Shown: positions 1 to 36,239 of the stretch, in pieces
Position numbering within the stretch: the first letter of the stretch is position 1
Layout of the letters: every line of letters begins with the position of its first letter
Assembly: GCA_003241965.1 (NCBI GenBank)
Contig: QBMB01000044.1
Coordinates: 1 to 36,239 of the forward strand
Reading direction: 5' to 3'
Source: Burkholderiales bacterium
Lineage (GTDB): Bacteria; Pseudomonadota; Gammaproteobacteria; Burkholderiales; Burkholderiaceae_C
DNA: 36,239 nucleotides
Program-made: the position numbers and the translations under genes
The notes under the pieces: model-generated
Database searches by the model: none
What the model saw: only the letters and a program-made list of their open reading frames with translations
What the model was told of the DNA's origin: nothing

Positions 1-155
1 CCCGAACGTCAGTTCGTCCAGCGGGCTCGTTCCCGCGCAGCGGGAAGGAAACCAGACCGCGACCCCCCGGCACGGGCAAGGGCCGCCGCGACCTGTGCTG
101 CCGGTGAACACCGGCCATGCTCCGCCCTCCCCTGTGTCCGCGCACAGCGCGCTGA

Positions 156-186
156 TCAAGAACAAGAAATTGGGGCCTTCGGCCCC
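156..186 (-). terminator. Probable terminator of the radC-type gene
   Basis: A 6-bp GC hairpin (GGGGCC-GAA-GGCCCC on the minus strand, 172-186) begins 6 nt after the stop codon at 192. It is followed by a T-rich run (AATTTCTTGTTCTTG). This is a normal intrinsic terminator layout, although the T-run is interrupted. Bases 1-155 show no gene that I can support. Confidence 0.6.
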
Positions 187-191
187 ATGGG

Positions 192-728
192 TTACACAAG
201 CCCTTGCTCGGCCATCGAATTCACCGAGTCGCCCGCCACGATGAAGTGGTCGAGCACCCGCACATCGACCAGCGCCGCTGCCTGCTTGAGCGTCTGCGTC
301 AGATATTCGTCGGCACGCGATGGACGGGCAGCGCCACTGGGATGGTTGTGCACCAGGACCAGGGCGCTGCTGTTCCGAAGCAGCGCATCGCGAACCACCT
401 CGCGCGGGTAAACCGATGTCTGGCTCACCGTGCCCCGGAACATCTCGACGTAGTCGAGAACGCGGTTCTGCGCATCCAGGTGCACCACGGCAAAGACCTC
501 ATGCGGCAGGTGGCCCAGCCGGGCGCGCAAGAAGTCCTTGACCACAGCGGGTGAATCCATCAAGTCGCTGCCGCGCACCTGTGCGGCCAGCAACTGCTGC
601 GCCGCCAGCAGCACCTCGTCGGCCTCGGCCGGGCGGTACTGGCCCGCGACATCGCGCACCAGCAAAGCGGAAGCGGCAACCGAGAGTGCCTGGAAGGAAT
701 CGAGGGAAGAGAACAGATCGTGCTGCAT
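192..728 (-). CDS. radC: RadC-family JAB/MPN-domain protein of a mobile element
   Basis: A 178-aa protein of the RadC (JAB/MPN) family, putative zinc metalloprotease-fold proteins that are common on integrative elements and plasmids. Their biochemical role is unsettled despite the old DNA-repair name. The C-terminal half carries the diagnostic metal motif HNHPSGAARPSRAD (H-x-H-P-S-G-x7-S-x2-D spacing), and the upstream glutamate lies in the YVEMFRGTVSQ stretch. The helix-hairpin-helix region of chromosomal RadC is absent, as is usual for island copies. I start it at the ATG at 728, preceded by GGAG six bases upstream. The reading frame stays open 16 codons further, but that extension lies in a leader duplicated before another gene (3577-3969) and is probably untranslated. 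Neighbours are a ParB-like gene and other island genes. Confidence 0.85.
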   Translation of the reverse strand: MQHDLFSSLDSFQALSVAASALLVRDVAGQYRPAEADEVLLAAQQLLAAQVRGSDLMDSPAVVKDFLRARLGHLPHEVFAVVHLDAQNRVLDYVEMFRGTVSQTSVYPREVVRDALLRNSSALVLVHNHPSGAARPSRADEYLTQTLKQAAALVDVRVLDHFIVAGDSVNSMAEQGLV

Positions 729-966
729 GACCAACTCCAGTGATCGGGCGGGATTGCCCGAGACCGGAACCGGCACGCCGCAGCGCAGCGGTCACAGGTT
801 CGAAGACGGCCGAACGGCCGCCAGCGCCCACAGGGCGCGCAGACCTTGACGGCGAGAACGGTGTGCAAGGATGAAGGGAACAGCAAGCCAGCCCCACCAC
901 ACCTGCAGGCGTGAAACAGGCAAGCGCAGCGCGCAGGCCGGCACGGCCGCAGGCGTCAGCGATCGG
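726..966. repeat. 241-bp direct repeat, copy 1 (shared leader of radC-type gene)
   Basis: These 241 bases recur at 3967-4207 in the same orientation with no gaps. By eye there are about seven mismatches, six of them in the distal third. Each copy ends exactly at the ATG of a minus-strand gene and supplies that gene's Shine-Dalgarno sequence (GGAGTTGGTCATG). It contains a CGGCCG-AA-CGGCCG inverted repeat. It probably carries the promoter and leader for both genes, but I see no good -35/-10 pair. Confidence 0.9.
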
Positions 967-1060
967 CGCCCGACAGGGTCGAGACGCCAGGACACCTGTG
1001 GCCTGGTGGCTCGATGCGCAGCACCAGAGCGCGGTCCGGCTGTGCCGGAGACGCACAAAG

Positions 1061-1080
1061 ATCCCGGCCGAGGCCGGGAT
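1061..1080 (-). terminator. Hairpin downstream of the ParB-like gene
   Basis: ATCCCGGCC-GA-GGCCGGGAT is a 9-bp perfect inverted repeat about 30 nt after the stop codon at 1112. On the minus strand it is followed by CTTTGTG, a short T-rich run. It probably ends parB-like transcription before the radC leader begins. Confidence 0.55.
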
Positions 1081-1111
1081 GTCATGGAGCGATTTCAAAC
1101 CTGTCGCTGAA

Positions 1112-3133
1112 TCAAGCAGCCAGGTGATCTTCCGGCTCTTGCTCGTCCAGCGCTTCATCGGCCTGCACAGACCCGGTCAGCATTTGCGGCAACCAACCCG
1201 AACCAGCAGCCAGCCGCTCGGCTTCGCTGGCGATCTGCGGCTTCTTGAGTTTCGCCAGCCGCTGCACCTCACCCGGCGCAAAGACCTGCACTGCCTCCAG
1301 CGCCTTCGCCTTCGATACATGGTCGAAGTAGCCTGCCGCCGTGGGCGTCCACCAGCAGTGCATGTCCAGCGCCACCGCCTTCGCCAGCAGTTCGGCAGGG
1401 GTTTCGTTCTCGCGCTGAGCGATAGCGGAAACCGTCAGCCCCACGCACAAGGCCAACAGCGACAGAAGCTCGTCGTGCTCCATCGCCAGCAGTTCGGCAA
1501 AAAGGGCTTTCGGGTCTTCCGGCAATCGCGACGCCCATGCCTCGCGCACGGCTCGCAGGCCCTGCGCAGCCGGTGCCTCCGCCACATCCGGCGCATGCTG
1601 TTCCAGACGGTCTTGCGGCGTGGAGCTGATGTTGACCGGCGACGCACCGTAGCCGCTAAGGATCACCCGCTGCGCCAACTGGTGTACCAGAGCCACCAGG
1701 GCGATTCGGGGATGGCGGGCCACCTCGGCCTGCAAGGCGGCGGTGCGGTGTGCGCTCAAGCGCCGCACCAGCTTCTCGGACAGCCCGCCCCGGCTGGTGG
1801 GTGCCTCTGCAGGCTTCCCCTCGGCTCCTGAATTTGCGTCCGGTATCGGCCGCTCCTGCGCCCGCAGCGCCTTGCCCCGCGCCTCGCGCAGCAGCCCGCG
1901 ATGAACCACCACGGCCCCCATGGGGTCCACCGACACCACCGCCCCGGCCATGGCGAGGATGCCGGGGTCGTAGACCACCAGGGCCTGTTCCATGGCGCCC
2001 AGTTGATCGCCCAGCCGGTCCAGTTCCTTGTGCAGGGCTTGTGCACCGTCATCGCTCAGGTCGTCGTCCTCGTCGTCAAGCTTGTCCTGGAGCCGCGCCT
2101 GCTCCGCCTCCAGCTTCTCGATGCGTTTGGCCTCGGCTTTGGTGGGCTCCCGACGCGAGCGCCGCGCCCGCTGGAAGGTGTGCAGTTCGGCCGACGACAC
2201 GCGCGGTGTGACTTCCACCCAGCTCCAGCCCTCGGCCCGCACCGATTCGGCTGCATCGGCCAGCCGGTCGCGTGCCAGCTTCTCCAGCAAACCGGCATCG
2301 GTGAGGAACACGCCTTTCTTCTCGTCCGCGAAGAGGTCGCGCCGGATGCCACCCCCTGCCGCCTCATAGGCCTCCACGCCCACGAAGCGCGCCAGCGCAT
2401 CGCGGCTGGCGTCCACCTCGTCGCGGGTCAGGTGGTCCCGCAGGGACTCCGGGCTTCGCTGCCACTGTGGCACTTCGTAGAACGCGGCTTCCTGCGCCGC
2501 ATGATCGTCGGTTATCGCCAGGGCCATCAACTGCTCCAGCGACACCGCGCCTTGCTGGTAGTCGGCCAGCAAGCGGGGCGAGACGTTCGCCAGCCGCAGC
2601 CGCCGCTTGACCACCAGCGGCGTGACGCCGAAGTCGGCGGCGATGTCTTCCAGCGACCGGCCTTCGGCCACCAGCGCCTTCCAGGCGAACAGTTCATCCA
2701 CCGGGGTCATGGCCTCCCGCTGCACGTTCTCGCTCAGGCTCACGGTGCGGGCCGAGGTGTCGGGCACCAGCAGACAAGGCACCGGGTGGTCCTTCGCCAG
2801 TTTGTGGCGCTTGACCAGCAGCTTCAAGGCGGCCAGACGTCGACGCCCGGCCACCACCTCGAACCACTGTCCATCGGGCGAGGTGATGACGGTCAGGTTC
2901 TGCAGCAAACCCACGCGGGCGATGGACGCGGCAAGTTCGGGAATGGCCGTGCCGCCGCTCTGTCGCACGTTGCGGCTGGAAGGCCGCAGCCGCGACAAGG
3001 GGATCAGGTGCAGCTCGTAGGGTGCAACTTCCGGCACGGTGACGGATTCACCGGCAATGGCGGCAGTGCTGAGGACTGCCGCAGCAGCCACGGCGCTCAA
3101 GGCCAGGGTTTCGGTTTGGGTAGCGGTGTTCAT
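1112..3133 (-). CDS. Large ParB/RepB/Spo0J-like DNA-binding protein (genomic island)
   Basis: A 673-aa protein with a ParB-type N-terminal domain. An Ala-rich start (residues 1-35) is followed by the ParB core with box I (VAGRRRLAAL, about 94-103) and box II (SLSENVQREAMTP, about 122-134). A helix-turn-helix lies near 150-172 (SLEDIAADFGVTPLVVKRRL). The middle holds a charged, probably coiled segment (about 320-385, rich in E, K, D and R), and the C-terminal 250 residues have no domain I recognise. ParB proteins normally bind parS and load as CTP-dependent clamps; whether this long form does so is unknown. The start at 3133 is chosen because AGGAG lies seven bases upstream; the frame is open 12 codons further. 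At over twice the usual ParB length (about 300 aa) it matches the long ParB-like proteins found on integrative elements. No parA is beside it. Confidence 0.8.
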   Translation of the reverse strand: MNTATQTETLALSAVAAAAVLSTAAIAGESVTVPEVAPYELHLIPLSRLRPSSRNVRQSGGTAIPELAASIARVGLLQNLTVITSPDGQWFEVVAGRRRLAALKLLVKRHKLAKDHPVPCLLVPDTSARTVSLSENVQREAMTPVDELFAWKALVAEGRSLEDIAADFGVTPLVVKRRLRLANVSPRLLADYQQGAVSLEQLMALAITDDHAAQEAAFYEVPQWQRSPESLRDHLTRDEVDASRDALARFVGVEAYEAAGGGIRRDLFADEKKGVFLTDAGLLEKLARDRLADAAESVRAEGWSWVEVTPRVSSAELHTFQRARRSRREPTKAEAKRIEKLEAEQARLQDKLDDEDDDLSDDGAQALHKELDRLGDQLGAMEQALVVYDPGILAMAGAVVSVDPMGAVVVHRGLLREARGKALRAQERPIPDANSGAEGKPAEAPTSRGGLSEKLVRRLSAHRTAALQAEVARHPRIALVALVHQLAQRVILSGYGASPVNISSTPQDRLEQHAPDVAEAPAAQGLRAVREAWASRLPEDPKALFAELLAMEHDELLSLLALCVGLTVSAIAQRENETPAELLAKAVALDMHCWWTPTAAGYFDHVSKAKALEAVQVFAPGEVQRLAKLKKPQIASEAERLAAGSGWLPQMLTGSVQADEALDEQEPEDHLAA

Positions 3134-3576
3134 GTGAAATCTCCTGTCCCACACGGGGACCTTGTTCAAACAATGGAAGACATCGAGAAAAGGTTGGGAA
3201 GTCAGTCGGTGCTGTGCATGGGCGCTCTCCTTGGGTGCTGGGCTCCGCAGGGGCCGCGAAGCCCTTCGCGGCCATGGGCAGCAGCTGGGGCCGGCGCGGG
3301 TGCGCCGTCAAGGGAGGAAGCGAAGGCGCTGGCGCGGCCCGCAGGCGCAGCCGAGGACACGGGCGCCGCAGCGGCCCTTGACGGGGGGAGCGCCCGCAAA
3401 GGCCAGGCAAGCCGGTGAAACCGGCGCGCAGGGGGTGCGAATCGCGCAGCACTGCCGGAGAGAAAGGGGTCGGCCCATTCGGTTGAGGGTCAACCCCAAC
3501 AGCGCAGCACAGCACAGCAACACAAAAGCACGCTCCCGCGATGTACGGGGCGGCGCCACAAGGCCCCAACACAGCG
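3134..3576. other. Non-coding stretch with inverted repeats between island genes
   Basis: I see no convincing gene in these 443 bases; the open frames here are GC-rich shadows. Two inverted repeats stand out: GGCCGCGAAG-CC-CTTCGCGGCC (3252-3273), and a 10-bp pair CCGTCAAGGG (3305-3314) / CCCTTGACGG (3375-3384). It should hold the promoter and leader of the ParB-like gene, possibly with autoregulatory or ParB-binding sites. Confidence 0.5.
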
Positions 3577-3969
3577 TCAATCTGTCGCAGGCACCATCGC
3601 CTGCAGTTGTTCGATCACGCCAGGCTCGACAAAGACACACGGCTGCTCAGCCGCGACCGGTACGTTGAACACCCGGGCGAAGGCACCCCGCTTCAGATGC
3701 GCCAACCGCCCAGTGCGGTACACCTGATCAGGCTTCATCAGGCCTGAACCCGACGGCGTTCCGCTGCGCTGCGGATCGCATTCGACCAAGGCCACGAAGC
3801 CCTCCGAAAACAGGCGCTGGTGCTCGGGACACAGCCCCCAGCCCGTCGTCGTGTGGTGCTTCATGCTCGCGCGCAGGCGCCGGTCGAGCAAGATGTTTCC
3901 GGTATCAAAAGCAGTGCCGCACACCAGACAAAGCTGCTGCTCCAGCGAAACGTGTGATTTGTCGTCCAT
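3577..3969 (-). CDS. Small conserved island protein with CxxC/CxxH putative zinc site
   Basis: A 130-aa soluble protein of unknown function. Four potential metal ligands are visible: C14-x2-C17 (CLVCG) and C47-x2-H50 (CPEHQ). They are separated by about 30 residues, as in a small zinc-ribbon-like fold. The rest contains no membrane segment or signal peptide. It starts at the ATG at 3969 with GGAG six bases upstream, inside the second copy of the 241-bp leader that also precedes the RadC-type gene, so the two are probably expressed together. I recall similar proteins from integrative elements of Proteobacteria, but no function is known to me. Assignment as a real gene rests on its start site, length and codon use. 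Confidence 0.7.
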   Translation of the reverse strand: MDDKSHVSLEQQLCLVCGTAFDTGNILLDRRLRASMKHHTTTGWGLCPEHQRLFSEGFVALVECDPQRSGTPSGSGLMKPDQVYRTGRLAHLKRGAFARVFNVPVAAEQPCVFVEPGVIEQLQAMVPATD

Positions 3970-4207
3970 GACCAACTCCGGTGATCGGGCGGGATTGCCC
4001 GAGACCGGAACCGGCACGCCGCAGCGCAGCGGTCACAGGTTCGAAGACGGCCGAACGGCCGCCAGCGCCCACAGGGCGCGCAGACCTTGACGGCGAGAAC
4101 GGTGTGCAAGGATGAAGGGATCAGCAAGCCAGCCCCACCACACCTGCAGGCGTGAAACAGGCAAGCGAAGCGCGCAGGCCGGGACGGCCGGAGGCGTCAG
4201 GTATCGG
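3967..4207. repeat. 241-bp direct repeat, copy 2 (shared leader of CxxC protein gene)
   Basis: Second copy of the sequence at 726-966, in the same orientation and 3241 bp away. It ends at the ATG of the CxxC protein gene. The 150 bp nearest the two start codons are almost identical, while the far end has more changes. Recombination between the copies would delete the ParB-like gene and exchange the downstream genes. Confidence 0.9.
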
Positions 4208-4357
4208 AGCCGAATGGCCGCGACCCGGCACGGCGCGCGGGGCGCAGCCCGCAGAGCCCGACGGCGGCACGCCGGGACGCTATATCACAATCGGCACTCT
4301 TCATCTGCTGCACCAACAGCACCGAAGACAAGTCACCCAGATCCATTTGCGTGCCCC

Positions 4358-5578
4358 ATGACCACCGCCGCCAGAGCCGAAATCACCGCCTGGGCCTTTC
4401 GCACCCGGTTCCGCCGAGGCGCGTTTGGCTGGAAAGGCACTCAACTGGCCACAGGCCGCATCAACGAAGCTCTGACCGAGATCCGTGCCGTTGCCCGCCA
4501 CGACACCGCCTGTGCCGCCGAAGGTGCCGTGCTGCTGCTTGAGAAGCTTTCGCCTGCCCTGTGCCAGATCGACAGCTCATCGGGCGCCCTGGGCAATGCA
4601 ACTTACGCTGCGATCCAGGAACTGGCGCCCCTGATCAGCCAAGCACCCGTGAGCACCAAGGTGCGCCAGAAATGGCTCGACCGCCTGTTTGATGCCATTC
4701 AGGAAGATGACCCTCCCTATATCGAGTCCCTCGGTGATTACTGGGGCGATCTGTGCGCTACAAAAGAACTCGCCTCCGCCTGGGCCGACCAGCTCCTGCC
4801 GACCCTGAAGAACGTCTTGCGAGAGCGCAAGCGCGGCACCTACGCCTTCTTCTCCAGCACCACCCTCTGCTACAGCGCCCTGTTCAAGGCCAACCGCCAC
4901 GATCAGATCCTGGAACTGCTGGCCATGGATCCCCGACCGATCTGGCCCTACCTGGTCTGGGGCGCCAAAGTGTTGGCGACCCGCGGCCAGATCGATGAAG
5001 CCATCGCCTACCTGCGTGAACGCGCAGGGAGTACCACCAGCGAAACTTCCATCGCCCGCTTTGCTGAAGAAGAACTGCTCAAAGCCGGTCGCCGCGCCGA
5101 AGCGTTCAACCAGTACGCGCTGCTCGCCAATCAGGCCAACACCCACATCGCCACCTTCCGGGCCGTCGCCAAGAAGTACCCCGAGCTGGCCAAAGACAAC
5201 TTGCTGAACCACCTGATCGCATCCACACCCGGTGAGCCGGGCAAGTGGTTCGCCACCGCTAAGACCCTGAAGCTGTACGAGCAGGCGACCCGCCTGGCTT
5301 GGGCTTCCCCGTGCGACCCCAAGACCCTGAACCGCGCCGCACGCGACCACCTCAAGACCCAGCCAGACTTCGCGATGCAATGTGCGCTCGCCTCTTTGCA
5401 CTGGATGTCGATGGGCCACGGTTTCGAACTGACCGGCCTGGACGTGCTGGAGGCCCACCGATTCGCCATCGAGGCCGCAGCGGTGACTCAACAAGCCCGA
5501 ACGTCCATCGAACAAGTGCTCGCATCCGATGGACCCATGGTTGCCTGGATGCAACGATCGCTGGGTACCGTGCGGTAG
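4358..5578 (+). CDS. Hypothetical all-helical repeat-like protein
   Basis: A 406-aa protein that I cannot assign to a named family. It is rich in Ala, Leu and charged residues and appears almost wholly alpha-helical, with short helix pairs. Examples are IDEAIAYLRERAGS and AEEELLKAGRRAEAFNQYALLA, which look like TPR/solenoid repeats. No signal peptide, membrane helix or catalytic motif is evident. The start is uncertain. I use the ATG at 4358 (MTTAARAE...), because the frame upstream runs through the duplicated leader and is basic and low-complexity in composition. No good Shine-Dalgarno sequence precedes 4358. It is convergent in layout with the ptx genes to its right and divergent from the CxxC gene. 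Scaffold or adaptor roles are possible but only a guess. Confidence 0.6.
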   Translation: MTTAARAEITAWAFRTRFRRGAFGWKGTQLATGRINEALTEIRAVARHDTACAAEGAVLLLEKLSPALCQIDSSSGALGNATYAAIQELAPLISQAPVSTKVRQKWLDRLFDAIQEDDPPYIESLGDYWGDLCATKELASAWADQLLPTLKNVLRERKRGTYAFFSSTTLCYSALFKANRHDQILELLAMDPRPIWPYLVWGAKVLATRGQIDEAIAYLRERAGSTTSETSIARFAEEELLKAGRRAEAFNQYALLANQANTHIATFRAVAKKYPELAKDNLLNHLIASTPGEPGKWFATAKTLKLYEQATRLAWASPCDPKTLNRAARDHLKTQPDFAMQCALASLHWMSMGHGFELTGLDVLEAHRFAIEAAAVTQQARTSIEQVLASDGPMVAWMQRSLGTVR

Positions 5579-6124
5579 CCTGCTCAGCAAGGGACGGTTG
5601 GCTTCCCATCAAGTAGCTTTCCAAGCAGGTGAGCGTTTCCACCCGAGCGGGAACACTCGCCATTTCACTACCATTGACTGTTCAAGGCTGATCTCCGACA
5701 CTCGAACCTAACGCCTGAAAGTTCGCGTGTTGCGCAACTGGTCATTGGCCGAGCAGGGTCTCAAGCGACCGCTTTGTTGCTCAGACCGGTCACTCTATTG
5801 ATGCGAGCCGGGCAAGGTAGCAGGAGCAACTGATCACACCAAGGATGAATTGGTTCTCCCGACCCGCTGCGGTCGGTGTTGATGTAGGCAACGATCCCAG
5901 AAAACCGTCCGAGAAACCGGGGGAATCCCACCCCGGATACTTGGCGGCACGGCTTATCGGAACCATTGCGAAGAGCATCCGCAGTTGGCCCGCGGGTCCG
6001 AAACACGTAGCCAAGGTCTTCTCAAAGAATTAGATCGGCCAGAACCATAGAACGTCCAAAAGCATTCTCTGGTGTGGTGACCTCATGGCTGCACCGAGCA
6101 GTGCGAAGCTGCCACATGAGCCGC
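5579..6124. other. 546-bp stretch without a recognisable gene
   Basis: Several short open frames on both strands (for example around 5761-6014 minus and 5845-6033 plus) have no start signal, no recognisable family and no codon-use support. Base composition is slightly lower in GC than in the neighbours. It lies between two convergent transcription units and could be a scar of earlier insertions. I could not identify any element ends in it. Confidence 0.4.
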
Positions 6125-7096
6125 TCAGTGCGATGCCTCGTAGTGTGCAAGCGGCTCATTACCATTTAACGCAACGAGCAAATTTTCAGCAGCCTGCAAC
6201 TCGATGGCTCGGCGAACCTTCTTCACCGCCGAACCAATGTGGGGTGTGAAAACCGTGGAGGGGTGTTGCAAGAGTTCCGGATGAATCTGGCGTGGACGGT
6301 CTGCCAGCAGCCAGTCTTCCATCTCGTACACATCGGCGGCGTAGGCACCCAGGCGCTCGTCCTTGAGCGCCCGTGCCACGGCAGCCTCGTCCACAACCGA
6401 GCCTCGCCCAATGTTGACCAGGATCTGCCCCCGCCGAACACCTTCAAGCATGGTGTCATTGACGAGGTGACGCGTTACGTCCAGCAGCGGAACGGCCAGA
6501 ATGACATAGTCGGATTGCGACAGGGCCTCACCCAGGCTCACCATGGTCAGGCGTTCGTCATCACCATGCGGGTCCACGCCCAGCAGTTGAGCGCACCCGA
6601 AGCCACAGAGACGGTCCACAATGGCCCGCCCAACGGCGCCAAGTCCGACGACCGCCACTATCGAGCCGTGCAACCCCATTCCGTACAGCTGGGGACGCCA
6701 TCCTGCGTAGCTCTTGCGAACACTGACGTCACCTGCCAGCACATGGCGCGCGGCGGCGATGGCCAGCCCAATGGCGAGTTCTGCCGTGGGTTCTGTGAGC
6801 AGGTCAGGAACGAAGCTCACGCTGACACCGGCTTGCGCACATGCCTTGAGGTCAAAGTTGTCATACCCCTTCAGGGCGCAAGCGATGGTCTTGAGCCTGG
6901 GAGCGTGCAACAGGGTTCGCTGATCTACCCGGTCAGGCATGAAAGCCATCATTGCGTCGGCATCCTTCAGATGACGGTGGAGCTCGGCCTCGCTCCACGG
7001 CTCAGGACCGGGATTCATCACCACTTCACCAACCTGCATAAGACGCGCCAGTACCTCTTCATGGATGGGCTGCGTCACCACAATTTTCGGCATCAT
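6125..7096 (-). CDS. ptxD: Phosphite (phosphonate) dehydrogenase PtxD
   Basis: A 323-aa member of the D-2-hydroxyacid dehydrogenase family that oxidises phosphite to phosphate with reduction of NAD+, in the cytoplasm. The match to Pseudomonas stutzeri PtxD runs the whole length, including blocks such as MMAFMPDRVD, CALKGYDNFD, FVPDLLTEPTAELAIGLA, YEMEDW-x3-DRPR and FTPHIGSAV. These are specific to PtxD rather than to general family members. The PtxD active-site set is kept: M53, K76, W133, Y138, R231 (GRGSVVDE), the E-M-E-D stretch near 258-261, H286 and R295. The Rossmann motif G151-L-G-A-V-G156 is followed by the acidic residue D175, where the Pseudomonas enzyme has E175, which favours NAD over NADP. 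Start at the first of two adjacent ATGs, with AGAGG six bases upstream. It is the last gene of ptxABCD, 17 nt after ptxC. Confidence 0.92.
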   Translation of the reverse strand: MMPKIVVTQPIHEEVLARLMQVGEVVMNPGPEPWSEAELHRHLKDADAMMAFMPDRVDQRTLLHAPRLKTIACALKGYDNFDLKACAQAGVSVSFVPDLLTEPTAELAIGLAIAAARHVLAGDVSVRKSYAGWRPQLYGMGLHGSIVAVVGLGAVGRAIVDRLCGFGCAQLLGVDPHGDDERLTMVSLGEALSQSDYVILAVPLLDVTRHLVNDTMLEGVRRGQILVNIGRGSVVDEAAVARALKDERLGAYAADVYEMEDWLLADRPRQIHPELLQHPSTVFTPHIGSAVKKVRRAIELQAAENLLVALNGNEPLAHYEASH

Positions 7097-7113
7097 TACC
7101 TTCCTCTCTCTTT

Positions 7114-7914
7114 CTATTTCAGATGTTTGCGAAGCGCCGACCCAATGCCGTCGACCACGAGCACGCATATGAGGATGGACAGCAAAATGGCGGAGACCTC
7201 GTCGTACTTGATCAGGCGCAGAGCTGCCATGAGTTCGAAGCCAATGCCGCCCGCACCCACGATGCCCATCACTGCCGATGCGCGAAAGTGATATTCCCAT
7301 CGGTAGATGGTGATGTCCGCCAACTGGGGCAAAACCTGCGGTAACACAGCATGGGTGATGACCTGAAACCGGCTTGCGCCCGCGGCCTTAGCGGCCTCCA
7401 GAGGTTTCGGGTCCACGTGCTCTATGGCTTCGGCGTAGAACTTGGCCACCATGCCCGTGGAATGCAGGGCCAACGCCAGCACACCCGGCAGAGCGCCGAA
7501 ACCAACGGCCGCGACGAACAGAATGCCCAGGATAATTTCAGGCACAGACCGAAATGCGGCCAGGATGGTTCGGGCAATTCGTCCCACCACCCTATTCGGC
7601 GCTGTATTGGGCGCCGCAATCAACGCGAGTGGTAAGGACGCCAGAACGGTCAAGGCCGTTCCCGCAATCGACATGGCCAAGGTGTCGCGCAGTGGAATGA
7701 CCCATTGCTCCCAGCGAGCGAAGTTGGGCGGCACCATCTCAGAGGCCAACTGCTGAATGGCAGGAGCCCCTTCGATGAAACGCTGCGCGTCAAAGAAACC
7801 GGTGACAAACAATGCCAGCGTGCAAACGAGCAGGACTACGCAGGCTGCGCCCAGCCGTCTGAGTCGCCGCTGTCCGTCAATGGCAATGATGGATTCCAAG
7901 GCTACCGATGTCAT
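7114..7914 (-). CDS. ptxC: Phosphite/phosphonate ABC transporter permease PtxC
   Basis: A 266-aa inner-membrane permease of the PhnE/PtxC family. A hydrophobic segment near residues 22-42 is followed by a periplasmic stretch. Further membrane helices follow from about residue 75, including one ending near ALIAAP and one at ILGILFVAAVGFGALPGVLAL. The EAA loop that contacts the ATPase is clear (EAAKAAGASRFQVITHAVLPQ region, about 175-195). It forms the channel of the importer with PtxA and PtxB. Its ATG overlaps the ptxB stop codon by four bases (ATGA), so the two are translationally coupled, and ptxD follows after 17 nt. Alone it could serve phosphonates; the adjacent ptxD argues for phosphite. 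Confidence 0.9.
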   Translation of the reverse strand: MTSVALESIIAIDGQRRLRRLGAACVVLLVCTLALFVTGFFDAQRFIEGAPAIQQLASEMVPPNFARWEQWVIPLRDTLAMSIAGTALTVLASLPLALIAAPNTAPNRVVGRIARTILAAFRSVPEIILGILFVAAVGFGALPGVLALALHSTGMVAKFYAEAIEHVDPKPLEAAKAAGASRFQVITHAVLPQVLPQLADITIYRWEYHFRASAVMGIVGAGGIGFELMAALRLIKYDEVSAILLSILICVLVVDGIGSALRKHLK

Positions 7915-8786
7915 TTCATGCGTCCCAGATCAAGCTTGAGAATCTGTGCTGTGTCGCGAAGAATGTCGTAGGCCTTGTCATCAGTAGCGGCAAAGGCCTC
8001 GATACGGAATGACTTGAGAATCTCGGCGTCCTTCATCTCAAGAAAGGCTGCACGGATGGCTGCTTTCAACTCGGGCGTGAGGTTGCCCTGCATCGCGATG
8101 GGGTAGTTTGGAATGGGAGCTGACAGTTCGAGTTGCACGATCTTGTTGGCATCCACCGTGCCCTTGGCGATGAGGTTGTCCAGAATGGGTTTTGACAACG
8201 CGCCAGCCGGAATTTGCCCTGCCTGAACGGCTCGGGCCACGGCGTCATGCGTGCCCAGGTAAACGGGGCGGTAGTCGGTCTCACCGTCAAGCTTGTAGTT
8301 CTTGAGCAGGTGCGCGCGCGGTGCGAGGTGGCTGGACGTTGAAGCCTGGTCGCCAAAGCCAAACGGCTTTCCTCGAACGTCAGCCAGCGTCTTCACCGGG
8401 CCGCCCGCCGTGGCAATGAGAACCGACTGGTAGGTCGGAGAGCCGCGCTCCACGCCAACGGCAAAAGGCTCAATGTTGGGCGCCTTGGACTTGGCCAGTA
8501 CGTAAGAGAACGGTCCAAAGTAGGCCACCTCGATGCGGCCAAAGCGCATGGCTTCAATCATCGACGAGTAGTCCGTAGTCACCGTAATCTCTATTTCCTT
8601 CTTCAGGGTCTGTTCCAGGTACCGCTTCAGAGGCTGTGCGTTCTGAATGATGGTGGCGGCGTTTTCGTCCGGCAACAGTGCAACGCGAAGCTTGGAAGGA
8701 TTTTTGCCCTCGGCATGGGCGCCAAGTGGCAACAGGGCGGCCAAAGTGACGGCAGCGATAAATTGGAAACGGCGACGATTCAGCAC
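7911..8786 (-). CDS. ptxB: Phosphite/phosphonate ABC transporter binding protein PtxB
   Basis: A 291-aa periplasmic solute-binding protein of the PhnD/PtxB family. It has a Sec signal peptide (MLNRRRFQFIAAVTLAALLPLGAHA, cleavage near AHA-EG). The family's ligand-pocket motifs are present: YFGPFSYV near residue 95 and the STSSHLAPRAHL stretch near 150, whose serines and backbone amides hold the oxyanion in related proteins. The start is a GTG at 8786, with AAGGAG eight bases upstream, and it overlaps the end of ptxA by seven bases. By family and context it captures phosphite and passes it to PtxC; from sequence alone I cannot exclude hypophosphite or methylphosphonate as additional ligands. 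Confidence 0.9.
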   Translation of the reverse strand: MLNRRRFQFIAAVTLAALLPLGAHAEGKNPSKLRVALLPDENAATIIQNAQPLKRYLEQTLKKEIEITVTTDYSSMIEAMRFGRIEVAYFGPFSYVLAKSKAPNIEPFAVGVERGSPTYQSVLIATAGGPVKTLADVRGKPFGFGDQASTSSHLAPRAHLLKNYKLDGETDYRPVYLGTHDAVARAVQAGQIPAGALSKPILDNLIAKGTVDANKIVQLELSAPIPNYPIAMQGNLTPELKAAIRAAFLEMKDAEILKSFRIEAFAATDDKAYDILRDTAQILKLDLGRMK

Positions 8787-9628
8787 GGTAAAAACTCCTT
8801 GGATTGAGAGGGGGAATCAAATTGACTGCCCATGTTGGCAGGTGAGGAAGAACGGGACGGTTCGACAGGTGACGACTTCGCGTACAGGGCAGACTGGGCT
8901 TCTTCCGTCAACTGCGCTGCTGTCCCGTCGAACACCACCTGGCCCTGGCGAAGGCCCACAATGCGGTCGGCGAACATGCGCGCGAGGTTGACTTGATGCA
9001 GACTCACGATGGCCGTGAGTCGGTCTTTCTTGCAGATGTCGTGAAGCAGGGTCAACACACTCTGCGCGGTCGCCGGGTCGAGGCTGGCCACCGGCTCATC
9101 GGCCAGCAGCAGGCGGGGCTTTTGCACCAAGGCACGCGCAATGCCAATGCGTTGTTGTTGCCCACCAGACAAGGTGTCTGCCCGTGCTAGGGCTTTCTCA
9201 AGCAGGCCTACGCGGTCAATGGCCGCCAGCGCCTCCAGCTTGTCAGCCTTGCTCCAAGGCCACAACGACGCCAGAGATCCGCGGGTGGCGAGCTTGCCCA
9301 TCAACACATTGGCCAGCACGCTTTGCCGCCCGATCAGGTGGTGCTGCTGGAACACCATGCCGCAGTGGCGCCGATGCTCAAGAAGGTTGCGTTTTGAGAC
9401 GGTGCCGCCCGGCAGATCGGCCACCGACACCTCTCCGTCTGTGGGGCTAACCAAGCCATTGATGCTGCGCAGCAGCGTTGACTTTCCCGCGCCCGACGCG
9501 CCCAGCAGCACAAGGAACCCGCCATGCTGTACCTCCAGCGAGGTGGGCGCAAGCGCTGTGTGACCATCGGCATAGGTCACCGTGATACCCCGCAAGCTCA
9601 GATGGCTCTCGCGAATTGCAGTTTTCAT
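8780..9628 (-). CDS. ptxA: Phosphite/phosphonate ABC transporter ATP-binding protein PtxA
   Basis: A 282-aa ATPase of the PhnC/PtxA family, first gene of the ptxABCD operon. All ABC motifs are intact: Walker A GASGAGKST (about 43-51), Q-loop GMVFQQHHLI (about 90), signature LSGGQQQRIGIARAL (about 155), Walker B LLLADEP (about 177) and the H-loop histidine in SLHQVN (about 212). The final 30 residues are Ser/Pro-rich and unlike the ABC core. The last codons overlap the ptxB start (GTGCTGA). The gene is divergent from the LysR gene across a 189-bp control region. The ATG at 9628 has only a short GAG before it, so initiation may be weak or the start imperfectly placed. Confidence 0.9.
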   Translation of the reverse strand: MKTAIRESHLSLRGITVTYADGHTALAPTSLEVQHGGFLVLLGASGAGKSTLLRSINGLVSPTDGEVSVADLPGGTVSKRNLLEHRRHCGMVFQQHHLIGRQSVLANVLMGKLATRGSLASLWPWSKADKLEALAAIDRVGLLEKALARADTLSGGQQQRIGIARALVQKPRLLLADEPVASLDPATAQSVLTLLHDICKKDRLTAIVSLHQVNLARMFADRIVGLRQGQVVFDGTAAQLTEEAQSALYAKSSPVEPSRSSSPANMGSQFDSPSQSKEFLPC

Positions 9629-9771
9629 AGCTCGGTTTCATTTGTTGTGGTGCGCTAGACGCACACCAGGACTCAAGTGGTCAGAGGTATCTCTCGGGAA
9701 AGAGGAGGTTCTGGAAGAAACAGCTTCAGTGGAAGCACAGCTCAAGTCTGGGTGACCAAGGTGTCATGAAT

Positions 9772-9784
9772 ATGAAACTTTCAT
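9772..9784. promoter_or_regulatory. Candidate LysR operator between ptxA and ptxE
   Basis: In the 189-bp divergent region (9629-9817) the sequence ATGAAA-C-TTTCAT is a perfect 6-bp dyad. With the preceding T (9771) it fits the loose T-N11-A pattern of LysR-type sites. It lies 34 bp before the ptxE start codon, so it would suit autoregulation of ptxE and activation of ptxA. I found no convincing Pho box here. Function is inferred from position and symmetry only. Confidence 0.4.
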
Positions 9785-9817
9785 CCCTAAAAATGAGGGC
9801 ACCCATAGATCACATCA

Positions 9818-10705
9818 ATGTCTGGACTCAGCCTCCTCGCAGCCTTGAAGGCCTTTGACGCAACGGCCCGAGCCGGCAGCATGACCGCTGCCGCGAGAGT
9901 GCTCGCTATTCAACAACCGACTGTTTCTTCACACATACAGCGCCTGGAGGTCGACTTCGGCGTGGAGCTTTTTCATCGGCGCGGGCGGCGGCTTGAACTC
10001 ACGTCCTTTGGACGCACTCTGTTGAACTACACCCGGCGTACCTTCAGTGGCGAGGAAGATGCGCACGCACTGCTCGCTGCTGCGAAAAATCAATACGTAG
10101 GGCGACTGGTCATCCATGCCATCGGGCCGCACAACGTGCTGCCCGTGTTGAAGCTGTTCATGAAACAGTTCCCCCAGGTCAACGTGGCTGTTGGCGTAGG
10201 CGACTCGCGAACCATCACCGAAAAGATTCTTGACTACCAGGGAGACGTGGGCATGGTGCTCAATCACGTCGCTCACCCAGATCTATTTGGCGCGGCTTAC
10301 CGTACCCAGCGATTGGTGATATTCGGCAACACCCAACACTCACTCGCGCAACGGGCCACTCTCAAACTGCGTGATCTGCAGGGTCAGAGGTTCGTCATCC
10401 GAGAGGAAGGATCGACGACCAGACGCGTGTTTGAACAAGAACTAAAGGAGCGAGGCGTCGAGGTGCAGGTGGCTCTGGAGATGGGCAGCCGCGAGTCCGT
10501 TCGAGAGGCGGTGGCGGAGGGGCTGGGCCTAGGCGTCGTGGCGGAAACAGCCTACAGGCCAGATCCTCGCCTTGTTAAGTTAACTATTTCAGACACCAGC
10601 ATGGCGACACAGGTGCACTTCATCTGTAGAAAGGAGCGGCATCAAGCTCCTCTGATCTCGACCTTCCTGGGTTTGGCGCATAGCGTAAGTCAGAAAATTG
10701 CCTAG
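9818..10705 (+). CDS. ptxE: LysR-type regulator of the ptx operon (PtxE-like)
   Basis: A 295-aa LysR-family transcription regulator. Residues 1-60 are the winged helix-turn-helix (AAARVLAIQQPTVSSHIQRLE), and about 90-295 form the periplasmic-binding-protein-like effector domain. It lies divergent from ptxA and is the only regulator next to the operon, matching the role of ptxE in Pseudomonas stutzeri. There, however, ptxE is the last gene of the same transcript. The effector might be phosphite or a product of its oxidation; this is not readable from sequence. The ATG at 9818 lacks a strong Shine-Dalgarno sequence. A CysB-like or unrelated LysR specificity is possible, so the symbol rests on context. 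Confidence 0.75.
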   Translation: MSGLSLLAALKAFDATARAGSMTAAARVLAIQQPTVSSHIQRLEVDFGVELFHRRGRRLELTSFGRTLLNYTRRTFSGEEDAHALLAAAKNQYVGRLVIHAIGPHNVLPVLKLFMKQFPQVNVAVGVGDSRTITEKILDYQGDVGMVLNHVAHPDLFGAAYRTQRLVIFGNTQHSLAQRATLKLRDLQGQRFVIREEGSTTRRVFEQELKERGVEVQVALEMGSRESVREAVAEGLGLGVVAETAYRPDPRLVKLTISDTSMATQVHFICRKERHQAPLISTFLGLAHSVSQKIA

Positions 10706-10800
10706 GTATGGAACTTGGATTCCATGCAGCCGTGGGGCATGGGACCGAGGGGCAACTGTTCGCCTGTAGGCCGACTTAAGTTAAGGGTTGTAGGACGCCC

Positions 10801-10827
10801 GTAATCGCGCGGCGATCCCATCTTGAC
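10801..10827. repeat. Probable IS66-family terminal inverted repeat
   Basis: The sequence starting GTAATCGCGCGGCGATCCCA lies 35 bp beyond the stop codon of the IS66 transposase remnant. It resembles the GTAAGCG-type ends of IS66 elements, with one change in the first seven bases. If right, it marks the outer boundary of the former insertion. The matching left end is missing, so the element is not complete. Confidence 0.5.
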
Positions 10828-10861
10828 TGCGGGGCGCGGTCGTGTATCTGAATATGCGCTG

Positions 10862-10971
10862 TCAGGCTGACTGCCAGCGGTATGGCAGCAGCTCGCCGAT
10901 CTGGGTGGCGGGCTGCATGGGCAGGCGTGCCATGACATCGCGCAGGTAGGCGTAGGGTCGTGCCCGTTCAT
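10862..10971 (-). pseudogene. IS66-family transposase (TnpC), C-terminal remnant with frameshift
   Basis: Only the last 35-40 codons of an IS66 transposase survive. One frame reads MNGHDP (from 10971). After a one-base deletion the next frame reads YAYLRDVMARLPMQPATQ and then IGELLPYRWQSA before TGA at 10862. Together these rebuild the typical IS66 ending, NGHDPYAYLRDVL...LLPHRW. The rest of the transposase and the accessory tnpA/tnpB genes are gone, so this is a dead fragment. It sits between the ptx locus and the integrase gene, showing that the island has been a target of past insertions and deletions. Confidence 0.75.
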
Positions 10972-10991
10972 GGGGAGACGTGTGCTAGACC

Positions 10992-11075
10992 ATGACTGCA
11001 GCTCCCTCGATACCGGTCATCGATGCTGCCGCGCTGCTGGGTGAGCCAATGACAGCTTTGTGCCAGGCACCGTGA
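10992..11075 (+). other. Possible 5' stub of a truncated gene
   Basis: A 27-codon frame beginning MTAAPSIPVIDAAALLGEP reads like the N-terminus of a larger enzyme (the IPVID-x-A-x-L opening is common in 2-oxoglutarate/Fe(II) oxygenases) but stops at 11073. It starts just beyond the IS66 fragment. It may be a gene cut off by island insertion or deletion, or chance. No Shine-Dalgarno sequence is visible. Confidence 0.2.
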
Positions 11076-11118
11076 ACTCAGGTCACGGCCGCGACCGACA
11101 GCAACCGCTGCGCTTCCG

Positions 11119-12432
11119 TCACTCAGGCCTCGGCATCGCCTCTCCTGAGCGGGTATCTTCCGGCGTTGGCTGTTGAGCAGCAGCCTCTATAAAGTCAGCC
11201 ACCGTCTGCCATCCAGAGCGCAGCTGCGCTTCACTCTTGCCCACGTAATGTCCCAAAGTCACGTCACCTGCAACCGAATGGTTGAGCATTCGCTTCAGCA
11301 AACCACCTGAGACCAGCTCTTCAGCAATGCTGGCAAAGGTATCGCGCAAGCCATGACCCTGCACATGGGTCTTTGCCTTCGCATTGATCCACTTCAGCGT
11401 TTTTCGTGCATCGGTAATCGGGAATAACACTTCGTCAGGTTTCCGGCCAGCGCAGTGCTTGGCTGCGATTTCCAGCGCCTGTCGGGCCAGGAGCAGCTTG
11501 TGGTCGCTACGGTTCTTTGTGTCCCGCAGAACAACTTTCCCGACATCACAGTCCACGTCGCCGACCCTGATTGGCGGGTAGTTGTATCGCTTGTCGCCAT
11601 GAATCTCTCCTCCGCGACACCCGGTCAGCAACTGGAAACGGTAGTAGTCGGCCGCGACTTGTGAGGGGGCTTTGCCACTTGCACGCCACCAGGCACCCAG
11701 TCGTTCCGGTGGGATGGGAGCTGGATTCCCTTTCGCAGGCGCGAGCACGATCCGATCGCGCCCAGCTGTATCACGCCCTAGCGGATTGCCCGGCACCACA
11801 ACCCCGTGCCATCGCATCACCGCACGCAGCACCTGCATCGCATAGTCGGCTTGCCGTTTTGAACGCTTGAGCAGCGACGAATACTGATCCCGAATGTCAT
11901 CGGAAGTGAGCTTCAACAACAGCTTGTCGGCGAGCTGAAACAGCAACCCGTCTGCCAGTTTCTTCCCCGTCTTGGTTGTTTCCCCGGGTTCGACCATGGC
12001 CAGGTAGTCAGCCTTTGTGCGGGCCTTCAATGGCAGACCGTCCTTTGCCCGCCGCTTCTTGTCGACGTACTCGCGGAGTGCCTTGGCGACTGTCATGCCC
12101 TCCTGCCGGTCCATTTGTTCTCGCTCAGCTGCTTCGGCCCGCAACCGTGCCTCCTCTTGGGCTGGCCAGTCCACCCCGTCCCGCGCAAGCGCCCGGATGC
12201 GAGCGGCCTCTGCACAGGCCGTGGCCAGCTTCATTTGGCCCGGACCTTCCCCATACTCCTGTGGCAATCGATATTGGCGCTCTACATCAGACCCTTTGAC
12301 GGAGTAGCGGACCAGCAAGGTGCGAACACCGTCTGGCGCGATGCGCAGCTGCAAGCCCCGGTCGAGCGTGAGCTTGTAGGGCTTCGCTTTGGCTTTGTGG
12401 GTTTCAATCGCTCTGACAGTGAGGAGCGGCAT
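11119..12432 (-). CDS. P4-type tyrosine recombinase (island integrase)
   Basis: A 437-aa site-specific recombinase expected to integrate and excise the island at tRNA-Asn. The N-terminal 90 residues resemble the arm-binding domain of P4/CP4-57 integrases, and about 112-210 are the core-binding domain. The catalytic domain shows R273 (TGCRGGEI), H360-x-x-R363 (HGLRDTF), H385 (LNHS) and the nucleophile Y396 (LGHYVG). All are intact, so the protein may be active. The gene starts 160 bp inside the tRNA-Asn fragment at 12592 and reads away from it, the usual placement for an integrase next to its attachment site. The start MPLLTVRAIE is typical of the family; only a weak GGAA precedes it. I see no excisionase gene beside it. 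Confidence 0.9.
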   Translation of the reverse strand: MPLLTVRAIETHKAKAKPYKLTLDRGLQLRIAPDGVRTLLVRYSVKGSDVERQYRLPQEYGEGPGQMKLATACAEAARIRALARDGVDWPAQEEARLRAEAAEREQMDRQEGMTVAKALREYVDKKRRAKDGLPLKARTKADYLAMVEPGETTKTGKKLADGLLFQLADKLLLKLTSDDIRDQYSSLLKRSKRQADYAMQVLRAVMRWHGVVVPGNPLGRDTAGRDRIVLAPAKGNPAPIPPERLGAWWRASGKAPSQVAADYYRFQLLTGCRGGEIHGDKRYNYPPIRVGDVDCDVGKVVLRDTKNRSDHKLLLARQALEIAAKHCAGRKPDEVLFPITDARKTLKWINAKAKTHVQGHGLRDTFASIAEELVSGGLLKRMLNHSVAGDVTLGHYVGKSEAQLRSGWQTVADFIEAAAQQPTPEDTRSGEAMPRPE

Positions 12433-12546
12433 TTGCGTGTTCCGTGTCCGACTGGTGTCCGAAAAATCCTGAGATCAGATGCTACCGAGCGGGACCTCAT
12501 GAAACAACAAATTCTTGTAACCCATTGATTTAGAAGGTTTTTATTT

Positions 12547-12573
12547 CGTCCCAGGACGTCCCATAGCGTCCCA
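12547..12573. repeat. Three helically phased CGTCCCA repeats beside the att site
   Basis: CGTCCCA occurs at 12547-12553, 12557-12563 and 12567-12573, exactly ten bases apart, so all face the same side of the helix. They lie between the integrase start and the tRNA fragment. Arm-type integrase sites or excisionase sites are often tandem repeats in this position, so that is the likely role. Confidence 0.6.
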
Positions 12574-12591
12574 GAAAATCTGGTTTATACT

Positions 12592-12638
12592 GACTGTTAA
12601 TCCGCAGGTCCCTGGTTCGAGTCCAGGTCGGGGAGCCA
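12592..12638 (+). other. Attachment site: 3' fragment of a tRNA-Asn(GTT) gene (island end)
   Basis: The 47 bases from GACTGTTAATCC to GGGGAGCCA equal the 3' part of a bacterial tRNA-Asn. They hold the anticodon loop with GTT (12596-12598), the variable loop, a perfect T-arm (CCTGG-TTCGAGT-CCAGG), the acceptor 3' strand and the encoded CCA. The 5' half (acceptor, D-arm and 5' anticodon stem) is missing, so it is not a working tRNA. The integrase on its 5' side and the tRNA terminator on its 3' side identify it as the attachment copy at the distal end of an element integrated in tRNA-Asn. The island therefore lies to the left. Confidence 0.88.
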
Positions 12639-12649
12639 AGTAAAGCAAA

Positions 12650-12680
12650 AGTCAGCAGGCTAACGCCTGCTGACTTTTTT
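12650..12680 (+). terminator. Terminator originally belonging to the tRNA-Asn gene
   Basis: An 11-bp stem (AGTCAGCAGGC / GCCTGCTGACT) with a TAAC loop is followed by TTTTTT. It sits 12 bases after the tRNA CCA end. It is a strong intrinsic terminator and shows that the sequence to the right of the tRNA fragment is ancestral chromosome. Confidence 0.85.
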
Positions 12681-12700
12681 GTTTTCCGGGATCTCCGTGA

Positions 12701-12714
12701 CGGACACGTGTCCG
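12701..12714. repeat. 14-bp palindrome CGGACACGTGTCCG
   Basis: A perfect palindrome in the 253-bp gap between the tRNA terminator and the acyl-CoA ligase gene. The 11-mer GTGTCCGAAAA at its right half (12708-12718) also occurs at 12455-12465, just upstream of the integrase gene. The role is unknown. It could be a regulator site or an extension of the recombination site. Confidence 0.4.
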
Positions 12715-12933
12715 AAAATCTTCGCCGACCCATGCCCGCGTCCGAAACACCACACACCTCGCAGTGTCAGGGTGTGGCCCATACCAAACTCCAAAGACAT
12801 CCAAACGGAAGGCAAGCCCTGCCCTGGCAACTTTGTGTCCACCCGACATCTCTGCGAAAGATCCCTGAGTGTTGATTGATTTTCAAAGCTGGGCATTTGG
12901 GGCTTTGGGCCAACTGGTCAGTTTTGGCCAGCG

Positions 12934-14637
12934 TCAGCAAGCATCAGTCAGAGTTGTTCGCAAATGCCGTTTCATCAGTTTGCCGTTGGGGTTGCGCGGA
13001 AGGGATGTAGGGCTCAGGGTCAGGTGTTCGGGCACCTTGTAATCAGCCAGGCGCTCTGCACAGAAAGCCTTCAGCTCCCCCACATCCAGATCATGGCGCT
13101 GCGTGTGAATATAGGCGTGTACGCGTTCACCCAAAACGGGGCACGGCACACCCACAACCGCAGCTTCGATGACGCCAGGCATCTGCAGCAGTACATTCTC
13201 GACCTCGGTGCTGAAGACCTTGTAACCGCCCCTGTTGATCATGTCCTTTTTACGGTCCAGAACCCGGACGTAACCCTCTGCATCGACGGAACCGACGTCG
13301 CCCGAGTGCCACCACCCTGCAGTGAACTCACGGGCTGTGGCGGCCGGATCGTTCCAGTAGCCCTTCACGACCATGGGTCCACTGATCCAGAGTTCCCCCA
13401 CTTCGCCAGCGGGAAGTGCATGCCCATGCTCGTCCATGACCATCACCGCAGCGCAGGGCAAGGCAATGCCCACCGTGTCGGCGTGGGCACGGGTCTGGCC
13501 GATGGGCATCAGGGTCGTGGGCGATGTGGTTTCGGTGGCGCCGTAGGCGTTCAGCAGCTGGAGGCTCGGGAGGCACTTCGCCAGGTCGTCGATGGTCGAG
13601 GTGGGCATGGGTGCACCACCAAAGCCGCCGATGCGCCAGGTTGACAGATCGAACTCGGTGAAGTGGGGATCCAGCAACAGGAGTTTGTACATGGCCGGCA
13701 CCATCAGGGTGTGGGTCATCCCTTCCCGGGCGGCCAGCTGCAAGAAATGCCCCGCCTTGAAAACCGGCAGCACCAGCAGTGCGGCACCCGTTCCTACGAC
13801 CGTCATCAGGTTGGCGATGAGGCCTGTGACGTGGGTCACCGGAACCGCCAGCATTGAACGGTCCGACTCAGTCAGCGCCATGCAACTGATGAAATGCTGA
13901 ACAGAATGCAAGACGTTGAAATGCGTCAGCATCGCCCCTTTGGGGCGCCCGGTGGTGCCCGAGGTGTATAGAACGATGGCCGTGTCCTCCTCCTGCACAA
14001 GCTGCACATGGCTGCACGGTGGTTCCATCAGCAACTCGTCAAACTCGCGGTGAAGCCGTTGGTCAACGGCGGCGAGGCCAGCCCGTGGCTGCAGGTACTC
14101 GGCCTCCACGACAGCCTGAACATTGACTCCGACCGCCCACTGCAGTTCGGGCGCATCGGTCGGACCGGGCAAGCGCTCGAGAAGGTTGGCGTCACAGACC
14201 ACGCCGCGAGCGCCGCAGTGCTGAATGATCCAGGCAAGGCCTTCCTTTTGTTCACGCGGCCCCACGGCCACGGCAATCGCACCCAACTGTTGCAGTGCAA
14301 GCATGGCCATCACAAAGCTCGGATGGTTGCTCTGGTACAGAACCACCCGGTCGCCGGGCTGCAGACCCAGTTTCAAAAATCCGCTGGCAGCACGCGCTGA
14401 AAGTTCGGCGAGTTCACGCCAGGTCCAGCGCTGCGCTTCACAGACCATCGCCAGGCGCTCACCGTGGCGCGCCACGGTGGCTTCCAGCAGGGCATGCAAA
14501 CTGCCCACACGATCCGGAAAACACGGCAGCACACGGTCACCAAAATGGGCTTCCCGGCGGAGCGCCGGCACTGCGAATCCGGCCCAGGGGCCCTGCAAGC
14601 CCGAGGCAGCTTCTGGTGCAGAGGCACCAGTGGTCAT
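12934..14637 (-). CDS. AMP-forming acyl-CoA synthetase/ligase linked to an ABC importer
   Basis: A 567-aa class I adenylate-forming enzyme that would join an organic acid to CoA through an acyl-AMP. Visible motifs are the P-loop YTSGTTGRPKGAMLTH (about 225-240), the A5 motif NAYGATETTSP (about 345), GYWNDP, the A7 GDVG aspartate, the A8 hinge DRKKDMINRGGYKVFSTEVEN (about 460-480) and the A10 lysine in PRNPNGKLMK (about 550). The length is normal for medium-chain or aromatic acid ligases. Its ATG overlaps the livF stop (ATGA), so it is the last gene of the import operon. This suggests the importer brings in its acid substrate. Substrate class cannot be fixed by eye; aromatic, cinnamate-like or fatty acids are all possible. 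Confidence 0.85.
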   Translation of the reverse strand: MTTGASAPEAASGLQGPWAGFAVPALRREAHFGDRVLPCFPDRVGSLHALLEATVARHGERLAMVCEAQRWTWRELAELSARAASGFLKLGLQPGDRVVLYQSNHPSFVMAMLALQQLGAIAVAVGPREQKEGLAWIIQHCGARGVVCDANLLERLPGPTDAPELQWAVGVNVQAVVEAEYLQPRAGLAAVDQRLHREFDELLMEPPCSHVQLVQEEDTAIVLYTSGTTGRPKGAMLTHFNVLHSVQHFISCMALTESDRSMLAVPVTHVTGLIANLMTVVGTGAALLVLPVFKAGHFLQLAAREGMTHTLMVPAMYKLLLLDPHFTEFDLSTWRIGGFGGAPMPTSTIDDLAKCLPSLQLLNAYGATETTSPTTLMPIGQTRAHADTVGIALPCAAVMVMDEHGHALPAGEVGELWISGPMVVKGYWNDPAATAREFTAGWWHSGDVGSVDAEGYVRVLDRKKDMINRGGYKVFSTEVENVLLQMPGVIEAAVVGVPCPVLGERVHAYIHTQRHDLDVGELKAFCAERLADYKVPEHLTLSPTSLPRNPNGKLMKRHLRTTLTDAC

Positions 14638-15293
14638 GCCACTGCGCGACGAGGCGCTGCATTGGATCCACGCTCAATCACGACTTCCTGGTCCAGCATG
14701 GAAGCTGCGTGATTGAGTTCAGACTGCGCAATCACCACCGTCATGTCCTTGCCGCGCAAACCAAAAATCACGTCTGAGAGGCGTTGTGACAGGGCGGGTG
14801 CCACCCCTTCAAACGGCTCGTCCAGCAACAGCAGGCGTGTGCCGACCGCCAGTGCGCGGGCCATGGCCACCAGTTTTTGCTGGCCGCCTGAGAGCAGCAA
14901 GGCGCGTCGGTCTTTCATTTCCTTGAGCTCGGGCAGCACCTGGTAAACCATCGCGAGACACTCCTGCGGCTGCAGGCTGGACGATACCCAGACGGGAATC
15001 AGGATGTTCTCCTCCACCGTCAGTTCGGGCACCAGACCTCGGTCTTCGGGCATGTAGCCAATGCCCAGGGCGGCGCGCGCATGGGGCGGCATCGCTGCCA
15101 GGTCTTTGCCGTCCCACATGAGACGGCCTTGGGTGGGCTTCAGGTGGCCCATGACCGTGCGCAGCAGGGTGGTCTTGCCAGCCCCGTTGCGCCCGACCAG
15201 GCCTACCATCTGGCCCACGGGTACGTTCAGAGAGAAGCCTCGCAAGGCCTGGACGGACTGAATGGTGACATGCACCGAATCGATGGTCAGCAT
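14634..15293 (-). CDS. livF: Branched-chain-type ABC transporter ATP-binding protein LivF
   Basis: A 219-aa ABC ATPase of the LivF/UrtE class. Walker A GRNGAGKTT, signature LSGGQQKLVAMARAL, Walker B LLLLDEPFEGVAP and the LivF-type GYMPEDRGLVPELTVEEN stretch are all present. It pairs with LivG on the LivHM channel at the inner membrane. The start at 15293 (MLTIDSV) is one base beyond the livG stop and is preceded by GGGGA. The longer frame upstream is an overlap with livG and is not part of the protein. The stop overlaps the ligase start by four bases. Confidence 0.88.
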   Translation of the reverse strand: MLTIDSVHVTIQSVQALRGFSLNVPVGQMVGLVGRNGAGKTTLLRTVMGHLKPTQGRLMWDGKDLAAMPPHARAALGIGYMPEDRGLVPELTVEENILIPVWVSSSLQPQECLAMVYQVLPELKEMKDRRALLLSGGQQKLVAMARALAVGTRLLLLDEPFEGVAPALSQRLSDVIFGLRGKDMTVVIAQSELNHAASMLDQEVVIERGSNAAPRRAVA

Positions 15294-15294
15294 T

Positions 15295-16065
15295 TCAATG
15301 TCCCCGCTTGAGCGAACCCGTGACGTACCGCTGGACCTGGGGGTCGTCCAGCACGGTCGAGGGTGGATCATCAGCAATCACGCGGCCGCTGTAGAAAGCG
15401 ATCACACGGTCCGAATACCGGGTGACGATCTCCATGTCGTGTTCGACGAACAGAACGGTCACCCGCTCGCTCGCCAAGGCCGCGCTGATGGTGTCCATCA
15501 TGGGAAATTTTTCGTCCACCGATACACCGCTGGTGGGCTCGTCGAGCAGCAGCAGTTTGGGCCGTCCGGTCAACGCCATGGCAATGTCCAGCAGCTTGCG
15601 CACACCGCCGGGCAGTTCCGACACCCGGCGGTCTGCGTGCTCCTCGAGCTTGAACTTGGAAAGCATCGCCATGGCCCGGTCGATCCGGTCGCAAGCGTGG
15701 GCCGGACGCCAGAACGACTGCTTGCCATCGTTGCAGGCAGCAGCCACGAGCATGTTGTCCAGGGCGCTCATGTCCAGCGCCAGTTGCGGAATCTGGAACG
15801 AGCGTGCCACGCCCATTCCAGTGATCCGCCTCGGCCCCAGGCCCGCGATGGACTGGCCATCCAGTTCGATCGTGCCAGCGTCGGGCTTGAGGTAACCCGT
15901 CACCATGTTGACGAACGTGGTCTTGCCGGCGCCATTGCTGCCGATCAGACTGACCCGCTGACCGGTGGGAATTTCAATGTTGACGTTGTCGGCAGCAGTC
16001 ACGGCGCCAAAAGATTTCATCAAGCCTCGTGCCGACAGCATCGTCTGGGTCTGGGCGGTCGTCAT
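15295..16065 (-). CDS. livG: Branched-chain-type ABC transporter ATP-binding protein LivG
   Basis: A 256-aa ABC ATPase of the LivG/UrtD class. Walker A is GSNGAGKTT, followed by the LivG-typical FVNMVTGYLKPDAGTIELDG. Walker B is LLLLDEPTSGVS, and the H-loop lies in FVEHDMEIV. The ABC signature is unusual: LPGGVRKLLDIAMAL, where LSGGQ or LSYGQ is expected, although the second glycine is kept. Many LivG proteins tolerate change here, so I expect it to work. The ATG overlaps the livM stop by four bases, and livF follows after one base. Confidence 0.88.
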   Translation of the reverse strand: MTTAQTQTMLSARGLMKSFGAVTAADNVNIEIPTGQRVSLIGSNGAGKTTFVNMVTGYLKPDAGTIELDGQSIAGLGPRRITGMGVARSFQIPQLALDMSALDNMLVAAACNDGKQSFWRPAHACDRIDRAMAMLSKFKLEEHADRRVSELPGGVRKLLDIAMALTGRPKLLLLDEPTSGVSVDEKFPMMDTISAALASERVTVLFVEHDMEIVTRYSDRVIAFYSGRVIADDPPSTVLDDPQVQRYVTGSLKRGH

Positions 16066-17033
16066 GCGGAGCCTCCTTCCTGGCCAGCTGTCTTCTTTTT
16101 GCGTCTGTTCGTCCAGAGACTCCCGAGTCCCAAGGGCAAGAAGCGGATGACGACCAGCAAGAACAGCCCCATGGCCAGCTGCCAGGTGTTGGGGAAATAC
16201 AGGTTCGAGAACGAACGCACCACCTCAACCACGAACGAACCCACGAACACCGCCAGCATGCTGTGGTGTCCGGCCAGAATGGCGACAAACACAAACTCGC
16301 CTGAAGTCGTCCAGTAGGCAAAGTTGGGCTCGATATGACCCAACGACATGAGTGTCAGTGCGCCACCGACGCCCCCCATGAACGAAGCCAGCAAGTAGTT
16401 GAGCGCCACCGCCTGGGACACCGATGCGCCCAGGTATTCCACCCGCAACTCGTTTTCACGAATCGCCAGCGAAACCAGGCCGCGCACCGAGTCAACGTAG
16501 ATGCGCGCCAAGGTTGCCAGCACCCCCACCACCAGCACAGCAACGCTGTACAGCAACCAGTTGGACTGCTCGGATGCAATGCTCTGGCCAAACAGGGTGG
16601 GCCGGCTGACATTGAAGCCATCCGAACCACCCAGGGCTTCTGTCTTCACCAGAATGCCGTACAGCACCATGGATATAGCCAGCGTCAACATGGCGAAGAA
16701 GATGCCCCGATAACGCGACAGCAAGGGCGCGAACGGCAGCGCACACAGCACCGCTGCCCCGCCACCGATGAGGACCATCAGGAAGGCATCGGTGATGCCC
16801 AGGTGGTTGGCGGCCATGGCGCTGGCATAGCCGCCCACAGCAAACACAAAGCCCTGGCCGAAAGAGACCACACCTATACGCATCAGCAGCACAATGCCCA
16901 AGGACACCAGACCGTGCGAAAGCGCCATGGTCGACAAGAAAAGCAGCCACTTGGGCATCACCAGCCCGGCAGCCAGAAACAGCACAGTCAGCAGCACGCC
17001 GATCAGCAGCGTTTTTTTCAAGCTGTTGGTCAT
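16062..17033 (-). CDS. livM: Branched-chain-type ABC transporter permease LivM
   Basis: A 323-aa inner-membrane permease of the LivM family with about nine hydrophobic segments. The first is LLIGVLLTVLFLAAGLVM, and the last is followed by the basic tail WTNRRKKKTAGQEG. The conserved cytoplasmic loop that meets the ATPases (about 210-235, SVRGLVSLAIRENELRVEYLG) is present. It forms a heterodimeric channel with LivH. The start overlaps the livH stop by one base (TGATG) and the stop overlaps livG by four, so the block is translationally coupled. Confidence 0.88.
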   Translation of the reverse strand: MTNSLKKTLLIGVLLTVLFLAAGLVMPKWLLFLSTMALSHGLVSLGIVLLMRIGVVSFGQGFVFAVGGYASAMAANHLGITDAFLMVLIGGGAAVLCALPFAPLLSRYRGIFFAMLTLAISMVLYGILVKTEALGGSDGFNVSRPTLFGQSIASEQSNWLLYSVAVLVVGVLATLARIYVDSVRGLVSLAIRENELRVEYLGASVSQAVALNYLLASFMGGVGGALTLMSLGHIEPNFAYWTTSGEFVFVAILAGHHSMLAVFVGSFVVEVVRSFSNLYFPNTWQLAMGLFLLVVIRFLPLGLGSLWTNRRKKKTAGQEGGSA

Positions 17034-17926
17034 CAGATTTTCCTCGCCTGGATGCGATGAAACAGACCCTCAGGCCGAAACATGAGCACGATGGCCATTG
17101 CAATGTAGATGCTGAAGAGTTCGGCAGCAGGCCAGGTGTGAACCGCCAGTGCACGGGCCAGCCCGACGATCACAGCACCAATCGCCGCGCCCTCGATGCT
17201 GCCCAGGCCGCCAATGATCACGACTGCGAACGAGACGATGATGACGCCCGAGGCCAGACCCGGCTGGACGGAAATCATGGGCGAAGTCAGGGCGCCGGCC
17301 AGCGACGCCAGAAAGATGCCGAACATGAACGCCAGGGTGCAGACCCGGGACACGTTGATGCCCATGCTGGACGCAATCTCGTTGCTGTGGATCACAGCCA
17401 GAACAATCTTGCCGGTGCGGGTGCGGTTCAGGCCCCACCAAACACCCAGACCACAGATGATGGCGAAGCCGATCAGGATGAAGTCATAGCCCACGTAAGA
17501 CATGAGCCCGATATCGACCACACCGAACAGCATGTAGGGTTCGGTCACGTAGTACGGAACCGCGCCCCAGATCAGCTTGGTCACGTCTTCCAGGATCAGG
17601 AACAGCGCGTAAGTGACCAGCACCAGCAACACTTCATCGCGTCCGTAGAAAGAGCGCAGCAACATCCTCTCGACGAGGGGGGCGAGCAAGAGCGACACGG
17701 CCAGGGCCGCCAGCAGCATCAACAGCAGGGACCAGGCAGGTGACATGCCGGCACCCACCGACCAGGAAACAAAGGAAGCGGTGACGTAGGCCCCGACCGC
17801 GTAGAAGCTGCCGTGAGCAATGTTCAGAATTTTCAGGACGCCAAAAATCAACGTCAGCCCCAAGGCCACAATGAAGAGCCAGGAGGCATAAATAATGCCG
17901 TCAAAAAGTATGGTGAGTGCAAGCAT
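17033..17926 (-). CDS. livH: Branched-chain-type ABC transporter permease LivH
   Basis: A 297-aa permease of the LivH family with the family's opening signature GLTLIFGVLKILNIAHGSFYAVGAYV. It has about eight membrane segments, and the conserved loop IHSNEIASSMGINV (about 178-192) lies before GALTSPMISVQPGLA. It is the first membrane gene of the operon, 147 bp after livK. A GGAA lies six bases before the ATG. A small hairpin in the gap (GTCGTTGAACGAC, 18056-18068) may reduce permease expression relative to the binding protein, as is common in such operons. Confidence 0.88.
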   Translation of the reverse strand: MLALTILFDGIIYASWLFIVALGLTLIFGVLKILNIAHGSFYAVGAYVTASFVSWSVGAGMSPAWSLLLMLLAALAVSLLLAPLVERMLLRSFYGRDEVLLVLVTYALFLILEDVTKLIWGAVPYYVTEPYMLFGVVDIGLMSYVGYDFILIGFAIICGLGVWWGLNRTRTGKIVLAVIHSNEIASSMGINVSRVCTLAFMFGIFLASLAGALTSPMISVQPGLASGVIIVSFAVVIIGGLGSIEGAAIGAVIVGLARALAVHTWPAAELFSIYIAMAIVLMFRPEGLFHRIQARKI

Positions 17927-18073
17927 GTGGGATTCCGCTCCAAGTGGAGGACCGCTGGAACCGGACGCAACACCATCGCTGCCGGCCGGGACAACTCACG
18001 AGTCTGAGCCTGCCGCTCTGCGAACAGAGGGGCACGGCACAGATGATCGGTAAATGTCGTTGAACGACTCAGG

Positions 18074-19378
18074 TCAGCACTTGGCGCCTTTGAAGCCGCT
18101 CTTGATCCAGTCTTCGGTCTTCATGTCGGCTGGCGGATTCACGCACTCGGCGGGGAATCGCATGATGTCCACCAGATCTACCCGCTTCTTCTCCGGGTTG
18201 TACTTGGTGGTACCGATGGCGGTGTCCTGGATGGCCTGTTGTCCCTTGCCATTGGCCATGCGGATCATGCCGGCGGGAGACTCCCAGGAGGAGCCGCGCA
18301 GGGCTGCAGCGAGCTGTTCGTGGTTGGGCTTCTTGCCACCGTTGGCGGTCATGGCCTTTTCAACTGCCAGCTTCAGGCCCATCAGGCTTTGAGCCATGCG
18401 GTAAGGAGCCTGCACGGGGATGACCTTTTCGCGGTCCTCGTACAGCTTGAACCACCAACGGTTCAGTGGGGTGTCAGGCGACATCAGGCCATAAGCACCG
18501 CGAGCACCCAGGATCACACCATCGGGCATTTTGTCGCCCAGCCCCGGCAACACATGGTCACCCGCTGAAAGGACCAGCTGCGAGCGCCGCATTACACCGC
18601 GCGGAGCGGCTTGCAGAACAAACGACTGCAGGTCGCCACCCCAGAGACTGGAGTGCGTGACGCTGGCCGGCGAGGAAAGCAGCGCAGAGATTTCCGTGCC
18701 GTACTGTCCGGCACCAAACTTGGGACGCAGGTCCTGGCCCGTTTTGGCTTGTGGGAACAGTTGCTCAGTCGTCAGTTGGAAGTCCTTGAGCGAATCGTGA
18801 CCCCAGGCGTAGTCCTGGTTGATGTAATTGATGGTTTCGACCTTGGCGTTCTTGGCCTTCAAGTAGCGACCGAGCGAGACGTTGTCCATCGCGGCATGCG
18901 CGGCCGTTCGGAAGACATAGCTGTAGTCACGCTCTTCAAAAATGCGGGGGGTTCCGCAGTCGTACAGGATCAGGAAACGTTTCATTTCTTCGGCCACGGG
19001 TGCCACAGCCAGGCAGTCGCCCGAGCCGACGTAACCCACCACCGCATCCACCTTTTCGCGGTCGTACAGATTGCGCAGTTCCTGCACCTGTTTGGTTGCA
19101 CCGCCGGCCTCGTCCACGTAGACGGCCTCAATTCGCATTCCACCAAAGCCCTTGGTGTCGTAGGGTGCAGGGGCCTGGCCATTGTTGAAGGCCTCAACAA
19201 GCAGCTTGGCCCCGTTCACAGCAGGAATGCCGAAGCTGTCCGCCGCCTGCCCAGAGAGAAAACTGACAATACCGACCCTGAAAGTTTCCTGCGCTTGCAC
19301 CTGGGTGGACAAGCCGGCCCCCATCAACATTGCCGCAGCGACCGCCGACAGCTTCACCAACAGTTTGTTCCGTCTCAT
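18074..19378 (-). CDS. livK: HAAT-family ABC substrate-binding protein (LivK-like)
   Basis: A 434-aa periplasmic binding protein of the Leu/Ile/Val-binding (type I, HAAT) family. It has a Sec signal peptide ending AQAQE near residue 30 and then the fold's first strand, RVGIVSFLSGQAADSFG. It is longer than amino-acid binders (about 370 aa), as is typical for members that bind aromatic or other organic acids. The start is taken at the ATG (19378), which has AGGAG seven bases before it; a GTG at 19381 is less well spaced. It heads the operon livK-H-M-G-F-ligase. The substrate is not determined; the ligase gene makes an organic acid more likely than an amino acid. Confidence 0.85.
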   Translation of the reverse strand: MRRNKLLVKLSAVAAAMLMGAGLSTQVQAQETFRVGIVSFLSGQAADSFGIPAVNGAKLLVEAFNNGQAPAPYDTKGFGGMRIEAVYVDEAGGATKQVQELRNLYDREKVDAVVGYVGSGDCLAVAPVAEEMKRFLILYDCGTPRIFEERDYSYVFRTAAHAAMDNVSLGRYLKAKNAKVETINYINQDYAWGHDSLKDFQLTTEQLFPQAKTGQDLRPKFGAGQYGTEISALLSSPASVTHSSLWGGDLQSFVLQAAPRGVMRRSQLVLSAGDHVLPGLGDKMPDGVILGARGAYGLMSPDTPLNRWWFKLYEDREKVIPVQAPYRMAQSLMGLKLAVEKAMTANGGKKPNHEQLAAALRGSSWESPAGMIRMANGKGQQAIQDTAIGTTKYNPEKKRVDLVDIMRFPAECVNPPADMKTEDWIKSGFKGAKC

Positions 19379-19381
19379 CAC

Positions 19382-19850
19382 TTGTCTCCTGATTTTTTAA
19401 CTACCTGTGCGACCCTGCCGTGAAACGACAACAGGGGACGATGATCAGATTCACGCGCGCTCAGTGATGCCATCGAGCGGCCCCAAGTGGCCTCAGATCG
19501 CCGTCTGATTGCCTTATGGTGAGCGCATCCTATCGGCCGCCAAAGGCATGACTTGTCTCTGCAGAGACATTGAGTTGACGACTGCCATGAGACCCCATGG
19601 AAACCCGAACAGCCTGCGCACACAAGGATCCTGTTTGCAGTTCAGTAGCTCCTCGGGCACCCCAGGCCGGCATCAACCTTGAGATACCTCGGCATGGAAG
19701 CCGGCTGGGTCGGAAATCCCTTGGTGACTTGTTCAAGCCCGGTCTGGGCAGCTCCAAGTCATCTGCACGGAGTGCGCAATTCCGCAGGCGCAAGCTGGGC
19801 TTTCCTGCCTGGAACCGATCCAGCCATTGCTTCGTGCGCCCCTGGCTTGC
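19382..19850. promoter_or_regulatory. Upstream region of the liv operon with a 14-bp palindrome
   Basis: No gene is supportable in these 469 bases. The perfect palindrome GTCTCTGCAGAGAC (19555-19568) lies about 180 bp before the livK start and is a plausible operator for the importer operon. I see no clear -35/-10 pair. The rest is unremarkable. Confidence 0.4.
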
Positions 19851-20849
19851 TCAGCGGGTCACGCGAGCGATTGATGCGCCGATGCCTTCCCGTGCTGTTG
19901 TCGTGCTGCCGGCATCGAGGTTGACCCGGCGCGGGGTATCGAAGTTGGCGACATAGCCGGCATCGCCCACGAACACCAGCGCGGCAGGAAACTCCAGCGG
20001 TCCTGCAGCGCCATTGCGAGCGACTTCGGTGACCTCGCCCGTGGGACTGATGCGCACCAAGGCATTGAGTTCGTTGGCCGCGACCCAGAGGTGGCCTCGC
20101 GCGTCGAAAGCCAGGCCGTCTGCGCCCTCAAGGGTGGAGTTCTGCACCCACAGCACCGGGCGTTGCGCCCGGCCGTCGCTGTCCAAAGCAATGCGCCACA
20201 CAGCGCCACGCGCAGTGTCGGCGACGTGCACAACGCCCGCCTTGTCGATGGCGAGACCGTTGGCAACGATGGCTTGCTGGGTGCGCCCGTCCGGCAGTGT
20301 GCGGGTGAAGCGCTCTACGGTGGCGACAGTTTCTGCCGCGCCGCCGTTGGGACCCACACGGAAGATGTTGCCGCTGGCCCCACCACTGATGTACAGGCGG
20401 CCCTGGCGATCGATCTCAACGCCGTTCGCCCCAGGTGCGCCCGTGGCGAAGGTCTGGGCCACACCGGGGCGGGCCGGGTCAAGCTCGGCGGCGCGCAGCC
20501 GCACAACCTCCCCGAACGCAGAGGCTCCAATCAGCAAGTCGCCCTGCGCGTTGAACACCATGCCCGAAGGATTCGCAGCCGTGTTTTGCCCATTGACCTG
20601 GCGCGCAGCGATGCGGCCGACCACCACAGGCTGCGGCTTCATTGGGTCGATGCGCATGACGTTGCCCGACACGCGGTCTGCCACGTAGAGCAGGCCGCCT
20701 TTGCTGGCCGTGATGCTCTCGATGATCACGGTTCGATCGGCACTGGCCGGGTCGAGGTCGACAAGGATCGACGGAGACGGTGTTTGCGGGCCAAGGCTGG
20801 CGCAGCCGGACAGCGCCAACGCGACGAGGGTGGTGATGACTGTCTTCAA
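19851..20849 (-). CDS. NHL/SMP-30-like beta-propeller lipoprotein
   Basis: A 332-aa predicted lipoprotein. The signal peptide MKTVITTLVALALSGC carries a lipobox (LSGC, Cys16), and the +2 residue is Ala, which favours outer-membrane sorting. The body is built of short repeats with G-x-L-Y-V/I-A/S-D/G patterns (GGLLYVADRVSGNVMRID, GRLYISGGASGNIFRV, GVVHVADTARGAVWRI, GHLWVAANELNALVRI). This indicates a six-bladed propeller of the SMP-30/gluconolactonase/NHL type. Enzyme activity cannot be claimed, as I could not identify the metal-binding residues of SMP-30 with confidence. It is a single gene on the minus strand. Confidence 0.7.
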   Translation of the reverse strand: MKTVITTLVALALSGCASLGPQTPSPSILVDLDPASADRTVIIESITASKGGLLYVADRVSGNVMRIDPMKPQPVVVGRIAARQVNGQNTAANPSGMVFNAQGDLLIGASAFGEVVRLRAAELDPARPGVAQTFATGAPGANGVEIDRQGRLYISGGASGNIFRVGPNGGAAETVATVERFTRTLPDGRTQQAIVANGLAIDKAGVVHVADTARGAVWRIALDSDGRAQRPVLWVQNSTLEGADGLAFDARGHLWVAANELNALVRISPTGEVTEVARNGAAGPLEFPAALVFVGDAGYVANFDTPRRVNLDAGSTTTAREGIGASIARVTR

Positions 20850-21194
20850 GGGGAGCCTCCTGAACCACCTTGTAGGGCGGCGTGTCGTTAAGGGATGGGC
20901 GACAGTGACCGTGGCGTGATCTGGACCGGTTTGCCGGCCCGAATGTTATCGGCGCGAAGTGGGCTGTGGGAAACCCGTGTCAAAAGCCCCTCAAGCCATG
21001 TTGAGTGGCAGGCTTGCACAACAGCTCGTGCAGGGACAAAGAGATCTACGCTGCCGCCACAGTGACGAAGTAGTCGTTACGCCAACAGCGAAGTGTTGGC
21101 CAAACCCAGCGCCACGATCGAGCGTGCGGCCTCGTCGATCTCGCCACCGCTGTGCGATTGATCGCACAACCAACCGCTCACCTGAGCGGTTGTG
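20850..21194. other. 345-bp intergenic region ending in two tandem hairpins
   Basis: No gene is visible. At its right end are two adjacent inverted repeats: TGTGCGAT-TG-ATCGCACA (21151-21168), and CAACCGCTCA-CC-TGAGCGGTTG (21171-21192), which begins 3 bp after the stop of the PEP-CTERM gene. They lack a T-run but may still end or protect that transcript. Near 20935-20950 (CGGCCCGAATGTTATC) there is half of the TGGTCC dyad found upstream of other genes in this region. Confidence 0.55.
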
Positions 21195-22166
21195 TCACTT
21201 CCTGCTGCGCCGGCGTTGCGTCGTGGCACCCATCAAGAGCAGACCGGCCAGGAGCATCGCGTACGTTTCGGGCTCCGGCACGGGTGTTGCCAATACAAAC
21301 AGGCGCGAATTGCCCGTGCCCGAATCTTCAGCCACCAGGTACAGGTTGCCGAGATCGTCGACCGTCACACCTTCGATGGCCTGGCTGGTGATGCCCGCCA
21401 GGTTCAGGCTGCTGAGCACCTGCCCGCTGCGGGTCACTTCCAGCAGCCTGCGCGAATCCAGGCTCAGGATCAGCAGGTTGTCGGCGCCGTCGGTACCGGC
21501 CAGTGCCGTGACAGGTGAGAGCGTCTGCACATCGGACAAGCTGGCCACGCCCAGCAGCGCCGGATCGAACAAGGCACCCATGGTGGACGCACCGGTGGTG
21601 AAGTTCAGCGTGCCGCCCAACACGGCCTGGGGTGCGGCTTGTTTCACCGACACGAAGCTGCCGTTGCGGGGGTCGTACGAAAGACCTTCGAGGCCGAAGT
21701 TGCCCACGGTGTCGTTGCTGATCGAGGCCGACGGTGCGTTGGCCAGATTGACGCTGCCGCCCGCCACGTAGTTGAACCGAAAAGCGTCTTGCAGACGCTC
21801 TTCGGCCACCACGAGAACGCCGTTGCCCAGGTAGGTCAAGCCTTCGGAGTCGCGGTTGCTGCTGGTGGTGGGCCAGCCCAGGTTGGTGCCACCGCTGAAC
21901 GACATGGTGCTCAGCGTCTGGCCAGTGAGCGAGATTTCGACCACGCCGGTGCCTTCGTCACCCACGAAGAACAGGGTGCCGTTGGTGCCACGGTCGCGCG
22001 CGAACGTGACGGCCGAGGCCTCCAGACCCGACACCCCGTTGCCTGGGTTGACGTCAAGCGTGTAGTTGCCGGTGACCTGGTAGGCCGACAGGTTGATGCT
22101 GGTGGCCGCAAACGCGTTGAAGCTGAAGACGCACGTGGCGACCAGCAAACTGGAGATGAGTTTCAT
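21195..22166 (-). CDS. PEP-CTERM protein with SdiA-regulated-like beta-propeller
   Basis: A 323-aa exported protein. A signal peptide (MKLISSLLVATCVFSFNAFA) is followed by a domain resembling the SdiA-regulated family of beta-propellers (GVSGLEASAVTFARDRGTNG, then LFFVGDEGTGVVEIS and SEGLTYLGNGVLVVAEERL). At the C-terminus is a PEP-CTERM anchor: VPEPETYAMLLAGLLLMG followed by a basic tail (RRRSRK). PEP-CTERM proteins are cut by an exosortase at the inner membrane and delivered to the surface or EPS matrix. It lies 18 bp after the lamin-tail PEP-CTERM gene, so they are probably one transcript. Start ATG at 22166. Confidence 0.85.
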   Translation of the reverse strand: MKLISSLLVATCVFSFNAFAATSINLSAYQVTGNYTLDVNPGNGVSGLEASAVTFARDRGTNGTLFFVGDEGTGVVEISLTGQTLSTMSFSGGTNLGWPTTSSNRDSEGLTYLGNGVLVVAEERLQDAFRFNYVAGGSVNLANAPSASISNDTVGNFGLEGLSYDPRNGSFVSVKQAAPQAVLGGTLNFTTGASTMGALFDPALLGVASLSDVQTLSPVTALAGTDGADNLLILSLDSRRLLEVTRSGQVLSSLNLAGITSQAIEGVTVDDLGNLYLVAEDSGTGNSRLFVLATPVPEPETYAMLLAGLLLMGATTQRRRSRK

Positions 22167-22184
22167 GGGTGTGCTTGAGCGCGT

Positions 22185-22856
22185 TCAAGCTTGGCGGCGA
22201 CGAATAGCCGCGCCCATCAGGCCCAGGCCGGCCAGCAACATGGCATAGGTTTCCGGCTCGGGCACCAGCGAAGGTGAGCCGATCTCCAACCCCGAGGCGA
22301 TCACAAACGCGCCGTTGACGCCTGCCGTGCTGAGTGTGCTCAAGGTCACATTGTTCAGGCCGGCCGAGTTGTCGAAGGTCTGGTAGGGCGACGAGGCGTC
22401 GGATGCACCAAAGTCAACACGAGCTTCAAGTGCACCAGCAGCGTTGTAGATGTTCACCGCGTCGCCGCCGGTGCCGAACCCAATGCCTGCACCGCTGTAG
22501 GTGCCCACCACCACGCCGGCATACGACGGGGAACCGAACCAGTTGTTCAGGAAGTTGCTGGCGGTGGCGGCGTTGCTTTCGATGAAGATCACCGACTGAC
22601 CCGCACCAATGCTGGAGACGCCGGTCAGGGCCAGTGCCGAACCAAACGCGTTGGAGTTGTCGTCCACTTTCCAGCCCGTGATGTCAACAGCGGACGCGCC
22701 CAGGTTGGTGAGTTCGAACCAGTCGGCAGCCACCACGGAGTTGCCGCTGCTCCACGGAGCAACTTCGGTGATGCGGACCTGTGCGCTGGCGGCGGTGGCC
22801 GTCAGCACGAGGGCCGACAACAGGGTGGACAAGGAGAGTGTTGAACGCAGTGACAT
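22185..22856 (-). CDS. PEP-CTERM protein with lamin-tail domain
   Basis: A 223-aa exported protein. The signal peptide ends near AASAQ (residue 25). It is followed directly by a lamin-tail (LTD) domain: VRITEVAPWSSGN, then DWFELTNLGASAVDITGWKV and SIGAGQSVIFIES, an Ig-like beta fold found in many secreted bacterial proteins. The C-terminus is a PEP-CTERM anchor, VPEPETYAMLLAGLGLMG with RRRQA. The LTD may bind other matrix components; its ligand is unknown. First gene of a two-gene unit with the SdiA-regulated-like protein. A TGGTCC dyad lies 107 bp upstream. Confidence 0.85.
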   Translation of the reverse strand: MSLRSTLSLSTLLSALVLTATAASAQVRITEVAPWSSGNSVVAADWFELTNLGASAVDITGWKVDDNSNAFGSALALTGVSSIGAGQSVIFIESNAATASNFLNNWFGSPSYAGVVVGTYSGAGIGFGTGGDAVNIYNAAGALEARVDFGASDASSPYQTFDNSAGLNNVTLSTLSTAGVNGAFVIASGLEIGSPSLVPEPETYAMLLAGLGLMGAAIRRRQA

Positions 22857-22891
22857 GGGTGCCTTTGTTGAAGGGATGGGATGAAATGGCG

Positions 22892-22942
22892 AAACCGCCG
22901 TGCATGCCCTGCGAGACTAAGCAAGGCATGCAACGGCGGTTT
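22892..22942 (-). terminator. Long hairpin between two PEP-CTERM transcription units
   Basis: AAACCGCCG-T-GCATGCC pairs with GGCATGC-AA-CGGCGGTTT, giving a 9-bp plus 7-bp stem with a small internal loop. It lies 50 bp beyond the stop at 22992 and is followed on the minus strand by TTTCGCCATTTC. It may end transcription from the phoX/PEP-CTERM unit, or act in the leader of the lamin-tail gene. Confidence 0.5.
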
Positions 22943-22963
22943 GACAAAGTTCCCACGCAGAGA

Positions 22964-22979
22964 TGGTCCGAATGGACCA
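22964..22979. promoter_or_regulatory. Conserved dyad TGGTCCGAATGGACCA, site 1
   Basis: This perfect dyad extends to GATGGTCC-GAAT-GGACCATC (22962-22981) and, with one mismatched pair, to 30 bp (22957-22986). It is 107 bp upstream of the lamin-tail PEP-CTERM start. A TTGTCA sequence (22947-22942, minus strand), a possible -35, lies about 24 bp downstream of its centre. This is the spacing of an activator site near -61. Related sites occur at 25256, 26179, 26201 and 30571. Confidence 0.6.
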
Positions 22980-22991
22980 TCCCTGCAGAAC

Positions 22992-23567
22992 TCAGGCTTG
23001 GCGGCGGCGGCGCGTGATCCAACCCACCATGCCCAGGCCGCTGAGCAGCAGGGCCAGCGTCTCGGGCTCCGGCACGGCCGAGACCGTGATGTTGAGCGTG
23101 TCGCCCGCGTTCAGGCCGAGGATGGTCCAGTCCAGGCGGCCAGCGCCTGCGAAGAGCGGGTCGCCGATCTCGACATCCAGAAACTCCAGCGGGGAGAACG
23201 ACACGGTGGCGTTGCCACCGTTGAAGTCGATCACGCTGGTGCCGCCGAACTGGCGTGTCACCGTGCCCAATGAGCCGAAGCTGCCCGAGCTGAGACCGAA
23301 GGTGTAGCCCTCCAGGCCGGCGCCGGTGAAGTTGCGCAGCATGGCGTTCAGCGACAGGCCGCCCACGTCCATGGCACCGATGGTGTAACCCAGCGTGGCC
23401 GAGGTGATGGACGAGAAGTCGATGTCGAAGGAGATCAGGCCATCGACGCTGTAGTCGGCCACGGTGGCCGGGGTGCTGCCGACAACCCCGGTGAACGTAG
23501 CAGCGTGGGCAGGAGCAAGACCGGCCAAAGACAGGGCTGCAGCGAGGGCGAGGAGGTGTTTGTTCAT
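22992..23567 (-). CDS. PEP-CTERM surface protein, unknown domain
   Basis: A 191-aa exported protein. The signal peptide MNKHLLALAAALSLAGLAPAHA is followed by about 140 residues rich in Gly, Ser, Thr, Phe and Leu, which look like beta strands and match no domain I know. It ends in a PEP-CTERM anchor (VPEPETLALLLSGLGMVG, then RRRRQA). The ATG at 23567 lies 27 bp after the phoX stop, so the two are one operon. The frame upstream of this ATG belongs to the phoX shadow. No strong Shine-Dalgarno sequence is seen, so translation may depend on phoX. Confidence 0.82.
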   Translation of the reverse strand: MNKHLLALAAALSLAGLAPAHAATFTGVVGSTPATVADYSVDGLISFDIDFSSITSATLGYTIGAMDVGGLSLNAMLRNFTGAGLEGYTFGLSSGSFGSLGTVTRQFGGTSVIDFNGGNATVSFSPLEFLDVEIGDPLFAGAGRLDWTILGLNAGDTLNITVSAVPEPETLALLLSGLGMVGWITRRRRQA

Positions 23568-23593
23568 GGTGTTCGGTGTTGGTTTGGTTGGGT

Positions 23594-25141
23594 TCACAGG
23601 GTGCCTTTGGTCCACGGGCCGGTGATGGCCAGCGTGACGCCGGTGTAGAGGTTGACGAACAGCACACGACCGTCGGGGCTGAACACGCTGCCCGCCCATT
23701 CGGTGTTGCGCTGGTTGCCGGCGGTAGCGCCGGTTTTGCCCACGGCGTCGAGCTGGGCGCGCGTGAAGTTGTAGTTGTGCTTGGCGAAGATGTAGCTGCG
23801 GCCGTTGGGCGCCAGCACCTTGAGGTGTTGCGACACGATGGCCGCGCTGGTGGGGCTGCCGTCGCCACCGTCTTCGTTGAACAGCAGTCCACCACGCGGG
23901 CTGATGCAGATGTTGTCGGGCGAGTTGCCCACCACACGATCGCGGCTCACGAAGATGGCCTTGAGCACCATGGTGGCCAGGTCCAGCGACCAGATCACGC
24001 CGGCGCGGGCAGGTGCCGTGGCGGTGGCGGAGCTGGTGGCCTTGTCGGTGAAGAACACCACACCGTTGGCGACCCAGCAACCCTCGTTGGCGCCGAAGAT
24101 GGCGCCGCCGTTGGCATAGGCACCACGGAACGGGCCGCTGCCCGTAACGGTGCCCGCCGTGGTGCTGATGGATGCGCGGTCGGCATCGGGATCGGCGATC
24201 TCAACCCAATCGCACTGGAACTCCTGGCACAGCGTGGGATAGCGCAGATCGGCACCGGGCTGTCCGCGCACGGCCAGGCCCTGCATGCGGCCACCCTCGT
24301 GCAGTGAGCCCAGGCCACCGTTGATGTTGTTCGGCAGGAAACGGTACAAGGTGTTCGCACTGCCCTGGTCTTCCGTGAGGTACCAGTAGCCGGTGTCCAG
24401 GTCGAGCGCGCTGGCTTCGTGCGCCATGCGGCCCATGTCGACGATGGGGGTCACATTGGCCGCGTTCTGGCTGGTATCGGCCGGGATCTCGAAGATGTAG
24501 CCGTGCTTCTTGCCGGTGGTGCTGATGCTGTTGCTGCCGATTTCTTCGTTGCTGAGCCAGCTGCCCCAGCTCGACGAGCCGCCAGCACAGGGGCGGTAGA
24601 TGCCGCCGAAGGTGGCGTAGCTTTCCACCCAGTTGCCGTCGCGGAACACCAGGTTGGTGTTGCCACCGATCTGGTAGCTGCCGCCGGTCAAGCCGGTGTC
24701 GTACTTGGCCACGGCGGCACGGCCAGCGCCGATCATGTTGTTGGCGTTGGTGGACAGGGCCTGCTCGTGGTTGCGCACCAGGATGATTTCGCTGCTGCGG
24801 CCGACACGGCGCGACACCACCACGCCCATGCCGTCGTGTGCGCCCGGTGTTGGCAGGCCGTCGCTCATGACGTCGCCGCGCCAGCCGTAACTCTTGTAGG
24901 TGAAACCGGCGGGCAGTTCGATCAGGGGCAGGCCCGTGGTGATGTCGTTCACAGGCGCCGTGGGGCCGTAGGGGCTGGCGACCACGGAGGACGCATCGGC
25001 CGGCGCGCAGTTGCTGCCGTAGCCTTGGTCAATGGTGTTGGCCATTGCGGTGACGGGGCCGGTGAACGCTGCGGTGATGGCTGCGGCACCGCCACCGATC
25101 AACAGGTTGCGGCGGGAGAGTTCGGGTTGCTGGTCGGACAT
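23594..25141 (-). CDS. PhoX-family (DUF839) Tat-exported alkaline phosphatase-like protein
   Basis: A 515-aa protein of the PhoX/DUF839 family; characterised PhoX enzymes are Ca/Fe-dependent phosphomonoesterases. It has a Tat-type signal (SRRNLLIGGGAAAITAAF, residues 9-26). Family blocks include ILVRNHEQ, CAGGSSSWGSWLSNEEIG, AHEASALDLDTGYWYLTEDQ and GLLFNEDGGDG. The PhoX core is acid-rich around these, in line with metal binding. Start at the ATG at 25141 (MSDQQPEL), the position that places the twin-arginine motif correctly. It is followed by a PEP-CTERM gene and preceded by a TGGTCC dyad and a TTGACA sequence (25241-25236), a possible -35. Activity and substrate are inferred. Confidence 0.82.
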   Translation of the reverse strand: MSDQQPELSRRNLLIGGGAAAITAAFTGPVTAMANTIDQGYGSNCAPADASSVVASPYGPTAPVNDITTGLPLIELPAGFTYKSYGWRGDVMSDGLPTPGAHDGMGVVVSRRVGRSSEIILVRNHEQALSTNANNMIGAGRAAVAKYDTGLTGGSYQIGGNTNLVFRDGNWVESYATFGGIYRPCAGGSSSWGSWLSNEEIGSNSISTTGKKHGYIFEIPADTSQNAANVTPIVDMGRMAHEASALDLDTGYWYLTEDQGSANTLYRFLPNNINGGLGSLHEGGRMQGLAVRGQPGADLRYPTLCQEFQCDWVEIADPDADRASISTTAGTVTGSGPFRGAYANGGAIFGANEGCWVANGVVFFTDKATSSATATAPARAGVIWSLDLATMVLKAIFVSRDRVVGNSPDNICISPRGGLLFNEDGGDGSPTSAAIVSQHLKVLAPNGRSYIFAKHNYNFTRAQLDAVGKTGATAGNQRNTEWAGSVFSPDGRVLFVNLYTGVTLAITGPWTKGTL

Positions 25142-25255
25142 GGAGCTGACTTTCGTGGGGTTGGACACAGGTGTCAGCTTGGCGCGGTGCATTGAAACCA
25201 CGGTGACAGGCCCGCTGGCGTTTGGCCTTGTTATGTGTCAACTGTTCCACGGGCA

Positions 25256-25271
25256 TGGTCCGATCGGCTCA
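25256..25271. promoter_or_regulatory. Conserved dyad TGGTCCGATCGGCTCA, site 2
   Basis: It lies 115 bp upstream of the phoX-like start, in the gap after dsbC. It is flanked by GGGCA and TGCCC, so the full element GGGCATG...CATGCCC (25251-25276) can fold. Site 5 at 30571 has the same outer GGGCAT/ATGCC arms. TTGACA starts about 22 bp from its centre. Confidence 0.55.
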
Positions 25272-25285
25272 TGCCCACCCGCAGC

Positions 25286-26113
25286 TCAACGGACGCTGGC
25301 CTGCAGCGCTTGCTCGATGGCTGGTGCACCGACCGCACCGGCGATGCGCAGGCCGCTGGGCGTGAACATGGTGGGTGTGCCGCTCACGCGGTACTTGTTG
25401 GCCAGCGCGGTGTTGCGGTCCAGCGCCTGCAGGTCGCATTTCGCCGAGTCCATCAAAGGCGGCATGTCCTTCATCACCTCGTTCCAGGCCTTGCTGCGAT
25501 CGGCCGCGCACCAGATCGCCTCGTTCATCGCACGCGACTGCGGCCCGAGGAAAGAGACCGGAAAGGTGTAGAGCACCAGGTCGGGCACATCCTTGAGCGT
25601 CTGGTGCAGCCGCTTGCAAAACCCGCAGCGCGGATCTTCGAACGTCACCAGCACACGGCCCGGCAGCTCGCGCCCGTTGACGATCTTGATGGCATCGGCC
25701 AGGTCGAGTTGCTGGATGTCCAGCACCGGCGTGGTGGCAACTTCATGCTCTTGCTTGCGCCGGGCCGTCACCGAAGTTCGGGTGGCCACTTCCACCACCT
25801 GCCCATCCACCAGGTGGGTGCCGGTGGAATCGATGTACAGGATGTTGCCGTTGACGATCACTTCAAACAGGCCCGCGATGGGTGACGGTGCGATCGATTC
25901 CACCTTGGCACCCACCAGACGCTCGACCACAGCGGAGAGTGCCTGGGTGTCTGGCGCAGCGGTCTGGGCCGTGGCGGGCACAGCCATCAGGAAGGAAGCG
26001 CAGGCCAGTGCGGCGCTGCAGAACGCGGTGCGCAGGGTGCGGCCTTGGAAGATGCCTTGAAAGAGGCCGGGGAAGATGGCGATGTTCATGGTGCAGGTCT
26101 GTTCGGAGCTCAT
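25286..26113 (-). CDS. DsbC-family thiol:disulfide interchange protein
   Basis: A 275-aa periplasmic protein of the DsbC/DsbG family, which reshuffles wrong disulfides in exported proteins and is kept reduced by DsbD. A signal peptide (hydrophobic core about 28-46, cleavage near AQT) is followed by the cystatin-like dimerisation domain (about 55-125). The thioredoxin fold follows, with active site C163-G-F-C166 and the cis-proline loop GTPTMF near residue 250. The usual DsbC site is CGYC, so Phe replaces Tyr. The start may be 26113 or 26089; neither has a clear Shine-Dalgarno sequence. It is placed between EPS and surface-protein genes, with two TGGTCC dyads upstream, and may serve their export. 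Confidence 0.85.
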   Translation of the reverse strand: MSSEQTCTMNIAIFPGLFQGIFQGRTLRTAFCSAALACASFLMAVPATAQTAAPDTQALSAVVERLVGAKVESIAPSPIAGLFEVIVNGNILYIDSTGTHLVDGQVVEVATRTSVTARRKQEHEVATTPVLDIQQLDLADAIKIVNGRELPGRVLVTFEDPRCGFCKRLHQTLKDVPDLVLYTFPVSFLGPQSRAMNEAIWCAADRSKAWNEVMKDMPPLMDSAKCDLQALDRNTALANKYRVSGTPTMFTPSGLRIAGAVGAPAIEQALQASVR

Positions 26114-26178
26114 GAGCGAGCGGTGCAGGCATGCTGCGCCGCCGATGTGACACCCACCCGAAAACCGCGGCCGCCCGA

Positions 26179-26216
26179 TGATCCGAACGGATGACGACCA
26201 TGGGCCAAACGGACCA
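26179..26216. promoter_or_regulatory. Two tandem dyads, sites 3 and 4 (22 bp apart)
   Basis: TGATCCGAACGGATGA (26179-26194) and TGGGCCAAACGGACCA (26201-26216) share the pattern TGnnCC-nAAC-GGAnnA. They are 22 bp apart, two turns of the helix. They fill the dsbC-manC gap, 66-103 bp upstream of dsbC. The even spacing suggests cooperative binding of a dimeric regulator. Confidence 0.58.
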
Positions 26217-26218
26217 TC

Positions 26219-27700
26219 TCAAACCACCGGGCTGCGTCCGTACACGTCCTCGAACCGCACGATGTCATCCTCGCCCAGATACGAACCTGACTGAACTTCA
26301 ATCATCTCCAGGTCAAAGCGGCCCGGGTTCTCCAGCCGGTGCACCTGGCCCAGCGGAATGTAGGTGGACTCGTTTTCGGTGAGCAGGAACTGGCGCTCAC
26401 CGCAGGTGACCTGGGCGGCGCCCTTCACCACAATCCAGTGTTCAGCGCGGTGGTGGTGCATCTGCAGCGACAAGGCCGCGCCGGGTTTCACGAGGATGCG
26501 TTTGACCTGAAACCGGGGCCCGGCGTCCACGCTGTCGTACCAGCCCCAGGGGCGGTGAACCTTGCGGTGCATTTGCCACTCGCCCCGCCCGTCCCGCTTG
26601 AGCTGCTCCACGACCTGCTTCACATCCTGCGCGCGGTCCTTGTGCATCACCAGCACAGCGTCCGCCGTCTCCACCACCACCAGGTTGTCCACCCCGCAGC
26701 AACTCACCAGACGCCGCTGCGACAGCACCAGGGAGTTGTGCGAGTCCACCATGACCACGTCACCGGCCACTGCGTTGCCCTGCGCGTCCTTGGGCAGCGC
26801 TTGCCAGACCGCGTTCCAGGCGCCCACGTCGGACCAGCCTGCCTCCAGTGCCACCACCACACCGGCGGGCAGTGCCGGGTGCCGCGCGCCCTCGCCCACC
26901 AGGCGCTCCATCACCGCGTAGTCGATGGAGTCGCTCGGGCAGGCGGCAAACAAGGCCGCCGGCACGCGCACAAAATCCTGGTCGGTGCTGCGCGAGCTCC
27001 ACGCGGCTTCCACCGCCGCAGCCATGGCCGGCTGGCAGATGTGCAACGCCGACATCCACACCGAAGCCCGCACCATGAACAGGCCCGCATTCCACAGGTG
27101 ATCGCCCGATTGCAGGAAACTCCCGGCCGTCGCGCTGTCGGGTTTTTCAGTAAACCGCCGGATCGACCACGCAAGGCCAGCCGCCCCTGGCTCCAAGGGC
27201 AATTCCTCGCCAAACTGGATGTAGCCATAGGCGGTCTCGGCAGAGGTGGGCTGAACGCCGAACGTCACCATGGCGCCCGCCAGCGCCAGCGGCACCGCCC
27301 GCTGCACAGCCTGGCCGAAGGCCTCCGTGTCCTGCACGATGTGGTCGGCCGGCATCACCAGCAGCAGTGGGTCTTCGTGCTCCTCCAGCGCTTCGAGCGC
27401 AGCCAGCGCCATGGCCGGCGCGGTGTTTCGCCCCATGGGCTCCAGCACGATGCGGCCCGGGCGCTGCATTTGCAGCAACTGCTCGGCGATCACGAAGCGG
27501 TGACCCTCACCGCAGACGATCAAAGGGGGCGCCACGTTCATCCCCGGCAGATCGACCACCCGGCGCAGCGTGGCCTGCAGCAACGAATCGGTGCCAATGA
27601 GGGAGAGCAGCTGTTTTGGATACTGGTCTCGCGACAACGGCCACAGCCGGGTGCCGGAACCACCCGAGAGCACCACGGGCAGGACGGTCAGGGAAGTCAT
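26219..27700 (-). CDS. manC: Mannose-1-phosphate guanylyltransferase / mannose-6-phosphate isomerase
   Basis: A 493-aa bifunctional ManC/AlgA-type enzyme making GDP-mannose for polysaccharide. The N-terminal nucleotidyltransferase has the pyrophosphorylase motif LSGGSGTRLWPLSR (residues 11-24) with YPKQ, plus FTEKPD and WNAGLFMVRA. The C-terminal type II isomerase cupin shows RPWGWYDSVD, then KPGAALSLQMHHHRAEHWIV with its metal-binding Gln/His set. The start at 27700 has GGAG five bases upstream; the longer open frame is the divergent control region. It is divergent from the EPS-initiating transferase across 202 bp. It implies mannose- or GDP-mannose-derived sugars in the EPS. Confidence 0.93.
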   Translation of the reverse strand: MTSLTVLPVVLSGGSGTRLWPLSRDQYPKQLLSLIGTDSLLQATLRRVVDLPGMNVAPPLIVCGEGHRFVIAEQLLQMQRPGRIVLEPMGRNTAPAMALAALEALEEHEDPLLLVMPADHIVQDTEAFGQAVQRAVPLALAGAMVTFGVQPTSAETAYGYIQFGEELPLEPGAAGLAWSIRRFTEKPDSATAGSFLQSGDHLWNAGLFMVRASVWMSALHICQPAMAAAVEAAWSSRSTDQDFVRVPAALFAACPSDSIDYAVMERLVGEGARHPALPAGVVVALEAGWSDVGAWNAVWQALPKDAQGNAVAGDVVMVDSHNSLVLSQRRLVSCCGVDNLVVVETADAVLVMHKDRAQDVKQVVEQLKRDGRGEWQMHRKVHRPWGWYDSVDAGPRFQVKRILVKPGAALSLQMHHHRAEHWIVVKGAAQVTCGERQFLLTENESTYIPLGQVHRLENPGRFDLEMIEVQSGSYLGEDDIVRFEDVYGRSPVV

Positions 27701-27902
27701 GGGGTCTCCGCCAAAAAAAAGCCAATGTAGGTTGCCTGCGTGTGCGCCTGATGACACAACGGAGGCAGCGCTCATCTCTGGCCGACACCGCATTCAAGAT
27801 GTCACAAACGGCGATCAAACTCGGCATCCCAGTTCTGCATCCTTGATCACAGACCGACCGATTTCCGTTCGCTGCGAAGCTTGCTGCACCGAGGGAGCTG
27901 CC
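27701..27902. promoter_or_regulatory. Divergent control region between manC and the EPS transferase gene
   Basis: A 202-bp region with no gene. TGTCACAAACGGCGAT (27800-27815) is a partial match (about 9 of 16) to the TGGTCC dyad. It is about 100 bp from manC and 88 bp from the transferase start, the same distance as in the better sites. No confident -35/-10 pair is visible. Confidence 0.35.
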
Positions 27903-29324
27903 TTGTCCGACACATCCGCTTCAGCCTCATCCACCGGCAACATCCACCGCGACGCGCGAGGCGCCTCCAGCCGCGGCAGCCTGCTGCGCGCGCTGGAAAC
28001 GTCCCTGAGCCCCTTGGTGGGCGTGGCTTGCCTTTGGGCACTGGCCCTGCGCATGGATGGCGGCATCTACACCGAATACTTCCTGCTGGGTCTGGGGGTG
28101 TTTGCCCTCACCTACCCCGGACCTTCGCGCTTGACGCTGTCGCCGCGGGCCACCCTCATCGACGTGCTGCTGAGCTGGGGCACCACCATGGGCCTGCTGC
28201 TCGCCGCCGGCTGGGTGACCGGCTACATGCGCGCGTTTTCGCTGGATGTCATCTCGACCTGGACCGTGATCACGCCGGTGGTCGATGGCGCAGCCTGGTT
28301 CGTGCTGCAGCGAACGGCGCCGGCGCTGGTGCGGCTGCAGGGTCCGCCGGAGCGGGCACTGGTGGTGGGCATGAACCACCAGGGCCTGGCGCTGGCGGAC
28401 AACCTGGGCGCCACCCGGTTCAACAACATCGAGGTGGTGGGATTCGTCGACGACCGAAGCCGCGAACGGCTGCAGGCCGACCCCCGCTTCAGCCTGCTGG
28501 GACGCTTCGATCACCTGACCGAAGTGATCAACAGCCAGCGCATCAGCCTGATCTACATTTCGCTGCCCATGGCTTCCCAGCCGCGCATCCTGAAGATTCT
28601 GGACGACCTCAAGGACACCACAGCATCGATCTACTTCGTGCCCGACATGTTCGTGACCGACCTGATCCAGAGCAAACCCACCGTGTTGTGTGGTGTCCCG
28701 GTCATCTCGGTCTGTGACACCCCCTTCCAGGGTGTCAACGGCCTGCTCAAGCGCGGCAGCGATGTGGTGCTCTCCTCGCTCATTCTGGTGGCACTGGCGC
28801 CGCTGTTGCTGGTGATCGCGCTCGCCGTCAAGCTGGGCTCGCCCGGGCCCGTGATCTTCAAGCAGCGCCGCTATGGCCAGGAGGGTGAAGAGATCGTGGT
28901 CTACAAATTTCGCTCGATGACGGTGGCCGAAGACGGCCCCGACATCCGCCAGGCCCAACGTGACGACAAGCGCATCACGCGCCTGGGCGCCTTCCTGCGC
29001 AAGACCTCGCTGGACGAACTGCCGCAGTTCATCAACGTGCTGCAGGGCCGCATGAGCATCGTGGGCCCACGTCCACACGCCGTGGCTCACAACGAGCTCT
29101 ACCGCAAGCTCATCAAGGGCTACATGGTCCGGCACAAGGTCAAGCCCGGCATCACCGGCTGGGCGCAGGTCAACGGCTTCCGGGGCGAGACCGACACCCT
29201 GGAAAAAATGGAAGGCCGCATCGAACGCGACCTGGACTACCTGCGCAACTGGTCGCTCAAGCTGGACATGCTGATCATCCTCAAGACCGTTCGGCTCGTG
29301 TTCAAGGACCAGTCGGCCTTCTGA
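27903..29324 (+). CDS. EPS-initiating polyprenyl glycosylphosphotransferase (WcaJ/EpsB type)
   Basis: A 473-aa inner-membrane enzyme that would transfer a hexose-1-phosphate, probably glucose-1-P, to undecaprenyl phosphate, the first step of EPS repeat-unit synthesis. The N-terminal third has about four membrane segments. A Rossmann-like middle domain ([18 protein letters not shown], about 155-172) follows, then a further hydrophobic segment (about 288-312) and the catalytic domain. The catalytic domain has [20 protein letters not shown], the [20 protein letters not shown] block and [13 protein letters not shown] start it at a TTG (27903), since GAGGGAG lies five bases upstream, no in-frame ATG is nearby, and 473 aa fits the family length. 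The downstream epsL-like gene begins 2 bases after the stop. Confidence 0.9.
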
Positions 29325-29326
29325 AC

Positions 29327-30550
29327 ATGCACCTCCGTTTTTCAAGCCGCCCTGCGCGCAGGGTTCTCGCACTGCTGGTCATCTGCACAAGTCCCGTGGC
29401 ACTGGCGCAGACCGCGGACGGTCTGACCTTGACCGCAGCCTACTCACTGCGGCACGACGACAACCTGTTTCGCCTGCCCGATGGCGTGGACGCACAAGCC
29501 GCGCTGGGGCGCCCCAGTGCGGCCGAGACCATCGACATCTCGTCCGTGGGGCTGCGCTACGGCAAGAGCCACAGCCTTCAGCGCATCGAGCTGGGCGTGA
29601 GCCTGGTGGACTACCGCTACCGCACCTACAGCCGCCTGGATCTGCTGGCCACCAACTACGACGTCACCTGGCGCTGGGCGCTCACGCCCCGACTGCGCGG
29701 TACGTTGGTGGCAGAGCGGGACGAGAGTGTGAACAGCTTCAACGACACCAGCGTGCTGACCCGCGGCAACCAGCGCGTGCGACGCTACCAGGGCTTTGAC
29801 GCCCAGTACGAGTTGGACGGCCTCTGGCGTCTGGTGGGTGGCGTGCAGAGCACACGCAACCAGAACGAGCAGCCCCTGGTGGGGGAAGACAGCTACACCT
29901 TGCGCTCGGTGGATATGGGCCTGCGCTACGAGGCGCGCTCAGGCAGTTCGGTCACCGCCCGGCTGCGAAACGGCAGCGGCAACACCTTCAACGGTGCCGT
30001 GCTTCCTTCCACCCTGCGCGACGAAGAGTTCAACCAGCGCGAACAGGTGCTCGACGTGCGCTGGCTGCTGAGCGAAAAAACCACCGCCGAGCTCAACCTG
30101 GTGCACTTTGACCGCACCCACGCCCGCCTGGCCCTGCGCGACTACAGCGGCACCAACACGGCGCTCTCGCTGCGCTGGGCCGCCACCGCCAAGACGCTGT
30201 GGACGCTGCAATGGGCCTCCGACCTCTCCAGCTACCAGACCACGAACGCCAGCTACGCCCGCACCGAACGGCTCACCGCCACCGGGCTGTGGCAGGTGGC
30301 GGCACGCACCAGCCTGCAAGCCAGCGTGAGCGAATCGCGCCGCCGTTACCTGGGCGCGCCGCCCGGGCAACAGCCCGACACACAACGCGACGCCACCCGC
30401 GACGCCTCACTGGGCTTGCGCTGGAACGCCACCCGCAACCTCTCGCTCAACGCTTCGCTGCAGCGCACGCAACGCAGCGGGAACCGCCCGGGCATCGCTT
30501 TCTCCAGCACCCAGGCGGTGGTGGGTGTGAGCCTGCTGACGAACCCCTGA
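29327..30550 (+). CDS. epsL: EpsL-like outer-membrane beta-barrel of an EPS/PEP-CTERM locus
   Basis: A 407-aa exported protein. The signal peptide MHLRFSSRPARRVLALLVICTSPVALA is followed by a chain of alternating beta strands with aromatic girdles (LTAAYSLRHDDNLFRLPDG, then RIELGVSLVDYRYRTY). The last strand, ending SSTQAVVGVSLLTNP, lacks the usual final Phe. This resembles the EpsL family found with the EPS/exosortase clusters of betaproteobacteria such as Methylobacillus, where it may help export or anchor the polymer. It is coupled to the transferase gene (2-bp gap). A role in EPS passage is inferred from family and position. Confidence 0.75.
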   Translation: MHLRFSSRPARRVLALLVICTSPVALAQTADGLTLTAAYSLRHDDNLFRLPDGVDAQAALGRPSAAETIDISSVGLRYGKSHSLQRIELGVSLVDYRYRTYSRLDLLATNYDVTWRWALTPRLRGTLVAERDESVNSFNDTSVLTRGNQRVRRYQGFDAQYELDGLWRLVGGVQSTRNQNEQPLVGEDSYTLRSVDMGLRYEARSGSSVTARLRNGSGNTFNGAVLPSTLRDEEFNQREQVLDVRWLLSEKTTAELNLVHFDRTHARLALRDYSGTNTALSLRWAATAKTLWTLQWASDLSSYQTTNASYARTERLTATGLWQVAARTSLQASVSESRRRYLGAPPGQQPDTQRDATRDASLGLRWNATRNLSLNASLQRTQRSGNRPGIAFSSTQAVVGVSLLTNP

Positions 30551-30570
30551 GGCCTCGGCAGCGTCGGGCA

Positions 30571-30586
30571 TCCTCCAAACGGATCA
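30571..30586. promoter_or_regulatory. Diverged dyad TCCTCCAAACGGATCA, site 5
   Basis: It lies about 91-106 bp before the ATG of the next PEP-CTERM gene. The core CCAAACGGA equals that of site 4, and the outer arms GGGCAT/ATGCC equal those of site 2. The left half is degenerate. Between it and the start are small inverted repeats GTAAG-CAAA-CTTAC (30627-30640) and CAACAGG/CCTGTTG (30640-30667), the latter ending next to the Shine-Dalgarno sequence. Confidence 0.45.
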
Positions 30587-30676
30587 ATGCCGTGCCGACT
30601 GCCTGCAAACACCCGCGCAACACACCGTAAGCAAACTTACAACAGGAATATGTTTTCCTGCCTGTTGGAGTCTTTG

Positions 30677-31366
30677 ATGAAAAAGCTTGTTCTTGTCCTG
30701 ACCCTGGTCGCCGCAGCCGCAGGCGCCTCGGCCGCCACCTTCACCAACGTACCCAGTGGCGCGAACACAGGTTCGCCGTTCGCATCCTTCGGCAACTCCC
30801 CGAATCCCAGCGGGGACTCTCCCCAGGTCGGCCAGGTGTTCTCGTTGATCTCGGCAGAAACCTTGTCGTCTTTCAGCTTTTACGCTCTCGGCAACGTGTT
30901 GGCTCCCTTGCAGCTCACTGTGGCCCAGTGGAACCCCGCCACGAACGCCAAAAATCAGTCGGTCAATGTCGTCGGCCCGTCCCTGCTGACCACCTCGGGT
31001 GCCGTCGAGACATTCAATTCGGTTGGCGGTTTCACCACACTCACGTTCGACAACCTCGGGCTGAACCTGAGCTCCGGCACCAAGTACGTCGCCTACCTGA
31101 CCAGCACCGATCCGCTGGTGACGGGCATCCAGTTGTCGCGCACCCAGACGACGCTGGACACGACCGGTTTTGGCATCGGCAACGCTTACCTCAGCACCAT
31201 TCCCGGTCAGGGCTGGCAGTTGCCGTTCAACGGCAACGGTTTCTTGAGCCTGCAGTACACCGCCGTCACCACGCCCGTGCCCGAGCCAGAAACCTACGCC
31301 ATGCTGCTGGCCGGTCTGGGGTTGATGGGAGCCATCTCACGCCGTCGCAAGAATCGGGCGGTCTGA
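30677..31366 (+). CDS. PEP-CTERM surface protein next to EPS genes
   Basis: A 229-aa exported protein. It starts at the ATG at 30677 with GGAG six bases upstream. The signal peptide (MKKLVLVLTLVAAAAGASA) is followed by about 180 residues rich in Ser, Thr, Asn and Gly with beta character (SPFASFGNSPNPSGDSPQVG, QTTLDTTGFGIGNAYLSTIP), and no named domain I can assign. The PEP-CTERM anchor VPEPETYAMLLAGLGLMG with RRRKNRAV closes it. Its position 126 bp after the EpsL-like gene suggests that it is a matrix protein of the same EPS, sorted by an exosortase encoded elsewhere. It seems to have its own promoter region. Confidence 0.85.
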   Translation: MKKLVLVLTLVAAAAGASAATFTNVPSGANTGSPFASFGNSPNPSGDSPQVGQVFSLISAETLSSFSFYALGNVLAPLQLTVAQWNPATNAKNQSVNVVGPSLLTTSGAVETFNSVGGFTTLTFDNLGLNLSSGTKYVAYLTSTDPLVTGIQLSRTQTTLDTTGFGIGNAYLSTIPGQGWQLPFNGNGFLSLQYTAVTTPVPEPETYAMLLAGLGLMGAISRRRKNRAV

Positions 31367-31372
31367 AACAGG

Positions 31373-31455
31373 TTGCGGGCAAGGGTTTACCCGTTAGCAT
31401 AGGAACAAGGGGGGTAGGGGCATTCGCTCCGCACCATGCGTCCCCCCTTTGTTCC
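31373..31455 (+). promoter_or_regulatory. Candidate promoter and long hairpin before the 86-aa gene
   Basis: TTGCGG (31373-31378), 16 bases, then TAGCAT (31395-31400) is a plausible sigma-70 promoter. Directly after it GGAACAAGGGGGG (31402-31414) pairs with CCCCCCTTTGTTCC (31442-31455), a 13-bp stem with one bulge and a 27-nt loop. The stem ends just before the Shine-Dalgarno sequence GAGGAG. It could be a leader structure controlling the next gene or a terminator for the PEP-CTERM gene. Confidence 0.45.
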
Positions 31456-31468
31456 ACGAGGAGTCCCC

Positions 31469-31729
31469 ATGCTTGCCGTCAAAAAAGCCCGAAAACTCAT
31501 CCAGACCGATCCCGAGAGCCCGGCTGCCAAAGTGCTCTCAGCGCTGGTGATCGCGCTGGAGTCGGACCAGGCGTTTCCCCTGGGCCAGCTCTACACCTTG
31601 AACTTCTCCCAGTTTGAACTGGCGCTGGAGATCCTGTCGGAATGGCGACTGGACCGCTACTACAGCAGCAAGGGCCGGCTGCTGGATTTGTCGTTGCACG
31701 CGTCGGAACTGGCTGGGGAACCCACCTGA
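31469..31729 (+). CDS. Small conserved-looking hypothetical protein (86 aa)
   Basis: The start is well supported: GAGGAG five bases before the ATG at 31469. The 86-aa product is soluble and mixed in charge, with predicted helices (AAKVLSALVIALESDQ, FELALEILSEWRLDRYYSSK) and no signal peptide or cysteines. It resembles no domain I can name. It is convergent with the DUF3047 lipoprotein gene (38 bp between stops) and is preceded by a strong leader hairpin. Function unknown. Confidence 0.65.
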   Translation: MLAVKKARKLIQTDPESPAAKVLSALVIALESDQAFPLGQLYTLNFSQFELALEILSEWRLDRYYSSKGRLLDLSLHASELAGEPT

Positions 31730-31767
31730 AGATCGGCATGAACTTCGGTTGACCACCGAAAGACCGT

Positions 31768-32622
31768 TCACTCGCTGGCAACTTTCGCGTTGGCTGGAGA
31801 GAGCGGTGACAACACCAGCGGGCCGAACCAGGCGCTGACCCGCTCACCGGTGTTGTTGGAATCGGTCATCACGCCCACGGCGCTCACCGGCCCCGGCGAC
31901 TCGCCAAACACAAGACGGTAGTCTGCCTGGATGTCCCGCTCGTGATCGACCCATTGGTTCAGCCGCGCTGGGCCCGAGTCGATCACCAGCATGCGGATGC
32001 GCTGGGTGTGCGGGTTGGGGATGACGCTGCCCACCGGGTAGCGGTGGTCCCACACATACATGAGCGTGGCAAACGGCAGCGGCTCACCCGTGACCAGGTT
32101 GGCCAGCTCGGAGAGCATGTTGTCGCGCACGCTCAAGCGGTCGCGGTCACCCCCAAACGTGACGATCACCCGCGCCACCGCGTCGTCGATGTCCTGATCG
32201 CGCAGGTCGACCCGCTCATTGAGCGCAGGCACAAACCACGAAAACGCCAACCGGGAAGGCGCGGGTGCACCTTCAGGGGGCAGGCGCAGGCGCAGGGTGC
32301 TGTTGCCCGCATCACTCTGCGCATGCACCGCCAGGCGCCCCTCATGCACCGTGGGCAGGTACCGGGTGGGTTTGTTGTTTCCGTAACGCCGGTGCACCCA
32401 GGTGCCCGCTGCGCCACCGCCCACCAGCTGGCTGGTTTGCGCCCAGCCCGACCCCGACAGCTCGGCGGCCTCGGCCTCCAGCACCGCGTGCTGGGCGGCA
32501 TCATCGGCGTCATCCCCATCGTCGTTTGACAGGGACGCACACCCACCCAGCAGGCTCAGCGCCACGGCGAACGCCCAACACGGGCGCTGCACGCGCATCA
32601 CAAAAGTCGGTGTGGCGTGCAT
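31768..32622 (-). CDS. DUF3047-family lipoprotein
   Basis: A 284-aa protein with a lipoprotein signal (lipobox LGGC near residue 28, then ASLSNDDGDD; Ala at +2 suggests the outer membrane). The body matches DUF3047: RLAFSWFVPALNERVDLRDQ, then FATLMYVWDHRYPVGSVIPN and QWVDHERDIQADYRLVFGES, ending MTDSNNTGERVSAWFG. The family looks like a secreted jelly-roll/carbohydrate-binding-like fold of unknown role. It is the last gene of the envelope operon, 12 bp after the coiled-coil gene. An alternative start is at 32598. Confidence 0.82.
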   Translation of the reverse strand: MHATPTFVMRVQRPCWAFAVALSLLGGCASLSNDDGDDADDAAQHAVLEAEAAELSGSGWAQTSQLVGGGAAGTWVHRRYGNNKPTRYLPTVHEGRLAVHAQSDAGNSTLRLRLPPEGAPAPSRLAFSWFVPALNERVDLRDQDIDDAVARVIVTFGGDRDRLSVRDNMLSELANLVTGEPLPFATLMYVWDHRYPVGSVIPNPHTQRIRMLVIDSGPARLNQWVDHERDIQADYRLVFGESPGPVSAVGVMTDSNNTGERVSAWFGPLVLSPLSPANAKVASE

Positions 32623-32634
32623 GGCTGTTCCGGC

Positions 32635-33285
32635 TCAGTTCGCGGGCAGTCGGGCCGGCGTCTTGTGCTCGTCGAGCTTGTCTCGGTGCGTCTCCAGCAT
32701 GTTTTCGATGCCGACGCGACCCATGCCTGTGAAAGGCTCCAGGCGCAGCAAGGTGTCTTTGGCGCTGCGGTCGCGGCATTGTTCGATCAACGAGCGTCCG
32801 GTGGCGTAGAGCTGGGTGTTGCGGTTCTCGCAGGCCGCCACCTGCTCGCGCAGCCCGGCACCCTGGGTGTCGAGCTGCTGGCCGCGCTGCCGTGCGCTGA
32901 CCAGGTCGCGGTCCAGCTGCGCCAGCTTGGCAGTGAGCTCCTGCAGCTTGCGCTCCTGCTCGGCACTCCTGGCTTGCAGCGCCTCGCGTTCACGGGTCAC
33001 GGTCTGCAGGTCGCGCTGCAAGCGCTGGCCCCGCGCCGCTTCGTTTTTTGCCTGGGTCTGCGCGCCGCCCACTTCGTCGGCCAGTTTGGCGCGCTCCTGC
33101 TCGGCGGCGTCGAACTTTTGTTGCAGCGCACTCAGGTCCTGGGTGGACTTCTGCACCTGCTGCTGGGCGCGGCGCAAGGCCTCGCGCTCGCGGCTGGCCC
33201 GCTTGTCGTCCTGCGCCATGGCGGGCAGCGCCAGGCTGGTGGAGAGCAGAGCGAGCAGCAAGGCACGCATCACGTTGGGCAACAT
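32635..33285 (-). CDS. Periplasmic coiled-coil protein
   Basis: A 216-aa exported protein. The signal peptide ends near AMAQD (residue 25), followed by a long charged coiled coil (about 30-150, heptad-like, E/Q/R/A/L-rich). A short tail holds two cysteines (AACENRNTQLY and IEQCRDRS) that could form a disulfide. AGGAGG lies seven bases before the ATG, which overlaps the ankyrin gene's stop by one base (TGATG). The closest general type is a YbgF/CpoB-like or adaptor coiled coil, but no TPR follows. A structural or bridging role in the envelope is inferred. Confidence 0.75.
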   Translation of the reverse strand: MLPNVMRALLLALLSTSLALPAMAQDDKRASREREALRRAQQQVQKSTQDLSALQQKFDAAEQERAKLADEVGGAQTQAKNEAARGQRLQRDLQTVTREREALQARSAEQERKLQELTAKLAQLDRDLVSARQRGQQLDTQGAGLREQVAACENRNTQLYATGRSLIEQCRDRSAKDTLLRLEPFTGMGRVGIENMLETHRDKLDEHKTPARLPAN

Positions 33286-34145
33286 CAGAAATCCTCCTGG
33301 GAATAGGGTCGGCTCGCGCGCGTGACCTGCCGTGGCCGGTCACTTCGGGCACCCGCCTGCACCAGCTGTGTGACCAGAGCTTCGCGCTTGAGCTGGTTCG
33401 CCCAATACAAAGGTGTAAGCCCGTCGGCATCGGGCTGGTTGGGGTCCAGGCCCTGGCTGAGCAACACAGCGAGCACGCGGGGCAGGTTGTCGTTGATGGC
33501 CACCAGCAGCAGGCCGGCACCGGTGCGGTCTTTCACCTGTGTGTTGGCGTCGGCCTTGAGCAGCAGGCTGACCACCTCGGGGTGGTTGAGCTTGACGGCG
33601 TTCATCAGAGGCGTGTGTTCGTTCAGACCGGTGGCGTCCACCTGCGCACCGGCGCGCAGCAGCAGCCGCACCATGTGGCTGTGGCCACGCAAAGCGGCCT
33701 GACCCAGCGGGGTGAGCGGTCCGGCGCGGCCATCCACATCGGCGCCGGCGCGAAGCAGCGTGCGCGCGGTCTCCAGATCGCCCTCGCGCGCGGCCAGCAG
33801 CAAGGCGGTGTTGCCCCGCTCGTCCACCGCATTCACTTGTGCGCCGTCCTTGATGGCCTCGCGCACGGCGCCCACATCGGCCCCGGCGGCGGCGCGGATC
33901 AGTTGCTGATCGAGCCCGCTGGCCAGGCGCAGCACCGGGTCGTTGGCACTGGCAACAGCCGCCTGCTGCTGGCGCTCCGACGTGTAGAAACGCTCGCTGT
34001 CCTCGGGCGTGAGGCCGCCCTGCTCGATGCGATCTCGCAGCGCGAGCTGCTCGGGCGCGTGCTGCGCGCAGCCGAACAAGCTGGCGCAGAGTACGCCCGC
34101 AAGCAGCGCCCGGGCGGGGCGCAGGCGCAGGTCAGAACTTCGCAT
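33285..34145 (-). CDS. Ankyrin-repeat lipoprotein
   Basis: A 286-aa predicted lipoprotein. The signal peptide ends in the lipobox LFGC (Cys26, followed by Ala), and a linker runs to about residue 78. About five to six ankyrin repeats cover residues 78-265, with clear G-N-T-A-L-L-L-A-A and G-A-D-V-D cores (ERGNTALLLAAREGDLETAR; GLNEHTPLMNAVKLNHPEVV; DADGLTPLYWANQLKREALV). Ankyrin repeats bind proteins; a periplasmic, membrane-anchored copy in an operon with a porin and TonB suggests a partner among them. Its start overlaps the porin gene's end by 14 bases. Confidence 0.85.
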   Translation of the reverse strand: MRSSDLRLRPARALLAGVLCASLFGCAQHAPEQLALRDRIEQGGLTPEDSERFYTSERQQQAAVASANDPVLRLASGLDQQLIRAAAGADVGAVREAIKDGAQVNAVDERGNTALLLAAREGDLETARTLLRAGADVDGRAGPLTPLGQAALRGHSHMVRLLLRAGAQVDATGLNEHTPLMNAVKLNHPEVVSLLLKADANTQVKDRTGAGLLLVAINDNLPRVLAVLLSQGLDPNQPDADGLTPLYWANQLKREALVTQLVQAGARSDRPRQVTRASRPYSQEDF

Positions 34146-35691
34146 TCAGGTAAACCTGCAAGGTGTTGATCGACAGGGGCAAGCCGCTGATCTCGCGGCT
34201 GGAGAGCCAGCGCGCATTGAGCCAGGTGTTGCGGCTCAGGCCATACTGGGCGCCCACGATGAAGCCCTTGCTGTTGGTGCCGCCGAGGTGGAAGTCCGAA
34301 TCGGTGAAAGCGTCCACCGTGGCATTGGCTTCCAGGTAACGGTAGGCCAGCGAAAGTTGCCAGTCGTTCTTGAGCAACATGGCGGGCATGCCCACGGCCA
34401 CACGCAGCATGTAGCCGGTGTCTTCCCTTCCCAGATTCAGACCGCTGCGCGCCAGGGCCTTGCTGCTGCTGAAGCCGATGTTCTTCAGATAGTCGCCGCT
34501 GACGATCAGGTGCACCGGGTTGTAGAGGTTGAAGTCCACCGCACCCGTGAGGTTGAGCACCTGGTAGTCGGCCGCCAGACCGTAGAGGTTGGTGTTGGGA
34601 TTGCCGTCGTTGTCGATGTTGAAGAGCGTGTTGCCCTTCTGCCGGTAGTCGGGCGCGGTCTCATTGGTGGTGGTGCTGTTGAAGGCGTTACGCACACCAC
34701 TGATGTTGCGGTAGTCGTACAAGCCCAGTCCTACTTTGGCGCGCAGATCGTTGCTGGGCACCCATTCCATGCCGCCCTGTGCAGCCACCAGCCACTTGCT
34801 CTTGGCCTGGTTGCTGATTGAACGCTGTACTTCTTGCAGCGGGAAAACACCCAGCGTCGCGAACGGCCGCCAGACCCGGGCCGCAGAGGCGGGATCGTCA
34901 AACTGCAGCGCCAGACCGTCGAAGTTCAGATCGTCGTCCCACACCAGATCGGTGCTGAAGAACGGGTTGGGAATGCGCCCGGCTGTGGTGGTGAGCCAGG
35001 GCAGGAAATCTTGCGAGCGGCCCTTGAGGAAAGCGCGGTCGAGTGAGAAGTTGGACTTGTTGTTGAAATTGCCCAGCGTCTGGTTGGTCGACACCGGCTC
35101 GAACTGGCTGCCCGTGGCCAGGCGCAGGCCTGCCGTGATGTCGGGCGTGACGCGAGCGGTGAAGCCGAAGCGGGCGCGCAGTCGGGCGCGGTCCCGGTCT
35201 TCGGTGGTGTTGTCGATGTCCTGGCCTTGCACCTGAAAGAACACCTCGGGCGCGTTGGACTGGGAAAACATGTCGCGTTGCAGACCCAGCCGCAGATCAC
35301 CTTCGAACCGGAACCGGTCCACCCACTCCGGCACCGCGTTCACGTCGCCCCAGCGCTCCGACTTGGCTTGCGCCACGACCTCTTCGCGCACTTCGTCGGC
35401 GATCTGCTTGCGCACCGACTCGGGCACGAACTGCACACGCACGGTGGTCTGCTCGGTCTTCTTGGCTTCGGCCACCGTGGCCTTGGCCTTGGCCTCGGCC
35501 TGCTTCACCAGCGCGTCGGCCTTGTCCGCCGGCAGCACGCCCTGCTGCACCAGCGCCTGGATCAGGTTCAGCGTGGTCTGCTTGAGCGTTTCCAGGTCTT
35601 CGCGCTCATCGGCCTGGGCCGTGGCCGCAACAACGGTCATCAGGGCCGCCAGGCTCACCTGGCGCATGGCGTGGTGCAAAGGTCGTTTCAT
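34132..35691 (-). CDS. Putative Porin_5-type outer-membrane porin
   Basis: A 519-aa outer-membrane protein. After the signal peptide (about 1-28, ending AQADE) comes a helical, Ala/Lys/Glu-rich periplasmic segment (about 30-105; LKQTTLNLIQALVQQGVLPA, then KADALVKQAEAKAKATVAEA). A beta-barrel follows from RFRFEGDLRLGLQ to the last strand, LQVYLNAKF, which ends in the terminal Phe needed for BAM insertion. This layout fits the Porin_5 (putative porin) family. The start is set at 35691 (MKRPLHH) rather than 35706. The substrate is unknown. The upstream TonB-like gene is 51 bp away. Confidence 0.82.
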   Translation of the reverse strand: MKRPLHHAMRQVSLAALMTVVAATAQADEREDLETLKQTTLNLIQALVQQGVLPADKADALVKQAEAKAKATVAEAKKTEQTTVRVQFVPESVRKQIADEVREEVVAQAKSERWGDVNAVPEWVDRFRFEGDLRLGLQRDMFSQSNAPEVFFQVQGQDIDNTTEDRDRARLRARFGFTARVTPDITAGLRLATGSQFEPVSTNQTLGNFNNKSNFSLDRAFLKGRSQDFLPWLTTTAGRIPNPFFSTDLVWDDDLNFDGLALQFDDPASAARVWRPFATLGVFPLQEVQRSISNQAKSKWLVAAQGGMEWVPSNDLRAKVGLGLYDYRNISGVRNAFNSTTTNETAPDYRQKGNTLFNIDNDGNPNTNLYGLAADYQVLNLTGAVDFNLYNPVHLIVSGDYLKNIGFSSSKALARSGLNLGREDTGYMLRVAVGMPAMLLKNDWQLSLAYRYLEANATVDAFTDSDFHLGGTNSKGFIVGAQYGLSRNTWLNARWLSSREISGLPLSINTLQVYLNAKF

Positions 35692-35742
35692 GGGATGTCT
35701 CGGCAAGGAAAGGTGTTTGGATGAAATTCAGGAATACAGACG

Positions 35743-36239
35743 TCACGAGCGTGTGGTGATGCGCAGTCGAATGGGCTGGGGCATGTCGCCCGGCGCGCCT
35801 TCTCGCACCGCCGGGAGATTGCGCAGGGCCAGGCGCAGCGCCCCGTCCAGCTCGGGTTTGTCACCGGCGCCCACCAGCTCGACCCGGGTGACCAGGCCGC
35901 TGCTGCTGACCCACACATTGACCACGCGTTGGTAGTCCGCGGCTGCACGCAGTTTCTTGTCGCGCTGCACAGCATCGGTGATGAGTTCCTTCACCAGTGA
36001 GCCGTACCGGGCGAAGGGGTTGCCGCCACCCCCGCCACCGCTGCCAATCAGGTCGCCGCCACCGGGCTTGCCCACCAGTCCAAAGTTGTCACCCGTGCCG
36101 CTGCCGGCCGCGTCCACACCCAGGTTGGGGCCGGGCGGTGGCGCTTCAGACGGCTGGTCGGGCAGTGCATCCGGTTTGGGCACGTCGATCTTTTCCTGTT
36201 TCTGTTCGGGTGGCGGTGGTGGCGGCGGTGTCTTGGGCG
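35743..36239 (-). CDS. TonB-like energy transducer, N-terminus beyond the window
   Basis: A partial gene: its stop is at 35743, and the frame stays open to the window edge, giving about 165 residues. Nearest the edge is a proline-rich, charged run (KTPPPPPP, then EQKQEKIDVPKPDALPDQPS), as in the periplasm-spanning part of TonB. Next is a Gly-rich linker (GSGGGGGGNP). The C-terminal TonB-like domain (about the last 90 residues) has FARYGSLVKELITDAVQRDK and NVWVSSSGLVTRVELVGAGD. The missing N-terminus should hold one membrane helix. ExbB/ExbD genes may lie just outside. It probably heads the porin-ankyrin-coiled-coil-DUF3047 operon. Confidence 0.8.
   Translation of the reverse strand, partial: PKTPPPPPPPEQKQEKIDVPKPDALPDQPSEAPPPGPNLGVDAAGSGTGDNFGLVGKPGGGDLIGSGGGGGGNPFARYGSLVKELITDAVQRDKKLRAAADYQRVVNVWVSSSGLVTRVELVGAGDKPELDGALRLALRNLPAVREGAPGDMPQPIRLRITTRS

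Follow-up and report, generated by a model that had tools for sequence, protein, structure and literature searches.

The window, that is the whole stretch of DNA analysed here, comprises 36,239 nucleotides from a Burkholderiales bacterium. Between positions 22185 and 31366 it holds genes for PEP-CTERM proteins, phosphatase, thiol-disulfide isomerase and EPS functions, and five predicted operators:

22185-22856, minus strand: LTD and PEP-CTERM protein (Pfam)
22914-22946, minus strand: Pho-type promoter TGTCA-N22-TAGTCT, between site 1 and the LTD/PEP-CTERM gene
22963-22980, minus strand: site 1, ATGGTCCGAATGGACCAT, predicted EpsA operator, 106 bp upstream of the LTD/PEP-CTERM gene
22992-23567, minus strand: PEP-CTERM protein (Pfam), gene end just before site 1
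23594-25201, minus strand: PhoX alkaline phosphatase (Pfam; longest frame, likely start 25141)
25255-25272, minus strand: site 2, ATGGTCCGATCGGCTCAT, predicted operator upstream of phoX
25286-26113, minus strand: DsbC thiol-disulfide isomerase (Pfam; longest frame, likely start 26089)
26178-26195, minus strand: site 3, ATGATCCGAACGGATGAC, predicted operator upstream of dsbC
26200-26217, minus strand: site 4, ATGGGCCAAACGGACCAT, second predicted dsbC operator, 22 bp from site 3
26219-27700, minus strand: ManC, mannose-1-phosphate guanylyltransferase/mannose-6-phosphate isomerase (profile search)
27903-29324, plus strand: WcaJ-type EPS glucose-phosphate transferase (profile search on the longer frame 27570-29324; start from the simple gene caller)
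29327-30550, plus strand: EpsL, XrtB/PEP-CTERM-associated outer-membrane protein (TIGR03014, profile search)
30570-30587, plus strand: site 5, ATCCTCCAAACGGATCAA, predicted operator 89 bp upstream of a PEP-CTERM gene
30587-31366, plus strand: PEP-CTERM protein (Pfam; longest frame, likely start 30677)

The gene starts are approximate since the calls come from a simple purpose-made gene caller. No tRNA genes were found in the window, and manC had no BLAST match at the orthologous place in the congener G001.

The five dyads are real. An earlier note on this DNA had described five 16-bp sites, and all of them are present at the coordinates it gave, between called genes. The outer arms GGGCAT/ATGCC are common to sites 2 and 5, as the note had stated, and the starts of sites 3 and 4 are exactly 22 bp apart, a pair that recurs with the same spacing in the corresponding gap of a congener (L085:10323/10345). 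The likely ATGs lie 106, 113, 88, 110 and 89 bp from the 18-bp sites 1 to 5, respectively; with the longest reading frames, site 2 would be at 53 bp and site 3 at 64 bp from the start. The weaker half-matches that the note placed near 27800 and 20935 reached −11.2 and −2.2 bits at best and were not borne out. Exactly five places in the window scored at least 15 bits, compared to 0.06 on average over 100 simulations of a first-order Markov model, with a matrix of 20 strings that includes the window sites themselves, four strings from EpsA-negative genomes and two of the TTCGTCC type. When the matrix was built from the sites of other genomes only, sites 1, 4, 3 and 2 ranked first in the window, whereas site 5 (15.5 bits) was level with an in-gene match at 18251 (15.9 bits). 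Site 5 is therefore the least secure of the five.

Genome-wide, the simple consensus TGGTCC-N4-GGACCA with at most one mismatch was at background, with 34 places against 87 for the reversed control. The specificity sits in the dyad centre and the outer letters, not in this consensus. The refined dyad was rare, with six matches in 4.9 Mb, all of them confined to three contigs with EPS/PEP-CTERM genes. A wider net found 6 of 14 places on the same three contigs, which make up 3.1% of the genome (p 2e-6), and also gave one dyad before the second phoX of the genome. At C122:6467, a dyad lies between a phoB-like gene and pstS-epsD, in a second EPS locus. The suggestion that EPS genes are controlled as well gains support from this dyad and from those in front of the wcaJ genes of two congeners (L085 and L088), but none from the half-site at 27800.

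In the orthologous gaps of congeners the dyad is kept while the flanks have changed, which is what the earlier note had named as support. The counterpart of site 1 at L052:16881 is a perfect orthologous dyad with different flanks. Counterparts of site 3 were found at L052:13642, L054:10078 and L085:10323, and of site 5 in G048 (L085:14755, 11.3 bits); those of site 2 are degenerate (L052:14549, L085:9416). Dyads are also present in more distant EpsA-positive genomes, where they again precede PEP-CTERM, LTD/nuclease and PhoX genes. The dyad pattern gave 76 matches (73 places) and the reversed pattern 7, a control that is not composition-matched, and 42 of the 73 dyad places are in EpsA-negative genomes; 9 of 13 such places that were checked are inside called genes. 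TTCGTCC-type dyads before CoA-transferase/acyl-CoA genes (L053, L087) have the same core and are probably the sites of another regulator. We conclude that the dyad is, with high probability, a genuine control site that has been conserved. One dimeric regulator that would bind in front of the PEP-CTERM, PhoX, DsbC and EPS genes, as originally proposed, is supported by both the background and the conservation checks.

Whether the dyads act in DNA or in RNA can be judged from their surroundings. As RNA hairpins at transcript 3' ends, they could be terminators or stabilisers. All five window sites begin 1 to 23 bp from the end of the upstream gene, the outer arms lengthen the stem (13 nt with 92% complementarity in site 1) and modest extra complementarity was observed at offsets 1-3 beyond the 18-mer (22/57, 24/57 and 27/57). 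However, among 62 distinct sites, a tally that includes two TTCGTCC-type dyads and was also made without them, 56 are intergenic, with 41 in co-directional, 13 in divergent and none in convergent gaps; these are the counts of a stricter rule near gene ends, and a laxer rule gives 57 intergenic and 14 divergent. Of the 54 sites flanked by two called genes, none is in a convergent gap and 13 are in divergent gaps, where transcripts do not end. Since the gaps are co-directional or divergent and never convergent, the sites look like promoter elements and not like terminators. Site 1 and its L052 counterpart both lie 106 bp from the downstream start, but their spacing from the upstream gene end has changed (11 versus 52 bp). 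A terminator scan called none of the five sites, and no Rfam family reached its gathering score within the window. The dyads do not fit the pattern of intrinsic terminators, which would be expected at 3' ends, also in convergent gaps, and with a T tract. A promoter scan found nothing at the five sites. Taken together, a role as RNA hairpins is highly improbable.

The genome encodes EpsA on contig C152 (TIGR03020, 218.2 bits, curated cut-off 170) and XrtB (Exosortase B) on C122 (399.7 bits, cut-off 275). The GerE/LuxR helix-turn-helix PF00196 is found at the C-terminus of this EpsA and of all 36 aligned EpsA proteins, and the closest solved structure is CviR. The predicted EpsA dyad has the form of a LuxR-type operator, a dyad of about 16-20 bp whose central letters match those of the CviR/CsuR boxes. 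Among 60 congeners, EpsA is present in exactly the eight with upstream dyads, a comparison made post hoc. In a set of 300 genomes from the order, 54 encode EpsA, of which 17 carry the exact dyad and 37 lack it; of the 246 genomes without EpsA, 10 carry it. In these ten it lies beside unrelated genes (six), with no called gene nearby (three) or within a gene (one). The reversed control pattern was also mildly enriched in genomes with EpsA (7/54 against 10/246, p 0.019), so lineage composition contributes something. An unbiased dyad search at 66 other EpsA loci found TAGTCC-N4-GGACTA in five, ranked below dyads common to related genomes; with 5-bp arms, TAGTC-N6-GACTA and GTCCG-N2-CGGAC tied for first with nine loci each. 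This search was dominated by related genomes and supports the EpsA dyad weakly. No EpsA binding site was found in the literature searched. Our results make it likely that the dyads are operators of an XrtB/PEP-CTERM extracellular-matrix regulon, bound most likely by EpsA.

Three other proteins were weighed as binders. Since EpsA co-occurs with the whole XrtB gene cluster, co-occurrence alone cannot single it out, and EpsA might be the mere neighbour of another DNA-binding protein of the cluster that binds the dyads. The epsA gene of this genome also has no dyad in front, with no site of at least 8 bits upstream of epsA or the adjacent gene. In other genera, however, the dyad recurs close to epsA itself, and the EpsA DNA-binding domain is nearest to that of CviR, whose site has the same core; we regard a different cluster protein as unlikely. 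PhoB comes into question because several targets are phosphate genes and the phoB-like gene at C122 adjoins a dyad and pstS, so that this response regulator or the canonical PhoB could be the binder. Several dyads precede Pho-type promoters resembling the pst promoter of this genome, and the layout of site 1 with such a promoter is also present in L052, L085 and L099. TGTMA was found at the pst-promoter distance from the −10 in 13 of 37 regions, only in the LTD/PEP-CTERM, gspG and DUF2341 groups and in none of the 8 other groups (3 of 11). Yet the element that matches the pst promoter, TGTMA-N22-TANNNT, is separate and outside the dyad, and PhoB binds direct repeats. Binding of the dyad by either PhoB protein is thus very unlikely.

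The sigma-54 enhancer-binding response regulator PrsR is encoded in this genome too, and a phylogenetic profile tied it to a motif upstream of PEP-CTERM genes (PMC1569441). The published motif 1, as given there, ends with TTTACA followed by a −24/−12 element, unlike the dyads (PMC1569441). PrsR was found in 9 of 60 congeners and had no match in four of the eight dyad genomes (G022, G044, G073 and G074), whereas five genomes with PrsR have no EpsA over the cut-off. PrsR was rejected as the dyad binder, largely refuted by a distribution that does not track the dyad in congeners, and is barely conceivable in this role.

For EpsA, then, we propose that a dimer would bind the 18-bp dyad ATRRTCC-RWWY-GGAYYAT, with the dyad centre roughly 58-91 bp upstream of the transcription starts (estimates near −58, −64 and −90), as judged from the Pho-type −10 where one is seen. 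EpsA would act mainly as an upstream activator. Its targets in this genome may be the PEP-CTERM proteins, two PhoX phosphatases and DsbC. Two further targets would head longer gene groups, namely gspG, followed by secretion genes, and pstS-epsD, followed by EPS genes; the others would be a gene of the DUF2341/ExbB type, one resembling nucleases and a trypsin-like/PEP-CTERM pair. Because a Pho-type promoter is present at several targets, control of a phosphate-scavenging matrix would be shared between EpsA and phosphate limitation, the latter acting through PhoB. Flocs and biofilms of environmental bacteria have been linked to PEP-CTERM/exosortase systems. More tentatively, EpsA could stand for a second PEP-CTERM regulon that does not depend on sigma-54 and extends across Betaproteobacteria. 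In this regulon, a LuxR solo untied from acyl-homoserine lactones would act with PhoB at composite promoters, and some cue together with phosphate hunger would switch on a phosphate-mining slime layer loaded with phosphatases and nucleases. Now that an operator is defined and a candidate regulator named, the control of the XrtB class becomes testable, and promoters offer a way to list matrix genes. The association with Pho-type promoters suggests that the matrix also serves to scavenge phosphate.

In the literature examined, control of PEP-CTERM genes is ascribed to response regulators, mainly PrsK/PrsR together with RpoN. Their PEP-CTERM box is likewise a cis-element upstream of PEP-CTERM genes with a regulator tied to it by phylogenetic profile (PMC1569441, PMC9850573), but it belongs to a sigma-54 promoter with the TTTACA-ended motif, whereas the present dyad is LuxR-type, stands partly with Pho-type promoters and has a different distribution. 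With the Pho regulon, the dyad targets have PhoX, PstS and, in several cases, a pst-like promoter layout in common; the dyad differs from PhoB boxes as a separate element that is also found before matrix genes with no evident phosphate role. The EpsA of this genome is a member of the NCBIfam family EpsA (TIGR03020), the XrtB/PEP-CTERM-associated regulator. The autoinducer-binding domain PF03472 matched only 2 of 36 EpsA proteins (best E 0.09), which makes a response to acyl-homoserine lactones doubtful, though the predicted fold resembles such domains. The CviR/CsuR boxes of the LuxR family in Chromobacterium are likewise 16-bp dyads upstream of promoters with the same central letters, and differ in the outer letters, which are CTGNCC there and TGGTCC or TAGTCC in the dyads described here.

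All five dyad sites that the earlier note had placed between genes were present as described, each in an intergenic gap: site 1 (22964) ahead of an LTD/PEP-CTERM gene, site 2 (25256) ahead of phoX, sites 3 and 4 (26179 and 26201) ahead of dsbC and site 5 (30571) ahead of another PEP-CTERM gene. The bare consensus TGGTCC-N4-GGACCA failed as a specific marker, since with up to one mismatch it occurred at 34 places genome-wide, compared with 87 for the reversed control. In the window alone, 41 occurrences with up to three mismatches were counted, where 22.5 were expected. A refined form, ATNNTCCRAAYGGANNAT, gave six matches with up to one mismatch in the 4.9 Mb genome and none with its control. 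These were sites 1, 3, 4 and 5, whose clustering is partly built in because the form was derived from the window sites, and one match each on contigs C152 and C122, which are exempt from this. With three mismatches at most allowed, the second form ATGGTCCRWWYGGACCAT was found at 14 places versus 3 for the control. Six of the 14 fell in C116 and C122 and none in C152 (binomial p 2e-6; the three contigs together account for 3.1% of the genome). Among the eight places elsewhere, C169:11842 lies 81 bp ahead of a second phoX gene; the other seven scored lower, and three of them are within genes.

Conservation was analysed in genomes of the same genus. In G001 the gene cluster has the identical order, with no BLAST match to manC or the last PEP-CTERM gene at the corresponding places; in the window, manC (26219-27700) sits between dsbC and wcaJ. 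Conservation in orthologous gaps, which the earlier note had proposed as a check, was found in congeners. Gap 1 of G001 contains the perfect dyad TGGTCCATTCGGACCA with outer arms unlike those of the window, 106 bp from the downstream start in both genomes and 11 bp in one and 52 bp in the other from the upstream gene end. The dsbC gap has CCATCCATTCGGACCA, and in G022 a perfect dyad precedes the dsbC counterpart. The phoX gap of G001 holds the degenerate TGGGCCGTTTGGGTGA, and in its site-5 gap no dyad was seen. For the C152 site, counterparts ahead of a DUF2341/ExbB-type gene are present in G001, G022, G008 and G074. Upstream of the DUF2341-type gene in G022, a pair of GTCCGATCGG-type dyads combines into a single larger inverted repeat (L054:465-500). 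At the second locus (C122; L084, L086, L089 and L101 in other genomes), dyads precede gspG, and in the own genome and G044 further dyads lie between a phoB-like gene and pstS. The nuclease-like gene behind a dyad on C122 (L135:1306-4474) was called in two pieces; its L095 counterpart is a single frame of 1053 aa.

The candidate binder is EpsA (TIGR03020), a LuxR-type protein encoded on C152. The gene immediately preceding epsA (L138:17659-18213) was called in two pieces, and in L110 it is one frame of 174 aa. EpsA scored above the cut-off in 8 of 60 congeners (G000, G001, G008, G022, G044, G048, G073 and G074), and these are the same genomes where dyads had been found ahead of EPS, PEP-CTERM or related genes, a match made post hoc. 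The pattern also matched in 24 other congeners at 42 places; 9 of the 13 places checked were inside called genes. With zero-mismatch matches alone, 5/8 EpsA-positive versus 3/52 EpsA-negative congeners were hit (p 5e-4). An identical perfect dyad, ATAGTCCATTTGGACTAT, occurs at L098:7983 and L102:7839, in a stretch that two EpsA-negative congeners have in common and where few genes were called nearby. Among 300 genomes of the order, with EpsA scored as present at E 1e-35 or better, the exact pattern TRGTCCRWWYGGACYA matched in 17/54 EpsA-positive versus 10/246 EpsA-negative genomes (p 4.6e-8), and its reversed control in 7/54 versus 10/246 (p 0.019). In the ten EpsA-negative genomes, the exact dyad was by unrelated genes in six, without a called gene nearby in three and within a gene in one.

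Apart from G000 and G001, 15 EpsA-positive genomes of the order bear the exact dyad; larger stretches were taken from ten and short loci alone from five. In the larger stretches, 20 of 21 exact dyads were intergenic. Five have a neighbour with a Pfam PEP-CTERM domain (L272, L276, L278, L279, L281) and a further nine a neighbour whose tail, judged by eye, is PEP-CTERM-like. For four the neighbour is PhoX (L273), LTD or LTD/nuclease (L271, L282) or ShlB-type (L275), and for three (L267, L268, L284) no neighbour of these kinds was found. Of the five dyads in short loci, that of G270 lies ahead of a PEP-CTERM-like gene; the other four were uninformative or by other genes.

A matrix was built from 20 strings from pattern matches in congeners, four of them from EpsA-negative genomes and two of the TTCGTCC type. 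Applied to 72 named EpsA loci from Hydrogenophaga, Rhodoferax, Methyloversatilis, Denitromonas, Nitrosospira, Rugamonas, Duganella and others, it scored at least 15 bits at 41 places, 37 of them between genes. Thirty versions of the matrix with permuted columns averaged 4.4 such places and reached 19 at most. Of the 41, five are from Hydrogenophaga-like loci, and some others recur among near relatives. A set of 62 distinct sites of at least 18 bits, which takes in training sites and related genomes, had 6 sites in called genes and 56 outside: 41 in co-directional and 13 in divergent gaps (11 when two TTCGTCC-type sites were left out), none in convergent gaps and 2 without a called gene on one side. 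In the co-directional gaps, the sense-strand centre was TT in 31/41 and AA in 8/41, at a median of 114 bp to the next start. The TTCGTCC-N4-GGACGAA-type dyads (L053:1587, L087:6989; also L053:8647 and 9651) lie ahead of CoA-transferase, thioesterase and further acyl-CoA genes and probably serve another regulator whose box has a similar core.

Downstream of the dyad, TGTMA-N22-TANNNT was observed in 13/37 regions examined (3/11 gene groups), compared with 0.03 on average in mononucleotide shuffles. When spacers of 14 to 31 were tried, a single match at 27 was the only other. Of 52 upstream regions 80 bp or longer, taken from the window and from the stretches of C122 and C152, four had the layout: three lie behind dyads, and the fourth, that of manC, is without a dyad. 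We read it as a Pho promoter because it equals the layout ahead of the own pstS...phoU-phoB genes, there with tandem TGTCA; it also resembles that of E. coli phoA. Two response regulators of the genome scored above the PhoB cut-off, C122:5727-6404 in the EPS locus beside pstS and C11:56354-57016 in a canonical pst-phoU-phoB run. Reckoned from the -10 element, the dyad centre would be near -58 (DUF2341), -64 (LTD/PEP-CTERM) and -90 (gspG), which are upstream activator positions on helix faces that are not all alike.

We conclude that the dyads are a predicted, conserved operator family that marks a matrix regulon, most likely that of EpsA. Open-licence literature on EpsA and exosortases (XrtB included), on methanolan/epsA, on PEP-CTERM regulation and on the dyad sequence itself yielded no described EpsA binding site, and the consulted passages of PMC4195743 do not mention a regulator. 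As far as the consulted parts of the following papers go, the motif linked to PrsR, the known sigma-54 enhancer-binding PEP-CTERM regulator, was found by the same kind of reasoning (PMC1569441), one PEP-CTERM gene is RpoN-dependent (PMC9850573) and in Desulfovibrio a response regulator is tied to PEP-CTERM genes (PMC3333781).
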